A DNA stretch of 62,675 bases from an uncultured Mediterraneibacter sp. (GTDB lineage: Bacteria > Bacillota > Clostridia > Lachnospirales > Lachnospiraceae). Where the stretch lies: contig NZ_CALWFZ010000011.1 of assembly GCF_944377805.1 (NCBI RefSeq), forward strand, positions 1-62,675, read 5' to 3'. The position numbers and the translations under genes are program-made. The notes under the pieces are model-generated. The model was given only the letters and a program-made list of their open reading frames with translations. It was not told the DNA's origin and did no database searches. Shown piece after piece: positions 1 to 62,675 of the stretch. Position 1 is the stretch's first letter. The number at the start of each line of letters is the position of its first letter.

Positions 1-160
1 ATCTCGCTGTATGGCGTCCGGCGCTGTCCGGCAACATGCGCCAGCTCGATTCGCCGCTGTGCGGGATCATCTCGCTGTATGGCGTCCGGCGTTGTCCGGC
101 AACATGCGCCAGCTCGATTCGCCGCTGTGCAGCTTCATCTCGCTGTATGGCGTCCGCCAT
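1..160. repeat. 68-bp tandem repeat, 2 full units and a partial third
   Basis: Units start at 1, 69 and 137, each opening with ATCTCGCTGTATGGCGTCCG. Units 1 and 2 differ at only a few positions: one C/T inside the unit and the last few bases. The third unit breaks off after about 24 bp. The period is not a multiple of three and no continuous reading frame is conserved, so it is probably non-coding. It is more GC-rich than the neighbouring genes and the window edge cuts into it, so the copy number is unknown. Confidence 0.85.
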
Positions 161-163
161 ATC

Positions 164-225
164 CCGGCTCCGTCGTCATCTGCCGTCTGCAAGCCAGCTT
201 GCACGGCATATACTGCCGGAGCCGG
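164..225. repeat. GC-rich compound hairpin next to the tandem repeat
   Basis: An outer 9-bp stem pairs CCGGCTCCG (164-172) with CGGAGCCGG (217-225). Nested inside is a second stem, GCCG-TC-TGCAAG (182-193) with CTTGCA-CGGC (198-207), around the loop CCAG. No U-tract follows on either strand, so a simple terminator is unlikely. It lies just downstream of the minus-strand regulator. It could be a REP-like or mobile-element end, or a processed RNA structure. Confidence 0.55.
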
Positions 226-250
226 CGCATGTTCATTCTTGAAAGCATGT

Positions 251-898
251 TCATCCTTTGTCCATGTAGCTGTAAAGTGTAAATTTTGATATTCCGAGAA
301 GGGAGGAGATTTTATCGCCGGATTTTGTGATGAGGAATGCTCCGGCATTGTTTAAGTACTGCACAACAGCGACTTTGTCGTCCTTGTTCATCATTGCGAC
401 GGGTTTGCCTACTTTGGCGATGGCCTGTTCAATGAGCAGATCCAGCAGTTCTGTCACGTTGTGCGTAATCCGTTTGGGAGTATCGGATATCTCCTCTCCA
501 TATGTTTCCTCCGGCTCGGTTCTGATCAGATTTCGGATTGTGTTTTCTGCCGCCATAAAAGAGGTAATATCATAATTCATGGAAAAGATATATGAGATTC
601 TTCCTTTGTCGTCGCGAATATAAAGTGTACTGGATTTTAAAATTCTTCCGTCGTCGGTTTTTGTAAGGTAGGCCAGTCTGTCTTTGATCTTTTCGGGATC
701 TGACCGGAGAGTTTCGAGGACGATACCCGAGGGCCCGTCGCCGGTATGCCGGTTGGAGACATGGCCGTTCTCAATGTAGACGATGGATTTATCAAGATCT
801 CTTTTCGTGAGATCGTGTATAACGATTTCACAGGAATTTCCGAACTGGGCTGCGAGTCCGTGTGCGAGCTGCTTTAGAAATTCAAGTTTCTGGTCCAT
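251..898 (-). CDS. DauR/YheO-family PAS-HTH transcriptional regulator
   Basis: A 215-residue cytoplasmic regulator. The N-terminal two thirds resemble the YheO-like PAS domain (CEIVIHDLTKRDLDKSIVYI, then SSTLYIRDDKGRISYIFSMN). The C-terminus (about 160-215) matches the DauR-type helix-turn-helix, ending KISSLLGISKFTLYSYMDKG. The start at 898 is chosen because GCAGGTGAT precedes it at good spacing; a longer frame reaches 970 but would begin inside the promoter region. It is divergent from the purine/selenium hydroxylase cluster and is its likely local regulator. E. coli DauR represses a D-amino acid pathway; the ligand here is not known. Confidence 0.85.
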   Translation of the reverse strand: MDQKLEFLKQLAHGLAAQFGNSCEIVIHDLTKRDLDKSIVYIENGHVSNRHTGDGPSGIVLETLRSDPEKIKDRLAYLTKTDDGRILKSSTLYIRDDKGRISYIFSMNYDITSFMAAENTIRNLIRTEPEETYGEEISDTPKRITHNVTELLDLLIEQAIAKVGKPVAMMNKDDKVAVVQYLNNAGAFLITKSGDKISSLLGISKFTLYSYMDKG

Positions 899-965
899 TT
901 TATCACCTGCTTTCCAGACCTCTGCCATATGGCGAAAAGTGTGTCTGCCGCGCATCTCTAAACCC

Positions 966-993
966 ATCATAGCATAAAAAAAAACAGAGTCAA
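966..993 (-). promoter_or_regulatory. promoter of the DauR-like regulator
   Basis: Reading the minus strand, the -35 is TTGACT (993-988), followed by a 16-bp spacer and an extended -10, TGC-TATGAT, with the hexamer at 971-966. The predicted transcript starts near 959, giving a leader of about 60 nt. Confidence 0.7.
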
Positions 994-1000
994 TAGTTTT

Positions 1001-1037
1001 TCTAAAAAAAATTTAGGTCATCTAAAAAATATTTAGA
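1001..1037. promoter_or_regulatory. two tandem 17-bp palindromic operators
   Basis: Site 1 (1001-1017) and site 2 (1021-1037) both have the form TCTAAA-N5-TTTAGR and are 20 bp apart start to start, about two helical turns. Site 2 is a full palindrome (TCTAAA..TTTAGA). They lie between the minus-strand promoter at 966-993 and the plus-strand promoter at 1045-1073. That is the place for a regulator controlling both directions; the DauR-like protein is the obvious candidate. Confidence 0.6.
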
Positions 1038-1044
1038 AACGATA

Positions 1045-1073
1045 TTGCAATTATACAATATTAATGGTATTCT
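1045..1073 (+). promoter_or_regulatory. promoter of the purine/selenium hydroxylase cluster
   Basis: -35 TTGCAA (1045-1050), 17-bp spacer, -10 TATTCT (1068-1073). It lies directly downstream of the tandem palindromes and about 90 nt upstream of ssnA. Confidence 0.65.
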
Positions 1074-1170
1074 ATAAACAATGATAAGTCTTGATGTGCG
1101 AATTGCACAGTTTTCTTTAATGGCACATTAAGAACAGTATGTGGAAAATAAATAAAAAGGAGAAATGAAC

Positions 1171-2505
1171 ATGCTGGTTTTGGGTAATGGGAGTGTTATC
1201 ACAAGAGACGCCGCATGTCCTTTGATTGAGAACGGGGCGGTGGCGATTGATAAAACCACGATCTGTAAGGTGGGCAGAACCGAAGAGATCAGAAGCGCAT
1301 ATCCCCAGTCAGAGTACATAGATGCAGAAGGCGGTCTGATCATGCCGGCTTTTATCAATGCACATGAACACATTTACAGTTCATTTGCGAGAGGGCTTTC
1401 TATAACGGGGTACGATCCGAAGGGGTTTTTAGACATCCTGGACGGAATGTGGTGGACGATTGACCGTAATCTTACGCTGCACGACACATATTTAAGCGCG
1501 ATGGCTACATATATTGACTGTATCAGAAACGGAGTGACTACGATCTTTGATCACCATGCAAGTTTCGGCTCGATCGAAGGCTCTCTTTTTGAGATTGAGA
1601 AGGCAGCGAAAGAGACGGGCGTGCGTTCCTGTCTGTGTTATGAAATATCTGACAGGGATGGCACAGACAAGGCGAGAGAGTCCGTGATGGAGAATGCGGA
1701 GTTTATCCGACATGCATTGAAAGACGATACCGGAATGATTGCGGGAATGATGGGCATGCATGCTCAGTTTACAATTTCGGATGAAACTTTTGAACTGGCA
1801 GCGGCAAATAAGCCGGAAGAAGCGGGGTATCACATTCATGTGGCGGAAGGGATTGAAGATCTGCACCATTGTCTGAAAAATCATGGGAAACGGATTGTGG
1901 ATCGCTTGATGGATCACGGCATTCTTGGAGAGAAGACACTGCTTGGGCACTGCATATACATCAATCCCCATGAGATGGATCTGATTAAAGAGACAGACAC
2001 AATGGTTGTCCACAATCCTGAGTCTAATATGGGCAACGCATGCGGATGTCCGCCGACTATGGAACTGGTACACCGGGGGATTCTCACCGGACTTGGCACA
2101 GACGGGTACACCCATGACATGATGGAGTCATTCAAAGTGGCCAATGTCCTTCACAAGCATCATCTGTGCGATCCGAACGCCGCGTGGAGTGAAGTGCCTC
2201 AGATGCTTTTTGAAAATAACGCAAAAATCGCCGCAAGATACTTTAAGAGAGAACTCGGAGTATTGAAAGAGGGAGCGTCAGGAGATGTGATCATTGTTGA
2301 TTATGATCCGCTCACTCCGCTGAATAAGAATAATATTAACGGACATCTCGTATTTGGCATAACCGGGCGCGATGTGGTGACGACGGTGGCAAACGGGGAA
2401 GTTCTGATGAAGGACAGACGGCTGACAAAAGTAGACGTGGAAAAAGTTATGGCCGACTGCCGGCAGGCGGCGGAGGCGCTGGCAGGCAGGATCAACAGCA
2501 GATAG
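1171..2505 (+). CDS. ssnA: SsnA-type amidohydrolase
   Basis: A 444-residue metal-dependent amidohydrolase of the guanine deaminase/chlorohydrolase superfamily. Metal-site motifs are visible: INAHEHIYSSF (HxH) near residue 65, GYHIHVAEG, LLGHCIYI and GLGTDGYTHDM. SsnA belongs to the E. coli xdhD-ygfK-ssnA-hyuA region and to gut urate-degradation clusters, where it is thought to act on a purine ring-opening intermediate; the exact reaction is not fixed by sequence. ATG 1171 is preferred over ATG 1165 because AAGGAG then sits at normal spacing (8 nt versus 2). It is the first gene of the plus-strand cluster. Confidence 0.85.
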   Translation: MLVLGNGSVITRDAACPLIENGAVAIDKTTICKVGRTEEIRSAYPQSEYIDAEGGLIMPAFINAHEHIYSSFARGLSITGYDPKGFLDILDGMWWTIDRNLTLHDTYLSAMATYIDCIRNGVTTIFDHHASFGSIEGSLFEIEKAAKETGVRSCLCYEISDRDGTDKARESVMENAEFIRHALKDDTGMIAGMMGMHAQFTISDETFELAAANKPEEAGYHIHVAEGIEDLHHCLKNHGKRIVDRLMDHGILGEKTLLGHCIYINPHEMDLIKETDTMVVHNPESNMGNACGCPPTMELVHRGILTGLGTDGYTHDMMESFKVANVLHKHHLCDPNAAWSEVPQMLFENNAKIAARYFKRELGVLKEGASGDVIIVDYDPLTPLNKNNINGHLVFGITGRDVVTTVANGEVLMKDRRLTKVDVEKVMADCRQAAEALAGRINSR

Positions 2506-2554
2506 CGCGGGAATGAAGTTGTTAGTAGACCAGAAGTGATGGAGGACAAGTAAA

Positions 2555-3985
2555 ATGAATGACACAAAAGTGAAAAAGGACAACAGTGAACTGTTTAAAT
2601 GGGACGGCAAACCCTCATTCGGTCAGGTGCTGCCCCTGGCAGCCCAGCATGTACTGGCCGCAGTCGTCGGATGTGTGACTCCGGCGATTCTTGTGGCGAA
2701 TGCGGCGAACAACGCGGGAGGCAATGTAGATATGGGACTTCTGATCCAGGTTTCTCTTGTATTTGCGGCGCTGTCCACATTGTTACAGTTATATGCCAAA
2801 AAAATTAAGCTTGGAAGCGGGCTTCCGGTTATCATTGGTGTCAGCTTCGCGTATGTTCCTACGATGACGGCTATCGCGGCCCAGGCCAAAGATGTGGATA
2901 CCATCTTCGGGGCTATGATCGTCGGCGGCATCGTGGCGATTCTTGTAGGGCTCTTTATCCGCCAGATCAGAAAAGTATTCCCTCCGCTTGTTATCGGCAC
3001 GGTTATTCTGGCGATCGGCCTGTCTCTTTACAGTACAGCTGTCAACTATATGGCAGGAAATTCGTCCAATACATATGAGGTAATTGTAGAACAGCAGGGC
3101 AAGACAGAAGCGCTGGTGTTCGGATCATGGCAGAACTGGCTGGTGGCATTTATTACTCTGGCAATTGTGGTGCTTCTCAATCATTATGGGAAGGGATTGT
3201 TCAAACTGGCGTCCATACTGATCGGCCTGCTCTGCGGTTATGTGGTGGCTCTTTGCTTTGGCATGGTAGACTTCTCCGCGCTTTCTTCCGCGGGCTGGTT
3301 TCAGGTGCCGGCGCCGCTGGCATTTGGCATGACGTTTGATATATCAGCGATCCTGCCCCTGGCGATTCTGTTCCTTGTCAATTCTATTCAGGCTATGGGC
3401 GATTTCTCGGCAACGACGACAGGCGGTATGGACAGGCTCCCCACAGATGATGAATTAAACGGCGGTATCATCGGATACGGCGCCAGCAATATGATAGGGG
3501 CTGTGTTCGGGTGTCCTCCTACAGCGACATACAGCCAGAATGTAGGTATCGTCGGATCGACGAGAGTTGTGGCAAGGAGAGTATTCTCTATGGCGGCTGT
3601 GATTCTGCTGATTGCCGGTCTGATTCCGAAGTTTTCAGCGCTTCTGAGGACGATTCCCCAGTGCGTGCTGGGAGGCGCGGTCGCGTCAGTATTTGCATCC
3701 ATTGCCATGACAGGTATCAAACTTCTTGTAACAGAGAAGATGACATACAGAAATACAACAGTGGCCGGACTTTCCATTGCTATTGGGATGGGTGTGTCCT
3801 TAAGCGACGGCTGCCTCAACCAGATGACAGCAAGCATTCACGATGCTCTTAATATGAGCATGAGCCTGGAAAGTTTCCAGTCAATTATTAACAACACATT
3901 TGCGTCCTCTCCGGTTGTGCTTGCGACTATATTTGCAGTGATCCTGAATCTGATCCTGCCAAAAGACAAGCCGTCTGCCGAATAA
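2555..3985 (+). CDS. NCS2-family xanthine/urate permease
   Basis: A 476-residue integral membrane protein with about 12-14 hydrophobic segments, of the nucleobase:cation symporter-2 (uracil-xanthine permease) family. Family features include the early QHVLAAVVG segment (about residues 29-37), SIQAMGDFSATTTGG (NCS2 signature region) and GCPPTATYSQNVG. Its place between ssnA and ygfK suggests it imports the purine substrate, such as xanthine or urate. Specificity cannot be read from the sequence. GGAGGACAAGTAAA precedes the start. The C-terminus is short and charged. Confidence 0.88.
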   Translation: MNDTKVKKDNSELFKWDGKPSFGQVLPLAAQHVLAAVVGCVTPAILVANAANNAGGNVDMGLLIQVSLVFAALSTLLQLYAKKIKLGSGLPVIIGVSFAYVPTMTAIAAQAKDVDTIFGAMIVGGIVAILVGLFIRQIRKVFPPLVIGTVILAIGLSLYSTAVNYMAGNSSNTYEVIVEQQGKTEALVFGSWQNWLVAFITLAIVVLLNHYGKGLFKLASILIGLLCGYVVALCFGMVDFSALSSAGWFQVPAPLAFGMTFDISAILPLAILFLVNSIQAMGDFSATTTGGMDRLPTDDELNGGIIGYGASNMIGAVFGCPPTATYSQNVGIVGSTRVVARRVFSMAAVILLIAGLIPKFSALLRTIPQCVLGGAVASVFASIAMTGIKLLVTEKMTYRNTTVAGLSIAIGMGVSLSDGCLNQMTASIHDALNMSMSLESFQSIINNTFASSPVVLATIFAVILNLILPKDKPSAE

Positions 3986-4037
3986 GAGAATCGCCTGTAA
4001 GTAGTAAAAGCAGCTGGAAGAACAGGAGGAAATGACA

Positions 4038-7034
4038 ATGAGTGATATTATGAGACCGATGTCTTTTGAACAGCTCTTAAACTGGATCCTGACAGAACAT
4101 GAAAAGAGAGGAACCATCTTCGGGGTGCACCATGCCTATCACGCGGATTCCAATTATGACAGAAGCATTTTTGGAAGAACGCTTGAGACGCCGATAGGGC
4201 CGGCAGCAGGGCCGCACACACAGCTTGCGCAGAACATTGTGGCGGCATACTATACGGGAAGCAGATTTTTTGAACTGAAAACAGTTCAGATCATGGATGG
4301 CGAGGAACTCTCCGCCTGTGTGAATAAGCCGTGCATCAAGGCGGATGATGAGTGTTATAACTGCGAGTGGTCCACAGAACTTTATGTGCCTCAGGCGATG
4401 GAGGAGTATATCAAGGCGTGGTTCCTCTGTAAAGTAATAGCGAAAGAGTTCTCTCTTGGAAGTATGGATGGATTTCAGTTTAATATCAGTGTGGGATATG
4501 ATCTTGCGGGAATTAAATCCGAGAAGATCGATAATTTCCTCAATATAATGAAACACGCGCAGGATTCTGATATTTTCAAAACATGTAAAACGTATCTGCT
4601 GGAGAATATTGAGCGGTTCGAGCAGGTGACGGTGGAAGATATAGAGCATATTTCGGGTGATATCTGTAACTCGGTTACCATTTCCACGCTCCACGGATGT
4701 CCTCCGCAGGAGATTGAGCGCATCGCCATGCATCTGATCACAGAGAAAGGATTCCATACCTTTATTAAATGTAATCCGACTCTGCTCGGTTATGAATATA
4801 CGAGAAGGACGATGGATGACATGGGATATGATTATGTGGCGTTCGGAGATTTCCATTTCAAAGACGATCTTCAGTACGAGGATGCGGTTCCGATGCTGAC
4901 AAGGCTTATGAAAGTCTGCGAGGAGAGAAATCTTGAGTTTGGTGTAAAGATCACGAATACATTCCCGGTGGATGTGAAGCAGAACGAGCTTCCCAGTAAA
5001 GAAATGTATATGTCGGGAAAGTCGCTTTACCCTCTGTCCATCTCACTGGCAGCAAAGCTGGCTGAAGAGTTTGACGGGAAACTCAGGATTTCCTATTCAG
5101 GCGGAGCGGATTATCATAATATCAAAGGGATTGTAGATGCGGGTATCTGGCCTGTAACTGTGGCTACTACGCTTCTGAAGCCCGGAGGATATGACAGAAC
5201 AGTTCAGATGGCGTCTCTTCTGGAAAAGGAGAATGACGTGTTTACAGGCGTGAATGCCGGGGCAGTACGGAAACTTGCTGATATGGCGAGATCAGATCCG
5301 CATCATGTAAAAGCGGTGAAACCGCTTCCATCCAGAAAGATGAAAAAGCAGGTTCCACTTCTTGATTGTTTTGCCGCTCCCTGTAAAGACGGATGTCCGA
5401 TACATCAGGATATACCTGCGTACCTTCAGCTTGTAAAGGCGGGGAAATATGAAGAGGCAATGAAAGTAATCACGGAGAAAAATCCGCTCCCGTTTATGAC
5501 GGGAACGATCTGTGCCCATCCGTGTATGAATAAGTGTACCCGGAATTTTTACGAGGAGTCCGTTTACATCCGCGGCATGAAACTGATCGCTGCTGAGAAC
5601 GGATATGACGCCCTGCTGAATACGATCACGGCGCCTCCGCTGACAAGGAACGGAAAAGCGGCGGTGATCGGAGGAGGGCCTGCGGGAATGTCTGCGGCAT
5701 ACTTCCTGCGTCGGGCAGGTATGGAGACAACATTGTTCGAGAAGTCAGATGCCCTGGGCGGTGTTGTGCGACATGTGATTCCGGGGTTCCGCATCGCGGA
5801 TTCTGCCATAGACAAAGATGCCGCGCTTCTTGAGAAAATAGGGGTAGATGTCTGTCTTAATACAGAGATTACCGATCTTGACATGCTGAAAAATGCCGGG
5901 TATACAGCGGTCATTCTGGCGGTGGGAGCTTCAGAGCCGGGTGTATTAAGGCTGGAAAAAGGCGAGCCGGTCAATGCGTTGGAATTCCTTGCGGATTTCA
6001 AAGCTAAAGATGGAGAGCTTGACCTCGGCAGAAATGTCGTTATCATCGGCGGTGGAAATACGGCGATGGATACGGCCAGAGCGGCAAAGCGCACGAAAGG
6101 CGTAGAACATGTGTATCTTGTATACAGAAGAACGAAGCGCTATATGCCCGCTGATGAGGAGGAACTTGTTATGGCCGTGGAAGACGGCGTGGAATTTATG
6201 GAGTTGCTTGCCCCGGTGAAGCTGGAAGACGGGAAGCTTTTCTGTAAAGTAATGAAGCTTGGTGATTATGACGCAACAGGAAGAAGAGGTGTTGTACAGA
6301 CAGGCGAAGAGAGGGAAATCCCTGCTGATACAGTCATTGCAGCAGTTGGCGAGAGAGTGCCGGCGTCATTTTATGAGTCCTGTGGTATCCGCGTAAACGA
6401 CAGAGGAATGGCTATCGTTAATGAGAGGACTTGTGAAACGAGCCGTGTGGGAACTTACCTTGTAGGTGACGGCCTGGGCGGACCTGCGACAGTGGTAGAG
6501 GGAATCAGCGACGCTTTGAGAGCAGCGCAGGCTGTAATCGGGGAAACGCTGGTGGAAGACTGTGAATCTAAGACTGATGAAGAGGAACTCTACAGCAGGA
6601 AAGGAAATCTCGCCGATATGAAAGAAGGCGGCGAGGAGAGCGGCAGGTGTCTTGGCTGTTCCGGAATTTGTGAGAACTGCGTGGAAGTATGTCCAAACAG
6701 AGCGAATATTTCTGTTCGTGTGGCAGGCATGGAAAAACATCAGATAATCCATGTGGACTACATGTGTAATGAATGCGGAAACTGTCGGAGTTTCTGTCCG
6801 TATGACAGCGCGCCGTATCTGGATAAGTTTACATTGTTTGCGGATGAAAAGGACATGGAAGAAAGTCGAAATCAGGGCTTTACAGTTCTAGACAAAGAAC
6901 AGATAAAATGTAAGGTGCGCTTTTTTGGAGAGACTTATACATGGACAAAGGGCGAAGATACACGGATACCGGAGGGAATATTAAGGCTGATGGAGACAGT
7001 CTGTACAGAGTATGCGTACTTACTGAGAAACTGA
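4038..7034 (+). CDS. ygfK: YgfK, putative selenate reductase-type multidomain flavo-iron-sulfur reductase
   Basis: A 998-residue redox protein. Domains in order: a dihydroorotate/dihydropyrimidine dehydrogenase-like N-terminal half (about 1-430); an Fe-S linker with CFAAPCKDGCPIH and GTICAHPCMNKCTRNF (about 450-510); a GltD-like FAD/NAD(P) unit with VIGGGPAGMSAAYFLRRAG and VVIIGGGNTAMDTARAAKR (about 540-830); and a C-terminal 2x[4Fe-4S] ferredoxin (CLGCSGICENCVEVCPNRAN, CNECGNCRSFCPYDSAP). YgfK is annotated as a selenate reductase subunit, but genetics in gut bacteria link it to anaerobic urate breakdown, where a ring reduction would fit this domain set. ATG 4038 (MSDIMRPM) is chosen over 4032 by Shine-Dalgarno spacing and family alignment. 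Confidence 0.9.
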   Translation: MSDIMRPMSFEQLLNWILTEHEKRGTIFGVHHAYHADSNYDRSIFGRTLETPIGPAAGPHTQLAQNIVAAYYTGSRFFELKTVQIMDGEELSACVNKPCIKADDECYNCEWSTELYVPQAMEEYIKAWFLCKVIAKEFSLGSMDGFQFNISVGYDLAGIKSEKIDNFLNIMKHAQDSDIFKTCKTYLLENIERFEQVTVEDIEHISGDICNSVTISTLHGCPPQEIERIAMHLITEKGFHTFIKCNPTLLGYEYTRRTMDDMGYDYVAFGDFHFKDDLQYEDAVPMLTRLMKVCEERNLEFGVKITNTFPVDVKQNELPSKEMYMSGKSLYPLSISLAAKLAEEFDGKLRISYSGGADYHNIKGIVDAGIWPVTVATTLLKPGGYDRTVQMASLLEKENDVFTGVNAGAVRKLADMARSDPHHVKAVKPLPSRKMKKQVPLLDCFAAPCKDGCPIHQDIPAYLQLVKAGKYEEAMKVITEKNPLPFMTGTICAHPCMNKCTRNFYEESVYIRGMKLIAAENGYDALLNTITAPPLTRNGKAAVIGGGPAGMSAAYFLRRAGMETTLFEKSDALGGVVRHVIPGFRIADSAIDKDAALLEKIGVDVCLNTEITDLDMLKNAGYTAVILAVGASEPGVLRLEKGEPVNALEFLADFKAKDGELDLGRNVVIIGGGNTAMDTARAAKRTKGVEHVYLVYRRTKRYMPADEEELVMAVEDGVEFMELLAPVKLEDGKLFCKVMKLGDYDATGRRGVVQTGEEREIPADTVIAAVGERVPASFYESCGIRVNDRGMAIVNERTCETSRVGTYLVGDGLGGPATVVEGISDALRAAQAVIGETLVEDCESKTDEEELYSRKGNLADMKEGGEESGRCLGCSGICENCVEVCPNRANISVRVAGMEKHQIIHVDYMCNECGNCRSFCPYDSAPYLDKFTLFADEKDMEESRNQGFTVLDKEQIKCKVRFFGETYTWTKGEDTRIPEGILRLMETVCTEYAYLLRN

Positions 7035-7064
7035 GGATTTGGATTAAAGAAAGAAGGAGTCGGC

Positions 7065-8438
7065 ATGAAACTTTTGTTTAAAGGGGGAACGGTCGTAAGC
7101 GGCGACGGCATGAAAAAACTTGACCTGTTAGTAAAGGGAGAGAAGATTCTTGCTGTAGGCGAGGACCTCAAGTTCCGGGATGCCGAGGTTGTGAATGTCC
7201 GCGGAAAGCTTCTGTTTCCGGGATTTATCGATGCGCATACGCATATGGCTCTTGAAGTGAGCAATACCGTTACCGCGGATAAATTCGAGACTGGAACGAA
7301 AGCGGAACTTGCGGGCGGCACTACATGCATCGTGGACTACGCCACTCAATATAAGGGGGAGAGCCTGCAGGAGGCGCTTGGAAACTGGCATAAAAAGGCA
7401 GATGGGAAGTCTTCCTGCGATTACGCTTTCCACCTCGCCCTTACTGACTGGAATGAGAAAATCAGCCGGGAACTGGAAGAAATCATACAGACGGAGACAT
7501 GCTCTTTTAAACTGTATATGACTTATGATACGATGGTGGATGATGAGACCATGTATGAGATTCTATCACGCTTGAAAGAGCTGGGCGGGATTGCGGGAGT
7601 GCACTGCGAGAACAATGGCATTATCCAGGCAAGACTCAGGGAAGTGAAGAAGCGAAAAGGCAGCAGACGGGATGTATCAGATTATCCCTGGACCCGTCCG
7701 AAGGAGGCGGAGGCAGAGGCGATGAGTCGGCTTTTAAGGATTGCAAAATGCGTGGATACCCCTGTTATCATTGTACACTTAAGTACCGCGGCAGGGTACC
7801 GCGAAATCTTAAGGGCAAGAGAGGAAGGGCAGACAGTCTATGTGGAGACATGCCCTCAGTATCTTGTGATGAACGAGGAGAAATATTCGCTGCCTTCAGA
7901 GGAAGCGAGATATTATATGATCGCACCGCCTCTCCGCAAGAAAAAAAACCAGGAAATTCTCTGGCAGGCATTAAAGGAGGGCCGTATACAGACGATTGCC
8001 ACTGATCACTGCAGCTTTACAAAAGAGCAGAAAATGGCGGGAAAAGAAGACTTCTCCAGGACACCCTGCGGAATGCCTGGCGCTGAGGAACGTCCGGCGC
8101 TTATCTGGCAGTTCGGAGTAAGTGAGAACAGAATCACGGCAGAGCAGATGTGTGTCTATCTGGCGGAGAACCCGGCGAAGCTTTATAAGATGTATCCGCG
8201 GAAGGGCGCTCTTGTTCCCGGGAGCGACGCAGACATAGTTGTGTGGAATCCCGATACAGAGTGGATCATGACGGCAGAGGAGCAGCAGTCGGCATGCGAT
8301 TACTGCCCAATGGAGGGAACAAAGGTCCGCGGCAGAGCGGAGCGGGTGTACTTAAGAGGCCGGCTGGCGGCGGAAAACGGAAAGATTCTTGCGGAAAATA
8401 CGGGTGAATATATCCGTCACGGGATAAGAATAAGATGA
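7065..8438 (+). CDS. hydA: hydantoinase/dihydropyrimidinase-family cyclic amidohydrolase
   Basis: A 457-residue TIM-barrel amidohydrolase. Visible metal ligands: DAHTHM (about 56-61), the lysine in CSFKLYMTYD that is carbamylated in this family, GVHCENNG, VIIVHLSTAAGY and IATDHCSF. It would hydrolyse a cyclic amide, plausibly a reduced purine-derived ring, in line with the hyuA gene of E. coli and gut purine clusters. It ends overlapping the next start by 4 nt (ATGA), so translation is coupled. True hydantoinase or allantoinase activity is also possible. Confidence 0.9.
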   Translation: MKLLFKGGTVVSGDGMKKLDLLVKGEKILAVGEDLKFRDAEVVNVRGKLLFPGFIDAHTHMALEVSNTVTADKFETGTKAELAGGTTCIVDYATQYKGESLQEALGNWHKKADGKSSCDYAFHLALTDWNEKISRELEEIIQTETCSFKLYMTYDTMVDDETMYEILSRLKELGGIAGVHCENNGIIQARLREVKKRKGSRRDVSDYPWTRPKEAEAEAMSRLLRIAKCVDTPVIIVHLSTAAGYREILRAREEGQTVYVETCPQYLVMNEEKYSLPSEEARYYMIAPPLRKKKNQEILWQALKEGRIQTIATDHCSFTKEQKMAGKEDFSRTPCGMPGAEERPALIWQFGVSENRITAEQMCVYLAENPAKLYKMYPRKGALVPGSDADIVVWNPDTEWIMTAEEQQSACDYCPMEGTKVRGRAERVYLRGRLAAENGKILAENTGEYIRHGIRIR

Positions 8439-9220
8439 TTTATATTTACAGTGAGGGAAGAATGAAAAGGGCGGACTCCCTGAGGCAGGCGCTGGAACTG
8501 GAGGATACAAGACTCCGGGAACAGCGCCCGGTCATATCAGTCGTCGGAGCCGGTGGGAAGACGACGATGCTGCGTCGGCTGGCCGATGAGTATATGCAGA
8601 CAGGGACGCCGGTATTTGTGACGACGACAACGCACATAATGAATGAGGACAGACCGTGGTTCGTCCCCGGGACTTCAGAAGAGAAGATAAGAGAGGTTCT
8701 CCAAAAATACGGACAGGTCTGGGCAGGAATGCCGGCTCCCGGCAGAAAGCTTGGTATACTGCCGGAGTCCTTGCTTAAGACGATCAGCCGATGGAAAATA
8801 CCGATTCTGATTGAGGCAGACGGGGCCCGCAGACTGCCGGTTAAAGTGCCATCCGGGTATGAGCCGGTGATCCGGCCCGATACAACGCATGTGTTATCAG
8901 TCTATGGGCTTGACGGTGTGGGAAAAAGGATAGAGGATGCGGTTTTTCGTCCGGAACTGGCAGAAGCTCTGCTAAATAAGAAAAGAACGGAGTGCATTGC
9001 TGCCAGGGACATTGCCATTCTCGCGTCATCAGACTTTGGGGGCAGGAAAGGATGTCCGCAGAAGGCCGTATATACAGTCGTTCTGAATAAAGTAGATTAT
9101 GAGGAACATAAAAAGACAGCGCTTGCCATATGCCGGGCGCTGGAAGAAAAAGGAATTCACCGGGTAATTGTAACCGGAAGGGATAATGGTGAAGTCCGGG
9201 AGGCAGATACAGGAAAATGA
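8435..9220 (+). CDS. yqeC: YqeC, selenium-dependent hydroxylase accessory protein
   Basis: A 261-residue protein with a P-loop-like motif, VISVVGAGGKTTMLRRLADE (about 29-48), FVTTTTHIM and ILIEADGARRLPVKVP, matching the YqeC family, which co-occurs with selenium-dependent molybdenum hydroxylases. Its molecular role is not established; it is thought to help make or insert the labile selenium-containing cofactor. It overlaps hydA and yqeB by 4 nt on each side. An alternative start at 8462 (MKRADS) has GAGGG upstream and would remove the first 9 residues. Confidence 0.85.
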   Translation: MIYIYSEGRMKRADSLRQALELEDTRLREQRPVISVVGAGGKTTMLRRLADEYMQTGTPVFVTTTTHIMNEDRPWFVPGTSEEKIREVLQKYGQVWAGMPAPGRKLGILPESLLKTISRWKIPILIEADGARRLPVKVPSGYEPVIRPDTTHVLSVYGLDGVGKRIEDAVFRPELAEALLNKKRTECIAARDIAILASSDFGGRKGCPQKAVYTVVLNKVDYEEHKKTALAICRALEEKGIHRVIVTGRDNGEVREADTGK

Positions 9221-10569
9221 AGATATTGATCAGAGGAGCCGGGGATCTGGCTACGGGAATTGCATCCAGGCTCTATGGAGCGGGACATCAGATCCTGATG
9301 ACGGAGATAGAGAATCCGCTTACTGTGAGACGCACAGTAGCGCTGTCGCGTGCCGTCTATGAAGGGAGCGCGCAGGTTGAAGAGATGCGGGGCATTTTCG
9401 CCAAAGGACAGGAAGATGCGGAAAAGATATTATCCTCCGGTGATATTGCCGTTCTGGTGGACGAAGAGGCGGCATGCCGAAGATGGTTTTGCCCGGATGT
9501 GATTGTAGACGCGATCCTTGCTAAGAAGAATCTTGGCACCCGGATTACAGACGCGCCTTTTGTCATTGGAGTCGGACCGGGATTCACAGCAGGAAAAGAC
9601 TGTCATTGTGTGGTGGAGACGAAGCGCGGACATACGCTGGGGAATATTATCTGGAGGGGAAGCGCTATTCCCAATACAGGAGTTCCGGGAAACATAGCAG
9701 GCTATACGATTGAACGGCTGATTCGTTCCGGGGCGGACGGACGTCTGGAGCCGAGAGCGGAGATTGGCGATTATGTAGAAAAAGGCGATGTTGTGGCTGT
9801 GACAGGAGGAGTGCCGGTATATGCGCAGATGACGGGCATCGTGCGCGGCATGCTCCAGGACGGAGTACAGGTCAATAAGAACCTGAAAATCGGAGATATT
9901 GATGCCAGAGCTGAAGTTTCTCACTGCCACACCATCTCTGACAAGGCAAGAGCCATTGGAGGGGGAGTACTGGAAGCGGTTTCGTGTTTTGAGAAAATGA
10001 AAGACCGTTTCGCCATTATCATTCTTGCCGCAGGGGCGGGCACAAGATTTGGAGGGGATAAGCTAAACACGTTAGTGCGCGGGAAGCCCCTTTATAAATA
10101 TACACTGAATCGCGCGGCAGCATTTGTCTCCTACCCGAAATTTATTGTGACCGGTTCGGAGGAAATTGCCGGAGAAGCAGAAAAAAGAGGCATTATTCCG
10201 GTGTGGAATACGAAACCGGAAACGGGAATCTCCCGCTCGCTTACAATGGGGCTTAGGGAGGCGCTGAAGAGACATTCTGAACTAAAAGGAGCGATGTTTT
10301 CCGTCTGCGATCAGCCCAACCTTGACATCGCGACGATGCAGCAGATCTTCCGAGTATCGGCCCTCCATCCGGGGAGCATCGTCTGCGCGGGTAACGGAGA
10401 GAGAACCGGCAATCCCGTATGCTGGGGCTCGGCGTTTTTTCAGGAACTTTTCACACTTCGCGGAGACGAAGGAGGAAGACAGATTATAAAGAAACACGGA
10501 GAAAAGGTGAGGATTGTACAGACATCTTCAGAGGAATTAAAAGATATTGACAGAAAGGAAGATCTGTAA
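9217..10569 (+). CDS. yqeB: YqeB-MocA fusion: selenium-dependent Mo-cofactor protein and Mo-cofactor nucleotidyltransferase
   Basis: A 450-residue fusion. Residues 1 to about 260 match the EF2563/YqeB family of selenium-dependent molybdenum hydroxylase maturation (MKILIRGAGDLATGIASRLY; GVGPGFTAGKDCHCVVET). Residues about 265-450 form a MobA/MocA nucleotidyltransferase with the GTP/CTP motif IIILAAGAGTRFGGDKLN, then FSVCDQPNLD and GNPVCWG. MocA-type domains transfer CMP onto molybdopterin for the xanthine dehydrogenase family. In E. coli the two functions lie in separate genes. The fusion puts cofactor nucleotide addition and selenium chemistry in one polypeptide of this operon. Confidence 0.88.
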   Translation: MKILIRGAGDLATGIASRLYGAGHQILMTEIENPLTVRRTVALSRAVYEGSAQVEEMRGIFAKGQEDAEKILSSGDIAVLVDEEAACRRWFCPDVIVDAILAKKNLGTRITDAPFVIGVGPGFTAGKDCHCVVETKRGHTLGNIIWRGSAIPNTGVPGNIAGYTIERLIRSGADGRLEPRAEIGDYVEKGDVVAVTGGVPVYAQMTGIVRGMLQDGVQVNKNLKIGDIDARAEVSHCHTISDKARAIGGGVLEAVSCFEKMKDRFAIIILAAGAGTRFGGDKLNTLVRGKPLYKYTLNRAAAFVSYPKFIVTGSEEIAGEAEKRGIIPVWNTKPETGISRSLTMGLREALKRHSELKGAMFSVCDQPNLDIATMQQIFRVSALHPGSIVCAGNGERTGNPVCWGSAFFQELFTLRGDEGGRQIIKKHGEKVRIVQTSSEELKDIDRKEDL

Positions 10570-10596
10570 CAGTAAGAGCGGGAGGAGGCAAGAGAG

Positions 10597-11157
10597 ATGG
10601 CGCAGGCTTGGAAAAGAAGAACTGCTGTTGTACAGTGCATGGGCGGATACCGAAAGCACGATACCGGTATCTTGGACGGAACCGGGATGACAGACGGCAG
10701 ATGCCGACAGATGCTCGCGGAAGAAGCGGGGAAAGTACCATGTAAGTGGGGATGCCTGGGAGGAGGAAGCTGTGTGGCTGTCTGCCGATTGAACGCGATC
10801 CGTATCACTGGAAGAGGCGCGGCCGAGGTGGACACGGGGAAATGTGTGGGATGTGGTCTGTGTGTTAAGATATGTCCGCGCGGTCTGATCCGGATTACAA
10901 GTACAGAATATAATATTTATCCGGCATGTGTCAGCGAAGAGCCCGGAACACAGACGAAGAAGATATGCGATGCAGGCTGTATTGCCTGTGGAATCTGTGT
11001 CAGGAACTGCCCGGTGAAGGCTATCAGAGTGTATAACAATCACGCAGTGATTGATGAAGAAAAGTGTATTGCCTGCGGTATGTGCGCGGTGAAATGTCCG
11101 CAGGGAGTCATACGGGATTATAACGGGATCTTTACGGTTTGGGAAGCGCAGGTGTGA
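10597..11157 (+). CDS. RnfB-like polyferredoxin, predicted electron carrier for the hydroxylase
   Basis: A 186-residue iron-sulfur protein. The first cluster motif, CKWGCLGGGSCVAVCRLNAI, is like the RnfB ferredoxin domain. It is followed by CVGCGLCVKICPRGLI, CDAGCIACGICVRNCPVKAI and CIACGMCAVKCPQGVI. This implies about four [4Fe-4S] clusters. There is no N-terminal membrane anchor like that of true RnfB, so it is probably soluble. The adjacent hydroxylase lacks an FAD subunit, so this ferredoxin is the likely electron acceptor. A 27-nt gap with a GGGAGGAGG-type Shine-Dalgarno precedes it. Confidence 0.85.
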   Translation: MAQAWKRRTAVVQCMGGYRKHDTGILDGTGMTDGRCRQMLAEEAGKVPCKWGCLGGGSCVAVCRLNAIRITGRGAAEVDTGKCVGCGLCVKICPRGLIRITSTEYNIYPACVSEEPGTQTKKICDAGCIACGICVRNCPVKAIRVYNNHAVIDEEKCIACGMCAVKCPQGVIRDYNGIFTVWEAQV

Positions 11158-11159
11158 TC

Positions 11160-13754
11160 ATGAAAGAGAATTACAGTTTTATCGTAAATGGCGTGGAGAG
11201 AAGTACAAGTGAAGATAAACCTCTGTTAAGATATTTAAGAGACGATCTTCATCTGCACTCTGTCAAAGACGGCTGCAGTGAAGGCGCCTGTGGAACATGT
11301 ACGATAATTGTGAATGGAAGGGCAATTAAAGCCTGTGTTCTGACAACAAAGCGGGCTGTGGGAAAGAATATCGTCACGACCGAAGGACTCAGCGAAAAAG
11401 AAAAAGAAGCTTTTGTCTACGCCTTTGGATCTAAAGGAGCTGTACAGTGCGGTTTCTGCATCCCGGGTATGGTTATGGCCGGGAAGGCACTCATAGACCG
11501 TGTTCCGGATCCGACCGAGGAAGAGATCAAAACCGCCTTAAAGGGAAATGTATGCCGGTGCACCGGCTATAAGAAGATCATAGAAGGCATTCGACTTACC
11601 GCCGCGATCCTCCGGGGCGACGAAGAGGTGAAAGAGGATTTGGAAAAAGGGGAGATCTATGGCGTGGGAAGCCATGCGTTTCGCCTTGATGTCAGGGAGA
11701 AGGTGCTCGGTTATGGTGAGTATCCTGATGACGTCGAGATGGAAGACATGGTCTTCGCATCAGCGGTCCGGTCAAAATATCCGAGGGCGCGCGTTCTGGA
11801 TATTCATATGGAAAAGGCGCTGTTACTCCCCGGAGTTCTTGCCGTGCTGACCGCAGACGATGTGCCTAACAACAAGGTCGGACATTTACAGCAGGACTGG
11901 GATGTGATGATCGCGAAGGGAAGTATTACAAGATGTGTAGGGGACGCTATTTGTCTGGTAGTTGCCGAGACAAGAGAGGTTCTTGAGAAGGCGAAAAAAC
12001 TGATCAGGATCGATTATGAAGAGCTGAAACCGGTGACTTCCATTGCCGGGGCGATGGCTGAGGACGCGCCGAAAATACATTCAAAGGGGAACCTCTGTCA
12101 GAGCAGGCATGTTACGCGAGGAAACGCCAAGGAGGCTCTGAAGAACTCGAAATATGTGGTGACGCAGACGTATAGAACTCCGTTTACAGAGCATGCGTTT
12201 CTGGAACCGGAATGTGCGGTGGCATACCCGTATAAAGATGGAGTCAAAGTGCTCTCCACCGATCAGGGCGTCTATGACACCAGACATGAGATCTCCATTA
12301 TGCTGGGATGGGATCCGGAAAGAATTGTAGTAGAGAACAAGCTGGTGGGAGGAGGATTTGGCGGAAAGGAAGATGTATCTGTTCAGCATATTGCGGCGCT
12401 TGCGGCGCTGAAGGTAAAGCGGCCGGTCAAGGTAACGTTTTCCAGGCAGGAATCTATCCATTTTCATCCGAAACGCCATGCTATGGAGGGAACGTTCACG
12501 CTCGGATGCGACGAAAACGGCATTTTCACAGGGCTCGACTGTGAGATATATTTTGATACAGGCGCGTATGCCTCCCTGTGCGGTCCTGTCCTTGAGAGGG
12601 CGTGCACTCATTCTGTAGGTCCGTACTGTTATCAGAATACCGATATTCGAGGATTTGGATATTATACGAACAATCCGCCGGCCGGGGCGTTTCGTGGATT
12701 TGGAGTATGCCAGAGCGAGTTTGCGCTGGAATCAAATATTAACCTCCTGGCGGAGAAAGTGGGAATCTCGCCGTGGGAGATACGTTACCGCAATGCAATA
12801 GAGCCGGGCAAGGTTCTTCCAAATGGTCAGATCGCAGACTGTTCCACTGCACTTAAAGAGACACTCCTTGCCGTAAAGGACGTATATGAGAGCAATCCAG
12901 GCAGAGCGGGAATTGCCTGTGCGATGAAAAATGCCGGTGTGGGCGTGGGGCTTCCTGATAAAGGACGGGCGAAACTGATTGTGCAAAACAACATGGTAGA
13001 ATTGTACAGTGCGGCGTCTGACATTGGACAGGGGTGCGCCACAGTGTTTGTACAGATGGTAGCGGAAGCGACGGGGCTTGGCAGGGAGAAAATCATCAAT
13101 ATGGGTGCAAACTCCGAGGTGGCTCCGGATTCCGGAACGACTTCCGGTTCCAGGCAGACACTTATTACAGGCGAGGCGGTCAGAATGGCTGCCGCGGATT
13201 TAAACAGGGAATTGAAGAAGGCGGATGGAGATCTGTCCAAATTGGAAGGAAGAGAATTTTTCGCGGAGTTCTTTGAGCCGACTGACAAACTGGGAGCTGA
13301 TGTGCCAAATCCGAAAAGCCATGTTGCATACGGATTTGCCACTCATGTAGTTATCCTGGATGACAGTGGGCGTGTGAAAGAAGTTTATGCGGCACATGAT
13401 TCCGGAAAAGTTGTAAATCCGATCTCCATACAGGGGCAGATTGAAGGCGGCGTACTGATGGGACTTGGCTATGCATTGACAGAGGATTTTCCGTTAAAAG
13501 ACGGAGTCCCCCAGGCGAGATATGGTACACTGGGCCTGATGCGCTCCACCCAGATTCCCGATATTCATGCAATCTATGTCGAGAAAAAGGAACTGCTTCC
13601 ATTTGCATATGGCGCAAAGGGAATCGGAGAGATCGCTACTATCCCAACGGCTCCGGCAGCACAGGGGGCATATTATGCGATGGACCATGTACTCAGGACA
13701 AAACTGCCGATGGAGAATACTTACTATTCCGTGAAGCAAAGAGCGATTAAATAG
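11160..13754 (+). CDS. xdhD: XdhD-like selenium-dependent molybdenum hydroxylase (xanthine dehydrogenase family)
   Basis: An 864-residue enzyme. The N-terminus (1 to about 160) carries two [2Fe-2S] domains: CSEGACGTCTIIVNG, then CGFCIPGM and CRCTGYKK. The rest is the molybdopterin-binding large subunit with GGGFGGKED, GAFRGFGVCQSE, SGSRQTLITGEAV and KGIGEIATIPTAPA; the last contains the conserved catalytic Glu. No FAD domain separates the two parts. It would hydroxylate a purine carbon, for example between xanthine and urate. The selenium is a labile cofactor ligand and is not encoded as selenocysteine. ATG 11160 lies 2 nt after the ferredoxin stop and has AGGTG upstream. Confidence 0.9.
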   Translation: MKENYSFIVNGVERSTSEDKPLLRYLRDDLHLHSVKDGCSEGACGTCTIIVNGRAIKACVLTTKRAVGKNIVTTEGLSEKEKEAFVYAFGSKGAVQCGFCIPGMVMAGKALIDRVPDPTEEEIKTALKGNVCRCTGYKKIIEGIRLTAAILRGDEEVKEDLEKGEIYGVGSHAFRLDVREKVLGYGEYPDDVEMEDMVFASAVRSKYPRARVLDIHMEKALLLPGVLAVLTADDVPNNKVGHLQQDWDVMIAKGSITRCVGDAICLVVAETREVLEKAKKLIRIDYEELKPVTSIAGAMAEDAPKIHSKGNLCQSRHVTRGNAKEALKNSKYVVTQTYRTPFTEHAFLEPECAVAYPYKDGVKVLSTDQGVYDTRHEISIMLGWDPERIVVENKLVGGGFGGKEDVSVQHIAALAALKVKRPVKVTFSRQESIHFHPKRHAMEGTFTLGCDENGIFTGLDCEIYFDTGAYASLCGPVLERACTHSVGPYCYQNTDIRGFGYYTNNPPAGAFRGFGVCQSEFALESNINLLAEKVGISPWEIRYRNAIEPGKVLPNGQIADCSTALKETLLAVKDVYESNPGRAGIACAMKNAGVGVGLPDKGRAKLIVQNNMVELYSAASDIGQGCATVFVQMVAEATGLGREKIINMGANSEVAPDSGTTSGSRQTLITGEAVRMAAADLNRELKKADGDLSKLEGREFFAEFFEPTDKLGADVPNPKSHVAYGFATHVVILDDSGRVKEVYAAHDSGKVVNPISIQGQIEGGVLMGLGYALTEDFPLKDGVPQARYGTLGLMRSTQIPDIHAIYVEKKELLPFAYGAKGIGEIATIPTAPAAQGAYYAMDHVLRTKLPMENTYYSVKQRAIK

Positions 13755-13771
13755 AAATGGGAGACTGGCAT

Positions 13772-14692
13772 ATGAGAATCGGAGCTGTGATAGCCGCGGC
13801 GGGCATTCCCGGCGGCTTTGCCGCATACGAGAAATTAGAACATACTGACGGAAACAGTATGATTAGAAGAATGATCCATACTTTCCGGCGTGCCGGAGTG
13901 GAAGATGTCGTTGTAGTAACTGGATACAGAGCCCGGGAAACGGAAAAAAGCCTTGCAAAGCTGGGAGTGGCCTTCCTCAGATGTGAGGACTATGAGACAA
14001 GACAGATGATGGACTTCGCAGTTATGGGATTCCGGTATCTGAGAAACTGTGAACGGGTCTTTTTCTGTCCGGCAGATGTACCTCTTTTTACAGAGGAAAC
14101 GCTTCAGAAAATGCTCTCGCAGGGCGCAGATGTCGTGATTCCGGTGTATGAGGGCAGAAAAGGACATCCGGTTTTAATAGATTCCTCTCTTACAGAGTAT
14201 GTTGCCGGTTACCGGGGGGAAAGAGGACTAAAAGGAGCTCTTGACGCTTCAGGTTCCGGGCAGACTCTTCTCCCGGTAGAGGATGAAGGAGTACTCATTC
14301 GTGCCCGGAGAGAAGACCATTTTGAGGAGTTGGCTTATAGCGGGAAGAAGTCCGGTATCCACCCGAAAATCAAAGTGCAGCTTATGCGTGATGAGGCCTT
14401 CTTTGGTCCGGGTATGATGGTGCTTTTAAAGCAGATTGATCTGCTTGGAAATGTGCGCGAAGCATGCGAGAAAGCTGGTATGTCTTACAGCAAAGGATGG
14501 TCTCTTATCCGCACTGCGGAGCGGGAGTTGGGATGCACAGTGGTAGACCGCAGCCCCGGAGGCAGAACCGGTGGAACCGCCCGGATCAGTCCCGCCGGAT
14601 ACAGGATCATGGAGCGGTACGAATATCTGGAACGTGAAGTGACAGAATTTGCGGAAAAGAGATATAGAGAAATATTTGCGTCAGAGAAATGA
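13772..14692 (+). CDS. MocA/MobA-like nucleotidyltransferase fused to a ModE-type DNA-binding domain
   Basis: A 306-residue fusion. Residues 1 to about 190 resemble the MobA-like NTP transferase fold (MRIGAVIAAAGIPGG, FFCPADVPLFTEETL, GRKGHPVLID), but the usual AGGxSxRxGxxK loop is degenerate (AAAGIPGGFAAYEK), so catalysis is uncertain. Residues about 200-300 match the winged-helix domain of ModE (LLGNVREACEKAGMSYSKGW, ERELGCTVVDRSPGGRTGG, ISPAGYRIM). No C-terminal molybdate-binding Mop domains are present. It lies directly upstream of modABC and its ModE-like palindrome, so it may act as a cofactor-sensing regulator. The start at 13772 uses GGGAG upstream; ATG 13757 is an alternative. Confidence 0.8.
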   Translation: MRIGAVIAAAGIPGGFAAYEKLEHTDGNSMIRRMIHTFRRAGVEDVVVVTGYRARETEKSLAKLGVAFLRCEDYETRQMMDFAVMGFRYLRNCERVFFCPADVPLFTEETLQKMLSQGADVVIPVYEGRKGHPVLIDSSLTEYVAGYRGERGLKGALDASGSGQTLLPVEDEGVLIRARREDHFEELAYSGKKSGIHPKIKVQLMRDEAFFGPGMMVLLKQIDLLGNVREACEKAGMSYSKGWSLIRTAERELGCTVVDRSPGGRTGGTARISPAGYRIMERYEYLEREVTEFAEKRYREIFASEK

Positions 14693-14769
14693 AATATTCC
14701 CTGCGTTGTCCGGTCAGCCGCGCTGAAATCGGACGGTTTGTCCGGACAAAGCAGGTTTTTTAGCAATTT

Positions 14770-14801
14770 CGATTATTTTTTAAAAAATAATCGGATATAC
14801 T
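14770..14801 (+). promoter_or_regulatory. perfect 24-bp ModE-like palindrome overlapping the modABC promoter
   Basis: The half-site CGATTATTTTTT (14770-14781) is followed directly by its exact reverse complement (14782-14793). The flanks, CGAT..ATCG with an AT core, resemble the known ModE operator. A -10, TATACT (14796-14801), sits 2 bp downstream, and any -35 would lie inside the palindrome, so binding should block transcription. This fits molybdate-responsive repression by the ModE-domain fusion encoded upstream. Confidence 0.75.
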
Positions 14802-14833
14802 GAATTTGAAAAATGAACAGGAGGAGAAAACAA

Positions 14834-15733
14834 ATGAAGAAAAGGATCATAGCAGCGGTGATTGCAGGGATTATGGTTCTGTCAATGGCAGGTTGTTCTG
14901 GTGGTTCAGACAGTGGCAGTGGGCAGGCAGAAACATCTGAGGACGAATCATCAGGAGATGAGGATTCCGGGAGTAAAGCAGAGGAGACAGAAATTCAGGT
15001 GTTTATTGCGGCCAGCCTGAATACCGTCATGACCGAGCTTGCCGAGAGATATAATGAAGAACACCCGGAAGTTACAATTACTTTTAATGCTGACAGCTCA
15101 GGTACGCTTCTGACCCAGATTCAGGAGGGGTATGAGTGTGACATTTTCTTTTCAGCAGCGCAGAAGCAGATGGATGACCTTGAGGCGGATGGGCTGATGG
15201 TGGAAGGAACAAGAGCGGATGTAGTCAACAACCAGGTTGTTGTTGTGACACGAAAGGACAGCGGAACGAAAGTGACAGGTCTTGAGAATCTGAGTGACGC
15301 TCAGAGTATTGCGCTGGCAGGCGGAAGTGTTCCAGTGGGAAGATATACAAGACAGGCGCTTATCAGTCTTAGTATACTGCCGGAGACAGACGACCCGGCG
15401 TCTATTACGACAGAAGCGGTAGCAGAGGCTCTGGGCGGTGTGGAGATCAGCGAACAGGATAATGTGAGCAAGGTACTGATGGCAGTAGCAGAGGGCTCCT
15501 GCGAGGTGGGTACGACCTATTATTCAGATACATACGGACATGAGGATGAGCTTGACATCTTACAGACAGTCAGCTATGATCTGACAGGCAATGTAATTTA
15601 CCCGATCGCACGGGTGGTCAATGAGGAAGCAGATGAGGCGCAGACATCGGCGGCGGAAGATTTCCTCGAATTTGTACTGTCTGACGAGGCGAAGGCGGTA
15701 TTTGATGCTTATTACTTTGACACAAACGTATAA
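14834..15733 (+). CDS. modA: ModA, molybdate ABC transporter substrate-binding lipoprotein
   Basis: A 299-residue lipoprotein: MKKRIIAAVIAGIMVLSMAG with the lipobox cysteine next, then an acidic Ser/Glu-rich linker to about residue 50. The binding domain starts IQVFIAASLNTVMTELAERY and continues with FNADSSGTLLTQIQEG and CDIFFSAAQKQMDDLEADG, typical of ModA/PBP2 oxyanion binding. The start at 14834 is set by AGGAGGAG nine bases upstream; an ATG at 14813 would place the Shine-Dalgarno inside the gene. It delivers molybdate to ModBC for the upstream molybdenum hydroxylase. Confidence 0.93.
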   Translation: MKKRIIAAVIAGIMVLSMAGCSGGSDSGSGQAETSEDESSGDEDSGSKAEETEIQVFIAASLNTVMTELAERYNEEHPEVTITFNADSSGTLLTQIQEGYECDIFFSAAQKQMDDLEADGLMVEGTRADVVNNQVVVVTRKDSGTKVTGLENLSDAQSIALAGGSVPVGRYTRQALISLSILPETDDPASITTEAVAEALGGVEISEQDNVSKVLMAVAEGSCEVGTTYYSDTYGHEDELDILQTVSYDLTGNVIYPIARVVNEEADEAQTSAAEDFLEFVLSDEAKAVFDAYYFDTNV

Positions 15734-15746
15734 ATGAGAGAATGAG

Positions 15747-15769
15747 AAAGGGGCAGTGATGCCCCTTTT
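15747..15769 (+). terminator. hairpin between modA and modB, possible partial terminator
   Basis: The stem AAAGGGGC/GCCCCTTT (15747-15754 with 15761-15768), 8 bp, has a 6-nt loop and only a weak U-run (TTTTAATAA). It could reduce read-through so that the binding protein is made in excess of the permease, or protect the modA mRNA 3' end. Confidence 0.5.
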
Positions 15770-15795
15770 AATAAAGAAGTACAAGGAGAAGGATT

Positions 15796-16500
15796 ATGGG
15801 AGAAATTTTGGATATATTAAAAGAACTGGACTGGAGTCCGCTTTTTATATCGCTGAAGACCGGGATGGTGGCGACAGTCATATCTTTTTTTCTGGGGATT
15901 TTCGCCGCCCGCAAGGTAATAAAGGCCGCTCCCGGAAAAAAGGCGGTTATCGACGGTATCCTTACGCTGCCTATGGTACTGCCTCCCACTGTGGCCGGTT
16001 TCTTCCTGCTCCTTCTGTTCAGCAGGAGACGCCCTCTTGGGGAATTTTTATTTGAGCAGTTTGATTTTAAAGTTGTCCAGACATGGCTTGGATGTGTGAT
16101 CGCGGCGACCGTGATTGCGTTTCCGCTTATGTACCGGAACGCAAGGGCAGCAATGGAACAGATTGACATGAACCTCGTATATGCGGGGCGTACGCTGGGA
16201 ATGTCAGATACAAAGATATTCTGGAAGATCATCATACCTACGGCGGGGCCCGGCATTGCTTCGGGAACAATCCTTACTTTCGCCAGAGCGCTGGGAGAGT
16301 ACGGAGCAACGTCCATGCTGGCGGGAAATATACCGGGAAAGACCGGCACAATTTCACAGAAAATTGCTATGGTAATACAGGACGGCGATTATCTGACAGC
16401 GGGAATATGGGTTGTTATTGTTATGATTATCGCATTTGTTGTCATCTTTCTGATGAATCTGATATCCGGAAGTAAGATGAAACATATCGGGAGGTGGTAA
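15796..16500 (+). CDS. modB: ModB, molybdate ABC transporter permease
   Basis: A 234-residue inner-membrane permease with about five to six transmembrane helices. The coupling-helix EAA motif reads AGRTLGMSDTKIFWKIIIPTA and continues ARALGEYGATSMLAGN, as in ModB/CysT permeases. GGAGAAGG lies before the ATG. It is followed after 3 nt by modC, completing modABC. Confidence 0.93.
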   Translation: MGEILDILKELDWSPLFISLKTGMVATVISFFLGIFAARKVIKAAPGKKAVIDGILTLPMVLPPTVAGFFLLLLFSRRRPLGEFLFEQFDFKVVQTWLGCVIAATVIAFPLMYRNARAAMEQIDMNLVYAGRTLGMSDTKIFWKIIIPTAGPGIASGTILTFARALGEYGATSMLAGNIPGKTGTISQKIAMVIQDGDYLTAGIWVVIVMIIAFVVIFLMNLISGSKMKHIGRW

Positions 16501-16503
16501 TCC

Positions 16504-17586
16504 GTGGCGGTTACAGTAAAGATTCGGAGAAAACTGGATAGCTTTCCGCTGGATATTGAGTTTCACAGTGAGTCAAAGCGTATCGGTATTCTGGGGGCAT
16601 CCGGATGCGGAAAGAGCATGACTTTAAAAAGTATTGCCGGGATAGAACTTCCGGATGAAGGATATATTGAGGCGGAAGGAAGGACGCTCTTTGACAGTGA
16701 AGGGAAGATAAATTTAAAACCCCAGATGAGAAATGTAGGGTATCTTTTTCAGAACTATGCTCTGTTTCCTGCGATGACAGTGGAGAAAAATATTGCTGCG
16801 GGCCTGAAGGGAAGCAGGCAGGAGAAAGAAACGCGGGTTCGTGAGATGGTGGAAAAATTCTGTTTGCAGGGCCTGGAAAAGCGCCTTCCGGCACAACTTT
16901 CAGGAGGCCAGCAGCAGAGAGTGGCTCTTGCCCGTATCATGGCATATGAACCGGATGTGATTCTTCTGGATGAGCCCTTTTCCGCGCTTGATATGTATTT
17001 AAAGGATCAGCTTCAGAGAGAGCTCTCAGAAATGCTCTCAGATTATAAAGGAACTGTGATTATGGTATCTCACAACCGGGATGAAGTTTATCGTTTCAGT
17101 GAGGAGTTGCTGGTCATCGACCAGGGAAAGGTGGCGGTGTCCGGAGAGACAAAGGAGATCTTCAGGGATCCTGTAAGCAGGGAAGCGGCGAGGCTGACAG
17201 GATGTAAAAATTTCTCTGAAGCAAGACGGATCGATACTCATACGATAGAGGCAAAAGACTGGGGGGTGACCCTCACTACTAAGCGTGAGATCCCCGAGTA
17301 TACGAGGTGGATCGGATATCGGGCTCATGATTTCATTCCGGTCTGGAGTGAGGCGGAAGAGTGGAAAGGAAATGAAAGTGCAAAAGAGATCAAATCGCTC
17401 AGGGAGGATATGCTGCGTTTTGATATGGAGAGCAGCGCGGAACTTCCTTTTGAGAAGAACTATTACATCAAAGCGGAAACGACAGTCTGCTGGTTTGTTC
17501 AGCGGGAGCAGGCGCGGGAACTGGAAGAGAAAGGAATGCCGGATTATCTGGCATTCAACGAGGAAAAGCTGTTGTTCTTAAGGTAA
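16504..17586 (+). CDS. modC: ModC, molybdate ABC transporter ATPase
   Basis: A 360-residue ATPase starting at GTG (GGGAGG upstream). Walker A is GASGCGKSMTLKSIAG (about 32-47), the Q-loop FQNYALFP, the signature LSGGQQQRVALARI, and Walker B VILLDEPFSALD followed by the H-loop SHNRDEVYRF. The C-terminal part (about 230-360) is less conserved and stands where ModC proteins usually carry a molybdate-binding Mop/TOBE domain; a canonical Mop domain is not obvious. It is the last gene of the molybdenum block, ending at the terminator at 17624. Confidence 0.92.
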   Translation: MAVTVKIRRKLDSFPLDIEFHSESKRIGILGASGCGKSMTLKSIAGIELPDEGYIEAEGRTLFDSEGKINLKPQMRNVGYLFQNYALFPAMTVEKNIAAGLKGSRQEKETRVREMVEKFCLQGLEKRLPAQLSGGQQQRVALARIMAYEPDVILLDEPFSALDMYLKDQLQRELSEMLSDYKGTVIMVSHNRDEVYRFSEELLVIDQGKVAVSGETKEIFRDPVSREAARLTGCKNFSEARRIDTHTIEAKDWGVTLTTKREIPEYTRWIGYRAHDFIPVWSEAEEWKGNESAKEIKSLREDMLRFDMESSAELPFEKNYYIKAETTVCWFVQREQARELEEKGMPDYLAFNEEKLLFLR

Positions 17587-17623
17587 AGAAATAGGAATTT
17601 TGAAAACCGGTATTTACAAAAAT

Positions 17624-17665
17624 GCCCCCTTCTGTTAGGATTTTGTAACGGAAGGGGGGCTTTTT
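17624..17665 (+). terminator. intrinsic terminator of modABC that also carries the RBS of the next gene
   Basis: The stem GCCCCCTTCTGTTA (17624-17637) pairs with TAACGGAAGGGGGGC (17646-17660) and is followed by TTTTT (17661-17665). ATG 17666 of the MATE gene follows at once, so the purine-rich 3' arm (GGAAGGGGGG) is also its only Shine-Dalgarno sequence. Confidence 0.8.
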
Positions 17666-19039
17666 ATGAAGGCGGTTCAGCATGATATGACATCGGGAAA
17701 ACCGATGAAACTTATACTTGATTTTACACTTCCGATTTTTGTCGGAAATGTATTTCAGCAGTTTTATAATATGGCTGATGCAGTAATTGTCGGTAAGTTT
17801 GTTGGTACGAGAGCCCTTGCCGCAGTGGGGAGCACAGGTACGATTATGTTCCTTATCTATGGTTTTGTGGTGGGCATGACCGCGGGATTCACCGTACAGA
17901 CGGCACAGAAATTCGGGGCCGGAGATATGCAGGCGATGAGACATACTGTAGCGGGGGCTTCGATTCTGTCACTGATTATAGGCGTGATTCTGACGGCGGC
18001 GTTTATGCTGTTCATGAAGCCGTGGCTCATGGCGATGAATACTCCGGCGGATATATTTGAGGATGCATATGCATATATCATGATTATAAGCGGAGGCATT
18101 CTGGCACAGATGCTGTATAATCTTCTGGCAAGTATTTTAAGAGCGCTGGGCAACAGCAGAGTCCCTCTGTACTTCCTGATTTTATCTGCTCTGCTCAATA
18201 TCGTTTTGGATCTCGTGCTTATTATTGTGTTTCATATGGGCGCGGCGGGAGCAGCCGTTGCGACTGTGATTTCCCAGGGGATATCAGGACTTCTCTGCCT
18301 GGTCTATATCGCGAAAAAAGTTCCCATGCTTCATATGAGCCGTTCGGACTGGCATGTGTCCGGCAGCCTTTTGAAGACGCAGATCAGAATCGGTATTCCT
18401 ATGGCACTGCAATATTCAATCACAGCTATCGGCACAATGATGGTGCAGTCCTCTCTGAATATTCTGGGTTCAACTCTTGTAGCTGCCTACACCGCGGCAG
18501 GTAAGATTGAGCAGGTCGTGACCCAGGCGTATGTGGCGATGGGAACGACGATGGCTACATACGGAGCTCAGAACATGGGGGCAGGCGATATACCCCGTAT
18601 CCGTCAGGGGTTCAAGGCGTGCACGATCATAGGAGTTATTTATGCAATTATCTCGGCAGCACTCGTGATGACAGTGGGAAAATATATGAGTTATCTGTTC
18701 GTATCGGAAGATGTGGTATTGATAATGGATTCGGTTGACATCTATCTGAAATGTGTGGGAATCTTTTTTATCCCTCTCGCGATTGTCAATATTTATCGAA
18801 ACGGGATACAGGGGCTGGGCTATGGGCTCCTGCCCATGATGGCCGGGGTGGCGGAACTGGTTGGAAGAGGAGCGGTTTCGGTGGCTGCTGCGGGACAGAA
18901 GAGCTATCTGGGCGTGTGTCTTGCCAGTCCAGCAGCCTGGATATTGGCATCAGCGCTATTGATTAGTATGTATTATTACATCATGAAGATTGATCTCAAA
19001 AAAATATTCCCGATCAGAAATGTCGGGAATGATATATGA
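17666..19039 (+). CDS. MATE-family efflux transporter
   Basis: A 457-residue membrane protein of the MATE multidrug/Na+ antiporter family with about 12 helices. Visible features are LDFTLPIFVGNVFQQFYNMA with DAVIVGKFVGTRALAAVGS near the N-terminus, and the second-half equivalents FINPLAIVN-like FIPLAIVNIYRNGIQGLGYG and MMAGVAELVGRG. The substrate is unknown. Its start codon follows a terminator hairpin whose 3' arm supplies the Shine-Dalgarno, so translation may depend on read-through and hairpin opening. An internal ATG at 17687 is an alternative start. Confidence 0.9.
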   Translation: MKAVQHDMTSGKPMKLILDFTLPIFVGNVFQQFYNMADAVIVGKFVGTRALAAVGSTGTIMFLIYGFVVGMTAGFTVQTAQKFGAGDMQAMRHTVAGASILSLIIGVILTAAFMLFMKPWLMAMNTPADIFEDAYAYIMIISGGILAQMLYNLLASILRALGNSRVPLYFLILSALLNIVLDLVLIIVFHMGAAGAAVATVISQGISGLLCLVYIAKKVPMLHMSRSDWHVSGSLLKTQIRIGIPMALQYSITAIGTMMVQSSLNILGSTLVAAYTAAGKIEQVVTQAYVAMGTTMATYGAQNMGAGDIPRIRQGFKACTIIGVIYAIISAALVMTVGKYMSYLFVSEDVVLIMDSVDIYLKCVGIFFIPLAIVNIYRNGIQGLGYGLLPMMAGVAELVGRGAVSVAAAGQKSYLGVCLASPAAWILASALLISMYYYIMKIDLKKIFPIRNVGNDI

Positions 19040-19215
19040 GAAAGCCTTTTCAAAAGCCATAATTTTTAGGCGAAGTCCAATGGCCATACAAACAGCTGCT
19101 TATACAGCCATTGTCTTCTTTGTTTTCATGTTCTAAGAATAACAGAGAAATGTGAATCCGGTGTGACAATATATAGAAGAATTTTTAAACAATATTAAAA
19201 GAAAATAAATTCTGT

Positions 19216-19527
19216 TTAATCAGAATTGGCGATGGTGCGCATCATGCCCTGAAGGGCCTTGTCCCATCGCTCTTTTTCTGTTTTAAAACGTTCCTCTAAC
19301 CAGATCATGGCCTGTTCTATTCCCTCGTCAGAAAGAGGAAATACGGCGCTTTCTTTCTCTTCCTCCGGGGTTTGCTCGAAGCACCACGGTTCCGGATATA
19401 TCCATGCGGTAAACGTGGTACTGTTCTTGCCATCATCTCCGTTTAAGAAGTAACGCATGCCGTGATGACTCCCGGAAAAAGGCTCCTTTTTCAGCCCGCT
19501 GACGGGCACAAGTCTCTTGTCGATCAT
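19216..19527 (-). CDS. conserved small hypothetical protein
   Basis: A 103-residue soluble protein, Glu/Lys-rich, with a central hydrophobic/aromatic stretch (MRYFLNGDDGKNSTTFTAWI, then YPEPWCFEQTPEEEKES) and a helical C-terminus (IEQAMIWLEERFKTEKERWD). I do not recognise a family with certainty. It lies downstream of, and in the same direction as, the solute-binding protein, 75 nt away; an 8-bp hairpin (19554-19574) lies between them. No catalytic motif was seen. Confidence 0.65.
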   Translation of the reverse strand: MIDKRLVPVSGLKKEPFSGSHHGMRYFLNGDDGKNSTTFTAWIYPEPWCFEQTPEEEKESAVFPLSDEGIEQAMIWLEERFKTEKERWDKALQGMMRTIANSD

Positions 19528-19602
19528 TGTATGTGATTCCTTTCTTATACGGCGTGCGCATCTGTCATGCGCACACCTGACGCTCTAATGGTATTTATTA
19601 TA

Positions 19603-20649
19603 TCACTGCGCAGCAATAGCTGCAAATTCTGTTGTAACAAGATCATCGTAAGGAACACGTTCCTCAAGTTCTCCGGCACTTTCCAGAATATCCTGCAGGA
19701 GATCAAAACTGGACTGTTCAAAGATCAGATTGCTCTTCCATGTATCCTGTTCATAGTATCGTGTAACGATGGTCGTGATTGTAGCCAGATCTGTCTCGGG
19801 AAACTGAGATTCAATAACGGCTGAGATCTCCTCCGGTGTGTGAGATTGTACATAATCCATGCCCTTCTGAAGTGCGTTCGTGAATCCCTGGATGACATCC
19901 CGATTCTCATCGATATAACTCTTCTTTGCGCTGAAGGCAGTGTACGGAACATATCCGCTGTCTTCACCTAAGGAGGCAACGACATAACCTTTCCCTTCTG
20001 ATTCCAGTGAGGTTGCTCCCGGCTCAAATTCGACAGTGAAGTCTCCCTGTCCTTCCGCAAATGCCGCTGCTGTGGAACCGAAATCAATCCCCTGATTTAT
20101 CTCCAGATCCGTCTCCGGATCAATGCCATTTTGTTTTAGTATATATTCGAAAACCATTTCAGGCATACCGCCTTTTCTTCCGCCGAGAACAAGATGACCT
20201 TTCAAGTCATCCCAGGCAAAATCAGGCATTTCCTCCCTTGCCACAAGGAAGTTGCCTGCCCGTTGTGTAAGCTGGGCGAAATTGACCACATAGTCGGTAG
20301 CCCCTTCAGCATAAGTGTAGATCGAAGCTTCTGATCCCATGAATCCGATGTCCGTTTCTCCGGAGATCACAGCAGTCATAGTTTTGTCGGCTCCAAATCC
20401 GCATACAAGTTCCAGATCAATTCCTTCCTCTTCGAAATATCCCTCTTCAATCGCCACATACATTGGAGCGTAGAAGATTGAGTGAGCAACTTCGTTCAAT
20501 GTTACTTTTATCAGTTCCGGTTCTTTTTCCTGTTCTGTCGAAGCGCTATCTGTCGATGGTGCATCAGAGGCGTCTTCTGAGGCACAACCTGCCAGAAGAG
20601 ACAGTGACAGGACGCCGGCAGTCAGGAAAGATATAATACGCTTTTTCAT
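19603..20649 (-). CDS. ABC transporter solute-binding lipoprotein, SsuA/THI5-like (NMT1)
   Basis: A 348-residue lipoprotein: signal MKKRIISFLTAGVLSLSLLA with lipobox LLAGC, an acidic Ser/Thr linker to about 45, then the NMT1/SsuA-like fold (VTLNEVAHSIFYAPMYVAIE, GYFEEEGIDLELVCGFGADK, IGFMGSEASIYTYAEGATDY). This family binds sulfonates, nitrate, taurine or thiamine-pyrimidine precursors. No permease or ATPase gene adjoins it here, so it is an orphan component or works with a transporter encoded elsewhere. GGAGGA lies upstream of the start. Confidence 0.88.
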   Translation of the reverse strand: MKKRIISFLTAGVLSLSLLAGCASEDASDAPSTDSASTEQEKEPELIKVTLNEVAHSIFYAPMYVAIEEGYFEEEGIDLELVCGFGADKTMTAVISGETDIGFMGSEASIYTYAEGATDYVVNFAQLTQRAGNFLVAREEMPDFAWDDLKGHLVLGGRKGGMPEMVFEYILKQNGIDPETDLEINQGIDFGSTAAAFAEGQGDFTVEFEPGATSLESEGKGYVVASLGEDSGYVPYTAFSAKKSYIDENRDVIQGFTNALQKGMDYVQSHTPEEISAVIESQFPETDLATITTIVTRYYEQDTWKSNLIFEQSSFDLLQDILESAGELEERVPYDDLVTTEFAAIAAQ

Positions 20650-20716
20650 AAATCCTCCACTGGGTGATAATTTCTATATACTATATGTGGAAAAAGTGAA
20701 AAAGTGAAATAAAAAT

Positions 20717-20743
20717 ATGCCGCAGAATCTAAATCTGCGGCAT
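20717..20743 (-). terminator. terminator of the zinc-ribbon membrane protein gene
   Basis: A perfect 10-bp stem, ATGCCGCAGA/TCTGCGGCAT, with a 7-nt loop. On the minus strand it is followed by ATTTTTATTT. It lies just after the stop at 20760. Confidence 0.8.
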
Positions 20744-20759
20744 GTGTATCACCTATGGA

Positions 20760-21956
20760 TTAATCATCGTAATCCTCATCATCATAGTCATCTTCGAATG
20801 CGTCATCATAGTCGTCATCGTCATAATCACCGCCCCGGGATGTGATAGCCAGAATCAGTGAAATAATCGCTAATACGGCGCTGATGATAGCTGCGATGAT
20901 CATCTGCATGTCATCGCCTCTTTGCAGGAAAGCAAATACGGCACTTCCAAGATAGAAGAGCATTGGCAGCAGGAAAGCAAATACAGTAGATCTCTTCAGC
21001 ATGATGAAGTAAAGCAGGGCAGAGACAAGCATACATAGAGCGAGAATGATGAATGTCATGCCCGAAGAAACGATTCCGCTGTCTGATGTATCAGACAGTC
21101 CTGCTATGAATCCTCTGTAAATGAAGTATCCGAATCCGAGCAGAGAGAGGATTCCCAGTACAATTCGCATTGGACGGAACCTCGGCTCATCATCATAGTA
21201 TTCATCGTCCTCGTACTCATCCATCTCAGCCTCATACTGCCTGGAAGAACTTTTCACAGATGGGCTGTTCTTTTCCTGTGGGGGTACAGTCGATGAAGCT
21301 GCCGGCATCGCACCGGTATCGTCATCGAGTTTTTTCTTTTTCTTTCTGCCCGGTTTCTGAATCGTACTGGTTTCCAGCATATCTTCGTAATTTTTCCGCG
21401 CTGTTTTTTCGTGTTTGCTGCGGACTTTTTCGGGAGGAATATTGCTGTAGCGTTTTTCTTCTTCTGTTTCAGATCTTTTTGCAGGCCGTTTTTTAACAGG
21501 CTTTTTTGCAGGTGTCCCGGAGTTTTCTTCCTCAGCGGGGCGGGATGCTTTTTTCTTGTGAGGAGCAGGCTTCTTCTGCCCGTCAGTCGGGCGGGGAGTC
21601 CTGTGTTTTGGGTTCTCTTCTTCCGGCGATTTGGCCTGTTTTACAGTTTCCTTTTTGCTTGGCGGTGTCTGTTTTAAAGTTTCTTTATTGCTTGCAGGTG
21701 CCTGCTTAGGAGTCTCCTTATTGCCTGATGGTGTTTGCTTAGGAGTTTCCTTTTTTGCAGGTGCGTCCGCCTGAGCCGGTTTCTCCTGAGCTGACTTCTT
21801 CGCAGCAGCCTTTTTCGCGCGTTGTTTATCCAGGTTCCACTGTTTCCGGCAGTCGCGGCAGATCGCATATTCATTAAAGATCGGATCACCGTTTTCGCTG
21901 GTGCCAATCTGTTTATTTCGTATTTCAAGTTCTTTTCCACATATTGGACACTTCAT
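20760..21956 (-). CDS. zinc-ribbon protein with Lys/Pro-rich linker and membrane C-terminus
   Basis: A 398-residue protein. The N-terminus (1 to about 45) is a zinc ribbon: MKCPICGKELEIRN with a second pair in YAICRDCRKQWNL. It is followed by a long Lys/Glu/Pro/Ala linker to about 240, with imperfect repeats of KETPKQTP type (about 80-125). The C-terminus has about four hydrophobic helices (IVLGILSLLGFGYFIYRGF; MTFIILALCMLVSALLYFIM) and ends in a very acidic Asp/Tyr tail. I do not recognise a function. The start at 21956 uses GAGGAGT upstream; the longer frame to 22001 lacks a ribosome site. Confidence 0.75.
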   Translation of the reverse strand: MKCPICGKELEIRNKQIGTSENGDPIFNEYAICRDCRKQWNLDKQRAKKAAAKKSAQEKPAQADAPAKKETPKQTPSGNKETPKQAPASNKETLKQTPPSKKETVKQAKSPEEENPKHRTPRPTDGQKKPAPHKKKASRPAEEENSGTPAKKPVKKRPAKRSETEEEKRYSNIPPEKVRSKHEKTARKNYEDMLETSTIQKPGRKKKKKLDDDTGAMPAASSTVPPQEKNSPSVKSSSRQYEAEMDEYEDDEYYDDEPRFRPMRIVLGILSLLGFGYFIYRGFIAGLSDTSDSGIVSSGMTFIILALCMLVSALLYFIMLKRSTVFAFLLPMLFYLGSAVFAFLQRGDDMQMIIAAIISAVLAIISLILAITSRGGDYDDDDYDDAFEDDYDDEDYDD

Positions 21957-22088
21957 CGTATATACTCCTCTCTTTTGTTGAACAAAATTTACAACATACA
22001 CATTATAACATTATGTACGCCTGAGAACAATGAAAAAATACAATATATGGACAATTTTGTCGAACATTATAGTATTGTAAGGGGGAAA

Positions 22089-22116
22089 TTGTATTCTGAA
22101 AGAAATATGATATAAT
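22089..22116 (+). promoter_or_regulatory. promoter of the PHP hydrolase gene
   Basis: -35 TTGTAT (22089-22094), 16-bp spacer ending TGA, -10 TATAAT (22111-22116). The start codon lies 43 nt downstream at 22159. Confidence 0.65.
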
Positions 22117-22158
22117 GGTGTGTGCAACGCGCTTATTAAAGACGAGGTGACGGATACT

Positions 22159-22884
22159 ATGAAATTAATTGCAGATACACATGCGCATACGCTGGCAAGC
22201 GGACATGCATACAATACGATTAAGGAGATGGCAGCGGCAGCAAAAGCAAGGGGTCTGCAGACTCTTGCGCTCACCGAACATGCTCCGAAGATGCCTGGTA
22301 CATGCGGGCTTTTTTATTTCCAAAATCTGGATGTCGTGCCCCGGGAAATGGAAGGAATCCAGCTTCTGATGGGAGCAGAGGTCAATATTATGGATTCGGA
22401 CGGGAATATCGATCTCCCGGAAAAGACATGTCGGGAGATGGACATTGTAGTGGCAAGTCTCCATACACCGTGCTATGATCGGACGCATACGCCGCAGGAG
22501 AATATTAACGCGTATGTGGCGGCTATGAAAAAGCCGTATATTAACGTAATCGGGCATCCGGATGACAGCAGGTTCCCTTTTGATTATGAGATTCTTGTAA
22601 AGACGGCAAAGGAGACAGGCACGCTTCTTGAAGTAAATAATTCCTCGATGCGGCCTGCCAGCAGCAGAGTGGGAAGCAGAGAGAATATTCTGATTATGCT
22701 TGATCTGTGTAAACAGTATGATGTGCCGGTGACGACTGGAAGCGATGCCCATGTGGATGCAGATGCGGGGAATTTTTCTAATATCAGAGAAGTATTTGAA
22801 TATTGCAATTTCCCTGAAGGCCTTGTGGTGACGAAAGATTTTGAGATGCTGAAACCATATCTGAATCTGTATAAAAGCCTCTGA
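22159..22884 (+). CDS. PHP-domain phosphatase/hydrolase, YcdX-like
   Basis: A 241-residue PHP-family metallohydrolase. Motifs: IADTHAHTLASGHAYNTIKE (HxH, residues 5-9), LTEHAPKMPG, GAEVNIMD, VIGHPDDSRFPFDYE and TGSDAHVDADAG, giving the trinuclear metal site of YcdX-like phosphatases. The natural substrate is unknown. ATG 22159 is chosen because AGGTGA (22145-22150) precedes it; a longer frame to 22120 lacks support. Confidence 0.88.
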   Translation: MKLIADTHAHTLASGHAYNTIKEMAAAAKARGLQTLALTEHAPKMPGTCGLFYFQNLDVVPREMEGIQLLMGAEVNIMDSDGNIDLPEKTCREMDIVVASLHTPCYDRTHTPQENINAYVAAMKKPYINVIGHPDDSRFPFDYEILVKTAKETGTLLEVNNSSMRPASSRVGSRENILIMLDLCKQYDVPVTTGSDAHVDADAGNFSNIREVFEYCNFPEGLVVTKDFEMLKPYLNLYKSL

Positions 22885-22932
22885 AATAAAATGGTGGACT
22901 TTAAAAGTTTAATGTGCTAAAATATAACAGTA

Positions 22933-22972
22933 GTCTGAAATAGGTGTCCGGCAGGGGCCAAATATTTCAGAC
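22933..22972 (+). promoter_or_regulatory. 10-bp perfect inverted repeat in the yerC leader
   Basis: GTCTGAAATA (22933-22942) pairs exactly with TATTTCAGAC (22963-22972) around a GC-richer 20-nt loop. The site lies between an AT-rich promoter-like stretch (TAAAATATAAC, 22918-22928) and the ribosome site of the TrpR-like gene. It could be an autoregulatory operator or an RNA hairpin; no U-tract follows. Confidence 0.5.
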
Positions 22973-23007
22973 AGATTTATGCTACGACAAAAGGAGACAG
23001 GGGTAAT

Positions 23008-23301
23008 ATGAGTAAGAAAATAAGGACAGAGGCAGTAGACAGCCTTTTTGAAGCCGTGCTCAGCCTGAAAGATAAAGAAGAATGTTATACGTTTTTTGAA
23101 GATATTTGTACCATCAATGAACTTCTCTCACTGTCACAGCGGTTTGAGGTGGCCAGAATGCTCCGTGAACAGAAGACATATCTGGAAATTGCTGACAAAA
23201 CCGGCGCTTCCACCGCGACGATCAGTCGTGTAAACCGGTCATTAAATTATGGAAATGACGGATATGACATGGTGTTTGAGAGAATGGAAAACGGCAAATA
23301 G
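23008..23301 (+). CDS. yerC: YerC/YecD-family TrpR-like regulator
   Basis: A 97-residue DNA-binding protein of the TrpR-related YerC/YecD family: LFEAVLSLKDKEECYTFFED, INELLSLSQRFEVARMLREQ, then the helix-turn-helix TYLEIADKTGASTATISRVN and RSLNYGNDGYDMVF. Length and motifs match the family. B. subtilis yerC lies next to pcrB-pcrA-ligA; here pcrA also lies nearby, with one minus-strand gene between. GGAGACAGGGG lies upstream. Confidence 0.9.
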   Translation: MSKKIRTEAVDSLFEAVLSLKDKEECYTFFEDICTINELLSLSQRFEVARMLREQKTYLEIADKTGASTATISRVNRSLNYGNDGYDMVFERMENGK

Positions 23302-23307
23302 AAACAG

Positions 23308-23353
23308 CCGGAGCCCGGCGGATCGTATTTTTCAGTGATCAACGGGGCTCCGG
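23308..23353. terminator. hairpin terminator between convergent yerC and DUF1836 genes
   Basis: CCGGAGCCC (23308-23316) pairs with GGGCTCCGG (23345-23353) around a 28-nt loop, in the 56-nt gap between convergent stops. TAATTTATTT follows on the plus strand. Probably used in both directions. Confidence 0.6.
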
Positions 23354-23357
23354 TAAT

Positions 23358-23978
23358 TTATTTGTCTGAAGCTTTATCAGTGTTTTCCTTTTTTGCAAGT
23401 TCATCAACGATTTTTTCAATCATCATCTTTTTGAGATATACATCGAAACTTAAGCTGCAGATAAATGCAAAAAGTTTCAATTCCTCCTGATCTTCACCCT
23501 GTGCCATGTCTGAAAATGCTGCCCTGGACTTTTCGTAAGCTTCCTGTACCGAAGCCTTCATAGGTTCGATACGAGATTTTTCCATTTCGCAGATTTCCTT
23601 GTACAGATCGGAAAGTTTAACTTCGTTGTCCTGGCTAAAATATTTCTCCCGCAGGGGTTTGAGCACTATTTCAATATCTTTGATAGAAAGGATATTTTTG
23701 AAATAGTAGATCAGTATGAGCAGGAGCACATGTTCTTTTGAATACTTTTTCTTTACAGAAGGAGGAAGAAGATTGTTTTTTGTGTAATTGTTGATCATTG
23801 TCTTTGTGAGTATCTTATCATTGCCATATCGTTTTGTGGAGGAAAAATGGTCATCCATAAAGGTTGTGACCTGGTCCATATACAGTTCGATATTCGGAAT
23901 CTCTTCCGGACGGATATAGTCTACATGATCAAGACTCTGAAGTATGCTGTTCAGAATGTCATTCGTATCGATTCTCAT
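23358..23978 (-). CDS. DUF1836 family protein
   Basis: A 206-residue protein with the DUF1836 pattern: a MerR-like helix segment (ILTKTMINNYTKNNLLPPSV, then KKKYSKEHVLLLILIYYFKN) followed by a helical region (SIKDIEIVLKPLREKYFS; AFSDMAQGEDQEELKLFAF) and a charged C-terminus. The family is common in Clostridia and Bacilli and has no fixed role; a DNA-binding role is inferred from the MerR-like part. It is convergent with yerC. Confidence 0.8.
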   Translation of the reverse strand: MRIDTNDILNSILQSLDHVDYIRPEEIPNIELYMDQVTTFMDDHFSSTKRYGNDKILTKTMINNYTKNNLLPPSVKKKYSKEHVLLLILIYYFKNILSIKDIEIVLKPLREKYFSQDNEVKLSDLYKEICEMEKSRIEPMKASVQEAYEKSRAAFSDMAQGEDQEELKLFAFICSLSFDVYLKKMMIEKIVDELAKKENTDKASDK

Positions 23979-24045
23979 ATTATCACCTCAATATATTCAT
24001 TATATAGTACTCAAAACCAGATGACAAGTGAAAAATGATGCCACA

Positions 24046-24075
24046 TTGACAGGCGTGTTCCTGCTATATTATAAT
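24046..24075 (+). promoter_or_regulatory. pcrA promoter
   Basis: -35 TTGACA (24046-24051), 18-bp spacer, -10 TATAAT (24070-24075). Leader of about 40 nt to ATG 24122. Confidence 0.7.
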
Positions 24076-24121
24076 GACGGGCAGAATCTTGAACAGTTCG
24101 CCGGAAGATAAGGAGAAATAT

Positions 24122-26335
24122 ATGAGTATATATGATACGTTAAATAAACCGCAAAAAGAAGCTGTATATTGTACGAACGGTCCTCTTCTGATTCTTGCAG
24201 GTGCAGGATCGGGAAAGACGAGAGTGCTGACGCACAGAATCGCGTATCTGATTGAAGAACTGGGCGTGAACCCGTGGAATATCCTGGCCATTACATTTAC
24301 AAACAAGGCGGCGGGGGAGATGCGTCAGAGAGTGGATAATCTGGTGGGATTCGGTTCAGAGAGTATCTGGGTAAGCACCTTTCACTCCATGTGCGTCCGT
24401 ATCCTGCGCAGATTTATTGACAGGCTCGGTTACGACAGCCGCTTTACAATTTATGATACGGACGATCAGAAGACTTTGATGAAAGCAGTGTGCAAAAAAC
24501 TTGACATAGACACGAAACAGTTTAAAGAACGTGTGCTGCTGTCCGTGATCTCATCTGCAAAAAATGAGATGGTGCTTCCGGAAGAGTTTGAACTAAATGC
24601 GGGCGGCGACTTCGCGCGACTGAAAATTGCAAAGGTTTACCGTGAGTATGAGGCGCAGCTCAAGGCAAACAATGCTCTGGATTTTGATGATCTTTTGGTC
24701 AAGACTGTTCAGCTTCTCCAGACACAGCCTGATGTAAGAGAGAACTATCAGGAGAGATTCCGCTATATCATGGTAGACGAATATCAGGATACGAATACGG
24801 TACAGTTCAAACTGGTCAGTCTGCTGGCGGGAAAATATCGGAATCTGTGTGTGGTAGGAGACGATGATCAGTCAATCTACAAATTCAGGGGAGCTAATAT
24901 CAGAAATATTCTTGATTTTGAAAAAGAGTATCCTGACGCAAAAGTGATTAAACTGGAGCAGAATTATCGGTCAACCGGGAATATCCTAAACGCGGCCAAT
25001 GATGTAATCAGCAATAATAAGGGCAGAAAAGAGAAAACATTGTGGACAGATAACGGAGAGGGGGAAAAGATCTGCCTGAGGCAGTTTGACACTGCTTACG
25101 ATGAGGCGGAGTATATTGCCGGAGATATCCGCCGGGAAGTCAGGGAGGGGGCGGCATACAATGATAACGCGGTTCTTTACCGGACCAACGCGCAGTCCCG
25201 ACTTCTGGAAGAGAAATTCGTAGCTATGAGCATTCCTTATAAGATTGTAGGCGGTGTAAATTTCTACGCCCGCAGAGAGATCAAGGATGTTCTTGCTTAT
25301 CTGAAAACTGTGGATAACGGACAGGATGATCTGGCAGTGCGGAGGATCATTAATGTGCCCAAGAGAGGAATCGGCCTGACGACTATCAACCGGATACAGG
25401 AGGCGGCAGACGCGCGGGGAATTTCATTTTATGAAGCCCTTCTGGCGCCGGAACTGATACCGGGAGCGGGAAGGAGCGCATCGAAGCTGGATTCCTTCGC
25501 CGCGCTGATCGAATATTTCAAAGGTCAGGCACAGAAAGAAAGCCTGAGTGATCTGCTAAATGAGATACTGGAAATGACCGGATATATCCAAAGCCTGGAA
25601 GGGGATGATCCGGAAGATTTGGAGAGCCGGGTGCAGAATATAGACGAGCTGCTTAATAAAGCGGCAGCCTATGAGGAAGACTGCGAAGACAGGGACGAGA
25701 AACCTACACTCAGCGGTTTTCTGGAGGAAGTTGCGCTGGTGGCGGACATTGACAGTCTGGATGAGGATCAGGATTATGTGGTGCTGATGACTCTCCACAG
25801 CGCGAAGGGGCTGGAATTTCCTCATGTCTATCTTGCAGGAATGGAGGACGGACTTTTTCCAAGTTATATGACTATTACCGGAGATGATCCGGAAGAGCTG
25901 GAAGAAGAAAGGCGCCTGTGTTATGTGGGGATCACGAGAGCGGAACAGAAACTGACGCTGACCGCAGCCAGGACGCGGATGGTGCGGGGAGAAACCCACT
26001 ATAATAAGATGTCAAGATTTGTTAAAGAGATTCCCGTGGAATTATTGGATACCGGGAATGAAAGAATCTCCCAGGAACCGGAGAGCTCAAAGCCTTACAT
26101 AAGCGAAGACCGGAGAAAACCGTTCTCTGCGCTGACAAAGGGAAGTCAGTTGACTGCTGTAAAAGGAGAAAAGCTCTCTTACAGCGTGGGAGACCGGGTG
26201 CGCCATGTAAAGTTTGGTGACGGAACAGTTCTTGACATCAGAGAAGGCGGCAGAGACTACGAAGTGACAGTAGAGTTCGATACAGCGGGCGTGCGGAAGA
26301 TGTTTGCCATGTTTGCGAAGCTGACGAAGATTTGA
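24122..26335 (+). CDS. pcrA: PcrA/UvrD-type superfamily 1A DNA helicase
   Basis: A 737-residue 3'-5' DNA helicase. Motifs: Q-motif LNKPQKEAV, Walker A AGAGSGKTRVLTHR, motif Ia ITFTNKAAGEMRQRV, Walker B YIMVDEYQDTN, motif III VVGDDDQSIYKFRGA, motif IV EQNYRST, motif V LMTLHSAKGLEFPHVYLAGM, motif VI RRLCYVGITRAEQ. The C-terminal segment (SVGDRVRHVKFGDGTVLDIR) is the tudor-like RNA polymerase-binding tail of PcrA. The start at 24122 has AAGGAG at good spacing; 24074 lies inside the promoter. It acts in repair and in clearing transcription-replication conflicts. Confidence 0.95.
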   Translation: MSIYDTLNKPQKEAVYCTNGPLLILAGAGSGKTRVLTHRIAYLIEELGVNPWNILAITFTNKAAGEMRQRVDNLVGFGSESIWVSTFHSMCVRILRRFIDRLGYDSRFTIYDTDDQKTLMKAVCKKLDIDTKQFKERVLLSVISSAKNEMVLPEEFELNAGGDFARLKIAKVYREYEAQLKANNALDFDDLLVKTVQLLQTQPDVRENYQERFRYIMVDEYQDTNTVQFKLVSLLAGKYRNLCVVGDDDQSIYKFRGANIRNILDFEKEYPDAKVIKLEQNYRSTGNILNAANDVISNNKGRKEKTLWTDNGEGEKICLRQFDTAYDEAEYIAGDIRREVREGAAYNDNAVLYRTNAQSRLLEEKFVAMSIPYKIVGGVNFYARREIKDVLAYLKTVDNGQDDLAVRRIINVPKRGIGLTTINRIQEAADARGISFYEALLAPELIPGAGRSASKLDSFAALIEYFKGQAQKESLSDLLNEILEMTGYIQSLEGDDPEDLESRVQNIDELLNKAAAYEEDCEDRDEKPTLSGFLEEVALVADIDSLDEDQDYVVLMTLHSAKGLEFPHVYLAGMEDGLFPSYMTITGDDPEELEEERRLCYVGITRAEQKLTLTAARTRMVRGETHYNKMSRFVKEIPVELLDTGNERISQEPESSKPYISEDRRKPFSALTKGSQLTAVKGEKLSYSVGDRVRHVKFGDGTVLDIREGGRDYEVTVEFDTAGVRKMFAMFAKLTKI

Positions 26336-26443
26336 TGAATAAAACTGATGAAAATTCAATAATTTAGTAGTAATCTTAAATAGTAAGTGTTATAATAATT
26401 AGAAAATAAGCACTGTCTCAGGGACAGGGAAAGGACGTGTATT

Positions 26444-26683
26444 ATGAGCAAAGTAGAAGAGTTCATCGCTGAATCCAAATTAAGTGAGCTTCTGCATAAA
26501 AATGAGGCTGAAAAACAGAAAAATACAGTGATCTGGGTACTGGCTATTATTGGGGCAGTGGCGGCAGTCGCAGCGATCGCATATGCGGTATATCGCTTCT
26601 TTACTCCAGATTATCTGGAAGATTTTGAAGATGATTTCGATGATGATTTTGATGATTACTTCAGCGAAGATGATCAGGTGTAA
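26444..26683 (+). CDS. small single-pass membrane protein with acidic tail
   Basis: A 79-residue protein: an amphipathic, charged N-terminus (about 1-28), one transmembrane helix (VIWVLAIIGAVAAVAAIAYA), then an Asp/Glu/Phe-rich C-terminal tail. An AAAGGACGTG ribosome site and a promoter-like TATAAT (26391-26396) precede it, and a strong terminator follows, so it is a single-gene unit. Similar short proteins occur in Lachnospiraceae. Function unknown. Confidence 0.75.
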   Translation: MSKVEEFIAESKLSELLHKNEAEKQKNTVIWVLAIIGAVAAVAAIAYAVYRFFTPDYLEDFEDDFDDDFDDYFSEDDQV

Positions 26684-26711
26684 CTGATCGAAAAAGTCAG
26701 AAATGAATATG

Positions 26712-26748
26712 CAGGCAGGATGTAGTGTAACTGCACCCTGCCTGTTTT
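26712..26748 (+). terminator. intrinsic terminator after the small membrane protein
   Basis: CAGGCAGG (26712-26719) pairs with CCTGCCTG (26737-26744), followed by TTTT. Confidence 0.8.
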
Positions 26749-26836
26749 GCGCAATACGCCCGGAGGGCGACCGTCGTGCCTGCACGAGCGGCAACCGGGT
26801 GCTGACAGGAACAGAGCGTGATAATTGGAGAGGAAT

Positions 26837-28198
26837 ATGAAAAAAGGACAGATATTTGAAGGAACGATAGAGAGAGTAGATTTTCCGAATAAAGGACTTG
26901 TATATATTTCAGAGGAAGACCGGTATGTGACTGTAAAGAACGGGATTCCGGGACAGAAAGTGCGGTTTGTCATTAATAAATTCAAAAGAGGGAACGCTGA
27001 GGGGAGACTTCTGGAGGTTGTGGAAAAGTCTCCGCTGGAAACAAGAAAACCGATATGCAGTATCTTTCCGGAGTGTGGGGGATGTATGTACCAGACCATG
27101 ACCTATGAAGAGCAGATGAAGATGAAAGAGGGACAGATCAGACGTCTCATGGATGAAGCAGTCAATGGAGAGTATCTTTTTGAAGGTGTGAAGGCGAGCC
27201 CGAAGGAGTTCGGCTATCGTAATAAGATGGAGTTTTCCTTTGGGGATGAATATAAGGACGGTCCGCTCTCCCTTGGGCTTCATAAAAAGGGAAGCACCTA
27301 TGATGTGCTGACTGCTTCCGACTGTAAACTGGTTCATGAAGATATGAATCAGATTCTTCTCTGCGTGCTTGAATATTTTCGGGAGCGAGGTGTGGGATAT
27401 TACAAAAAAATGCAGCACATCGGGTATCTGCGTCATCTTCTCCTAAGACGGGGAGATACGACGGGAGAGATGCTGGTGAATCTGGTTACAACTTCTCAGG
27501 AGGAGCACGACCTCACGCCTCTTACAGAGAAGCTGTTATCTCTGTCTCTCGAGGGAAAGATTGTGGGAATACTTCATATCATTAATGATTCCCTGTCCGA
27601 TGTGGTGAGAAGCGATGAGACGAGAATTCTCTGGGGACAGGATTATTTCTATGAGAAACTTCTCGGACTTGACTTTAAAATCACTCCATTTTCCTTTTTT
27701 CAGCCTAATTCAAAAGGAGCGGAAGTGCTCTATAAAACAGTGAGGGACTATATCGGAAACATTCGCGATATGACGGTGTTTGACCTTTTCAGCGGAACCG
27801 GTACAATCGGACAGGTGCTGGCTCCGGTTGCGAAGCAGGTAATCGGAGTAGAGATTGTTGAAGAGGCAGTGGAGGCGGCGAATGAAAACGCAGCAAGAAA
27901 CGGCATTTCCAATTGTAAATTCATAGCAGGCGATGTATTTCAGGTGTTGGATCAGATTACAGAGAAACCGGATGTGATCGTTCTGGATCCACCCCGGGAT
28001 GGAATACATCCGAAGGCGCTGTCGAAGATCTTGAGCTATGGAGTGGATAAGATCGTGTATATCTCGTGTAAGATGACGAGTCTGGCAAGAGACCTTGAGA
28101 TGATGCAGATGGCAGGGTATCGCGTGGAACGGGTGACGGCGGTGGACCAGTTCTGTGAGACGGTACATTGCGAGGTGGTAGCTCTGCTTACCTTTTAA
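26837..28198 (+). CDS. rlmD: 23S rRNA (uracil-5-)-methyltransferase, RlmD/RlmCD family
   Basis: A 453-residue SAM-dependent methyltransferase. It has an N-terminal TRAM-like domain (about 1-55), [4Fe-4S] ligands in CSIFPECGGCMYQ (about 70), and catalytic-domain motifs FFQPNSKGAEVLYKTV, FDLFSGTGTIGQVLA, VIVLDPPRDGIHPKAL, and the nucleophile region IVYISCKMTSLARDLEM. It methylates uracil C5 in 23S rRNA (U1939 and/or U747 by analogy). The true start at 26837 follows GGAGAGGA; the in-frame TTG at 26825 lies inside that site. Confidence 0.92.
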   Translation: MKKGQIFEGTIERVDFPNKGLVYISEEDRYVTVKNGIPGQKVRFVINKFKRGNAEGRLLEVVEKSPLETRKPICSIFPECGGCMYQTMTYEEQMKMKEGQIRRLMDEAVNGEYLFEGVKASPKEFGYRNKMEFSFGDEYKDGPLSLGLHKKGSTYDVLTASDCKLVHEDMNQILLCVLEYFRERGVGYYKKMQHIGYLRHLLLRRGDTTGEMLVNLVTTSQEEHDLTPLTEKLLSLSLEGKIVGILHIINDSLSDVVRSDETRILWGQDYFYEKLLGLDFKITPFSFFQPNSKGAEVLYKTVRDYIGNIRDMTVFDLFSGTGTIGQVLAPVAKQVIGVEIVEEAVEAANENAARNGISNCKFIAGDVFQVLDQITEKPDVIVLDPPRDGIHPKALSKILSYGVDKIVYISCKMTSLARDLEMMQMAGYRVERVTAVDQFCETVHCEVVALLTF

Positions 28199-28212
28199 TA
28201 TTTAATATTATT

Positions 28213-28245
28213 ACAACACAATTGAAACATAATCGAAACAAAATC
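28213..28245 (+). promoter_or_regulatory. three 11-bp direct repeats upstream of the dehydrogenase pseudogene
   Basis: Head-to-tail units ACAACACAATT, GAAACATAATC and GAAACAAAATC occupy 28213-28223, 28224-28234 and 28235-28245. The 11-bp phasing is typical of OmpR/PhoB-family response regulators. Related units precede the response-regulator gene and the gene at 32752. Confidence 0.6.
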
Positions 28246-28276
28246 CCCTTAAGGTCAATAAAAAAGGAGATCTACT

Positions 28277-29195
28277 ATGAGAGCAGCAATTTATATGGGA
28301 AAAGAAAATGTAGAAATACATGAACTGCCAAAGCCTGTCTGTGGGGATAACGATGTTTTGATTCAGAATATATATTCCAGTATTTGCGGAACTGATGTGG
28401 CCGTATATAGGCATGGCCCAATACAGGACATAGGATTACTGTAGGAGGCGAGTTTGGGCACGAAACGGTGTCCAGAGTAGTGGAGATAGGGAAAAATGTT
28501 TCCGAATTTACGTTGGGAGAAAGAGTCTATCCATATCCTCTTTTAGCAAAAAACGATACAAAAAGGGCGGGGACTATTGGTGGGTTCTCGGAATATATTC
28601 TTATCCCAAACGCAAAAAGAAACTATTCGTTGTACCCGGTGCCGGTAAAGATTCCGGATAAGCTGGCAAGTTTAATAGAACCGTTCACCGTAGGATGCAG
28701 GGCAGCACGCCGTGCGCAGCCAAAAGAAGGAGAACAGGCAATCGTGTTTGGAAGCGGAACGATTGGACTGGCTGCGGCGGTAGCGCTTCAGTATTTTGGT
28801 ATAAGGAAAAAGCAGAGGCGTATTTTGGAACGGCACATGGACTTTCGGGAAGGACAATGAATGTAGACGTTTTTCTGGATGCCGCGGGAGATGAAAGAAT
28901 TCTGGAGACTTTTATGAACCAGGGGAAAATTATAAGCCGTTTCGTGACCGTAGCGGTAAATAATAAACTGAGACAGTTAGACCTGCTTCATTTGACATAC
29001 GCCCAAAAAAGTATTATTGGCTCCGGTGGTTACTTTCCGGAAGATGTTCAGGATGTGATGAGAATTATGGAAGGCAGACAGTGGGACCTCCAGAAAATGA
29101 TTACCCACGAATTTCCCCTGACTGAGATTAGCAGAGCGATCCGGACGGCTTCAGATCCGGAAAAGGCTCTGAATGTCGTAATAAGTTTTCAATGA
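28277..29195 (+). pseudogene. zinc-dependent alcohol/sugar-alcohol dehydrogenase, frameshifted and internally deleted
   Basis: The gene starts with AAAGGAG and ATG 28277 (MRAAIYMGKENVEIHELPKP, then SSICGTDVAVYRHGP). Lesion 1 lies near 28418: the frame runs into a TAG at 28441-28443, while the next frame continues NTGHRITVGGEFGHETVSRV, consistent with loss of one base in a C-run. Lesion 2 lies near 28800: after the Rossmann motif FGSGTIGLAAAVALQYFG the frame changes and about 25-30 codons usual for the family are missing before EKAEAYFGTAHGLSGRTMNV. The C-terminus (VDVFLDAAGDERI) is intact. The parent resembles galactitol-1-phosphate/threonine-type medium-chain dehydrogenases. Confidence 0.85.
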
Positions 29196-29234
29196 TTTGT
29201 TTCCAAATTATTATTTTATAAAACCAGATAAAAA

Positions 29235-29261
29235 TAAACAAAACTGAAACAATTCTATGAT
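29235..29261 (+). promoter_or_regulatory. 11-bp direct repeats replacing the -35 of the response-regulator promoter
   Basis: TAAACAAAACT (29235-29245) and GAAACAATTCT (29246-29256) abut, with a -10-like TATGAT at 29256-29261 and no good -35. This is the arrangement of a promoter activated by an OmpR-family regulator and suggests autoregulation of the two-component system. Confidence 0.6.
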
Positions 29262-29308
29262 ATAGTTACGCCACATGAAAAAGCATAGGTAATCAGGAGG
29301 AACGATTT

Positions 29309-29980
29309 ATGATCCATATTCTTGTGGTTGACGATGATGCTGCGTTAAACCAGAGCATCTGTGCATATTTAAATGACAGCGGATATGAAGCAAAAGGCTG
29401 CTTAAATGCAGAGAGCGCTTATGATGCCATGTACAACAGCCTCTATGATCTTATTATTTCAGATATTATGATGCCCGGAACAGACGGGTTTGAGTTTGCG
29501 AAAACAGTCCGTGGTCTGAACCGTACGGTTCCCATTCTGTTTATGAGTGCAAGGGATGACATTCCGTCAAAACAGAAAGGATTTGATATTGGAATTGATG
29601 ATTATATGGTAAAACCCCTTGATATGAGCGAACTTTTGATGCGGGTGAGGGCGCTTCTGCGGCGGGCAAATGTGGCGGAAGAGCGGAAGCTGAGAGTTGG
29701 AAATCTGCTTCTGGATGCGGATGCAGTGTCTGCTACTCTGGATGACAATGAGATACCGACTACGACCAGAGAATTTAATATTCTGTATAAGATGTTGTCT
29801 TACCCAAATCATACGTTTTCAAGAGCCCAGCTTCTGGATGAATTCTGGGGTGTGGAAAGTGAAACGAGCCTGCGGGCCATTGATATTTATATCACAAAAC
29901 TCAGAGATAAATTTTCCGTATGCGACTGCTTTGAGATTAAAACCGTGCGGGGGCTTGGGTATAAGGCGGTGACGAAGTGA
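29309..29980 (+). CDS. OmpR/PhoB-family response regulator
   Basis: A 223-residue regulator. The receiver domain (1 to about 120) has acidic residues in ILVVDDDAAL, the phosphoacceptor Asp in DLIISDIMMPGTDGFEFA, the Thr/Ser switch FMSARDD and the Lys in DYMVKPLDMSELL. The C-terminal winged helix (about 130-223) has TTREFNILYKMLSYPNHTFS, RAIDIYITKLRDKF and TVRGLGYKAV. It overlaps the histidine kinase gene by 1 nt (TGATG). Tandem 11-bp repeats lie upstream. Confidence 0.94.
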   Translation: MIHILVVDDDAALNQSICAYLNDSGYEAKGCLNAESAYDAMYNSLYDLIISDIMMPGTDGFEFAKTVRGLNRTVPILFMSARDDIPSKQKGFDIGIDDYMVKPLDMSELLMRVRALLRRANVAEERKLRVGNLLLDADAVSATLDDNEIPTTTREFNILYKMLSYPNHTFSRAQLLDEFWGVESETSLRAIDIYITKLRDKFSVCDCFEIKTVRGLGYKAVTK

Positions 29981-31071
29981 TGCATGATGAAATGCCGTAC
30001 AGAGTGAAAGAAACGCATTTTCCGATCCGTATTTTTATTATTATATTAGTAAGCCTGCTTATTGTCGGGGCTTTCCACACACAGATTATTGTGCTGTATG
30101 AAATATATGACGCACAACTGAATAATTATGTGCAGGTTGCCCTGATCTGTTTGTATTGGATACTGGTTTCTGTTCTGATCACTATATATATTAAATCCCA
30201 GATAAAAAAACTCTATGAGGAGCCTGTGAAACGGATGGCGGAAGCAGCAGGAAAAGTGGCGAAGGGCGATTTTTCGGTATATCTTCCATTGATTCACACA
30301 GCGGAGAAAATGGACTATGTAGATGTTATGATTACGGATTTTAATAAGATGGTGGAGGAGTTGGGGAGTATTGAAACTCTGAAAGTGGACTTTTTTACAA
30401 ATGTATCCCATGAGATCAAGACGCCTCTTTCTGTGATACAGAATTATGCCAAGCTGTTGAAGAAACCGAATCTTACAGATGAGCGCAGACAGGAGTATTT
30501 AGAAGCTATTACGAAAGGAACAGACAGACTGTCCAAACTGATTACGAATATGCTGAAGCTGAACAAGCTGGAGAGTCAGAAGATCGCGCCCATTCCGGAA
30601 GCCTATGATTTATGCAGGCAGCTGGAGGAGTGCGCTATTTCCTTTGAACAGATATGGGATCAGAAGAATATTGAATTTGAGGCGGATTTTGAGGACAGTG
30701 CCATGATCTATGCGGATCATGAACTGATGGATCTGGTGTGGAATAACTTGCTTTCCAATGCGTTTAAGTTTACGGAACCGGGTGGTACGGTTTGTATGAC
30801 ACAGACATCGAATGAAGACTATATAATGGTTACCGTTTCTGATACCGGGTGTGGGATGTCACAGGATACTATGAAGCATATTTTTGACAAATTTTATCAG
30901 GGAGACTCGTCCCATGCCACGGAAGGCAATGGTCTGGGCCTCTCTTTGGTACATCGCATTCTGCAGATAACGGGAGCGTCGGTAATGGTAGACAGTAAAG
31001 AGGGGAAAGGAACGACTTTTACGGTAAGGATTCCGGCAGAGAAACAAGTGGAAAGGAGCGCAAGGGGATGA
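29980..31071 (+). CDS. sensor histidine kinase
   Basis: A 363-residue membrane kinase with two transmembrane helices (FIIILVSLLIVGAFHTQIIV near 15 and ICLYWILVSVLITIYI near 55) and only a short extracytoplasmic loop. A HAMP-like region follows, then the H-box NVSHEIKTPLSVIQNYAKL, N-box NNLLSNAFKFT, G1 SDTGCGMSQD and G2 GNGLGLSLVHRIL. The small sensor suggests sensing within the membrane or through a partner; the membrane proteins downstream are candidates. ATG 29980 overlaps the regulator stop; a GTG at 29977 is possible. Confidence 0.92.
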   Translation: MHDEMPYRVKETHFPIRIFIIILVSLLIVGAFHTQIIVLYEIYDAQLNNYVQVALICLYWILVSVLITIYIKSQIKKLYEEPVKRMAEAAGKVAKGDFSVYLPLIHTAEKMDYVDVMITDFNKMVEELGSIETLKVDFFTNVSHEIKTPLSVIQNYAKLLKKPNLTDERRQEYLEAITKGTDRLSKLITNMLKLNKLESQKIAPIPEAYDLCRQLEECAISFEQIWDQKNIEFEADFEDSAMIYADHELMDLVWNNLLSNAFKFTEPGGTVCMTQTSNEDYIMVTVSDTGCGMSQDTMKHIFDKFYQGDSSHATEGNGLGLSLVHRILQITGASVMVDSKEGKGTTFTVRIPAEKQVERSARG

Positions 31072-31601
31072 ATGAAATGACAAAGAGAAGATTCATAGGA
31101 TATGAATATCGGGAAGTTTCCGTTCCAAAGTATCTGGCGTCTCTGTGTGCGGACAGCTATCCGTGTTTCGGCTGGGAAGCAGACGGCAATCCCGCTCAGA
31201 ATCAGGGGAAATCAGGGGACATAAACCTGCGTTTTAAAAGAGACCATAAAATTACAAACAAAGCGGAACTGACACGTCTGCAGAGGCACTTTGACGATTG
31301 CGTCAAACAACTGGAGGCGCTGGAACGGTCAAAAACATCAGTGCCATCTATTATAGCGCTGATAATCGGATTGATAGGAACAGCATTTATGGCGTTGTCT
31401 ACTTTTGCGGTAACGGCGCAGCCGCCCCATATACTGGCGTGTATTGCTTTTGCTGTTCCGGGATTTACAGGTTGGATCCTGCCGGTCTTTTTATATAAAA
31501 AGCTTGTTGTGGAAAGAAGGAAGAAGCTGTATCCATTGATTGAGCAGAAGTACAAAGAAATTTACGACATATGTGAGAAAGGAAACAGTCTTTTGTTCTA
31601 A
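31068..31601 (+). CDS. membrane protein coupled to the two-component system
   Basis: A 177-residue protein whose ATG overlaps the kinase stop (ATGA). It has a soluble N-terminal part (about 1-85, with a coiled-coil-like LTRLQRHFDDCVKQLEALER), two transmembrane helices (IIALIIGLIGTAFMALSTFA; ILACIAFAVPGFTGWILPVF) and a basic C-terminal tail. Family not recognised. Translational coupling to the kinase suggests an accessory or effector role. Confidence 0.75.
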   Translation: MNEMTKRRFIGYEYREVSVPKYLASLCADSYPCFGWEADGNPAQNQGKSGDINLRFKRDHKITNKAELTRLQRHFDDCVKQLEALERSKTSVPSIIALIIGLIGTAFMALSTFAVTAQPPHILACIAFAVPGFTGWILPVFLYKKLVVERRKKLYPLIEQKYKEIYDICEKGNSLLF

Positions 31602-31680
31602 AGAAATACGGGCTGAAATAATCTTTTTTTAAAATAGAAATGTGGTATGTTTTTTCAGAAAAATCAAGTGTAAAGAAAAG

Positions 31681-32592
31681 ATGAAGGAGGGGCGGCAATG
31701 CCTTGAAAGCCGCTGGAATAGAATGAAGAAAGGCTTTAATCATCTGACAGTCTATCTTGGCGCGGTTGTTATTTCCGTATTGTCCATATTACAGGTGAGC
31801 CGCGAATTGCTGCCTCGGGCTATTGGAATTGCGGTATACTTTTTAGCAGGGGTGTTGTTAGCTGTGTCCTGCATTTTCTTATATCAGGATTTGAAAAAAG
31901 GAATTGTCGAAAAGATACTCAACAATATAAAAAAGAATCCGTTTGGAGAGCGCTTTTTTGATGATTATACATTCCGGACAGTTCTGACTACCCTGCCGGC
32001 TTTTCTGATCAATGTAGCTTACACTGTGTACAATGGCGTGATCGGTATTATAAATCAGTCAGCGTGGTTCATTACAATGGCTGTCTATTACAGCCTTCTT
32101 GGGATCATGCGCTACCGAGCGGTGAATACTGGAAGAAAAACAGCACATATGGAAGATCGACGGCTGATCAGAAAAAAAGAACTATCAGTCATGAAAACAG
32201 ATGGCGTTTTGCTTTTGTTATTAAATATTGCTTTAATCGGGGTCATTATATTGACAATCGTGAAGGATACAGCTAAAAGATACCCGGAGATCATGGTTAT
32301 ATCTATAGCCGCGTACACCTTTTATAAAATAATCACATCAGTGATAAATATGATCAAGGTGAGAAAATCACAGTCTCCTATTCTGATCACAATCCGGAAT
32401 ATCGGCGTGGCTGACGCGCTGGTATCCGTTCTGACACTTCAGATGACGATGCTCGCTTCTTTTCAGGAGAGAAGTACCCTGGACATAAACCGGATGAATG
32501 CCATAACCGGACTTGCCGTATGCATTCTCATATCACTTCTTGGAGCCAGAATGATTTACTATTCCGGCAAAAGAGATAAAAAAGAATCCTAG
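31681..32592 (+). CDS. polytopic membrane protein of unknown function
   Basis: A 303-residue protein with about eight hydrophobic helices (LTVYLGAVVISVLSILQVS; IAVYFLAGVLLAVSCIFLYQ; VLLLLLNIALIGVIILTIV) and no catalytic motif that I recognise. The start is uncertain: ATG 31681 has only a weak ribosome site, and ATG 31723 and GTG 31642 are also in frame. A good site, AAGGAGG (31683-31689), precedes an out-of-frame ATG at 31698 that reads Met-Pro-stop. It follows the two-component operon by 80 nt. Confidence 0.65.
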   Translation: MKEGRQCLESRWNRMKKGFNHLTVYLGAVVISVLSILQVSRELLPRAIGIAVYFLAGVLLAVSCIFLYQDLKKGIVEKILNNIKKNPFGERFFDDYTFRTVLTTLPAFLINVAYTVYNGVIGIINQSAWFITMAVYYSLLGIMRYRAVNTGRKTAHMEDRRLIRKKELSVMKTDGVLLLLLNIALIGVIILTIVKDTAKRYPEIMVISIAAYTFYKIITSVINMIKVRKSQSPILITIRNIGVADALVSVLTLQMTMLASFQERSTLDINRMNAITGLAVCILISLLGARMIYYSGKRDKKES

Positions 32593-32616
32593 GCAGGGTT
32601 CTTTTTTTATGTTTTT

Positions 32617-32638
32617 GAAACAATTCTAAGACAATTCT
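32617..32638 (+). promoter_or_regulatory. 11-bp direct repeats, distal pair upstream of the gene at 32752
   Basis: GAAACAATTCT (32617-32627) and AAGACAATTCT (32628-32638), head to tail. The first is identical to a unit in front of the response-regulator gene. Confidence 0.6.
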
Positions 32639-32669
32639 CAAATTCTGGTCTAGTGCAATTAATATTTTT

Positions 32670-32691
32670 AAAACAATTTCAAAACAAAAAC
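32670..32691 (+). promoter_or_regulatory. 11-bp direct repeats, proximal pair upstream of the gene at 32752
   Basis: AAAACAATTTC (32670-32680) and AAAACAAAAAC (32681-32691), head to tail. A TAAAAT at 32706-32711 could be the -10. Confidence 0.5.
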
Positions 32692-32751
32692 TAAGTAGAA
32701 GAAATCTAAAATGCGCTTGTAACAAAAAGGAAAAAGAGGAGGTCTTCAAAG

Positions 32752-33120
32752 ATGAAGAAGAGTAATTTTGTAGCGATGATTCTTGGAATTATCAGTTGTC
32801 TGTTTTTTGGATTGGGAATGTGTATGGCAATGATTCCGGAGTGGGATGCTTTTACATCAGGAGTTGTCGTTGGATGCGTGGGTATTGTCTTTGCTCTGAT
32901 CACAGTATTTGTGTGGAGAAAAATGGAGCATAAAGATCCGATTAAGATTACGGGGAAAGCAGTTCTGACAGTGATTGTCAGTATTATAGGAACCCTTGCC
33001 CTGGGAGTTGGAATGTGTTTCTCTATGGTGTGGGGGAATATGATCCTGGGTATTGCGGTTGGTATAATCGGAATCATTATTCTGCTGTGCCTGATACCGC
33101 TGTGCAAAGGATTGAAATAA
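32752..33120 (+). CDS. small four-helix membrane protein with internal duplication
   Basis: A 122-residue protein with four hydrophobic helices. Two halves are alike: LGIISCLFFGLGMCMAMI (about 8-25) and VSIIGTLALGVGMCFSMVW (about 76-94), each followed by a glycine-rich helix (VVVGCVGIVFALITVFVW; GIAVGIIGIIILLCLIPL). GGAGG precedes the ATG. Two pairs of putative response-regulator operators lie upstream, so it is probably a target of the adjacent two-component system. Function unknown. Confidence 0.75.
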   Translation: MKKSNFVAMILGIISCLFFGLGMCMAMIPEWDAFTSGVVVGCVGIVFALITVFVWRKMEHKDPIKITGKAVLTVIVSIIGTLALGVGMCFSMVWGNMILGIAVGIIGIIILLCLIPLCKGLK

Positions 33121-33235
33121 AACGGTTAAATACCGATCTGCGTGAACATTTACATTTATATTTTTGAGGGATATGAGGGAAAATAAGTGCGGACAGAGGA
33201 AATCCTGCAAATGTAAGCATAAAAGGAGGTTCGTT

Positions 33236-34180
33236 ATGTGTACTTGCATCACCTACTTAAATGGTGACTTTTACTTTGGACGCAATCTTGACCTCGATTG
33301 TTCTTTCGCTGAGGCAGTCACAATAACACCGCGCAATTTTCCGTTGGATTTTCGGAAGGCCGGGAGATTAGAGCACCACTATGCCATGATAGGTATGGCA
33401 TCGAAGAACGACAGTTTTCCCCTTTATGCTGAGGCGGTCAATGAAAAGGGTCTGTGTATGGCGGGATTGAATTTCCCGGGAAATGCGTTTTATCGCAAAC
33501 CGGCGGGACAAAACCTGGGGATTGCCTCATTTGAAGTGATTGCCTGGATTCTCGGGAAGTGTGCGTCTGTGTCGGAGGCAGAAGAGTATCTGAAGCAGAT
33601 GACGATCGTTGACAGTGCGTTTTCTGAGCGGATGGTGTCGGCTCCGCTTCACTGGATGTTGGTAGACCGTGAGAAATGCCTCGTCATTGAGCCGGTTCGG
33701 GAGGGGCTGAAAGTCTATGACAATCCCTTTGGTGTCCTGACCAATAATCCGCCCTTTGAGTATCATAGAATGAATATGAATAACTACATGAACCTGTCGC
33801 CGAAAACTCCGGGGAACCATTTCACAGATAAGCTGGAGCTGAAGCCCTATGGACAGGGGCTGGGCGCTTTCGGGCTTCCGGGGGATTCGTCGCCGGCGTC
33901 GCGCTTCGTGAGGGCGGCATTTCTGAAATGTAATTCTGTGGCCCCGAAAGAGGAAGGGGCAAGTGTCGCACAGTTCTTTCATGTGCTCGATGCTGTAGCG
34001 ATGGTGCGCGGTGCTGTAGTGACAGAGCAGGGGACTTACGATATCACCATGTATTCTTGCTGCGTGAATACCAGGACGGGCGTGTACTATTACAAGACGT
34101 ATGATGATGTGCAGGTGCGGGCTGTGGATATGAATGGGGAAGATCTTGAGGGGGATAAGATGAAAATATATGAATTGTGA
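33236..34180 (+). CDS. bsh: bile salt hydrolase/choloylglycine hydrolase (Ntn hydrolase)
   Basis: A 314-residue Ntn hydrolase. After Met removal, Cys2 (MCTCITYLNG) is the N-terminal nucleophile. Conserved neighbours are FYFGRNLDLD (Arg and Asp of the active site), ITPRNFPLDF, GLCMAGLNFPGNAFY, LHWMLVD, VLTNNPPFEYH, LPGDSSPASRFVRAAFL and AMVRGAV. Overall it is close to the C. perfringens conjugated bile acid hydrolase pattern. It would cleave glycine or taurine from conjugated bile salts in the cytoplasm. ATG 33236 is fixed by the catalytic Cys2 and AAAGGAGG upstream. A penicillin V acylase-like specificity cannot be excluded. Confidence 0.92.
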   Translation: MCTCITYLNGDFYFGRNLDLDCSFAEAVTITPRNFPLDFRKAGRLEHHYAMIGMASKNDSFPLYAEAVNEKGLCMAGLNFPGNAFYRKPAGQNLGIASFEVIAWILGKCASVSEAEEYLKQMTIVDSAFSERMVSAPLHWMLVDREKCLVIEPVREGLKVYDNPFGVLTNNPPFEYHRMNMNNYMNLSPKTPGNHFTDKLELKPYGQGLGAFGLPGDSSPASRFVRAAFLKCNSVAPKEEGASVAQFFHVLDAVAMVRGAVVTEQGTYDITMYSCCVNTRTGVYYYKTYDDVQVRAVDMNGEDLEGDKMKIYEL

Positions 34181-34203
34181 AAGAGGTAATGAAAGAGTGA
34201 AGA

Positions 34204-34296
34204 GGAAAAAAGCGATTGCGTCATCATGCAATCGCTTTTTCATAAAAACAAAAGTTCAAAAATATTTTTCAACTCACAGATATGAAATATCTGACA
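34204..34296 (-). ncRNA. candidate crRNA-like regulatory RNA (CreR/CreA type) upstream of the type I-C operon
   Basis: On the minus strand, 34295-34266 is a degenerate CRISPR repeat: GTC, stem AGATAT/ATATCT (34292-34287 with 34283-34278) with loop TTC, then GTGAGTTGAAAA. The array repeat has GTC, stem GACCTC/GAGGTC with a 5-nt loop, then GTGAGTTGAAAG. The stem bases have changed but still pair fully, and the 11-nt handle produced by Cas5c cleavage would match 10/11. A pseudo-spacer (from 34265, ATATTTTTGAACTTTTG...) runs into the terminator at 34240-34206. A promoter at 34331-34303 places the start at about 34296, the first base of the element or next to it. The predicted RNA is about 90 nt. 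No experiment supports it yet. Confidence 0.7.
34206..34240. terminator. bidirectional intrinsic terminator between bsh and the cas regulatory region
   Basis: AAAAAGCGATTGC pairs with GCAATCGCTTTTT around TCATCAT. U-runs are present on both strands (plus: TTTTT; minus: TTTTTT). It ends bsh transcription, and on the minus strand it ends the crRNA-like RNA. Confidence 0.88.
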
Positions 34297-34302
34297 AGAC
34301 TA

Positions 34303-34331
34303 AATGTATCATATAAAGTTCAACATTGCAA
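34303..34331 (-). promoter_or_regulatory. promoter of the crRNA-like RNA
   Basis: Minus strand: -35 TTGCAA (34331-34326), 17-bp spacer, extended -10 TGA-TACATT (hexamer 34308-34303). The CRISPR array promoter also uses TTGCAA with a 17-bp spacer. The distance from the -35 start to the repeat start is 36 nt here and 35 nt at the array. Confidence 0.65.
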
Positions 34332-34387
34332 TAAAAATCATTTTATATTTTTGAATTTTATATTTTTAAAATTACTATTTATGTTGC

Positions 34388-34416
34388 TTGCGATTCACAG
34401 GAGTATATGTTATAGT
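34388..34416 (+). promoter_or_regulatory. predicted cas operon promoter
   Basis: -35 TTGCGA (34388-34393), 17-bp spacer, extended -10 TGT-TATAGT (hexamer 34411-34416). The predicted start near 34423 gives a leader of about 185 nt before cas3 with an early 11-bp hairpin (34436-34465). Confidence 0.55.
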
Positions 34417-34430
34417 TGATTTGTGGATAA

Positions 34431-34508
34431 AGAAAAAGGTTAGGTGTTTGGCCCCACCTAACCTTAAGAAGTCATTTCAAACCCTGTTAGTTCCGAAATA
34501 ACCACCAG
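34431..34508 (-). ncRNA. candidate small RNA antisense to the cas3 leader
   Basis: On the minus strand a consensus promoter is followed by about 43 nt that can fold (GUUAUUUC with GAAAUGAC, one G-U pair). An ideal intrinsic terminator then ends the RNA: AAGGTTAGGTG (minus, 34465-34455) pairs with CACCTAACCTT (34446-34436), followed by TTTCTTT. The resulting RNA of about 78 nt lies wholly inside, and antisense to, the predicted cas leader. No open reading frame with a ribosome site was seen. It resembles no family I can name; a toxin RNA of CreT type or an antisense regulator are options. Confidence 0.6.
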
Positions 34509-34514
34509 TGCTAT

Positions 34515-34542
34515 TCTATATTATCAGGTTTTGATTTGTCAA
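34515..34542 (-). promoter_or_regulatory. promoter of the cas-leader antisense small RNA
   Basis: Minus strand: -35 TTGACA (34542-34537), 16-bp spacer, -10 TATAGA (34520-34515), continuing AT. The -35 is a perfect consensus. Confidence 0.65.
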
Positions 34543-34606
34543 TAATATCTTTATTCTCAGATTTTCCATAACCAATTTATAAATATTTTCAAACAAAAGA
34601 AAGCGG

Positions 34607-37066
34607 GTGAGATATATAGGGAGTGATAAAAAGAGAGATCCTGTCTTTTTACAGGACGATCCATATCTTGCGCACGTCGTGCCCGAAACCAGATCAACCC
34701 AAAATGTAAGCAGTCATTTGTCTGGAACAATGGATCTGGCAGTGGAAAACTGTCCCCTGAAGGTTTTGGAGAACCTTGCAAGAATTACAGCGCTGCTGCA
34801 TGATGCGGGGAAATTGTGCCCGGAGTTTTATGATTACATGAACGATATTGTGGAATATGGCGAGAATGCCCGAAAGCGGAAGATCGATCATACAACTGCC
34901 GGAGGAAGGATTCTCGAAAATATTGCCGGGATCAATACTTTTTCCGAATTTGTCGGCACAGCTGTCTATTCTCATCATGGATTGCAGGACTGTATTAATG
35001 TGGAGTCTGGACAATCTCTTTCAGAAAATCGGCGAAAGAACGCAATCAGCAGTGAAATAGTTTCGGACAGATATTTTAAGATGATCAATAAGGAAATATT
35101 TGTCGAATATCTGGTAAAAGCCCACAGGGATCTTCAGAAAATCATCAGTCAGATTAAAGGATTTATGAGTGAAACTGCGGATGATAGCTGCGGATGTCTG
35201 GAGTTTTATCTTGGAATGTTTGAGAGACTGCTTCTGTCTGTTTTGGTCGACAGTGACTGGACGGATACTGCCTGCTTTTCCCAGGGACAGCCTCTTCCAG
35301 AGAAAATCTCGGGGGAGAGAATCCAGGCGGTATGGGATGAGGCGGTTTCCCATTTTGAGACATTTATGAAGGAGCTGCCTGATTCTGGAAAACCGAGCCG
35401 ATTGAATCGATATCGTGATGAAATATCGCAACGATGCTATAATGCGTCAAAAGAAAAAAGAAATTTATACAGACTGACAGTACCTACCGGGGCGGGAAAG
35501 ACGTTCAGCAGTCTTCGCTTCGCCCTTCATCACGTAAAGAAATTTCATAAGAGGCATATTATATATGTATCGCCTTTCAACTCAATCTTAGAGCAGAACT
35601 CTGAAGATATCAGGAAGGCGGTGGGAAATGAAAGTCTTGTGCTGGAACATCACTGCAACATTTTCTATGAAGATGAAGAGAAGGACAAAGAATACAGAAA
35701 ACTGACAGAACGGTGGCAGTCGCCAATCATTACTACAACGGCGGTTCAAATGCTTAATACCTTGTTTTCCTCACAAAAGAGCAGTATCCGCAGGATGTAT
35801 AATCTGTGCAACAGTGTAATTATATTTGATGAGGTACAGGCGTTCCCTGTCAGAGGAACGGAACTGTTCAATCTGGCAGTAAATTTCCTTACTGCTTTTT
35901 GCAATACGACGGTGATCCTGTGCTCTGCGACGCAGCCTTCTCTGGCGCGCCTCGGGGAAAACAATCTTTATGGCTGTGTTGAGATGGCGGGTGCTCTAAA
36001 GGAGTATGCTGAGGCATTCCGGCGGGTTCGGATTGAAGACAGGACGGATCTTAAAGCAGGAGGAATGAGCCCGGATGATCTGAGTGAATTTACATATGGA
36101 GCTTTCCGGGAATATGGCTCAGTTCTGGTAGTTGTGAATACTAAAAAGTGTGCAAAACAGGTCTATGAAGCGCTGGAGAGGACATGCGAAAATGCGTGCC
36201 GGCTGTATCATCTGAGCACGGGGATGTGTCCGGAAAACCGTAGAGAAGAGCTAAACGCCGTGAAACAGGATCTAGGTAATGGAAGACCGGTTATCTGTGT
36301 CAGCACTCAGTTGATCGAGGCAGGGGTAGATCTGTCGTTTGGCTGTGTGATTCGTTCTCTGGCAGGACTGGACAGTATTATTCAGGCAGCAGGACGCTGC
36401 AACAGGCACAAAGAGAAAGAAGAAGGAAAAGTTTATATTATCAGGATGGATCCGGACACAGAGAGGCTGGATAGATTGGATGATATCAGGAGAGCGCAGA
36501 AGGCTTCGGAAAAGCTGCTCTACTATTTCAGGAAAAATCCGGAAGAGTTTGGCGGCTCGCTGGACTCAGAGGATTCTGTGGCGGCTTATTACAGGGAGTA
36601 TTTTCGTGACGAAGGCGCTGAGCCTACAAAGTACCAAAGCAGACGCTACCCGGAAACAACACTGGAGGATCTGCTGGGAAAAAATGTGTCCGGTAACGCA
36701 CAATATCGGAGGAAGCATAATGGAAATATAAAAAAATCTTATCTGAACCAGGCGTTTCGCACAGCGGGAGAAGAGTATGAGGTTATTCCTGAAGATGCAA
36801 AAGTGACGGTCATAATCCCATATGACCATGTTGCTCAAAAGGCAATTGATACGCTGGAAGATCAGTTTTCCTCCTTTGCCGAGCAGAAAAGAGCAGTAAG
36901 AATTTTACAGCGGTATGCTGTGGGGATTTCTGAAAACCTTCTGAAAAAACTGGGACGGGCAGTTCATGAGATCAGGAATACAGGTGTGCTTGTGCTGAGT
37001 ATGGATTATTACGATAAGAAAGTAGGGGTGCTGGAGGAACCGAGAAGCAGATTCTTAAATTTTTAG
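34607..37066 (+). CDS. cas3: Cas3, type I-C helicase-nuclease
   Basis: An 819-residue HD nuclease-helicase. HD motifs: SSHLSG, ITALLHDAGKLCPEF, TAVYSHHGL. Helicase motifs: TVPTGAGKTFSSLRF (Walker A), VIIFDEVQAFPV (Walker B), LCSATQPSL, VSTQLIEAGVDLSFG, IIQAAGRCNRH. It degrades DNA marked by Cascade. The start is odd: the only usable codon before the conserved PYLAHV segment is GTG 34607, with no clear Shine-Dalgarno, and an in-frame TAA lies at 34580. That gives an unusual 20-residue lead. Expression may be kept low, or the native start may have been lost. Confidence 0.92.
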   Translation: MRYIGSDKKRDPVFLQDDPYLAHVVPETRSTQNVSSHLSGTMDLAVENCPLKVLENLARITALLHDAGKLCPEFYDYMNDIVEYGENARKRKIDHTTAGGRILENIAGINTFSEFVGTAVYSHHGLQDCINVESGQSLSENRRKNAISSEIVSDRYFKMINKEIFVEYLVKAHRDLQKIISQIKGFMSETADDSCGCLEFYLGMFERLLLSVLVDSDWTDTACFSQGQPLPEKISGERIQAVWDEAVSHFETFMKELPDSGKPSRLNRYRDEISQRCYNASKEKRNLYRLTVPTGAGKTFSSLRFALHHVKKFHKRHIIYVSPFNSILEQNSEDIRKAVGNESLVLEHHCNIFYEDEEKDKEYRKLTERWQSPIITTTAVQMLNTLFSSQKSSIRRMYNLCNSVIIFDEVQAFPVRGTELFNLAVNFLTAFCNTTVILCSATQPSLARLGENNLYGCVEMAGALKEYAEAFRRVRIEDRTDLKAGGMSPDDLSEFTYGAFREYGSVLVVVNTKKCAKQVYEALERTCENACRLYHLSTGMCPENRREELNAVKQDLGNGRPVICVSTQLIEAGVDLSFGCVIRSLAGLDSIIQAAGRCNRHKEKEEGKVYIIRMDPDTERLDRLDDIRRAQKASEKLLYYFRKNPEEFGGSLDSEDSVAAYYREYFRDEGAEPTKYQSRRYPETTLEDLLGKNVSGNAQYRRKHNGNIKKSYLNQAFRTAGEEYEVIPEDAKVTVIIPYDHVAQKAIDTLEDQFSSFAEQKRAVRILQRYAVGISENLLKKLGRAVHEIRNTGVLVLSMDYYDKKVGVLEEPRSRFLNF

Positions 37067-37078
37067 GGAGGTGAGAAT

Positions 37079-37816
37079 ATGGAAAGGTACAGGAATACAA
37101 TAGAATTTGAGGTGTATGGAAATTATGCGCTCTTTTCAGACCCAGTTACCCGGGTGGGCGGTGAGAAATCAACTTATCATATCCCTACTTACGAGGCATT
37201 AAAGGGGATTACAGAGAGCGTCTATTGGAAGCCGACGCTGAGGTGGACCGTGGATGCCGTGCGTGTGATGAATCCAATCCAGACAGAGACAAAAGGCATA
37301 CGTCCGATCGGATATAATGGAGGAAATGAGCTGGCGTATTACACCTATCTGAAAGATGTACGTTATCAGGTGAGGGCTCACTTTGAGTTTAACCTGAATC
37401 ATCCGGAACTTGAAGATGACAGAAATGAGCACAAGCACCATAATATTGCGAAACGAATGGTGCAGCGGGGCGGCAGGAGAGATGTTTTCCTTGGAACAAG
37501 AGAGTGCCAGGCATTTGTAGAACCCTGCGTATTTGGTGAAGGTGAAAGTTTCTATGATAAGATGCCCGGCGAGACGGCATATGGATTTATGTATCATGGA
37601 ATTACATATGCTGATGAGGCGGTATTGCCGGAAGAGCAGAACAAAATGACAGTGAATTTTTGGAGACCTGTGATGAAACAGGGCGGAATTATCGAATTTT
37701 TGCGCCCGGAAGAATGTCCGCATAAACGTTTTATAAAAAAGATGGAACGAAGGATATTCGGAAAAGGAAATTTTACTGGACTTCAGGAATTTGATGAACA
37801 GGAGGTGGCAGATTGA
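37079..37816 (+). CDS. cas5c: Cas5c (Cas5d), pre-crRNA endonuclease of type I-C
   Basis: A 245-residue RAMP protein. In type I-C Cas5 replaces Cas6: it cuts the repeat at the base of its stem and stays on the 5' handle. Visible family features are the N-terminal FEVYGNYALFSDPVTRVGGE, YHIPTYEALKGITESVYWKP, and the C-terminal FLGTRECQAFVEPCVFGEGE. GGGAGGTG lies upstream. It overlaps cas8c by 4 nt. It would also be able to process the crRNA-like RNA at 34204-34296, since that RNA keeps the stem base and handle. Confidence 0.93.
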   Translation: MERYRNTIEFEVYGNYALFSDPVTRVGGEKSTYHIPTYEALKGITESVYWKPTLRWTVDAVRVMNPIQTETKGIRPIGYNGGNELAYYTYLKDVRYQVRAHFEFNLNHPELEDDRNEHKHHNIAKRMVQRGGRRDVFLGTRECQAFVEPCVFGEGESFYDKMPGETAYGFMYHGITYADEAVLPEEQNKMTVNFWRPVMKQGGIIEFLRPEECPHKRFIKKMERRIFGKGNFTGLQEFDEQEVAD

Positions 37817-39825
37817 GCTGGGAAGAGGAATTGATTAACCTGTATGAAAAAAATAGTTCTCAGGCAGGGATCATACGGTATAAGCTGTTTGTGAAAAATG
37901 GAAAAGAGGAGAAGATCCCATATGTGCTGATTCCGCCTTTTCATACGACTGTCACAGCTCAGATCCAGGTAACTGTCAGTGCAGACGGTGAATTTCAGGG
38001 AGCGGAAAAAGTTGCAAATGAAGATAAACTGACGATAATACCTGTAACGGAGAAATCAGCCAGCAGGACTGCCGGTAAAGCACCGCACCCTCTTTGTGAT
38101 AACCTGAAATATCTGGCTGGAGATTATACAAAATTTGTAAAAGATGAAAAAGGTAATGCCGGCGAGTATCATGATATGTATATGGAAGAGTTGGAAAAAT
38201 GGCATCTTTCAGAGCTGACTCATGAAAAAGCAGACGCAGTTTACCGTTACCTGAAGAAAGAGACACTTCTGCAGGATTTGATTGACGAAAAAGTATTAGT
38301 ATTAGATGAGGATGGATATCTGGATGAAACTGTTAAGATTGAAAATGTTTCTCAGGCAGCAGCTTTTGTCCGATTTATTGTAAGAAGCAGCAAGGGTATG
38401 GATTTGGAATCAGATGAGTGTTGGAAAGACCGGTCATTGCAGGAACGCTACATACAATATTGTCAATATAGCCAAAAGCATAAAGAACTAGATTATCTGA
38501 CAGGGACAATGCAGCCGGCATCATATCTTCATTCAAAGAAAATAAGGAATGAAGGTGACGGAGCAAAGCTGATTTCCTCAAATGACGAGACAAACTATAT
38601 ATTCAGAGGACGTTTTGTCTCAAAAGAACAGGCTTTTGCGATAGGCAATGAAACATCTCAGAAAATGCATAATGCCTTGAAATGGATCATCCGAAAACAG
38701 GGGAGGAGTTTTGAAACTCTGACGATGGTCACCTGGGAATCCGGTATGAAAAGTATGCCTTTCTGGGATGTCGATACTGAGACGATTAGTTCTGTGGCGA
38801 TGCCGGATCCTGCGGAGGAGCCGACAGGTGAATTTTCACAACTGTTTCAAGATGATGAAGAGAACCGCTGGATGGAAGAGCCAAAGCAGCAGATGACAGA
38901 CCAGAACCCCTATACAGCGCGTCAGCTATATAGTGCGCTGGAGGGGTACAGGCGGCAGGTGGACAACACTTCGCGGATGATACTGCTGGCATTTGACGCT
39001 GCGACAACCGGACGGCTGGCGCTTGCTGAGTTTAAGGATCTTGCAACGGCGAGGTATCTGGAAAACATAAAGAGATGGCATGAGAATTGTGGCTGGATCC
39101 ACCGAAAATATAAAGACGGACGGCAGATTGAATATTTCGGCGTTCCTGGAGTCAGGGATATCGCTGATATTCTGTATGGAACAGAATCAAGAGGTAAACT
39201 TACGATCAGTGATAAAAACGGGAAAAAATTATACGCGGAACTTGCCCGCAGGCTGCTTCCCAGCATCTGGGATGGAAGAAATATTCCCTATGATCTGGTA
39301 GTGACGGCTGTGAATAAGGCATCGATGCCCCAGTCGTATAAAGAAAGATATAATTGGGAGCGCGTATTGGCGCTTGCCTGTTCGTTTGTAAAGAAAAACC
39401 GATACGAGAGAGATAAAAAGGAGGAGTGGAACGTGGCGTTAAATAATGAGTGTGACATTAGAGATTATCTGTATGGAAGACTGCTTGCTGTGGCAGACAG
39501 GGTGGAATATCGCACATTTGATATGGAAAGGGACTCGGGGAGAGTGACAAATGCAAAGCGGTATATGAGCACCTTTGCCCAGAGGCCTTTTGAGACATGG
39601 AAGATTATTGAAGAAAACCTTCAGCCCTATTTCAATAAACTTTTGGCAGCAGAGAGGCGGTATTATGAAAATCTGATCGACAGTATCTGCGAAAAGTTCG
39701 ATGTAGAAGAGTTTCGGAAGAATACCAGGTTGGATGGCCTGTATCTTTTAGGGCTCCATAGTCAGTCCTACGATCTGAAATACAATAAGAAGACTACAAA
39801 CAATGGAGGAAAAGAGAATGAGTGA
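37813..39825 (+). CDS. cas8c: Cas8c (Csd1), large Cascade subunit of type I-C
   Basis: A 670-residue large subunit that recognises the PAM. It starts at TTG 37813, overlapping the cas5c stop as TTGA, with GGAGG eight bases upstream. The N-terminus (ELINLYEKNSSQ) and the central NYIFRGRFVSKEQAFAIGNE, with ALKWIIRKQG and TMVTWESGMK, fit the Csd1 family. The C-terminal 130 residues are also translated separately as Cas11c (see 39433-39825). It overlaps cas7c by 8 nt. Confidence 0.93.
   Translation: MSWEEELINLYEKNSSQAGIIRYKLFVKNGKEEKIPYVLIPPFHTTVTAQIQVTVSADGEFQGAEKVANEDKLTIIPVTEKSASRTAGKAPHPLCDNLKYLAGDYTKFVKDEKGNAGEYHDMYMEELEKWHLSELTHEKADAVYRYLKKETLLQDLIDEKVLVLDEDGYLDETVKIENVSQAAAFVRFIVRSSKGMDLESDECWKDRSLQERYIQYCQYSQKHKELDYLTGTMQPASYLHSKKIRNEGDGAKLISSNDETNYIFRGRFVSKEQAFAIGNETSQKMHNALKWIIRKQGRSFETLTMVTWESGMKSMPFWDVDTETISSVAMPDPAEEPTGEFSQLFQDDEENRWMEEPKQQMTDQNPYTARQLYSALEGYRRQVDNTSRMILLAFDAATTGRLALAEFKDLATARYLENIKRWHENCGWIHRKYKDGRQIEYFGVPGVRDIADILYGTESRGKLTISDKNGKKLYAELARRLLPSIWDGRNIPYDLVVTAVNKASMPQSYKERYNWERVLALACSFVKKNRYERDKKEEWNVALNNECDIRDYLYGRLLAVADRVEYRTFDMERDSGRVTNAKRYMSTFAQRPFETWKIIEENLQPYFNKLLAAERRYYENLIDSICEKFDVEEFRKNTRLDGLYLLGLHSQSYDLKYNKKTTNNGGKENE
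39433..39825 (+). CDS. cas11c: Cas11c, small subunit from an internal start in cas8c
   Basis: Type I-C systems make a small subunit from an internal ribosome site in cas8c. Here AAAAGGAGG (39416-39424) lies 8 nt before an in-frame GTG (39433, codon 541 of cas8c), giving 130 residues beginning (f)Met-ALNNECDIRDYLYGRLLA. The segment is helical and charged, as in Cas11 proteins. Location, length and the strong Shine-Dalgarno agree with known type I-C Cas11c. The call is by analogy and needs protein evidence. Confidence 0.75.
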   Translation: MALNNECDIRDYLYGRLLAVADRVEYRTFDMERDSGRVTNAKRYMSTFAQRPFETWKIIEENLQPYFNKLLAAERRYYENLIDSICEKFDVEEFRKNTRLDGLYLLGLHSQSYDLKYNKKTTNNGGKENE

Positions 39826-40672
39826 ATTAAAAGGAAAGATTGATTTTACATTATTTGTGAGCGTAACGAATGCAAATCCAAACGGCGATCCGCTTAACGG
39901 GAATCGTCCCAGGATCAACCTGGATGGCTATGGGGAAATTTCGGATGTGTGCATTAAGCGTAAGATTAGAAATCGTTTCCAGGATTTAGGCCAGAGGGTG
40001 TTTGTGCAGCCCGATGATCGTGCAGATGACGGTTACAGCAGTTTGAAAGAAAGAGCAGAGGGATGCGAGGAACTGAAGAAAGAAATCAGTAAAAAGAAAA
40101 AGGCGGACAGAGACCTGTGTGCCCGGATTGCATGCCGGGAATGGATTGATGTAAGGAGTTTTGGACAAGTGTTTGCATTTAAAGGCGATGATGTATCGTT
40201 TGGCGTACGCGGGCCGGTATCTGTCCATCAGGCAGTCAGCCTTTCACCGGTAGATATCATCAGTATGCAGATCACGAAAAGTGTAAATAGTGAAGCGGGA
40301 AAGGAAAGTAAAGCGTCTGACACGATGGGGACGAAGCATCGGATCGGCTTTGCCGTATATAAAGTAATGGGAAGTGTTAATGTACAGCTTGCGGAAAAGA
40401 CGGGCTTTACCCAGGAAGACGCAGAAGTCCTGAAAGAATCTTTGAAAACGTTGTTTGAAAATGATGCTTCTTCAGCAAGACCGGATGGCAGTATGGAAGT
40501 GTGCAGAATGTACTGGTGGCAGCATAACGAGAAGACTCCGGCTGTCTCAAGCGGAAAGATACAGAGAGGTTTTCACATGAATGATGTGAGCAGACCTTCA
40601 AAATTTGAAGATTACAATATTAGCTGGGAATTGGACGGGTGTGTCGAACCGGAGGTATTTGATTTTGTATGA
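39818..40672 (+). CDS. cas7c: Cas7c (Csd2), backbone subunit of type I-C Cascade
   Basis: A 284-residue RAMP protein that coats the crRNA spacer. The N-terminus, IDFTLFVSVTNANPNGDPLN with GNRPRINLDGYGEISDVCIK, is the Csd2 signature, and GVRGPVSVHQAVSLSPVDI and the motif DTMGTKHRIGFAVYKV follow. ATG 39818 is preferred because GGAGG lies just upstream. It overlaps cas4 by 8 nt. Confidence 0.94.
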   Translation: MSELKGKIDFTLFVSVTNANPNGDPLNGNRPRINLDGYGEISDVCIKRKIRNRFQDLGQRVFVQPDDRADDGYSSLKERAEGCEELKKEISKKKKADRDLCARIACREWIDVRSFGQVFAFKGDDVSFGVRGPVSVHQAVSLSPVDIISMQITKSVNSEAGKESKASDTMGTKHRIGFAVYKVMGSVNVQLAEKTGFTQEDAEVLKESLKTLFENDASSARPDGSMEVCRMYWWQHNEKTPAVSSGKIQRGFHMNDVSRPSKFEDYNISWELDGCVEPEVFDFV

Positions 40673-41330
40673 TGAGGATGATTTCCTGCAGCTTTCGGGA
40701 ATTCAGCATTTTGCTTTCTGTCGGAGACAGTGGGCTCTTGCCTATATCGAGCTTCAGTGGCAGGAAAATGTAAGAACTGTAGAAGGACATCTGCTTCACG
40801 AAAATGCACACGATTCCTCGTTGAAAGAAAAGCGCGGTGATCTGATTATCGTCAGGGGGATGCCGGTACATTCCAGAGAGATCGGAATCAGTGGCGAGTG
40901 CGATATTGTCGAGTTTCACACGTCTGAGGATGGTGTCCCGATCTCGGGCAGAGAAGGGAAGTATCGCGCTGTGCCTGTAGAGTATAAGCGCGGAAAGCCT
41001 AAGGCAAATGATGTGGATGCACTCCAGGTGGCGGCACAGGCTTTATGCCTGGAGGAGATGCTGTGCTGCGATATACCCTATGGATATATTTACTATGGGG
41101 AGAGCAGACGTCGGGAGAAAATCGAGTTTACCGACGAACTTCGGAAGAAAGTGAAGGATATGTTTGCTGAGATGCATAAATTTTATGATCAGCGATATAC
41201 ACCAAAAGTGAAAAGAACAAAAAGCTGCAATGCATGTTCTTTGAAAGATATTTGTATTCCGGCATTAAACAAAGAGGTTTCTGTAAAAAACTATATTGAT
41301 CGTAGAATGAAAGAAGGAGAGCCAGATTGA
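40665..41330 (+). CDS. cas4: Cas4 nuclease, spacer-acquisition factor
   Basis: A 221-residue RecB-like Fe-S nuclease. Start TTG 40665 (GGAGG 9 nt upstream) gives YDEDDFLQLSGIQHFAFCRR. The cluster cysteines are the one in FCRRQW and the C-terminal SCNACSLKDICIP. Nuclease motifs are GECDIVEFH and VPVEYKRGKPK (D, E-x-K). It trims and orients prespacers by PAM before Cas1-Cas2 integration. It overlaps cas1 as TTGA. Confidence 0.93.
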   Translation: MYDEDDFLQLSGIQHFAFCRRQWALAYIELQWQENVRTVEGHLLHENAHDSSLKEKRGDLIIVRGMPVHSREIGISGECDIVEFHTSEDGVPISGREGKYRAVPVEYKRGKPKANDVDALQVAAQALCLEEMLCCDIPYGYIYYGESRRREKIEFTDELRKKVKDMFAEMHKFYDQRYTPKVKRTKSCNACSLKDICIPALNKEVSVKNYIDRRMKEGEPD

Positions 41331-42358
41331 AACGCTTATTAAATACTCTCTATGTGACAGGTACAAACCGATATCTTTCCCTGGATGGAGAAAATGTTGT
41401 TGTATTGGAGGAAGGCAGAGAAATTGGACGGGTTCCCCTTCATAATCTTCAGAGTATTGTGACGTTTGGTTATACAGGAGCCAGTCCTGCGCTAATGGGC
41501 GCCTGCGCGCAAAAGAATATTGACCTGACGTTTATGTCCGGTCATGGCAGATTCCTTGCAAGAGTAACGGGTGAAGTAAAAGGAAATGTTACTTTGAGAA
41601 AACAGCAGTATCATGTCAGTGAGGATAAAGAAAAATCCATCTGTATCGCAAGAAATTTTGTATTTGGAAAAGTGTATAATGCACGGTGGATTCTGGAAAG
41701 AGCGGCAAGGGATTATCCACTGCGGATTGATGCTGAAAAACTAAAAGAAAAATCCGGTTTCCTGTACAACAGTCTCCAGGAAATCAGGATATGCCAGGAT
41801 GCATCTAAGCTCCTTGGGCTTGAAGGAGAGGCGGCGTCGGTTTATTTCTCGGTATTTGATCAGCTTATTTTACAGCAAAAAGAGGAGTTCTATTTTAGAA
41901 AACGGAATAAAAGACCGCCTCTCGATAATATGAATGCCCTGCTTTCTTTTGCTTATAGCCTGCTTGCCGGAATGTGCGGTGCAGCTTTGGAAGCGGTCGG
42001 ATTAGATCCTTATGTGGGGTTCTATCATACAGACAGGCCGGGGAGAATTTCTTTGGCGTTGGACATTATGGAGGAACTTCGAGGCGTTATGGCAGATCGC
42101 TTTGTTCTTACTTTAATCAATAAACGTATTATAAAGCCAGGAGATTTCATTCAAAAGGAAAATGGTGCAGTGATTCTTGACGACAACGGGCGCAGAACCT
42201 TCTTAAGCGCATGGCAGGGCCGAAAACAGGAAGTAATAAAACATCCATTTTTAAATGAGAAGATTGAATGGGGAATGGTTCCGCATGTCCAGGCAATGCT
42301 GCTGGCGAGATACCTCAGAGGAGATTTGGATGAATATCCGCCGTTTTTATGGAAGTAG
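41327..42358 (+). CDS. cas1: Cas1c integrase
   Basis: A 343-residue Cas1. Motifs: NTLYVTGTNRYLSLDGENVV at the N-terminus, the metal-site region GMCGAALEAVGLDPYVGFYH and DRPGRISLALDIMEELRGVM. It inserts new spacers at the leader end together with Cas2. Start TTG 41327 overlaps the cas4 stop, with AAGGAGA upstream. It is the third UUG start in this operon. Confidence 0.95.
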   Translation: MKRLLNTLYVTGTNRYLSLDGENVVVLEEGREIGRVPLHNLQSIVTFGYTGASPALMGACAQKNIDLTFMSGHGRFLARVTGEVKGNVTLRKQQYHVSEDKEKSICIARNFVFGKVYNARWILERAARDYPLRIDAEKLKEKSGFLYNSLQEIRICQDASKLLGLEGEAASVYFSVFDQLILQQKEEFYFRKRNKRPPLDNMNALLSFAYSLLAGMCGAALEAVGLDPYVGFYHTDRPGRISLALDIMEELRGVMADRFVLTLINKRIIKPGDFIQKENGAVILDDNGRRTFLSAWQGRKQEVIKHPFLNEKIEWGMVPHVQAMLLARYLRGDLDEYPPFLWK

Positions 42359-42366
42359 GTGATAAT

Positions 42367-42657
42367 ATGTTTGTGTTGATTACATATGATGTTAATACGA
42401 AGACGGCTGCTGGACGCAAACGCCTCCGAAAGGTGGCAAAGCAGTGTGTTAATTATGGACAACGTGTCCAGAATTCGGTATTTGAATGTCAGTTTGATTC
42501 TACGAAATATCGTCAAGTCAGAGCAATTTTAGAGGATATAATTGATAAAGAGACTGACAGTTTGAGGTTTTATAATTTGGGTGATAAGTATAAAAATAAA
42601 GTGGAGCATCTCGGAATAAAGCCCGGTTTTGATGTGACTGATCCCCTGATTCTCTAG
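42367..42657 (+). CDS. cas2: Cas2
   Basis: A 96-residue protein: MFVLITYDVNTKTAAGRKRL (ferredoxin-like fold with the conserved Asp), CVNYGQRVQNSVFECQF, and SLRFYNLGDKYKNKVEHLG. ATG 42367 has AGGTGATA upstream. Its stop codon overlaps the first arm of the leader inverted repeat (42656-42664). Confidence 0.95.
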   Translation: MFVLITYDVNTKTAAGRKRLRKVAKQCVNYGQRVQNSVFECQFDSTKYRQVRAILEDIIDKETDSLRFYNLGDKYKNKVEHLGIKPGFDVTDPLIL

Positions 42658-42824
42658 TGCGAATGCTAAGAGAACATAAATTGTGCGTGGATTCGCACTG
42701 GAATTATTGGAAAAATAGGAAATGAAAGGTAAATAGAAAACAAAAAATAAGTTGAAAGTATTATTTAAGGTTGAAATAGCACAAATTATTTGCAAATTTT
42801 CAGGTTTTATTATATAAATTTGCT
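42656..42824 (+). promoter_or_regulatory. CRISPR leader with inverted repeat and array promoter
   Basis: A 9-bp perfect inverted repeat, AGTGCGAAT (42656-42664) and ATTCGCACT (42691-42699), flanks the cas2-proximal leader, a pattern also seen behind other type I-C cas2 genes. The array promoter is -35 TTGCAA (42790-42795), 17 bp, -10 TATAAA (42813-42818), placing the start at about 42825, the first base of repeat 1. Confidence 0.75.
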
Positions 42825-45800
42825 GTCGACCTCCTTGTGAGGTCGTGAGTTGAAAGACTATCTTTTCTGCCAGATGGTTTGATGTCGCACTGTCGACCTC
42901 CTTGTGAGGTCGTGAGTTGAAAGATGGTTCATGCGGGATATGGGAAGATTTTAAGAGTCGACCTCCTTGTGAGGTCGTGAGTTGAAAGTGGTATGGCGAA
43001 AAGGAAATTAAATAATCAGACAGTCGACCTCCTTGTGAGGTCGTGAGTTGAAAGATTAAAGAAAAGGAGAAAAGAAAAATGGCAAGAGAGTCGACCTCCT
43101 TGTGAGGTCGTGAGTTGAAAGATCTACAACGTCATCTAGTTCATAATTATACCTGTCGACCTCCTTGTGAGGTCGTGAGTTGAAAGATTAGTAGATAAAA
43201 AATATAAGCAAGCATATGAGCGTCGACCTCCTTGTGAGGTCGTGAGTTGAAAGATTAAAAGTGTAGAATATATCAATAACGAAACGTCGTCGACCTCCTT
43301 GTGAGGTCGTGAGTTGAAAGTAGCCCGATCAACCCAGATATCAAAATTCGGAAAAGTCGACCTCCTTGTGAGGTCGTGAGTTGAAAGGCACATATTGACG
43401 TATGTTTCTTCATGTGTCATAGTCGACCTCCTTGTGAGGTCGTGAGTTGAAAGGTACATCGCAAGCGGATTTCGCCACGCCTGACTGTGTCGACCTCCTT
43501 GTGAGGTCGTGAGTTGAAAGATCACTGTTGCGTGTGTCTGTTTCGATCTCTGACGTCGACCTCCTTGTGAGGTCGTGAGTTGAAAGATTAAATTCAATGC
43601 GGGCAGAATATGAACTGGAGAAGTCGACCTCCTTGTGAGGTCGTGAGTTGAAAGGTCGTGTTGCCTAGCAGTTGATATTTTTGTTTCAGTCGACCTCCTT
43701 GTGAGGTCGTGAGTTGAAAGTCAAACGAGTCTACAATGACAGTTCTGACATTGGTGTCGACCTCCTTGTGAGGTCGTGAGTTGAAAGATATTCCATCTGT
43801 GAGTCGCGTTCCTAATATACTGTCGACCTCCTTGTGAGGTCGTGAGTTGAAAGGTCTGATTACAACGTGCAAGAAAGCTGGGAAGTTCGTCGACCTCCTT
43901 GTGAGGTCGTGAGTTGAAAGGCAAGTCACAGATACCCAACTCCGCGAACATCTGGTCGACCTCCTTGTGAGGTCGTGAGTTGAAAGGTCGCTGTGATCTC
44001 GCCACCCGCAGGCAGATCTGGTCGACCTCCTTGTGAGGTCGTGAGTTGAAAGGATGAAGCGAAGAAAGAAAAAATGATTCACTGGGTCGACCTCCTTGTG
44101 AGGTCGTGAGTTGAAAGATTGACACCCTGTATTTTCCGTTTCTTGTATAGGTCGACCTCCTTGTGAGGTCGTGAGTTGAAAGACCGTTCTCCAGAACGCA
44201 TACATCTGTTGCGCCGAGTCGACCTCCTTGTGAGGTCGTGAGTTGAAAGGTGGACGGAAAGCCACGGCAGAAGCCGCCGAAGAGGTCGACCTCCTTGTGA
44301 GGTCGTGAGTTGAAAGATCTACAAGTCTTATTTTCATTCTCTTTTCTTCCGTCGACCTCCTTGTGAGGTCGTGAGTTGAAAGATCCCTAACGCTTGATAG
44401 TACGGGTTCAGCATAGGTCGACCTCCTTGTGAGGTCGTGAGTTGAAAGGTCTGAGTTAAATGGTAAATTCAGAACCGAGTATAGTCGACCTCCTTGTGAG
44501 GTCGTGAGTTGAAAGGTACGCCGGGAAAGTGCAGGGCGAAACCTCATAGTCGACCTCCTTGTGAGGTCGTGAGTTGAAAGGTCCTCTGCAAGTCCGATGG
44601 CTTCGGACAGCATCGTCGACCTCCTTGTGAGGTCGTGAGTTGAAAGTTGAAAAATCAGGCAAGACACAGTTTGCCGAAGAGTCGACCTCCTTGTGAGGTC
44701 GTGAGTTGAAAGACTCCATCCTTTGTAAGTGGAACTATAAGATATCGTCGACCTCCTTGTGAGGTCGTGAGTTGAAAGTTCAAAATGAAAAAAAGTGTTT
44801 TGCATGCGGTAGTCGACCTCCTTGTGAGGTCGTGAGTTGAAAGTGCATGTGTCCGGTATCTGGAGAACATGGAACGAAGGTCGACCTCCTTGTGAGGTCG
44901 TGAGTTGAAAGACCGTCTCTCTCCCAGATGAACCAATTAAAAACCGTCGACCTCCTTGTGAGGTCGTGAGTTGAAAGGCAATTCCCTTCTTGAGGACACA
45001 GTAAGCAACATCGTCGACCTCCTTGTGAGGTCGTGAGTTGAAAGGACAAGGAAAATGTGATTGATGAATTGGTAGAATTGTCGACCTCCTTGTGAGGTCG
45101 TGAGTTGAAAGGTATTTTTACAGCATCGAATACAGTGTGACGTTGAGTCGACCTCCTTGTGAGGTCGTGAGTTGAAAGAAACAGGATGAATGGAATAACT
45201 TCATCGATTCGACGGTCGACCTCCTTGTGAGGTCGTGAGTTGAAAGTGAAAAAATCGGACATATTGAACCATTCGACAGGTCGACCTCCTTGTGAGGTCG
45301 TGAGTTGAAAGATCGTTTGGAGTTGTAAAACACTTCAGAATTATGTCGACCTCCTTGTGAGGTCGTGAGTTGAAAGACCGCTACTGGTGATGTTGTGGCA
45401 AACCTGTATGTCGACCTCCTTGTGAGGTCGTGAGTTGAAAGGATTTTCCATGAATCCGATGCGGAATAATTCTCGTCGACCTCCTTGTGAGGTCGTGAGT
45501 TGAAAGCAGAGATGGGCGAAGAAGCGGATGACGCGGGGAAACAGTCGACCTCCTTGTGAGGTCGTGAGTTGAAAGATAATTCATTTGGAAAATACAATTA
45601 TAGAAATGCGTCGACCTCCTTGTGAGGTCGTGAGTTGAAAGTCATTTGTGATTCCGTATATATTTGATTCTGGTAGTCGACCTCCTTGTGAGGTCGTGAG
45701 TTGAAAGATTCTGTACCGGCTCTGCCCTCGCTTTCATCTTCGTCGACCTCCTTGTGAGGTCGTGAGTTGAAAGGTCTGAGTTAAATGGCAAATACAAGGT

Positions 45801-47236
45801 CGAATATGTGTCGACCTCCTTGTGAGGTCGTGAGTTGAAAGATGCCTACTGGCTCTAGTATTATTATACATGTGCGTCGACCTCCTTGTGAGGTCGTGAG
45901 TTGAAAGTTCTATTGACATACCACTCAATGAGTGGTATTATGTCGACCTCCTTGTGAGGTCGTGAGTTGAAAGACGAAGAAAGAGCGGGTCGAAATGCTA
46001 CATTGCATCGTCGACCTCCTTGTGAGGTCGTGAGTTGAAAGATTCGAAGAAGCGTGTGTTGAAGGAGAACAGGCGGTCGACCTCCTTGTGAGGTCGTGAG
46101 TTGAAAGTTGCTATGCACACCTGATCTTCCGGTAGTGCAATCGTCGACCTCCTTGTGAGGTCGTGAGTTGAAAGATGTACGGCAGTACAAAGCGGAAAAG
46201 AAAGAAGAGGTCGACCTCCTTGTGAGGTCGTGAGTTGAAAGGTCCTGCAGGCTGTAATGTAATCGTTCAGATTGTCGTCGACCTCCTTGTGAGGTCGTGA
46301 GTTGAAAGTTTCTCAAATATTTGGAATTCGATTAAGAATCTTTGTCGACCTCCTTGTGAGGTCGTGAGTTGAAAGTATTCGAAGAAGCGTGTGTTGAAGG
46401 AGAACAGGCGGTCGACCTCCTTGTGAGGTCGTGAGTTGAAAGCCACAGATCGTCACCGTCACGGAACTTGAATCCCGTCGACCTCCTTGTGAGGTCGTGA
46501 GTTGAAAGTTTGATATGAGATGAAGAAAGGAGAAAATAGTTAGTCGACCTCCTTGTGAGGTCGTGAGTTGAAAGGACGGGGGAGTGCAGCTCTCCACGGA
46601 TCAGCTCCTGTCGACCTCCTTGTGAGGTCGTGAGTTGAAAGTTCTTCCAGTTCGTCAGTTTCTGCCGATGTGTTCGTCGACCTCCTTGTGAGGTCGTGAG
46701 TTGAAAGATTCTCTTAAGTTCACGCATAAAGTCTTCCTTTTGTCGACCTCCTTGTGAGGTCGTGAGTTGAAAGATTCAGTATATTATTGAGTTGTTGTGG
46801 TTTACATTGTCGACCTCCTTGTGAGGTCGTGAGTTGAAAGAATGCGGCGCTGATGGCGAATCCAGCAGGTGTTATGTCGACCTCCTTGTGAGGTCGTGAG
46901 TTGAAAGGAGAAAAGAATGAAGCAGCTGACAGCCAAAATTGGTCGACCTCCTTGTGAGGTCGTGAGTTGAAAGACTCGCAAATCCTTATTTTGGTGGAGT
47001 GTCAATCGTCGACCTCCTTGTGAGGTCGTGAGTTGAAAGCCGGTAATCCTGACCGGCCGCCGGGCGGATAATGTCGACCTCCTTGTGAGGTCGTGAGTTG
47101 AAAGATCCTTTCCCTGTGCGAGCTGATCATGGGAAGCCGTCGACCTCCTTGTGAGGTCGTGAGTTGAAAGGTGACCAGGCCCTCTGCCGGAGATGTCACA
47201 TTCAGTCGACCTCCTTGTGAGGTCGTGAGTTGAAGG
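42825..47236 (+). CRISPR. type I-C CRISPR array, 67 repeats and 66 spacers
   Basis: The 32-bp repeat has GTC, a stem GACCTC-CTTGT-GAGGTC, then GTGAGTTGAAAG. I located 67 copies, starting at 42825, 42892, 42957 ... 47139, 47205. Spacers are 33-37 bp. All the copies I read are identical except the last (47205-47236), which ends GAAGG instead of GAAAG, so the array runs from leader to trailer on the plus strand. Spacers 49 and 54 are near-duplicates, spacers 25 and 45 are variants of one coding target, and spacer 47 holds a 21-bp palindrome behind TTGACA. Long minus-strand frames through the array (STHDLTRRST-type) are artefacts of the repeat. Confidence 0.99.
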
Positions 47237-47452
47237 GTAAAGAGCGATTGTAACACCAAAAGCTATATGAAGTGCTGAAAGCGAATAGGGCATCGAGCCT
47301 GTCCATTTTTTCTTTAGAGCTGCAACTTTTTCTATAAAGACTTGTGTGAGCGGACTGATGACATAAGTGGGAAGAAATTTGCCAATAAGATAAACGAACG
47401 GACTGTAAGAGTAGCATGCATTAACTTCCGATCCTGCTTTTGAATTAGGCAT
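47237..47452 (-). pseudogene. truncated gene fragment abutting the array
   Basis: The minus-strand frame from ATG 47452 encodes about 72 residues before running into the last repeat. Its sequence looks protein-like and hydrophobic (SPFVYLIGKFLPTYVISPLT, then KKKWTGSMPYSLSALHIAFG), possibly a membrane protein end. There is no clear ribosome site and no stop before the array. It may be the remnant of a gene interrupted at the trailer side. Chance reading is possible. Confidence 0.3.
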
Positions 47453-47768
47453 ATTAATAGAGGGAGACTGGATCTTATAGAAAGGCGCATCAAAGTCACT
47501 CGATCATTTAGAATGGTAAAGATTTTAAAGAGGACTTATTTATCTGAATTTGTGATAAAGCAGTGCTGCTTGTCATTTTCGATAATCTCAACGTAGATCA
47601 TAAGAAAATTCTTTAGCAATAGATCTGGCTATTGCTTGAGGTTACAGAATTTTTTGTGCCTGTGGCATCGTTCCAAATTAACCGTTATGCAGTATCTAAC
47701 CGATCAACAACTATATATACTACTTTATAATATGAGGGAATATAGGGATGTGGATTTGAGACTTGAAC
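47453..47768. other. gene-free trailer region
   Basis: No convincing gene. One short hairpin, AGCAATAG/CTATTGCT (47615-47622 with 47629-47636), has no U-run on the plus strand. An AT-rich promoter-like stretch with TATAAT at 47726-47731 has only a poor -35. A 63-codon plus-strand frame here overlaps the repeat-like element and is not supported. Confidence 0.5.
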
Positions 47769-47801
47769 GTGCCAGCCTTCATATAAGGCGTGAGCTGAAA
47801 A
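47769..47801 (+). repeat. solitary degenerate CRISPR-repeat-like element beyond the array
   Basis: The stem GCCTT (47775-47779) and AAGGC (47785-47789) with loop CATAT is followed by GTGAGCTGAAAA, against GTGAGTTGAAAG in the array. The stem bases differ from the array repeat yet pair completely, and the handle differs at two positions. It lies 565 bp past the last repeat and 180 bp before feoA, on the array strand. It could be a relic of an older array or a second crRNA-like RNA, with a possible -10 at 47726-47731. Confidence 0.55.
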
Positions 47802-47902
47802 ATCAGATAAACCTTTTGATGGTATGAAGCATTAGCTGTTTTATAGATTCTTCTTGCCGATGTAATGTGTGATACTTTATAGCAGAATAAAAGGTCATGC
47901 AA

Positions 47903-47931
47903 TTGACTTCTGTCATATGACAATATATAAT
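47903..47931 (+). promoter_or_regulatory. feoAB promoter with an operator palindrome in its spacer
   Basis: -35 TTGACT (47903-47908), 17-bp spacer, -10 TATAAT (47926-47931). The perfect palindrome TGTCATATGACA (47911-47922) fills the spacer, ideal for a repressor such as an iron-dependent Fur/DtxR-like protein; it is not a classical Fur box. Confidence 0.7.
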
Positions 47932-47980
47932 ATTGTTGAGAAAAATTATCAATAGAAGTCATGCAAAGGATGAGACACAG

Positions 47981-48208
47981 ATGAGACTAAAAGAAGGAAA
48001 GAACAATCATACTTATGTGGTCGAGAAAATCCAGATTGAGCTGAACCTTGAGCGAAGGCTGGAGGCATTGGGACTCACGGAAGGCTCTCAGATCACAGTG
48101 CTAAATAATGATAAAAAAGGCGCGATGACGGTGAAGTTTCGTGGAACACGGTTTGCATTTGGAAAACGGATCGCTGACAATATCTTCGTGAAGGAGGCAG
48201 CGGCATGA
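47981..48208 (+). CDS. feoA: FeoA, ferrous iron transport accessory protein
   Basis: A 75-residue SH3-like protein: MRLKEGKNNHTYVVEKIQIE, LERRLEALGLTEGSQITVLN, and AMTVKFRGTRFAFGKRIADN, the FeoA fold. ATG 47981 uses AAGGATGAGA upstream; a TTG at 47933 is unlikely as it lies at the promoter. It overlaps feoB by 4 nt (ATGA). Confidence 0.92.
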   Translation: MRLKEGKNNHTYVVEKIQIELNLERRLEALGLTEGSQITVLNNDKKGAMTVKFRGTRFAFGKRIADNIFVKEAAA

Positions 48209-50250
48209 GTGAGAAAGTGATTAACGTAGGTTTTATCGGCAATCCGAACTGTGGGAAAACAACCCTGTTTAATGCATATACAGGCGCCAATCTTAAAGTG
48301 GCGAACTGGCCTGGTGTTACAGTGGAAAAGAAGGAAGGGCGGACAAACTACAAGGGGCAGGAGTTCAAACTGATCGATCTGCCGGGAATTTACAGCCTGA
48401 CTTCTTACACAATGGAAGAGAAAGTGTCGCGTGAGTGCATCATGAGCGATGAGGTCGATGTGATTGTTGATGTAGTAGATGCTTCCAGTTTGGAGAGAAA
48501 TCTATACCTGACGCTCCAGCTTATTGAACTTGGGAAACCTGTTGTCCTTGCTCTCAATATGATGGATGTAGTAGAAGAGAGAGGGATGGAAATTGATCTC
48601 CACCGTCTTCCTGAAATGTTGGGAATACCGGCAATCCCGGTTTCGGCCAGGAAACGCAGCGGCCTGGAGATTCTGATTCACGCGGTGGCCCATCACAGAG
48701 ATTATGCGAAACAGGGGCCGTTTATTCATCATCACCCGGATGAGACCGGACATAAACATAATCATCACAGCGAATATGCTATGGTGTACGATGATGAGAT
48801 AGAAGATAAGATTGATGCGATCATCGATCAATTTCAGGGGAAATATCCGGACATGAAAAATACGCGCTGGCATGCCATCAAGATACTGGAGCAGGATGAA
48901 ACTGTGATGCGGCAGTATCCAGTGAATCTGAAGGGGATTGCCGGGCGCAGCTATGAAAAGGACATTATCAACGAAAAATACGATTTTATAGAAGAAATCA
49001 TAGAGGAGACACTGGTCAATAAAAGTGAGAAAGCCGAGATTACAGAGAAAGCCGACCGCTATATGACAGGGAAATGGCTGGGGCTTCCGATCTTTCTTGT
49101 GATTATGGCGCTGGTATTTTTTCTCACCTTTACAGTGGGAGACTGGCTGAAGGGATATTTTGAGGTTGGCCTTGAACTGCTCACGGGAGCGGTGAGTTCC
49201 GGCCTTGAGTCGTCTGGAGTATCTCCGGTTATTGAGTCGCTCCTGGTAGATGGAATTATATCCGGTGTAGGAGGTATCCTGACGTTTCTGCCGAATATTT
49301 TCATCCTGTTTCTGGCGCTGGCGTTTCTGGAGGACAGCGGATATATGGCAAGAGTTGCCTATGTGATGGACGATATTATGAGCCATCTGGGACTTTCGGG
49401 AAGAGCGTTTCTTCCTATGCTGCTGGGATTTGGCTGTTCTGTCCCGGCGGTTATGGCATCGCGCGCGTTGGAGCACAGGAAAGACAGGCTTAAGACGATC
49501 CTTGTAACACCGTTTATGTCCTGCAGTGCGAGACTGCCCATTTATGTATTGTTTTCGTCCATGTTTTTCGGAGAACATGCAATGCTTGCATGTTATTCCA
49601 TGTATCTTCTTGGAATTGTAATTGCGATACTGACTGCTTATATTATATCCAAGATTGACGGGAGCAAAGCGGAACATGCTCTGCTGATCGAACTTCCGGA
49701 GTATAAGGCCCCAAATTCGCGGACGATTGCAGTTTATGTGTGGGAGAAAGTAAAAGATTATCTGACAAAAGCCGGAACGGTCATTTTCCTGGCTTCTATT
49801 GTGATGTGGCTGCTGCTGAACTTCGGGCCGTCGGGTTATGTGACGGATATTGCAGATAGTTTTGGTTCCATTATCGGAAAGGCGGCTGTGCCGTTCTTCC
49901 GCCCGCTGGGACTTGGCTACTGGCAAATCGTGGTGGCTCTTATATCCGGCATTGCCGCGAAAGAAGTGGTGGTGTCAAGCTGCAGTGTGCTCTTTGGCAT
50001 TCAGAATATTACTACGCAGCATGGAATGGACAGTTTCGTGGCAACGCTTGGAGCAATGGGATTTGGCGCCGCCAACGCCTATGCCCTTATGGTGTTCTGT
50101 CTTCTGTATGTGCCGTGTACTGCGACGATCGCGACAATTCACAGAGAAGTGGGAAGCGCAAAACTTACGGCTGGGATCATCTGCTTTCAGCTGGCAGTCG
50201 CGTGGGTGGCAAGCTTTATCACATTTCATGTAGCAGGGATAGTTTGGTAG
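48205..50250 (+). CDS. feoB: FeoB, ferrous iron transporter
   Basis: A 681-residue G-protein-coupled Fe2+ transporter. G-motifs: GNPNCGKTTLFNAY (G1), DLPGIYSLTSYTMEE (G3), LALNMMDVVEERG (G4), IPVSARKRSG (G5). Two Gate motifs with conserved cysteines are in GFGCSVPAVMASR and FMSCSARLPIYVLF, plus about ten membrane helices. Between G domain and membrane domain lies a His-rich stretch, HHHPDETGHKHNHHSEY (about 174-190), which may bind metal. It acts with FeoA in anaerobic iron uptake. Confidence 0.95.
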   Translation: MSEKVINVGFIGNPNCGKTTLFNAYTGANLKVANWPGVTVEKKEGRTNYKGQEFKLIDLPGIYSLTSYTMEEKVSRECIMSDEVDVIVDVVDASSLERNLYLTLQLIELGKPVVLALNMMDVVEERGMEIDLHRLPEMLGIPAIPVSARKRSGLEILIHAVAHHRDYAKQGPFIHHHPDETGHKHNHHSEYAMVYDDEIEDKIDAIIDQFQGKYPDMKNTRWHAIKILEQDETVMRQYPVNLKGIAGRSYEKDIINEKYDFIEEIIEETLVNKSEKAEITEKADRYMTGKWLGLPIFLVIMALVFFLTFTVGDWLKGYFEVGLELLTGAVSSGLESSGVSPVIESLLVDGIISGVGGILTFLPNIFILFLALAFLEDSGYMARVAYVMDDIMSHLGLSGRAFLPMLLGFGCSVPAVMASRALEHRKDRLKTILVTPFMSCSARLPIYVLFSSMFFGEHAMLACYSMYLLGIVIAILTAYIISKIDGSKAEHALLIELPEYKAPNSRTIAVYVWEKVKDYLTKAGTVIFLASIVMWLLLNFGPSGYVTDIADSFGSIIGKAAVPFFRPLGLGYWQIVVALISGIAAKEVVVSSCSVLFGIQNITTQHGMDSFVATLGAMGFGAANAYALMVFCLLYVPCTATIATIHREVGSAKLTAGIICFQLAVAWVASFITFHVAGIVW

Positions 50251-50265
50251 AATAAAGACTGCTGA

Positions 50266-51021
50266 CTACATATAATCGTCATATTGAACAGATTTAAGCA
50301 GGAGTCCTTTCGCTTCACAAATGGCTTCTGCTTTTTCTGTGCCGCCCAGAATATTCCGGACACTTTCGGGTGTCCGGATTCCTTTTCCAATCTCCAACAA
50401 AGTTCCTGTAATAAGAAACGGCATACGATAGAGGAAGTCATCTGCCGTCATTGAGATCTTTAATATGTCCGCCTCTTCTTCCGGGATGGAAAAATCAATG
50501 TTCATAAGTTCTCTTACAGTTCCTTTCTTTTTATGAGATCGGGAAAAGGGGAGAAAGTCATGCTTTCCCAGCAAAAGGCCAGCGCCCTTTTTCATAAGGT
50601 CGATATTCGGGGCAGGATGCAGGTGTGCGGTATAAGAGGATGTGAATATGCCATAGACCGGAGCCGTGCAGATCCGGTATTCATAAGTTTTTGATCGGGC
50701 GTTTAGATCAGCCCTGAAACGATCAGGAACTGTTTTACACTCCCGGATGGCGATGTCAGTCGGGAGATAGCGGTTTAAGTTCTCCTGAAGATCCCGTTCA
50801 TGTAATCGGGTTTCGGTGTAGAAATTAACAGTCTGTGAAAGAGCGTGAACTCCGACTTCGGTTTTAGCACCGGCATAGAGTGAGATACTCTCTCCGGTGA
50901 TCCTTTCAAGTACTGTGCAAAGTCGGTGAGAGACGGTTTTTTCCTGTCTGTCGCCGACAGGCTTCTGCCATCCGAGATAACGGGTACCGTCATACTGGAG
51001 TGTAAGTTTGATGTTACGCAT
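50266..51021 (-). CDS. truA: tRNA pseudouridine synthase A
   Basis: A 251-residue TruA. Motifs are IKLTLQYDGTRYLGWQ near the start and YAGAKTEVGVHALSQTVNFY, the usual catalytic-Asp region. The family has R-T-D-x-G-V-H-A and here it reads K-T-E-V-G-V-H-A, so the nucleophile Asp is replaced by Glu. DFLYRMPFLITGTLLEIGKG follows. It is separated by one base from the upstream thioesterase gene. The Asp to Glu change makes activity doubtful or specialised; a second, canonical truA may exist elsewhere. Confidence 0.88.
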   Translation of the reverse strand: MRNIKLTLQYDGTRYLGWQKPVGDRQEKTVSHRLCTVLERITGESISLYAGAKTEVGVHALSQTVNFYTETRLHERDLQENLNRYLPTDIAIRECKTVPDRFRADLNARSKTYEYRICTAPVYGIFTSSYTAHLHPAPNIDLMKKGAGLLLGKHDFLPFSRSHKKKGTVRELMNIDFSIPEEEADILKISMTADDFLYRMPFLITGTLLEIGKGIRTPESVRNILGGTEKAEAICEAKGLLLKSVQYDDYM

Positions 51022-51022
51022 A

Positions 51023-51499
51023 TCAAAATCCTTCTTCTTTTCTTCGCATCCTCATTTCCCGGCGTTTTTGTGCTGCCTGCCATTCCGCCTTGTCTGTCTC
51101 GGTTTCCAGGATCAGACGCGGTACCGGTTTGGGATGGTCATTCTCATCCATAGCTACCATAGTAAAATACGCCCGGTTAATGGGATGACGCATGCCGTTT
51201 TCCAGATGCTCCACATAAGTATCCAGGCGTACTTCCAGAGAAGTATTACCTACAAAAGTTACCTTTCCGATAATAACGACCATTTCGCCGTTATATGCCC
51301 CGTGGATGAAGCGCAGGTTGTCCACTGACGCAGTGATTACATTGGATCGTGTGTGACGCATGGCGACCATTCCGGCAGCCTCATCAAGCCACTGCATCAG
51401 CATGCCTCCAAACAGTCTTCCCGCAGCATTCATATGATTAGGGCGGATCATATGTACAATCTCCACCTTTGAATCTGATATTCTTCTTTCTTCTGTCAT
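51023..51499 (-). CDS. YciA/BACH-like hotdog acyl-CoA thioesterase
   Basis: A 158-residue hotdog-fold enzyme: VEIVHMIRPNHMNAAGRLFG, GGMLMQWLDEAAGMVAMRHT (acidic catalytic region), and NLRFIHGAYNGEMVVIIGKV. It would hydrolyse acyl-CoA esters in the cytoplasm. Start 51499 (MTEERR) has GGAG upstream; the longer frame to 51607 lacks a site. It is co-directional with truA, one base apart. Confidence 0.88.
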   Translation of the reverse strand: MTEERRISDSKVEIVHMIRPNHMNAAGRLFGGMLMQWLDEAAGMVAMRHTRSNVITASVDNLRFIHGAYNGEMVVIIGKVTFVGNTSLEVRLDTYVEHLENGMRHPINRAYFTMVAMDENDHPKPVPRLILETETDKAEWQAAQKRREMRMRRKEEGF

Positions 51500-51626
51500 A
51501 ATTTCAACTCCACTCTGTTTCATTTTAGATTGCTCATTGTCTATATTGTACCAATACGTTTGCGGGAAAACAATAAAAAATAGGATATGGCAGGAAGTTT
51601 CTGCCATATCCTTCTCAAGAGAGCTG

Positions 51627-51914
51627 TTAATTGGTATGCCGCTGAAAGATCGAGCTGGTCATTCTGATTGTTCGATCGATTTGGTCCTGCTCTTCCTTAC
51701 TTTTCCCTTTTTTCAGTATATCAAGAATCAGCGTAACTTCATCCGGAGAAAATCGGATTCCCTTTTTATTGGCACTTGTGATGAGCGCCAGCATAATGGG
51801 CGCCAGATCGCGGCCGGATTTACCCGAAGTCTGTTCGGCCGCCATCCGAATCAGTTCCAGCTTCGCCGGTTCTATATTCTTCATTGCCGGATTGTTCATC
51901 CATTCGTTGTTCAT
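51627..51914 (-). CDS. small hypothetical protein overlapping its upstream neighbour
   Basis: A 95-residue, mostly helical soluble protein (IEPAKLELIRMAAEQTSGKS, then LAPIMLALITSANKKGIRFS and EVTLILDILKKGKSKEEQDQ). AAGGAGAT lies at good distance before ATG 51914. The first 95 bp overlap the end of the upstream gene in another frame. Family not identified. Confidence 0.7.
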   Translation of the reverse strand: MNNEWMNNPAMKNIEPAKLELIRMAAEQTSGKSGRDLAPIMLALITSANKKGIRFSPDEVTLILDILKKGKSKEEQDQIDRTIRMTSSIFQRHTN

Positions 51915-52413
51915 TTATAGCATCTCCTTTCTTAACACTTTCCTGAGGCTGTGAGAACATATCGCTGTATGCCTGGAACATGTCTCTTTGCTCCGGCGTA
52001 AGCATGCCGGAGATCAGCTCCATAGGATCAAAGAGAGAGCCGGAATCAGAGTCCTGCCCATCTGTATCGGACTGGGACGCCCGCATCATGTCCATGACGG
52101 ACATCATTTCCTGTATATTGATAATTGTATCGAGCATCGAGATCTGCTGAGGGTTCAGATAAGGCCTGAAACGATTCAGCATATCAATAGGAGAAGATGG
52201 TCTGTCCTCGGGAAAAGCCTGAGCCTGTATGCCGTGGTTCCCATAGCCAAAGAGCCGGACAGCTTCTCTTAGTTCCATATATTTGACGAGCGCTGCCAGC
52301 ATCTTCCGCCTTGCCACAGGCGCATAGGGAATGAGGAGTTTCATCAGCTGAAGTTCCGGTGTTGTGACAAGCTCATCAAAAGGCGTCATTGGCCCGGGCA
52401 GATCCTTATCCAT
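51820..52413 (-). CDS. hypothetical protein, helical, paired with the small downstream gene
   Basis: A 197-residue soluble protein: FDELVTTPELQLMKLLIPYA, RRKMLAALVKYMELREAVRL, ISMLDTIINIQEMMSVMDMM, then LTPEQRDMFQAYSDMF and a low-complexity Glu/Gly/Asp C-terminus that overlaps the next gene by 95 bp. The family is not identified. The start at 52413 has only a weak ribosome site (GCATCTGTGAA), so it is less certain than the frame. Confidence 0.7.
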   Translation of the reverse strand: MDKDLPGPMTPFDELVTTPELQLMKLLIPYAPVARRKMLAALVKYMELREAVRLFGYGNHGIQAQAFPEDRPSSPIDMLNRFRPYLNPQQISMLDTIINIQEMMSVMDMMRASQSDTDGQDSDSGSLFDPMELISGMLTPEQRDMFQAYSDMFSQPQESVKKGDAINEQRMDEQSGNEEYRTGEAGTDSDGGRTDFG

Positions 52414-52590
52414 TTCACAGATGCTCCTGCATATAGCGTTGTAAATATATATGTGGTTTTGTATAGAAATATGTATTCTGGAAAAGCTTTTTAGATGAAA
52501 ATATATTTTGAATCAGCCATCCTCTTTTTGTCAAGGAGGACCGGAGTTCATAAAATAATATATGGAACAAAGAGAAAGGAATAAAAGACT

Positions 52591-52743
52591 ATGTCAAGAA
52601 AGCTTATTATCGATGGTAATGCAGTTTATGAAATTGATGAGGAGTGTATGCTGAGAAATCGTCTGGATGGAAAAGAAAAGAAAACAGACCGCAGTAAAAG
52701 CGAGATACACAAGAGTATGGTCGAACAGAAGAAAAGCAAATGA
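52591..52743 (+). CDS. 50-residue basic small protein
   Basis: ATG 52591 to TGA 52743 reads MSRKLIIDGNAVYEIDEECM and continues LRNRLDGKEKKTDRSKSEIH to KKSK. AAAGGAAT precedes it, and a terminator (52803-52834) follows, so it forms a single-gene unit. The composition is charged with a basic C-terminal half, possibly nucleic-acid or membrane binding. Function unknown. Confidence 0.65.
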   Translation: MSRKLIIDGNAVYEIDEECMLRNRLDGKEKKTDRSKSEIHKSMVEQKKSK

Positions 52744-52802
52744 CAGAAAGGGCAGGATGCGCGGCAGGGAGCGCTCCCAATAAAGAAGCGCTTTTACAGT
52801 AC

Positions 52803-52834
52803 ACGGCATAGTCGGTTCTGGCTATGCCGTTTTG
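52803..52834 (+). terminator. terminator after the 50-residue protein gene
   Basis: ACGGCATAG (52803-52811) pairs with CTATGCCGT (52822-52830), 10-nt loop, followed by TTTG. Confidence 0.7.
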
Positions 52835-52904
52835 CTGTCTGTCTGGAGGCTTGGAATTGTGATGGAATGAAAGTGATCAACAATTGCTTTTGCCCATTGC
52901 AATT

Positions 52905-52942
52905 AAGAGGGGCTATCAGCTTCCCGCTGATAGCCCCTCTTT
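52905..52942 (-). terminator. long perfect hairpin after the Cys/Gly-rich protein gene
   Basis: AAGAGGGGCTATCAGC (52905-52920) and its exact complement (52926-52941) form a 16-bp stem with a 5-nt loop. It lies 25 bp beyond the stop of the minus-strand gene. The U-run is weak on both strands. Confidence 0.65.
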
Positions 52943-52966
52943 CGCTGTCACATTCTGTTCTGGTGA

Positions 52967-53179
52967 TTAGCATCCGCATCCGTTTCCGCCAAATCCACCG
53001 CAGCAGAAGAGCAGAAGGATGATCCACAGACAGCTGTTGTCATTGCCGCATCCGTTGCTGAAGCCGCTTCCGCCGCATCCGCCGCAGCAGCAAAGCAGGA
53101 TAATGATCCAAAGGCAGGAAGACATTCCGTTTCCGTTGTCGCATCCGCATCCACAGTTTGTAGCAGTTAAATCACTCAT
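52967..53179 (-). CDS. Cys/Gly-rich hydrophobic microprotein
   Basis: A 70-residue protein: MSDLTATNCGCGCDNGNGMS, then two similar blocks SCLWIIILLCCCGGCGGSGF and SCLWIILLLFCCGGFGGNGC. It contains well over a dozen cysteines and two short hydrophobic segments. The repeated half suggests internal duplication. It resembles the small Cys/Gly-rich proteins seen in spore-forming Firmicutes (YjcZ-like or coat-associated), which is inference. GGAGGATTTAAC precedes the ATG. Confidence 0.7.
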   Translation of the reverse strand: MSDLTATNCGCGCDNGNGMSSCLWIIILLCCCGGCGGSGFSNGCGNDNSCLWIILLLFCCGGFGGNGCGC

Positions 53180-53294
53180 GTTAAATCCTCCAATAAGATT
53201 ATTATTTACAGTTCTATAGTATGCGGGGAGGGAAAAAGTGTGAGTGGGACGAAAACACTGTTTTGTGAATATTCTTATTAAAAAAGGATTAATC

Positions 53295-54203
53295 ATGAAA
53301 TGGGTAAAACAGTCAGTCGGATATTGGTGTGAGGAGATAAAGGAGAATAAAGCGGCAGGAGAAGGGATTTGTGCCGCTGTTCTTGATACCGGTATTTCCA
53401 GACATCCTGATTTTGGAGATCGCATAACAGCATTTAGAGATTTTACCGGAAAGGGTGCCTCCTGTTATGACGACAGCGGACACGGCACTCACGTTGGTGG
53501 GATTCTCGCCGGAGACGGCAGACTTTCGGGAGGCGCGTATGCCGGCATGGCGCCGAAAACCTCTCTGCTTATAGCAAAAGTGCTGGATCATGAGGGAAAC
53601 GGAAATGTTGAAAATGTAATAAAGGGAATTGACTGGATATTAAAAGAGAGAAAAGCGTATCAGCTCCGAATCGTAAATATTTCGGTAGGAACTCAGCCGG
53701 AACTGGAAAAATGCCAGAAGCGGCAGCTCTTAGAAGCGGTGGAAGAACTCTGGGATCAGGGGCTGGTTGTGGTCGTTTCGGCCGGCAATTACGGACCGGC
53801 AGAAGGAACGGTGGCTGTTCCGGGCAATAGTCCGAAAGTTATAACAGTTGGTGTTCCGGACAGTACCTCGGCGGCCGGACGTGCCAAGAGAAGCAGTATA
53901 AACTATTCCGGGAGAGGGCCCACTGTAAGATGTGTGATAAAGCCAGATGTTTTCGCTCCGGGAACGGGAATCATAAGCTGTAATGCCAGATATGGTATGG
54001 CGGGGGAACCGGCGTATGTGATGAAGACGGGAACCTCGATGGCGACCCCGGTCGTTTCAGGGGCGATAGCCTGTCTCCTGTCCAAATATCCGGATATGAC
54101 GAATGTGGAAGTAAAACTGAAACTGAGGGAATCCTGCATAAAAAGCCCCGGAACCGAGGCTGGATGGGGGATGCTGAATGTGGCGGGACTGCTGAGAGCA
54201 TAG
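53295..54203 (+). CDS. intracellular subtilisin-like serine protease (S8)
   Basis: A 302-residue protease with the triad Asp31 (AVLDTGIS), His63 (DDSGHGTHVGGILAG) and Ser in MKTGTSMATPVVSGAIACLL (about 253); the oxyanion Asn is in VVSAGNYGPAEG. There is no signal peptide or propeptide, so it acts in the cytoplasm like intracellular serine proteases or the ORF-type subtilases of Clostridia. ATG 53295 has AAGGA upstream. An inverted repeat at 54214-54263 follows. Confidence 0.9.
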   Translation: MKWVKQSVGYWCEEIKENKAAGEGICAAVLDTGISRHPDFGDRITAFRDFTGKGASCYDDSGHGTHVGGILAGDGRLSGGAYAGMAPKTSLLIAKVLDHEGNGNVENVIKGIDWILKERKAYQLRIVNISVGTQPELEKCQKRQLLEAVEELWDQGLVVVVSAGNYGPAEGTVAVPGNSPKVITVGVPDSTSAAGRAKRSSINYSGRGPTVRCVIKPDVFAPGTGIISCNARYGMAGEPAYVMKTGTSMATPVVSGAIACLLSKYPDMTNVEVKLKLRESCIKSPGTEAGWGMLNVAGLLRA

Positions 54204-54213
54204 GGGAAGACAT

Positions 54214-54272
54214 GAAGCAGGTATGGGTGTCAAGAAAAAACACTTGACAGCCATACCTGCTTCGTGTATGAT
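54214..54272 (+). promoter_or_regulatory. ylxM-ffh promoter embedded in a 21-nt inverted repeat
   Basis: The arms 54214-54234 and 54243-54263 are complementary except for one central G-G mismatch, with an A-rich 8-nt loop. The right arm contains a consensus promoter: TTGACA (54244-54249), 17 bp, TATGAT (54267-54272). The start would be near 54279, leaving a leader of about 10 nt holding GAGGTGA. The repeat may end the protease transcript or serve as an operator. Confidence 0.7.
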
Positions 54273-54288
54273 AGCAGAGGTGACTGTG

Positions 54289-54639
54289 ATGAATAAGATT
54301 TTAGAGCAGGCTTTATTGTATGATTTTTATGGAGAACTTCTCACTGCCCATCAGAAAGAAGTTTATGAACAGTTTGTTCTCGACGATCTCTCGCTAAGTG
54401 AGATTGCCGAAGATGCCGGGATCAGCCGGCAGGGCGTGCATGATCTGGTTCGGCGATGTCAGAAATCGCTGGAAGGCTATGAGGCAAAACTTCATCTGGT
54501 GGAGCGTTTTCTCTCTGTGAAAGAGAAGGTGAATCAGATCGATGCGGTATTGGAAGAGTGGGAAGCTGATAAAAAGAACCCGGAGGAGATCGTGAAAAGA
54601 ATTCGCAAAATATCGGACGCGATCATCGAAGAATTATAG
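54289..54639 (+). CDS. ylxM: YlxM, SRP-associated helix-turn-helix protein
   Basis: A 116-residue UPF0122 protein: LEQALLYDFYGELLTAHQKE, VYEQFVLDDLSLSEIAEDAG, ISRQGVHDLVRRCQKSLEGY, a sigma-factor-like helix-turn-helix. YlxM genes precede ffh in Firmicutes and the protein is thought to modulate the signal recognition particle. ATG 54289 has GAGGTGA upstream; the GTG at 54223 lies inside the hairpin. Confidence 0.92.
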   Translation: MNKILEQALLYDFYGELLTAHQKEVYEQFVLDDLSLSEIAEDAGISRQGVHDLVRRCQKSLEGYEAKLHLVERFLSVKEKVNQIDAVLEEWEADKKNPEEIVKRIRKISDAIIEEL

Positions 54640-54651
54640 AGGAACAATATA

Positions 54652-56013
54652 ATGGCATTTGACAGTTTAACTGAGAAACTACAAAATGTATTCCGGAACC
54701 TTCGCAGCAAAGGACGCCTGACCGAAGACGACGTCAGGGCGGCGCTAAAAGAAGTGAAGATGGCTCTCCTTGAGGCAGATGTCAATTTTAAGGTGGTAAA
54801 GAGCTTTATTAAAGACGTCCAGGAGCGCGCTGTGGGGCAGGACGTGATGAATGGTCTGAACCCGGGGCAGATGGTCATTAAGATCGTTAACGAGGAACTT
54901 GTGAAACTCATGGGTTCGGAAACGACTGAGATCAGGCTTCAGCCCGGAAGCGCCATGACTGTTATCATGATGGCAGGTCTTCAGGGCGCCGGTAAGACGA
55001 CCACCACTGCCAAGCTGGCGGGGAAATTCAAGCTGAAGGGCAAAAAGCCCCTCCTTGTCGCCTGTGATGTCTACCGTCCGGCAGCTATTAAACAGCTTCA
55101 GATTAATGGGGAAAAACAGGGCGTAGAAGTGTTCTCTATGGGAGATAAGAACCGCCCTGTGGATATTGCCAGGGCAGCAGTCCAGCATGCAGAGAAAAAC
55201 GGAAACAATATCGTGATCCTCGATACAGCCGGGCGCCTCCACATTGATGAGGATATGATGACCGAACTCCGGGAGATTAAGGAAGCGGTGGAGGTTCATC
55301 AGACTATTCTCGTGGTGGACGCCATGACGGGGCAGGATGCGGTGAATGTGGCCGGAACCTTTCATGAAAAAATTGGGATCGACGGAGTAATCGTCACAAA
55401 GTTGGACGGAGACACGAGAGGCGGTGCAGCCCTTTCCATCAAGGCTGTGACCGGCAGGCCGATTCTCTATGTCGGTATGGGAGAGAAGCTTTCTGATCTG
55501 GAACAGTTCTATCCGGATCGCATGGCGTCCCGTATTCTCGGCATGGGTGATGTGCTTACATTGATAGAAAAGGCCGGAGCGGAGATGGATCAGGAGAAAG
55601 CCGCGAAGATGGCCGACAAGATGAAGAAGGCCCAGTTTGACTTCGACGACTATCTGGAGAGTATGGAACAGATGCGTAAAATGGGCGGTCTTTCCAGTAT
55701 TATGAGTATGATGCCGGGGCTGGGAGGCCTTGGGGGAAAAGGAAAGATGCCGGATCTCGACTCAGAGGAAAATGAGAAGAAGATGGCGAGAATGGAGGCC
55801 ATGATTCATTCGATGACCCCGGAGGAGCGTGGCAACCCGGATCTTTTGAATCCTTCCAGGAAACATCGGATCGCAAGGGGAGCCGGCGTCGATATTGCCG
55901 AGGTCAACCGCATGGTAAAACAATTTAACGAATCCAGGAAGATGATGAAGAAGCTCCCTGGAATGCTGGGTGGAAAAGGTGGTAAAAAGGGCAGATTCAG
56001 GCTTCCCTTTTGA
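54652..56013 (+). CDS. ffh: Ffh, signal recognition particle GTPase
   Basis: A 453-residue SRP54. N domain (1 to about 85), G domain with GLQGAGKTTTTAKLAGKF, DVYRPAAIKQL, ILDTAGRLHIDEDM and TKLDGDTRGGAALS, then the Met-rich M domain (about 300-453; QMRKMGGLSSIMSMMPGLGG) that binds the RNA and signal peptides. It targets nascent membrane and secreted proteins. It lies 12 nt after ylxM. The SRP RNA gene is not in this window. Confidence 0.97.
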   Translation: MAFDSLTEKLQNVFRNLRSKGRLTEDDVRAALKEVKMALLEADVNFKVVKSFIKDVQERAVGQDVMNGLNPGQMVIKIVNEELVKLMGSETTEIRLQPGSAMTVIMMAGLQGAGKTTTTAKLAGKFKLKGKKPLLVACDVYRPAAIKQLQINGEKQGVEVFSMGDKNRPVDIARAAVQHAEKNGNNIVILDTAGRLHIDEDMMTELREIKEAVEVHQTILVVDAMTGQDAVNVAGTFHEKIGIDGVIVTKLDGDTRGGAALSIKAVTGRPILYVGMGEKLSDLEQFYPDRMASRILGMGDVLTLIEKAGAEMDQEKAAKMADKMKKAQFDFDDYLESMEQMRKMGGLSSIMSMMPGLGGLGGKGKMPDLDSEENEKKMARMEAMIHSMTPEERGNPDLLNPSRKHRIARGAGVDIAEVNRMVKQFNESRKMMKKLPGMLGGKGGKKGRFRLPF

Positions 56014-56108
56014 CACATAGATCATGCCGGAAGCCGCTGTATGAAAGTACGGCAGAAAGAAGGCACAATCAACAAACAAAAAGAAAAATAAATTAAGAGG
56101 TGAAAGAA

Positions 56109-56354
56109 ATGGCAGTAAAGATCAGATTAAGAAGAATGGGACAGAAGAAAGCTCCTTTTTACAGAATTGTGGTAGCTGACTCCAGATCCCCGAGAGACGG
56201 AAGATTCATTGAGGAGATTGGAACATATGATCCGAATCAGGAGCCGAGCGCTATCAAAGTCAACGAAGAGGCGGCTAAAAAATGGCTGAACAATGGTGCT
56301 CAGCCGACAGAGGTTGTAGGGAAAATCTTTAAAGCGGCAGGTATCGAGAAATAG
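56109..56354 (+). CDS. rpsP: 30S ribosomal protein S16
   Basis: An 81-residue protein: [56 protein letters not shown] 56109 has AGAGGTGA upstream; the ATG at 56100 lies within it. First ribosomal gene of the rpsP-khpA-rimM-trmD-rplS block. Confidence 0.97.
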
Positions 56355-56381
56355 GTTTGACTTCGCGGAGGTGCGGGTACA

Positions 56382-56609
56382 ATGAAAGAATTAGTTGAAG
56401 TGATCGCAAAGGCGCTGGTAGATCATCCGGATGAAGTCTCAGTCAATGAGAGACAGGAAGGCCGCACTACAGTGCTCGAGCTCCATGTGGCAGACGGCGA
56501 CATGGGCAAAGTGATCGGAAAGCAGGGGCGCATAGCAAAAGCGATCCGCTCTGTTGTGAAGGCGGCTGCGGCAAAGGAAAACCAGAGAGTCGTTGTCGAC
56601 ATAGTATAA
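56382..56609 (+). CDS. khpA: KhpA, KH-domain RNA-binding protein
   Basis: A 75-residue YlqC-family protein: LVEVIAKALVDHPDEVSVNE, then the KH signature MGKVIGKQGRIAKAIRSVVK. It pairs with KhpB/Jag in RNA binding linked to cell-division control in Firmicutes. GGAGGTGCGGGT precedes the ATG. Confidence 0.94.
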   Translation: MKELVEVIAKALVDHPDEVSVNERQEGRTTVLELHVADGDMGKVIGKQGRIAKAIRSVVKAAAAKENQRVVVDIV

Positions 56610-56618
56610 GACTGAGTC

Positions 56619-56665
56619 AGGGGAGGGCGTTCCACTGTGGAGAGCCTGCCCCTTTCTTTTTACGG
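56619..56665 (+). terminator. hairpin with U-run between khpA and rimM
   Basis: An imperfect GC-rich hairpin (arms around 56619-56628 and 56644-56653, AGGGGAGGGC with GCCTGCCCCT) is followed by TTCTTTTT. It may partly end the ribosomal transcript, as rimM lies about 50 nt downstream. Confidence 0.5.
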
Positions 56666-56708
56666 GGTTTTTGCAGTTGGAAGACGGAGAGTAGAAGGAA
56701 GGTTGAGA

Positions 56709-57212
56709 ATGGAACAGTTTCTTCAGGTGGGAGTGATCTCTTCCACACATGGAATTCGGGGTGAGGTAAAAGTGTTTCCGACGACGGACGATGCATCCCG
56801 ATTTAAAAAACTGAAAAAAGTACTGTTGGATACCGGGAGCGAAAGGATGGAGCTGGAAATCCGCTCCGTGCGGTTTTTCAAACAGTTTGTGATCGTTAAG
56901 TTTCAAGGGCTTGACAGTATAAATGATGTGGAAAAATATAAAGGGAAAAGCCTTTTTGTGTCCCGCGAAAATGCGGTAAAGCTGGAAAAAGATGAGTACT
57001 ATATTGCGGATCTGATTGATATGGAAGTGCATACGAAGGAAGGATATTTCGGAGTGTTAAGGGATGTTATGCAGACCGGAGCCAACGAAGTCTATGTCAT
57101 AGATTCCGGGGAACACGGGGAAGTGCTTGTGCCGGCTATCCGTCAATGTATCCTGGATGTGGATGTCGAAAACAGGAAGATGAAGATACAACTGATGGAG
57201 GGGCTGATCTGA
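56709..57212 (+). CDS. rimM: RimM, 16S rRNA processing/30S maturation factor
   Basis: A 167-residue protein: [40 protein letters not shown], and the PRC-barrel part [42 protein letters not shown] 56709 has GGAAGG upstream; an upstream in-frame GTG (56637) lies in the hairpin region. It overlaps trmD by 1 nt. Confidence 0.95.
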
Positions 57213-57991
57213 TGAATTTTCATATACTTACATTATTTCCTGAAATGGTACAGAATACCCTGAAAACAAGTATTACAGGAAGGGCGGTGAATGCCGGACA
57301 TCTCTCGATCAATGCGGTCAATATCCGGGATTACGCATTCAATAAGCACCAGAGTGTGGACGACTATCCTTACGGCGGCGGAGCGGGAATGCTGATGCAG
57401 GCGGAGCCCGTATATCTTGCCTATGAGGCCGTAAAAGAGAAGATCGGAGGGAGGCGTCCCCGGACTGTATATCTGTCGCCTCAGGGCAATGTGTTTAACC
57501 AGAAGATGGCAGAGGAGTTTTCGGAGGAGGAAGACCTGATTCTGCTGTGCGGCCATTATGAGGGGATCGATGAACGGGTTTTGGAAGAAATCGTGACAGA
57601 CTATGTATCCATCGGAGACTATGTGCTGACAGGCGGTGAACTGCCGGCAATGGTCATGGTTGACGCCATATCCCGGCTGATCCCGGGAGTGCTTCATAAT
57701 GATGTGTCCGCGGAATTTGAATCATTTCAAGATAATCTTCTGGAATATCCGCAGTATTCCAGACCGGAAGATTGGCGTGGCAAAAAGGTGCCGCCGGTGC
57801 TTCTGTCAGGGCATCATGCCAACATCGAGAGATGGCGCCGTGAGCAGTCTATTATCAGAACTTATGAGAGAAGGCCGGATCTGTTGAAGAAGAGCTGTCT
57901 GACAGAGAAAGAACGGCTCTGGTTCAGCCAGTGGCTGAGTGAAAACAATGAAAAGACTCGGAGTGATAGTAAGTCAGAAAATGAAGATTAG
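57212..57991 (+). CDS. trmD: TrmD, tRNA (guanine-37-N1)-methyltransferase
   Basis: A 259-residue SPOUT enzyme: [79 protein letters not shown] (trefoil knot), [20 protein letters not shown]. It methylates G37 of tRNAs to prevent frameshifting. ATG overlaps the rimM stop as TGATG. Confidence 0.97.
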
Positions 57992-57994
57992 GGC

Positions 57995-58105
57995 TTGAAA
58001 ATCCTGTTGAGATATGGTAAACTACAACAGTTGTGAAAAGAAGAGCGATGGTCCTCTGGCACAAGCAGGTGTTAAGAACGTCAAATATGAAGGAGGTCAC
58101 ACAAA
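57995..58105 (+). promoter_or_regulatory. rplS promoter and candidate L19 leader RNA
   Basis: Promoter: TTGAAA (57995-58000), 17 bp, extended -10 TGG-TAAACT (hexamer 58018-58023), just after trmD. The 75-nt leader that follows, with GGTCCTCTGGCAC and AGGTGTTAAGAACGTC before AAGGAGGT, sits where Firmicutes carry the autoregulatory L19 leader. I could not verify the consensus. Confidence 0.5.
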
Positions 58106-58453
58106 ATGAACGAGATCATTAAGAAGATCGAAGCTGAGCAGTTAAAAGAAAACGCGCCGGAATTTAATGTTGGCGATACGGTGAGAGTACACGCTAAGAT
58201 TAAAGAGGGTAACCGCGAGAGAATCCAGGTTTTTGAGGGAACTGTCCTCAAGAAACAGGGCGGCGGCGTAAGAGCTACTTTCACAGTAAGAAAGACATCC
58301 AACGGAATCGGTGTTGAAAAGACATGGCCGATCCATTCTCCACATGTAGAAAAGGTAGAGGTTGTTCGCAGAGGTAAAGTCAGAAGAGCAAAACTGAACT
58401 ACTTGAGACAACGTGTAGGAAAAGCTGCAAAAGTAAAAGAATTAGTAAAATAG
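58106..58453 (+). CDS. rplS: 50S ribosomal protein L19
   Basis: A 115-residue protein: [88 protein letters not shown] precedes the ATG. It has its own promoter and terminator. Confidence 0.97.
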
Positions 58454-58463
58454 TAACTGAGAG

Positions 58464-58499
58464 AGGGACAATTACAGAATATGTATATTGTCCCTTTTT
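58464..58499 (+). terminator. intrinsic terminator of rplS
   Basis: AGGGACAAT (58464-58472) pairs with ATTGTCCCT (58487-58495), then TTTT. Confidence 0.88.
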
Positions 58500-58526
58500 A
58501 AATATTATATCTGATCCGGAGGAACT

Positions 58527-59192
58527 ATGCAGGATTTGAATTTTAGAAAAAAGCGCAGAAAAAAATCAGACAGGACGCGGAGGCGCGCGAAGAAGTCTGC
58601 GGGGAGTACTCTGCATTTTGAAAACAGCAAGGCGCCTCTTCATTTCGCTCGGGAAAAAGCAGGCGGGAAGAGAAGGAATGTCAAAGAGCTCGTCTTCTGG
58701 GGCGTAGAAATTCTGATTGTCTGTATGACAGCCGTGCTTCTGGTGGCGGCATTCGGGCAGCGCGTAAGCACAGCGGGGGATTCTATGGCTCCAGCTTTGA
58801 AAAACGGAGATGTACTGTTGATCAACCATTTCATTTACAATATAAAAGATCCTGCGAGAGGAGATATTGTTGCTTTCCGCCAGGATGAGAGCGGGCATTA
58901 TCTGGTAAAACGTGTGGTAGGACTTCCCGGAGAGACTGTGCAGATTGTGGACGGCAAAGTGCTCATAGATGGAGAGGAACTCACGGAGGATATTTATGTG
59001 TCTGACATCGAATATGCCGGAGAGGCGGAGCAGCCTGTGGAACTGGGAGAAGATGAGTTTTTTGTAATGGGGGATAACCAGGAGGCCAGCGATGACAGCA
59101 GGCTGCCAAGTATCGGAAATATCAAAAAAGACGACATTTTCGGACAGGCGTGGTTCATCGTAAGCCCCGGGGAAGATTTTGGTTTTATATAA
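58527..59192 (+). CDS. lepB: signal peptidase I (first copy), long basic N-terminus
   Basis: A 221-residue type I signal peptidase. A very basic cytoplasmic N-terminus (about 1-55, many Lys/Arg) precedes one transmembrane helix (ELVFWGVEILIVCMTAVLLV). Catalytic Ser in AGDSMAPALKNGDVLLINH, Lys in HYLVKRVVGLPGETV, then GEDEFFVMGDNQEASDDSR. It removes signal peptides on the outer face. GGAGGAACT lies upstream. Confidence 0.93.
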   Translation: MQDLNFRKKRRKKSDRTRRRAKKSAGSTLHFENSKAPLHFAREKAGGKRRNVKELVFWGVEILIVCMTAVLLVAAFGQRVSTAGDSMAPALKNGDVLLINHFIYNIKDPARGDIVAFRQDESGHYLVKRVVGLPGETVQIVDGKVLIDGEELTEDIYVSDIEYAGEAEQPVELGEDEFFVMGDNQEASDDSRLPSIGNIKKDDIFGQAWFIVSPGEDFGFI

Positions 59193-59203
59193 GGAGGAAA
59201 AAC

Positions 59204-60049
59204 ATGCATTTTCAGTGGTATCCGGGGCACATGACAAAGGCCCGGCGGATGATGCAGGAAAATATAAAGTTAATCGATCTGATCATTGAGTTAGTGGATG
59301 CGAGGATCCCGCTCTCAAGCCGTAATCCGGACATCGATGATCTGGGCAGAGGAAAGGCGAGGCTGATCCTGTTGAATAAGGCAGATCTGGCGGAAGAACG
59401 CTTAAATGACGCCTGGGCAGAGTACTTTAAGTCAAAAGGATATCTTGCGGTTAAGGTCAATTCTAAAAAAGGCGGTGGGATCAAGTCCATCCAGTCTGTG
59501 ATACAGGAGGCGTGCAGAGAGAAGACAGAACGTGATCGCAGGAGAGGGATCCTTAATCGACCGGTCCGCGCGATGGTTGTCGGTATTCCGAATGTGGGCA
59601 AGTCTACTTTTATCAACGCGCTCGCCGGAAAAGCCTGCGCTAAGACAGGAAATAAGCCTGGCGTGACAAAGGGAAAGCAGTGGATCAGATTAAATAAGAA
59701 TGTAGAGCTTCTGGACACTCCTGGGATACTCTGGCCCAAGTTTGAAGATCAGGAGGTGGGGCTGAAACTGGCTTTTATCGGTTCCATTAAGGATGAGATT
59801 CTCCAGACGGAGGAGCTGGGAGCAGAACTGATCCGGTATCTTAATCGGGCATACCCCGGTGTATTAGAGGAAAAATATACTATTCCGGGGTCGGAAGATC
59901 CTTACTGTTGTCTGAATGATATTGCCAAGAGCCGCCACTGTCTCGTACGGGGCAGCGAGCTCGACACAGGGAAGGCCGCGGGAATACTGCTGGATGATTT
60001 CCGGGGAGGAAGACTGGGAAGGATCACGCTGGAAGAACCGGAACTGTAA
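59204..60049 (+). CDS. rbgA: RbgA (YlqF), ribosome biogenesis GTPase
   Basis: A 281-residue circularly permuted GTPase: MHFQWYPGHMTKARRMMQEN, LVDARIPLSSRNPDIDDL, LLNKADLAE (G4), VVGIPNVGKSTFINALAGK (G1), GVTKGKQWIRLN, ELLDTPGILWPKF (G3). It works late in 50S assembly. ATG 59204 has AAGGAGG upstream. It lies between two signal peptidase genes. Confidence 0.96.
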   Translation: MHFQWYPGHMTKARRMMQENIKLIDLIIELVDARIPLSSRNPDIDDLGRGKARLILLNKADLAEERLNDAWAEYFKSKGYLAVKVNSKKGGGIKSIQSVIQEACREKTERDRRRGILNRPVRAMVVGIPNVGKSTFINALAGKACAKTGNKPGVTKGKQWIRLNKNVELLDTPGILWPKFEDQEVGLKLAFIGSIKDEILQTEELGAELIRYLNRAYPGVLEEKYTIPGSEDPYCCLNDIAKSRHCLVRGSELDTGKAAGILLDDFRGGRLGRITLEEPEL

Positions 60050-60069
60050 GGACAGGAAGGCAGGTATAC

Positions 60070-60606
60070 ATGAGAGGCATTATAAGAGAACTTATAGGTT
60101 GGCTTGTTTTTATCTTCATTGTGGTGGCGGCATCTTATCTTGTCGTCACTTTTGTAGGACAGAGGACTCAGGTGAGCGGAGAATCTATGGAAACAACTCT
60201 GTCAGACGGTGATCAGTTGATCGTAGACAAAATTTCCTATCGTTTCCGCGATCCGAAGCGCTATGACATTGTTGTATTCCCATACCGGTATGAAGAAAAT
60301 ACATATTATATCAAAAGAATCATCGGCCTGCCCGGAGAGACTGTGCAGATTGTGGACGGTACTGTCTATATCGACGGTCAGGTTCTGGGTGAACATTACG
60401 GTAATGAAACCATTGCGAATCCGGGAATAGCTGCCGATCCGATTACGCTGGGGGATGATGAATATTTTGTCCTGGGCGATAACCGCAATAACAGCCAGGA
60501 CAGTCGCACTGCCAATGTAGGACTGATACACAGAGATGAACTGATGGGACGGGCGTGGGTCCGGATCTGGCCATTTAATGATTTTGGGGTGATACGGCAT
60601 GAATAA
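60070..60606 (+). CDS. lepB: signal peptidase I (second copy)
   Basis: A 178-residue enzyme: one transmembrane helix (GWLVFIFIVVAASYLVVTFV), Ser in VSGESMETTLSDGDQLIVDK, Lys in TYYIKRIIGLPGETVQIVDG, and DEYFVLGDNRNNSQDSR. It lacks the long basic leader of the first copy. It overlaps the next gene by 8 nt. Confidence 0.94.
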   Translation: MRGIIRELIGWLVFIFIVVAASYLVVTFVGQRTQVSGESMETTLSDGDQLIVDKISYRFRDPKRYDIVVFPYRYEENTYYIKRIIGLPGETVQIVDGTVYIDGQVLGEHYGNETIANPGIAADPITLGDDEYFVLGDNRNNSQDSRTANVGLIHRDELMGRAWVRIWPFNDFGVIRHE

Positions 60607-61708
60607 GAGTATTGCAAAGATCAGGGAGGAGTTTGCCGGGGCTGAAGAGTCCGGATGGGCTGATCTGTATGAAAGATACAGTTCGGATGAACGGGCTGGT
60701 GTGAAAATTCTGATTGAAAAGTACAGAAAAAAGGAAGAAGCGCTTGAAAAGGAGCGTATTCGTCTGGCACAGATGAGAACTTATGAGGAACAATATGGCG
60801 AATGCAAGTTTATCTGTGGCATAGATGAAGCCGGACGCGGGCCGCTGGCCGGTCCGGTAGTGGCTGCGGCAGTTATCCTGCCAAAGGACTGTGAGATCCT
60901 GTACTTAAATGACTCGAAGAAACTGACTCCCGCGAAAAGAGAGGCTCTTTTTGATGAAATCATGGAGAAAGCAGTCTCAGTAGGAGTGGGAATGGGCAGT
61001 CCGGCACGAATTGACCAGATCAATATCCTTCAGGCCACTTACGAAGCCATGCGGGAGGCGGTATCTAAGCTGGAGGTTACGCCGGATCTTCTTCTCAACG
61101 ACGCGGTTACTATTCCTGAACTTATGATTCCTCAGGTGCCGATTATAAAAGGGGATGCTAAAAGTGTATCCATCGCGGCTGCCAGCATTGTTGCCAAGGT
61201 GACCAGGGACCGTCTTATGGTTCAGTACGATGAGATTCTGCCGGAATACGGCTTTGCCCAGCATAAGGGATATGGATCACGGGAACACATTGAAGCGCTG
61301 AAAAGACTGGGGCCGTCTCCGATCCACCGGTCTACTTTTATTAAAAACTTCAGTAATCACATGGTTAATAAGAGGGAAACCGGCGCCTTCTATGAGCGGC
61401 GGGCGGCGGAATATCTGAAAAAGCTCGGATATGAGATTGCAGAGCTTAACTACAGATGCCGGACGGGAGAAATCGATATTGTTGCAAAAGACGGGAACTA
61501 TATGGTATTCTGCGAAGTGAAATACAGGAAAGACGGACAAAAAGGCAGTCCGTTAGAGGCTGTGGACACGAGAAAGCAGCAAATGATCTTCCGGTGTGCA
61601 ATGCACTATGTAACGGAGCGTCATCTGACCGGCGTTCCGTGCCGCTTCGATGTAATAGGGATAGAAGGAACGGAAGTGACATATATTAAAGATGCATTCA
61701 GCGGATAA
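60599..61708 (+). CDS. rnhB: ribonuclease HII fused to a YraN-family (UPF0102) nuclease-like domain
   Basis: A 369-residue fusion. After a helical N-terminal extension (about 1-70), the RNase HII core has CGIDEAGRGPLAGPVVAAAV, LNDSKKLTPAKREALF, and AAASIVAKVTRDRLM (about 75-255). The C-terminal part (about 260-369; TGAFYERRAAEYLKKLGYEI, NYRCRTGEIDIVAKDGNYMV, FCEVKYRKDG) is the YraN domain with restriction-endonuclease-like E-D-ExK residues. In most bacteria these are separate adjacent genes. It removes RNA from DNA; the YraN role is unclear, possibly structure-specific cleavage. Confidence 0.93.
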   Translation: MNKSIAKIREEFAGAEESGWADLYERYSSDERAGVKILIEKYRKKEEALEKERIRLAQMRTYEEQYGECKFICGIDEAGRGPLAGPVVAAAVILPKDCEILYLNDSKKLTPAKREALFDEIMEKAVSVGVGMGSPARIDQINILQATYEAMREAVSKLEVTPDLLLNDAVTIPELMIPQVPIIKGDAKSVSIAAASIVAKVTRDRLMVQYDEILPEYGFAQHKGYGSREHIEALKRLGPSPIHRSTFIKNFSNHMVNKRETGAFYERRAAEYLKKLGYEIAELNYRCRTGEIDIVAKDGNYMVFCEVKYRKDGQKGSPLEAVDTRKQQMIFRCAMHYVTERHLTGVPCRFDVIGIEGTEVTYIKDAFSG

Positions 61709-61754
61709 ATATAAAACTGTCGGATGGCTGTGTTTCCGGACGTGAGGTGCGTGT

Positions 61755-62603
61755 ATGAGTCTTGGACTGAAATATAAAAATGAAACCTGTATATTTGATG
61801 AGATCAGCGGCAGAACACCTTATCTGTCCTTCCCGATGCTGGGCAGAACAGGACTGGTAAAACATGGGTTTTCCACCCGGCTTGGCGGCGTCAGCGACGG
61901 CTGCTTTTCCTCGCTCAATCTCAGTTTTGACAGAGGCGACCATAAGGAGGCTGTGGCAGAGAACTTTCGACGGATAGGGGACGCTATCGGAGTGCGCTGT
62001 GAAGACATGGTGCTCTCACAGCAGACTCATACGACTAATATCCGGATTGTGACGGATGCGGACAGAGGAAAAGGAATCATAAAAGAAAGAGATTATACAG
62101 ATGTAGACGGGCTTGTGACAAATATTTCCGGAATCTGTCTCGTCACCTCCTACGCAGACTGCGTTCCCCTTTACTTTCTGGATCCTGTAAAGAAAGTAAT
62201 CGGACTGAGTCATTCAGGATGGCGGGGTACAGTGGGAAAAATCGGCGCAGGCACAGTGCAGATTATGAAGGAACAGTTCGGTTCATCTCCGAAGGATGTT
62301 CTGGCTGCTATAGGACCGTCTGTATGCATGGACTGCTATGAAGTGAGTGCGGATGTCATAGAGAAATTCAAAGAGTGTTTCGATAAAGAGGACTGGCCGA
62401 CTTTATTTTTTGAGAAACCGGGCGGGAAATATCAGCTGGATCTGTGGAGAGCGAACGAACTGATTTTTCTGGAGGCCGGAATCCGCGCGGAACATATTGC
62501 GGTTACAAACGTGTGTACCCATTGCAACAGCAGCGTACTCTATTCTCATCGGGCGATGGGAGATAAACGCGGTAATCTGTGCGCGTTTCTGGCATTAAAA
62601 TAA
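61755..62603 (+). CDS. pgeF: PgeF/YfiH-family copper-type purine nucleoside/peptidoglycan-editing enzyme
   Basis: A 282-residue LACC1-like protein: HGFSTRLGGVSDGCFSSLNL, VLSQQTHTTNIRIVT, CLVTSYADCVPLYFLD, GLSHSGWRGTVGKIGAGTVQ, AIGPSVCMDCYEVS, ITNVCTHC-like VTNVCTHCNSSVLYSHR. His-Cys-His zinc-type site residues are present. The family has been called polyphenol oxidase and peptidoglycan editing factor; purine nucleoside phosphorylase/deaminase activity is known for relatives. The start region has GAGGTGCGTGT. Confidence 0.9.
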   Translation: MSLGLKYKNETCIFDEISGRTPYLSFPMLGRTGLVKHGFSTRLGGVSDGCFSSLNLSFDRGDHKEAVAENFRRIGDAIGVRCEDMVLSQQTHTTNIRIVTDADRGKGIIKERDYTDVDGLVTNISGICLVTSYADCVPLYFLDPVKKVIGLSHSGWRGTVGKIGAGTVQIMKEQFGSSPKDVLAAIGPSVCMDCYEVSADVIEKFKECFDKEDWPTLFFEKPGGKYQLDLWRANELIFLEAGIRAEHIAVTNVCTHCNSSVLYSHRAMGDKRGNLCAFLALK

Positions 62604-62609
62604 CTTCTC

Positions 62610-62632
62610 GGAATCTCAATGAATAAGATTCC
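62610..62632 (+). terminator. weak hairpin after pgeF
   Basis: GGAATCT (62610-62616) and AGATTCC (62626-62632), 7-bp stem, no U-run. The last 40 bases (CTTGACAACTGAATATC region) hold a possible -35, but the window ends before a -10. Confidence 0.4.
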
Positions 62633-62675
62633 AACCGAAACTTGACAACTGAATATCGTGCAGGAAAAGAAATTT

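Follow-up and report, generated by a model that had tools for sequence, protein, structure and literature searches.

Cas-regulating RNAs (CreRs) were reportedly described by Liu et al. 2023, and Shmakov et al. 2023 are said to have found crRNA-like standalone repeats and mini-arrays whose guides partly match cas promoters, with a type I-F case tested; these mini-arrays reportedly have two repeats, whereas the element discussed here has one. CreRs are reported for subtypes I-B, I-E and V-A and act by partial promoter complementarity (PMC13131331), and they are placed in Type I and V-A, with I-C left unnamed (PMC12737573). A type I-C CreR was not found in the literature covered, which is a weak negative, the original CreR and mini-array reports lying outside its reach. 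Further systems that come close are (i) CreA of CreTA/CrePA, likewise a guide RNA of partial complementarity that turns Cascade into a repressor, but with a toxin promoter as its target (PMC12737573), (ii) tracr-L of type II-A, which has an 11-nt PAM-adjacent match at the cas promoter and binds without apparent cleavage, but relies on Cas9 and a tracrRNA-derived guide (PMC8616872), and (iii) the phage repeat mimic RacrIC1, a solitary I-C repeat RNA that inhibits type I-C immunity and for which a promoter-matching guide is not described in the part of the source at hand (PMC10651486). In type I-C itself, pre-crRNA is cut by Cas5 (Cas5d/Cas5c), leaving an 11-nt 5′ handle (PMC5965380), and in the I-C Cascade structure this handle is clamped by Cas5c and Cas7.7 (PMC7684278).

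The window (the whole stretch of DNA that was analysed, 62,675 nt, from an uncultured Mediterraneibacter sp.) carries a cas operon that is assigned to type I-C by Cas5c, Cas8c, Cas7 and Cas1c models over cut-off; no cas6 was found among the seven cas genes scanned in the operon. The features relevant to what follows are:

34205 to 34242 (approximately), minus strand: intrinsic terminator, AAGCGATTGC-ATGATGAC-GCAATCGCTT plus a T-run, with a stem of 10-14 bp and an 8-nt loop
34232 to 34265, minus strand: pseudo-spacer (guide), beginning ATATTTTTGAACTTTTG, its 3′ part overlapping the terminator stem
34266 to 34295, minus strand: standalone repeat mimic, made of GTC (34295-34293), the hairpin AGATAT-TTC-ATATCT and GTGAGTTGAAAA (34277-34266)
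34303 to 34331, minus strand: small-RNA promoter by consensus match, with -35 TTGCAA (34331-34326), a 17-bp spacer ending in TGA and extended -10 TACATT (34308-34303)
34342 to 34378, plus strand: target in the cas promoter region, with PAM TTT (34342-34344) and the protospacer from 34345
34357 to 34393, plus strand: tandem duplicate of the target, a weaker match (12 of the first 14 positions), with PAM TTT, starting at 34360 (15 bp on) and ending exactly on the cas -35 box
34388 to 34416, plus strand: predicted cas operon promoter, TTGCGA-17-TATAGT, extended -10
34607 to 42657, plus strand: type I-C cas operon, cas3-cas5c-cas8c-cas7-cas4-cas1-cas2
42825 to 47170, plus strand: CRISPR array with 66 exact handles, repeat GTCGACCTCCTTGTGAGGTCGTGAGTTGAAAG and promoter TTGCAA at 42790

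Read on the minus strand from 34331 to 34204, the sequence between a bile salt hydrolase gene and cas3 begins with a promoter, continues with a repeat mimic and its pseudo-spacer, and closes with an intrinsic terminator. The initial annotation had singled out this stretch by repeat likeness and position alone, and the parts that it named were all found in their places. Specifically, GTC, a 6-bp stem, a loop and the handle mirror the array repeat, with GTC and the handle kept, 11/12 of the last bases identical, and the stem letters changed in such a way that pairing is preserved; TTGCAA, the 17-bp spacer and the extended -10 put the predicted start of the RNA at about 34296, some one base from the repeat; a strong terminator closes the RNA after one pseudo-spacer and occupies the place expected for a second repeat; and the array promoter has the same -35 at a nearly equal distance (35 nt before the first array repeat vs 36 nt before that of the element). 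The choloylglycine (bile salt) hydrolase gene itself (33164-34180) is convergent with the small RNA.

The 11-nt handle that Cas5c would be expected to leave on the mimic is TGAGTTGAAAA. Its exact form (GTGAGTTGAAA) has 67 copies in the 2.28-Mb assembly (92.6% complete), of which 66 belong to the array and one to the element, and the reversed control pattern has 0; the handle of the element is therefore not a chance occurrence. The RNA from 34302 to 34205 has a folding energy of -28.4 kcal/mol (z = -4.06, equalled by 0/200 shuffles), much of it contributed by the terminator; when the 27-nt repeat part is taken by itself, a fraction of only 0.02 of 60 shuffles fold as well. A scan against Rfam returned two weak matches and no family over threshold. 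A single repeat behind a promoter could also be a phage-type decoy (Racr, a solitary repeat unit) that inhibits Cascade assembly, and a type I-C Racr has been described (PMC10651486). The element is, however, located at a cas locus, with a bile salt hydrolase gene as its neighbour, rather than on a phage or plasmid, its guide matches the cas promoter, and there were 0 exact copies of handle plus guide in viral_contigs, which makes such a decoy scarcely credible here.

It is the match between the guide and the cas promoter region, absent from the initial annotation, that forms the strongest feature of the locus. Guide positions 1-11 and 13-15 match the plus strand from 34345 (ATATTTTTGAATTTTAT) beside the TTT PAM. 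Position 12 is mismatched, which should cost little, since Cascade, as described for type I-E, flips out one guide base in six (6, 12, 18 and so on; PMC5965380). A YTY PAM followed by the 13 paired positions has a single occurrence in the assembly, namely at 34345 upstream of cas3, and by base composition the guide/PAM match is expected at about 4e-5 within the 385-bp local stretch. The guide has a high AT content. At 23692 in the window lies another match to its first 11 bases, and two of the 37 foreign upstream regions give it scores of 10 and 11.5. At 34345-34374, the target consists of an imperfect tandem duplication of 15 bp (ATATTTTTGAATTTT / ATATTTTTAAAATTA), with a TTT PAM at both copies. 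Further downstream, the predicted 5′ leader of the cas mRNA (about 190 nt in length, up to the cas3 start) contains a strong hairpin at 34439-34465 (GGTTAGGTG...CACCTAACC), for which no Rfam family exceeded the threshold.

For comparison, type I-C loci were gathered by their Cas5c (80 named loci, 80/87 places from a family search, 80/115 places from a phylum search, and the window), giving 241 loci; Cas5c was present in 83/397 genomes of the family search and in 110/398 of the phylum search. Removal of 12 loci without Cas5c or a cas3 start left 229, and removal of 13 near-duplicates left 216 non-redundant loci; short pieces (L001-L031 and L272-L288) were left out of the counts. A good hairpin before the handle was tried as a search criterion, lost members and picked up arrays, and a test of handle plus guide match was therefore adopted. 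Among 549 handle sites (at least 10/11) that were not recognised as array copies, 84 lie upstream of cas3 and 465 elsewhere in the loci. A guide match score of at least 10 to the locus' own cas3 upstream region was reached by 36/84 upstream sites, in 36 loci, as against 3/465 sites elsewhere and 23/2745 shuffled guides; the sites elsewhere serve as background only, and the three that match have the PAMs TTC, GAA and CGA. Random positions reached score 10 in 10/1016 cases without array loci, and in 12.9% with arrays, a figure that the arrays inflate. With the two loci L252 and L205, added by a pair search that used the PAM, the tally comes to 38/216 I-C loci (the window among them) in which a standalone repeat mimic, located upstream of cas3, carries a guide matching the upstream region of the locus itself, a fraction that is no prevalence estimate because the sample is non-random (80 loci are the best matches to the window Cas5c) and contains related loci. 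Of 53 upstream sites with an exact handle, 23 had no guide match; 12 of these are array copies of L212, and the others are found in L166, L249, L252, L141, L214, L098, L207, L097, L089, L152 and L084, with L252 later paired with a target inside masked flank and L141 having a second handle that does match.

The PAM played no part in the search that yielded the 36, yet a YTY PAM is found in 36/36 (TTC 16, TTT 12, CTT 5, CTC 3); for Xanthomonas oryzae, TTC is given as the PAM of its type I-C system (PMC8406640). In 33 elements, guide positions 1-5 and 7-11 match in 31-33/33 and positions 13-15 in 32/33, position 6 in 13/33 and position 12 in 9/33; position 16 still matches in 27/33 and position 17 in 22/33, and positions beyond 17 in 3-16/33. 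Mismatches thus cluster at positions 6 and 12, and pairing fades after 15-17; the score took in guide positions 1-17, with 6 and 12 lightly weighted and later positions outside it. When the frame was shifted, all 13 positions matched in 25/49 sites with 6 and 12 free, and in 3-4/49 in each of the other five frames. A test blind to the handle, carried out on 206 loci (eight with upstream arrays and regions of less than 150 nt being left out), yielded 206 YTY-flanked repeated-seed pairs, of which 28 were preceded by a handle of at least 10/11, one by 9/11 and the rest by at most 5/11, whereas among 1210 pairs with other PAMs the handle match never exceeded 8/11.

The handles of the elements, and even their PAMs, follow the handle type of the array. 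Elements with the variant handle GTGAGTAGAAA (L181, L182, L185-L188, L263) have a CTY PAM (CTT or CTC) in 7/7 cases and the other 29 a TTY PAM in 28/29 (the exception, L136, has CTC), so that the PAM goes with the system type. In the 26 loci with a readable array, the handle of the element equals that of its own array in 19; six differ by 1-2 bases, and the remaining difference is an offset of the array-end call. The base directly before the handle shows an excess of T (26/38 elements), above that of arrays. All 38 guides differ from one another, and for 34/38 the own target beats all 37 foreign upstream regions; the four exceptions are L252 and L205, whose targets lie in masked flank, and L186 and L106, which tie with a foreign region. 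Foreign guides in general reached score 10 in 25/1406 cross tests. In the pair L078/L093 (Cas5c DNA 84% alike, ungapped), the element and target regions are alignable; among guide positions 1-17, 8 non-idle ones have different letters in the two loci, and the target of each locus agrees with its own guide; a 3-nt alignment gap in the guide stretch makes the single substitutions untraceable one by one. A functionless fragment of an old array would be consistent with the degenerate repeat stems and patchy occurrence, but handle, guide-target pairing, PAM and pairing frame are kept while stem and guide letters change, and we regard such a relic as highly improbable.

Outside the guide, the elements in relatives are less uniform. 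A terminator-like hairpin occurs within 120 nt in 25/38 elements (vs 48/380 in the control), starting 8-41 nt after the handle, and a promoter score of at least 6.5 is reached by 34% of elements (vs 3.7% of the control). The repeat-mimic hairpin is better than 95% of shuffles in only 13/38 elements, the stems often being short. In L209, where the element is at -294 from cas3 and the target at -761, farther upstream than the element, the terminator hairpin (TATCGCACCCTTCTGGGTGCGATA) resembles the stem of the locus' own array repeat, which gives the impression of a remodelled second repeat. L203 is without a readable array, and there the likeness, to a common I-C repeat, is confined to the start of the terminator stem.

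With respect to the predicted promoters, in 17/22 loci with a plus-strand target the -35 of the best one within 80 nt begins 14-28 nt inside the protospacer. Overlap of the protospacer with the best predicted promoter as such is not far above random (19/33 elements vs 264/660 random places), and this overall statistic, being weak, is given no weight. The window is an outlier in this geometry, as the -35 starts 43 nt into the frame of the best target and 28 nt into that of the second copy; a gap of 9 bp separates the best target from the predicted cas -35, and this target sits between two divergent promoters. For this reason, repression is inferred more weakly for the window than for its relatives. 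The position of the best target could suggest that Cascade leaves cas expression unchanged or even raises it, e.g. via the small-RNA promoter at 34303-34331 or by displacing a regulator. This is unlikely, considering that the predicted -35 lies inside the protospacer in those 17/22 loci and that known CreRs repress (PMC13131331).

A small gene of 88-91 aa is located between target and cas3 in L036 (about -374 to -107), L037 (-423 to -153) and L118 (-369 to -93), and a similar one just upstream of cas3 in L032; those of L036 and L037 match Pfam DUF3892, and for L118 and L032 the similarity was judged by eye. Some I-C operons may begin with this gene, so far overlooked, and the element may co-regulate it. 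Such small ORFs, together with the alike RNA architecture, could also speak for an antitoxin-type guide (CreA of CreTA/CrePA) that represses a hidden toxin RNA or gene and not cas. In the window, however, the sole YTY plus 13-position match in the assembly is the one upstream of cas3, no plus-strand ORF of at least 70 aa is listed between 34416 and 34607, and no adjacent toxin promoter is seen as the target of the guide, all of which render an antitoxin very unlikely. Of the label ‘CreR/CreA type’ in the initial annotation, the CreR part is thus retained, the target being the cas promoter, and the CreA/CreT part is dropped.

The annotation had further proposed to look for conservation upstream of cas3 in relatives; the arrangement recurs in 38/216 I-C loci, among them Hominifimenecus microfluidus (L043/L133), and is patchy among the closest ones. 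More specifically, of the 11 loci with a Cas5c at least 80% identical (L032-L042), the element is found in three (L036, L037 and L042, the last from Coprococcus catus), while four of the 11 are only partly assessable. No element was seen in the upstream region scanned of L034, L038, L040 and L041, nor in the 836 and 394 nt available upstream in L032 and L039; L033 offers 229 nt upstream only, and L035 is without a cas3 start. Within the genus of the window, Cas5c is present in 16/58 genomes (that of the window included); of 13 same-genus regions fetched, eight have a cas3 start and one of these eight has the element (L294: handle 10/11, TTC PAM), L289 among the eight appearing to be the L032 contig again.

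What the sequences themselves show is the element and its recurrence in relatives, the match of its guide to a PAM-flanked target, and the pairing pattern of Cascade; together these point to a type I-C CreR-like RNA that would be cut by Cas5c and would guide Cascade to repress its own cas operon, a reading to which we give a probability of roughly 0.87. The proposal of a type I-C regulatory RNA made in the initial annotation thereby gains support from the PAM-adjacent guide match, the recurrence, the pairing pattern, and a handle and PAM that follow the array type. Since the RNA imitates a CRISPR guide and matches the operon promoter, the defence complex probably lowers its own production. Once transcribed, the repeat mimic would be cut by Cas5c, the resulting guide would bear the usual 11-nt 5′ handle, and Cas7 and Cas8c would assemble on it into Cascade; the first 15 guide bases (position 12 idle) would pair with the site next to the TTT PAM, a short way before the cas -35 box, and Cascade would occupy this site without Cas3 cutting the chromosome, as pairing stops after about 15 bases, so that cas3-cas2 transcription would be lowered. 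Array crRNAs or anti-CRISPRs that draw Cascade away would bring relief, amounting to negative feedback on the Cas level.

As in CreRs (PMC12737573, PMC13131331, PMC12948488), a crRNA-like RNA shows limited complementarity to the cas promoter, the effector would be reused as repressor, and feedback on Cas levels is expected; in contrast to them, the element belongs to type I-C and not to I-B, I-E or V-A, Cas5c would replace Cas6, and there is only one repeat mimic, with a terminator after it. A standalone repeat-like sequence is present at a cas locus outside the array, its own promoter and defined end are predicted from consensus and folding, limited complementarity to the cas promoter (positions 1-11 and 13-15) lies beside a TTT PAM, and the pairing (every sixth base idle, PAM-proximal only) is compatible with Cascade. 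On these sequence grounds, the element is best classed with CreR-like autoregulation of cas, as a putative variant belonging to type I-C. We lean, by a narrow preference, towards a broader view in which a widespread class of autoregulatory guides is particular to type I-C, whose minimal Cascade is without Cas6, each consisting of one Cas5c-type mimic, a short guide and a terminator replacing the second repeat; such guides would use a 15-base code with positions 6 and 12 idle, guide, handle and PAM would evolve in concert with promoter and Cas proteins, gain and loss would be frequent, and L209 (perhaps L203) would be a mini-array turning into such a gene.

If true, type I-C would set its own level by guide-based feedback like other subtypes, via a Cas6-less route and a simpler gene. 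Such a regulation would (i) provide a sequence rule for finding these RNAs (handle, YTY PAM and positions 1-5, 7-11 and 13-15), (ii) supply 38 natural guide-target pairs for measuring the pairing that lets Cascade bind without cutting and (iii) predict how type I-C hosts respond to anti-CRISPRs and to loss of the array.
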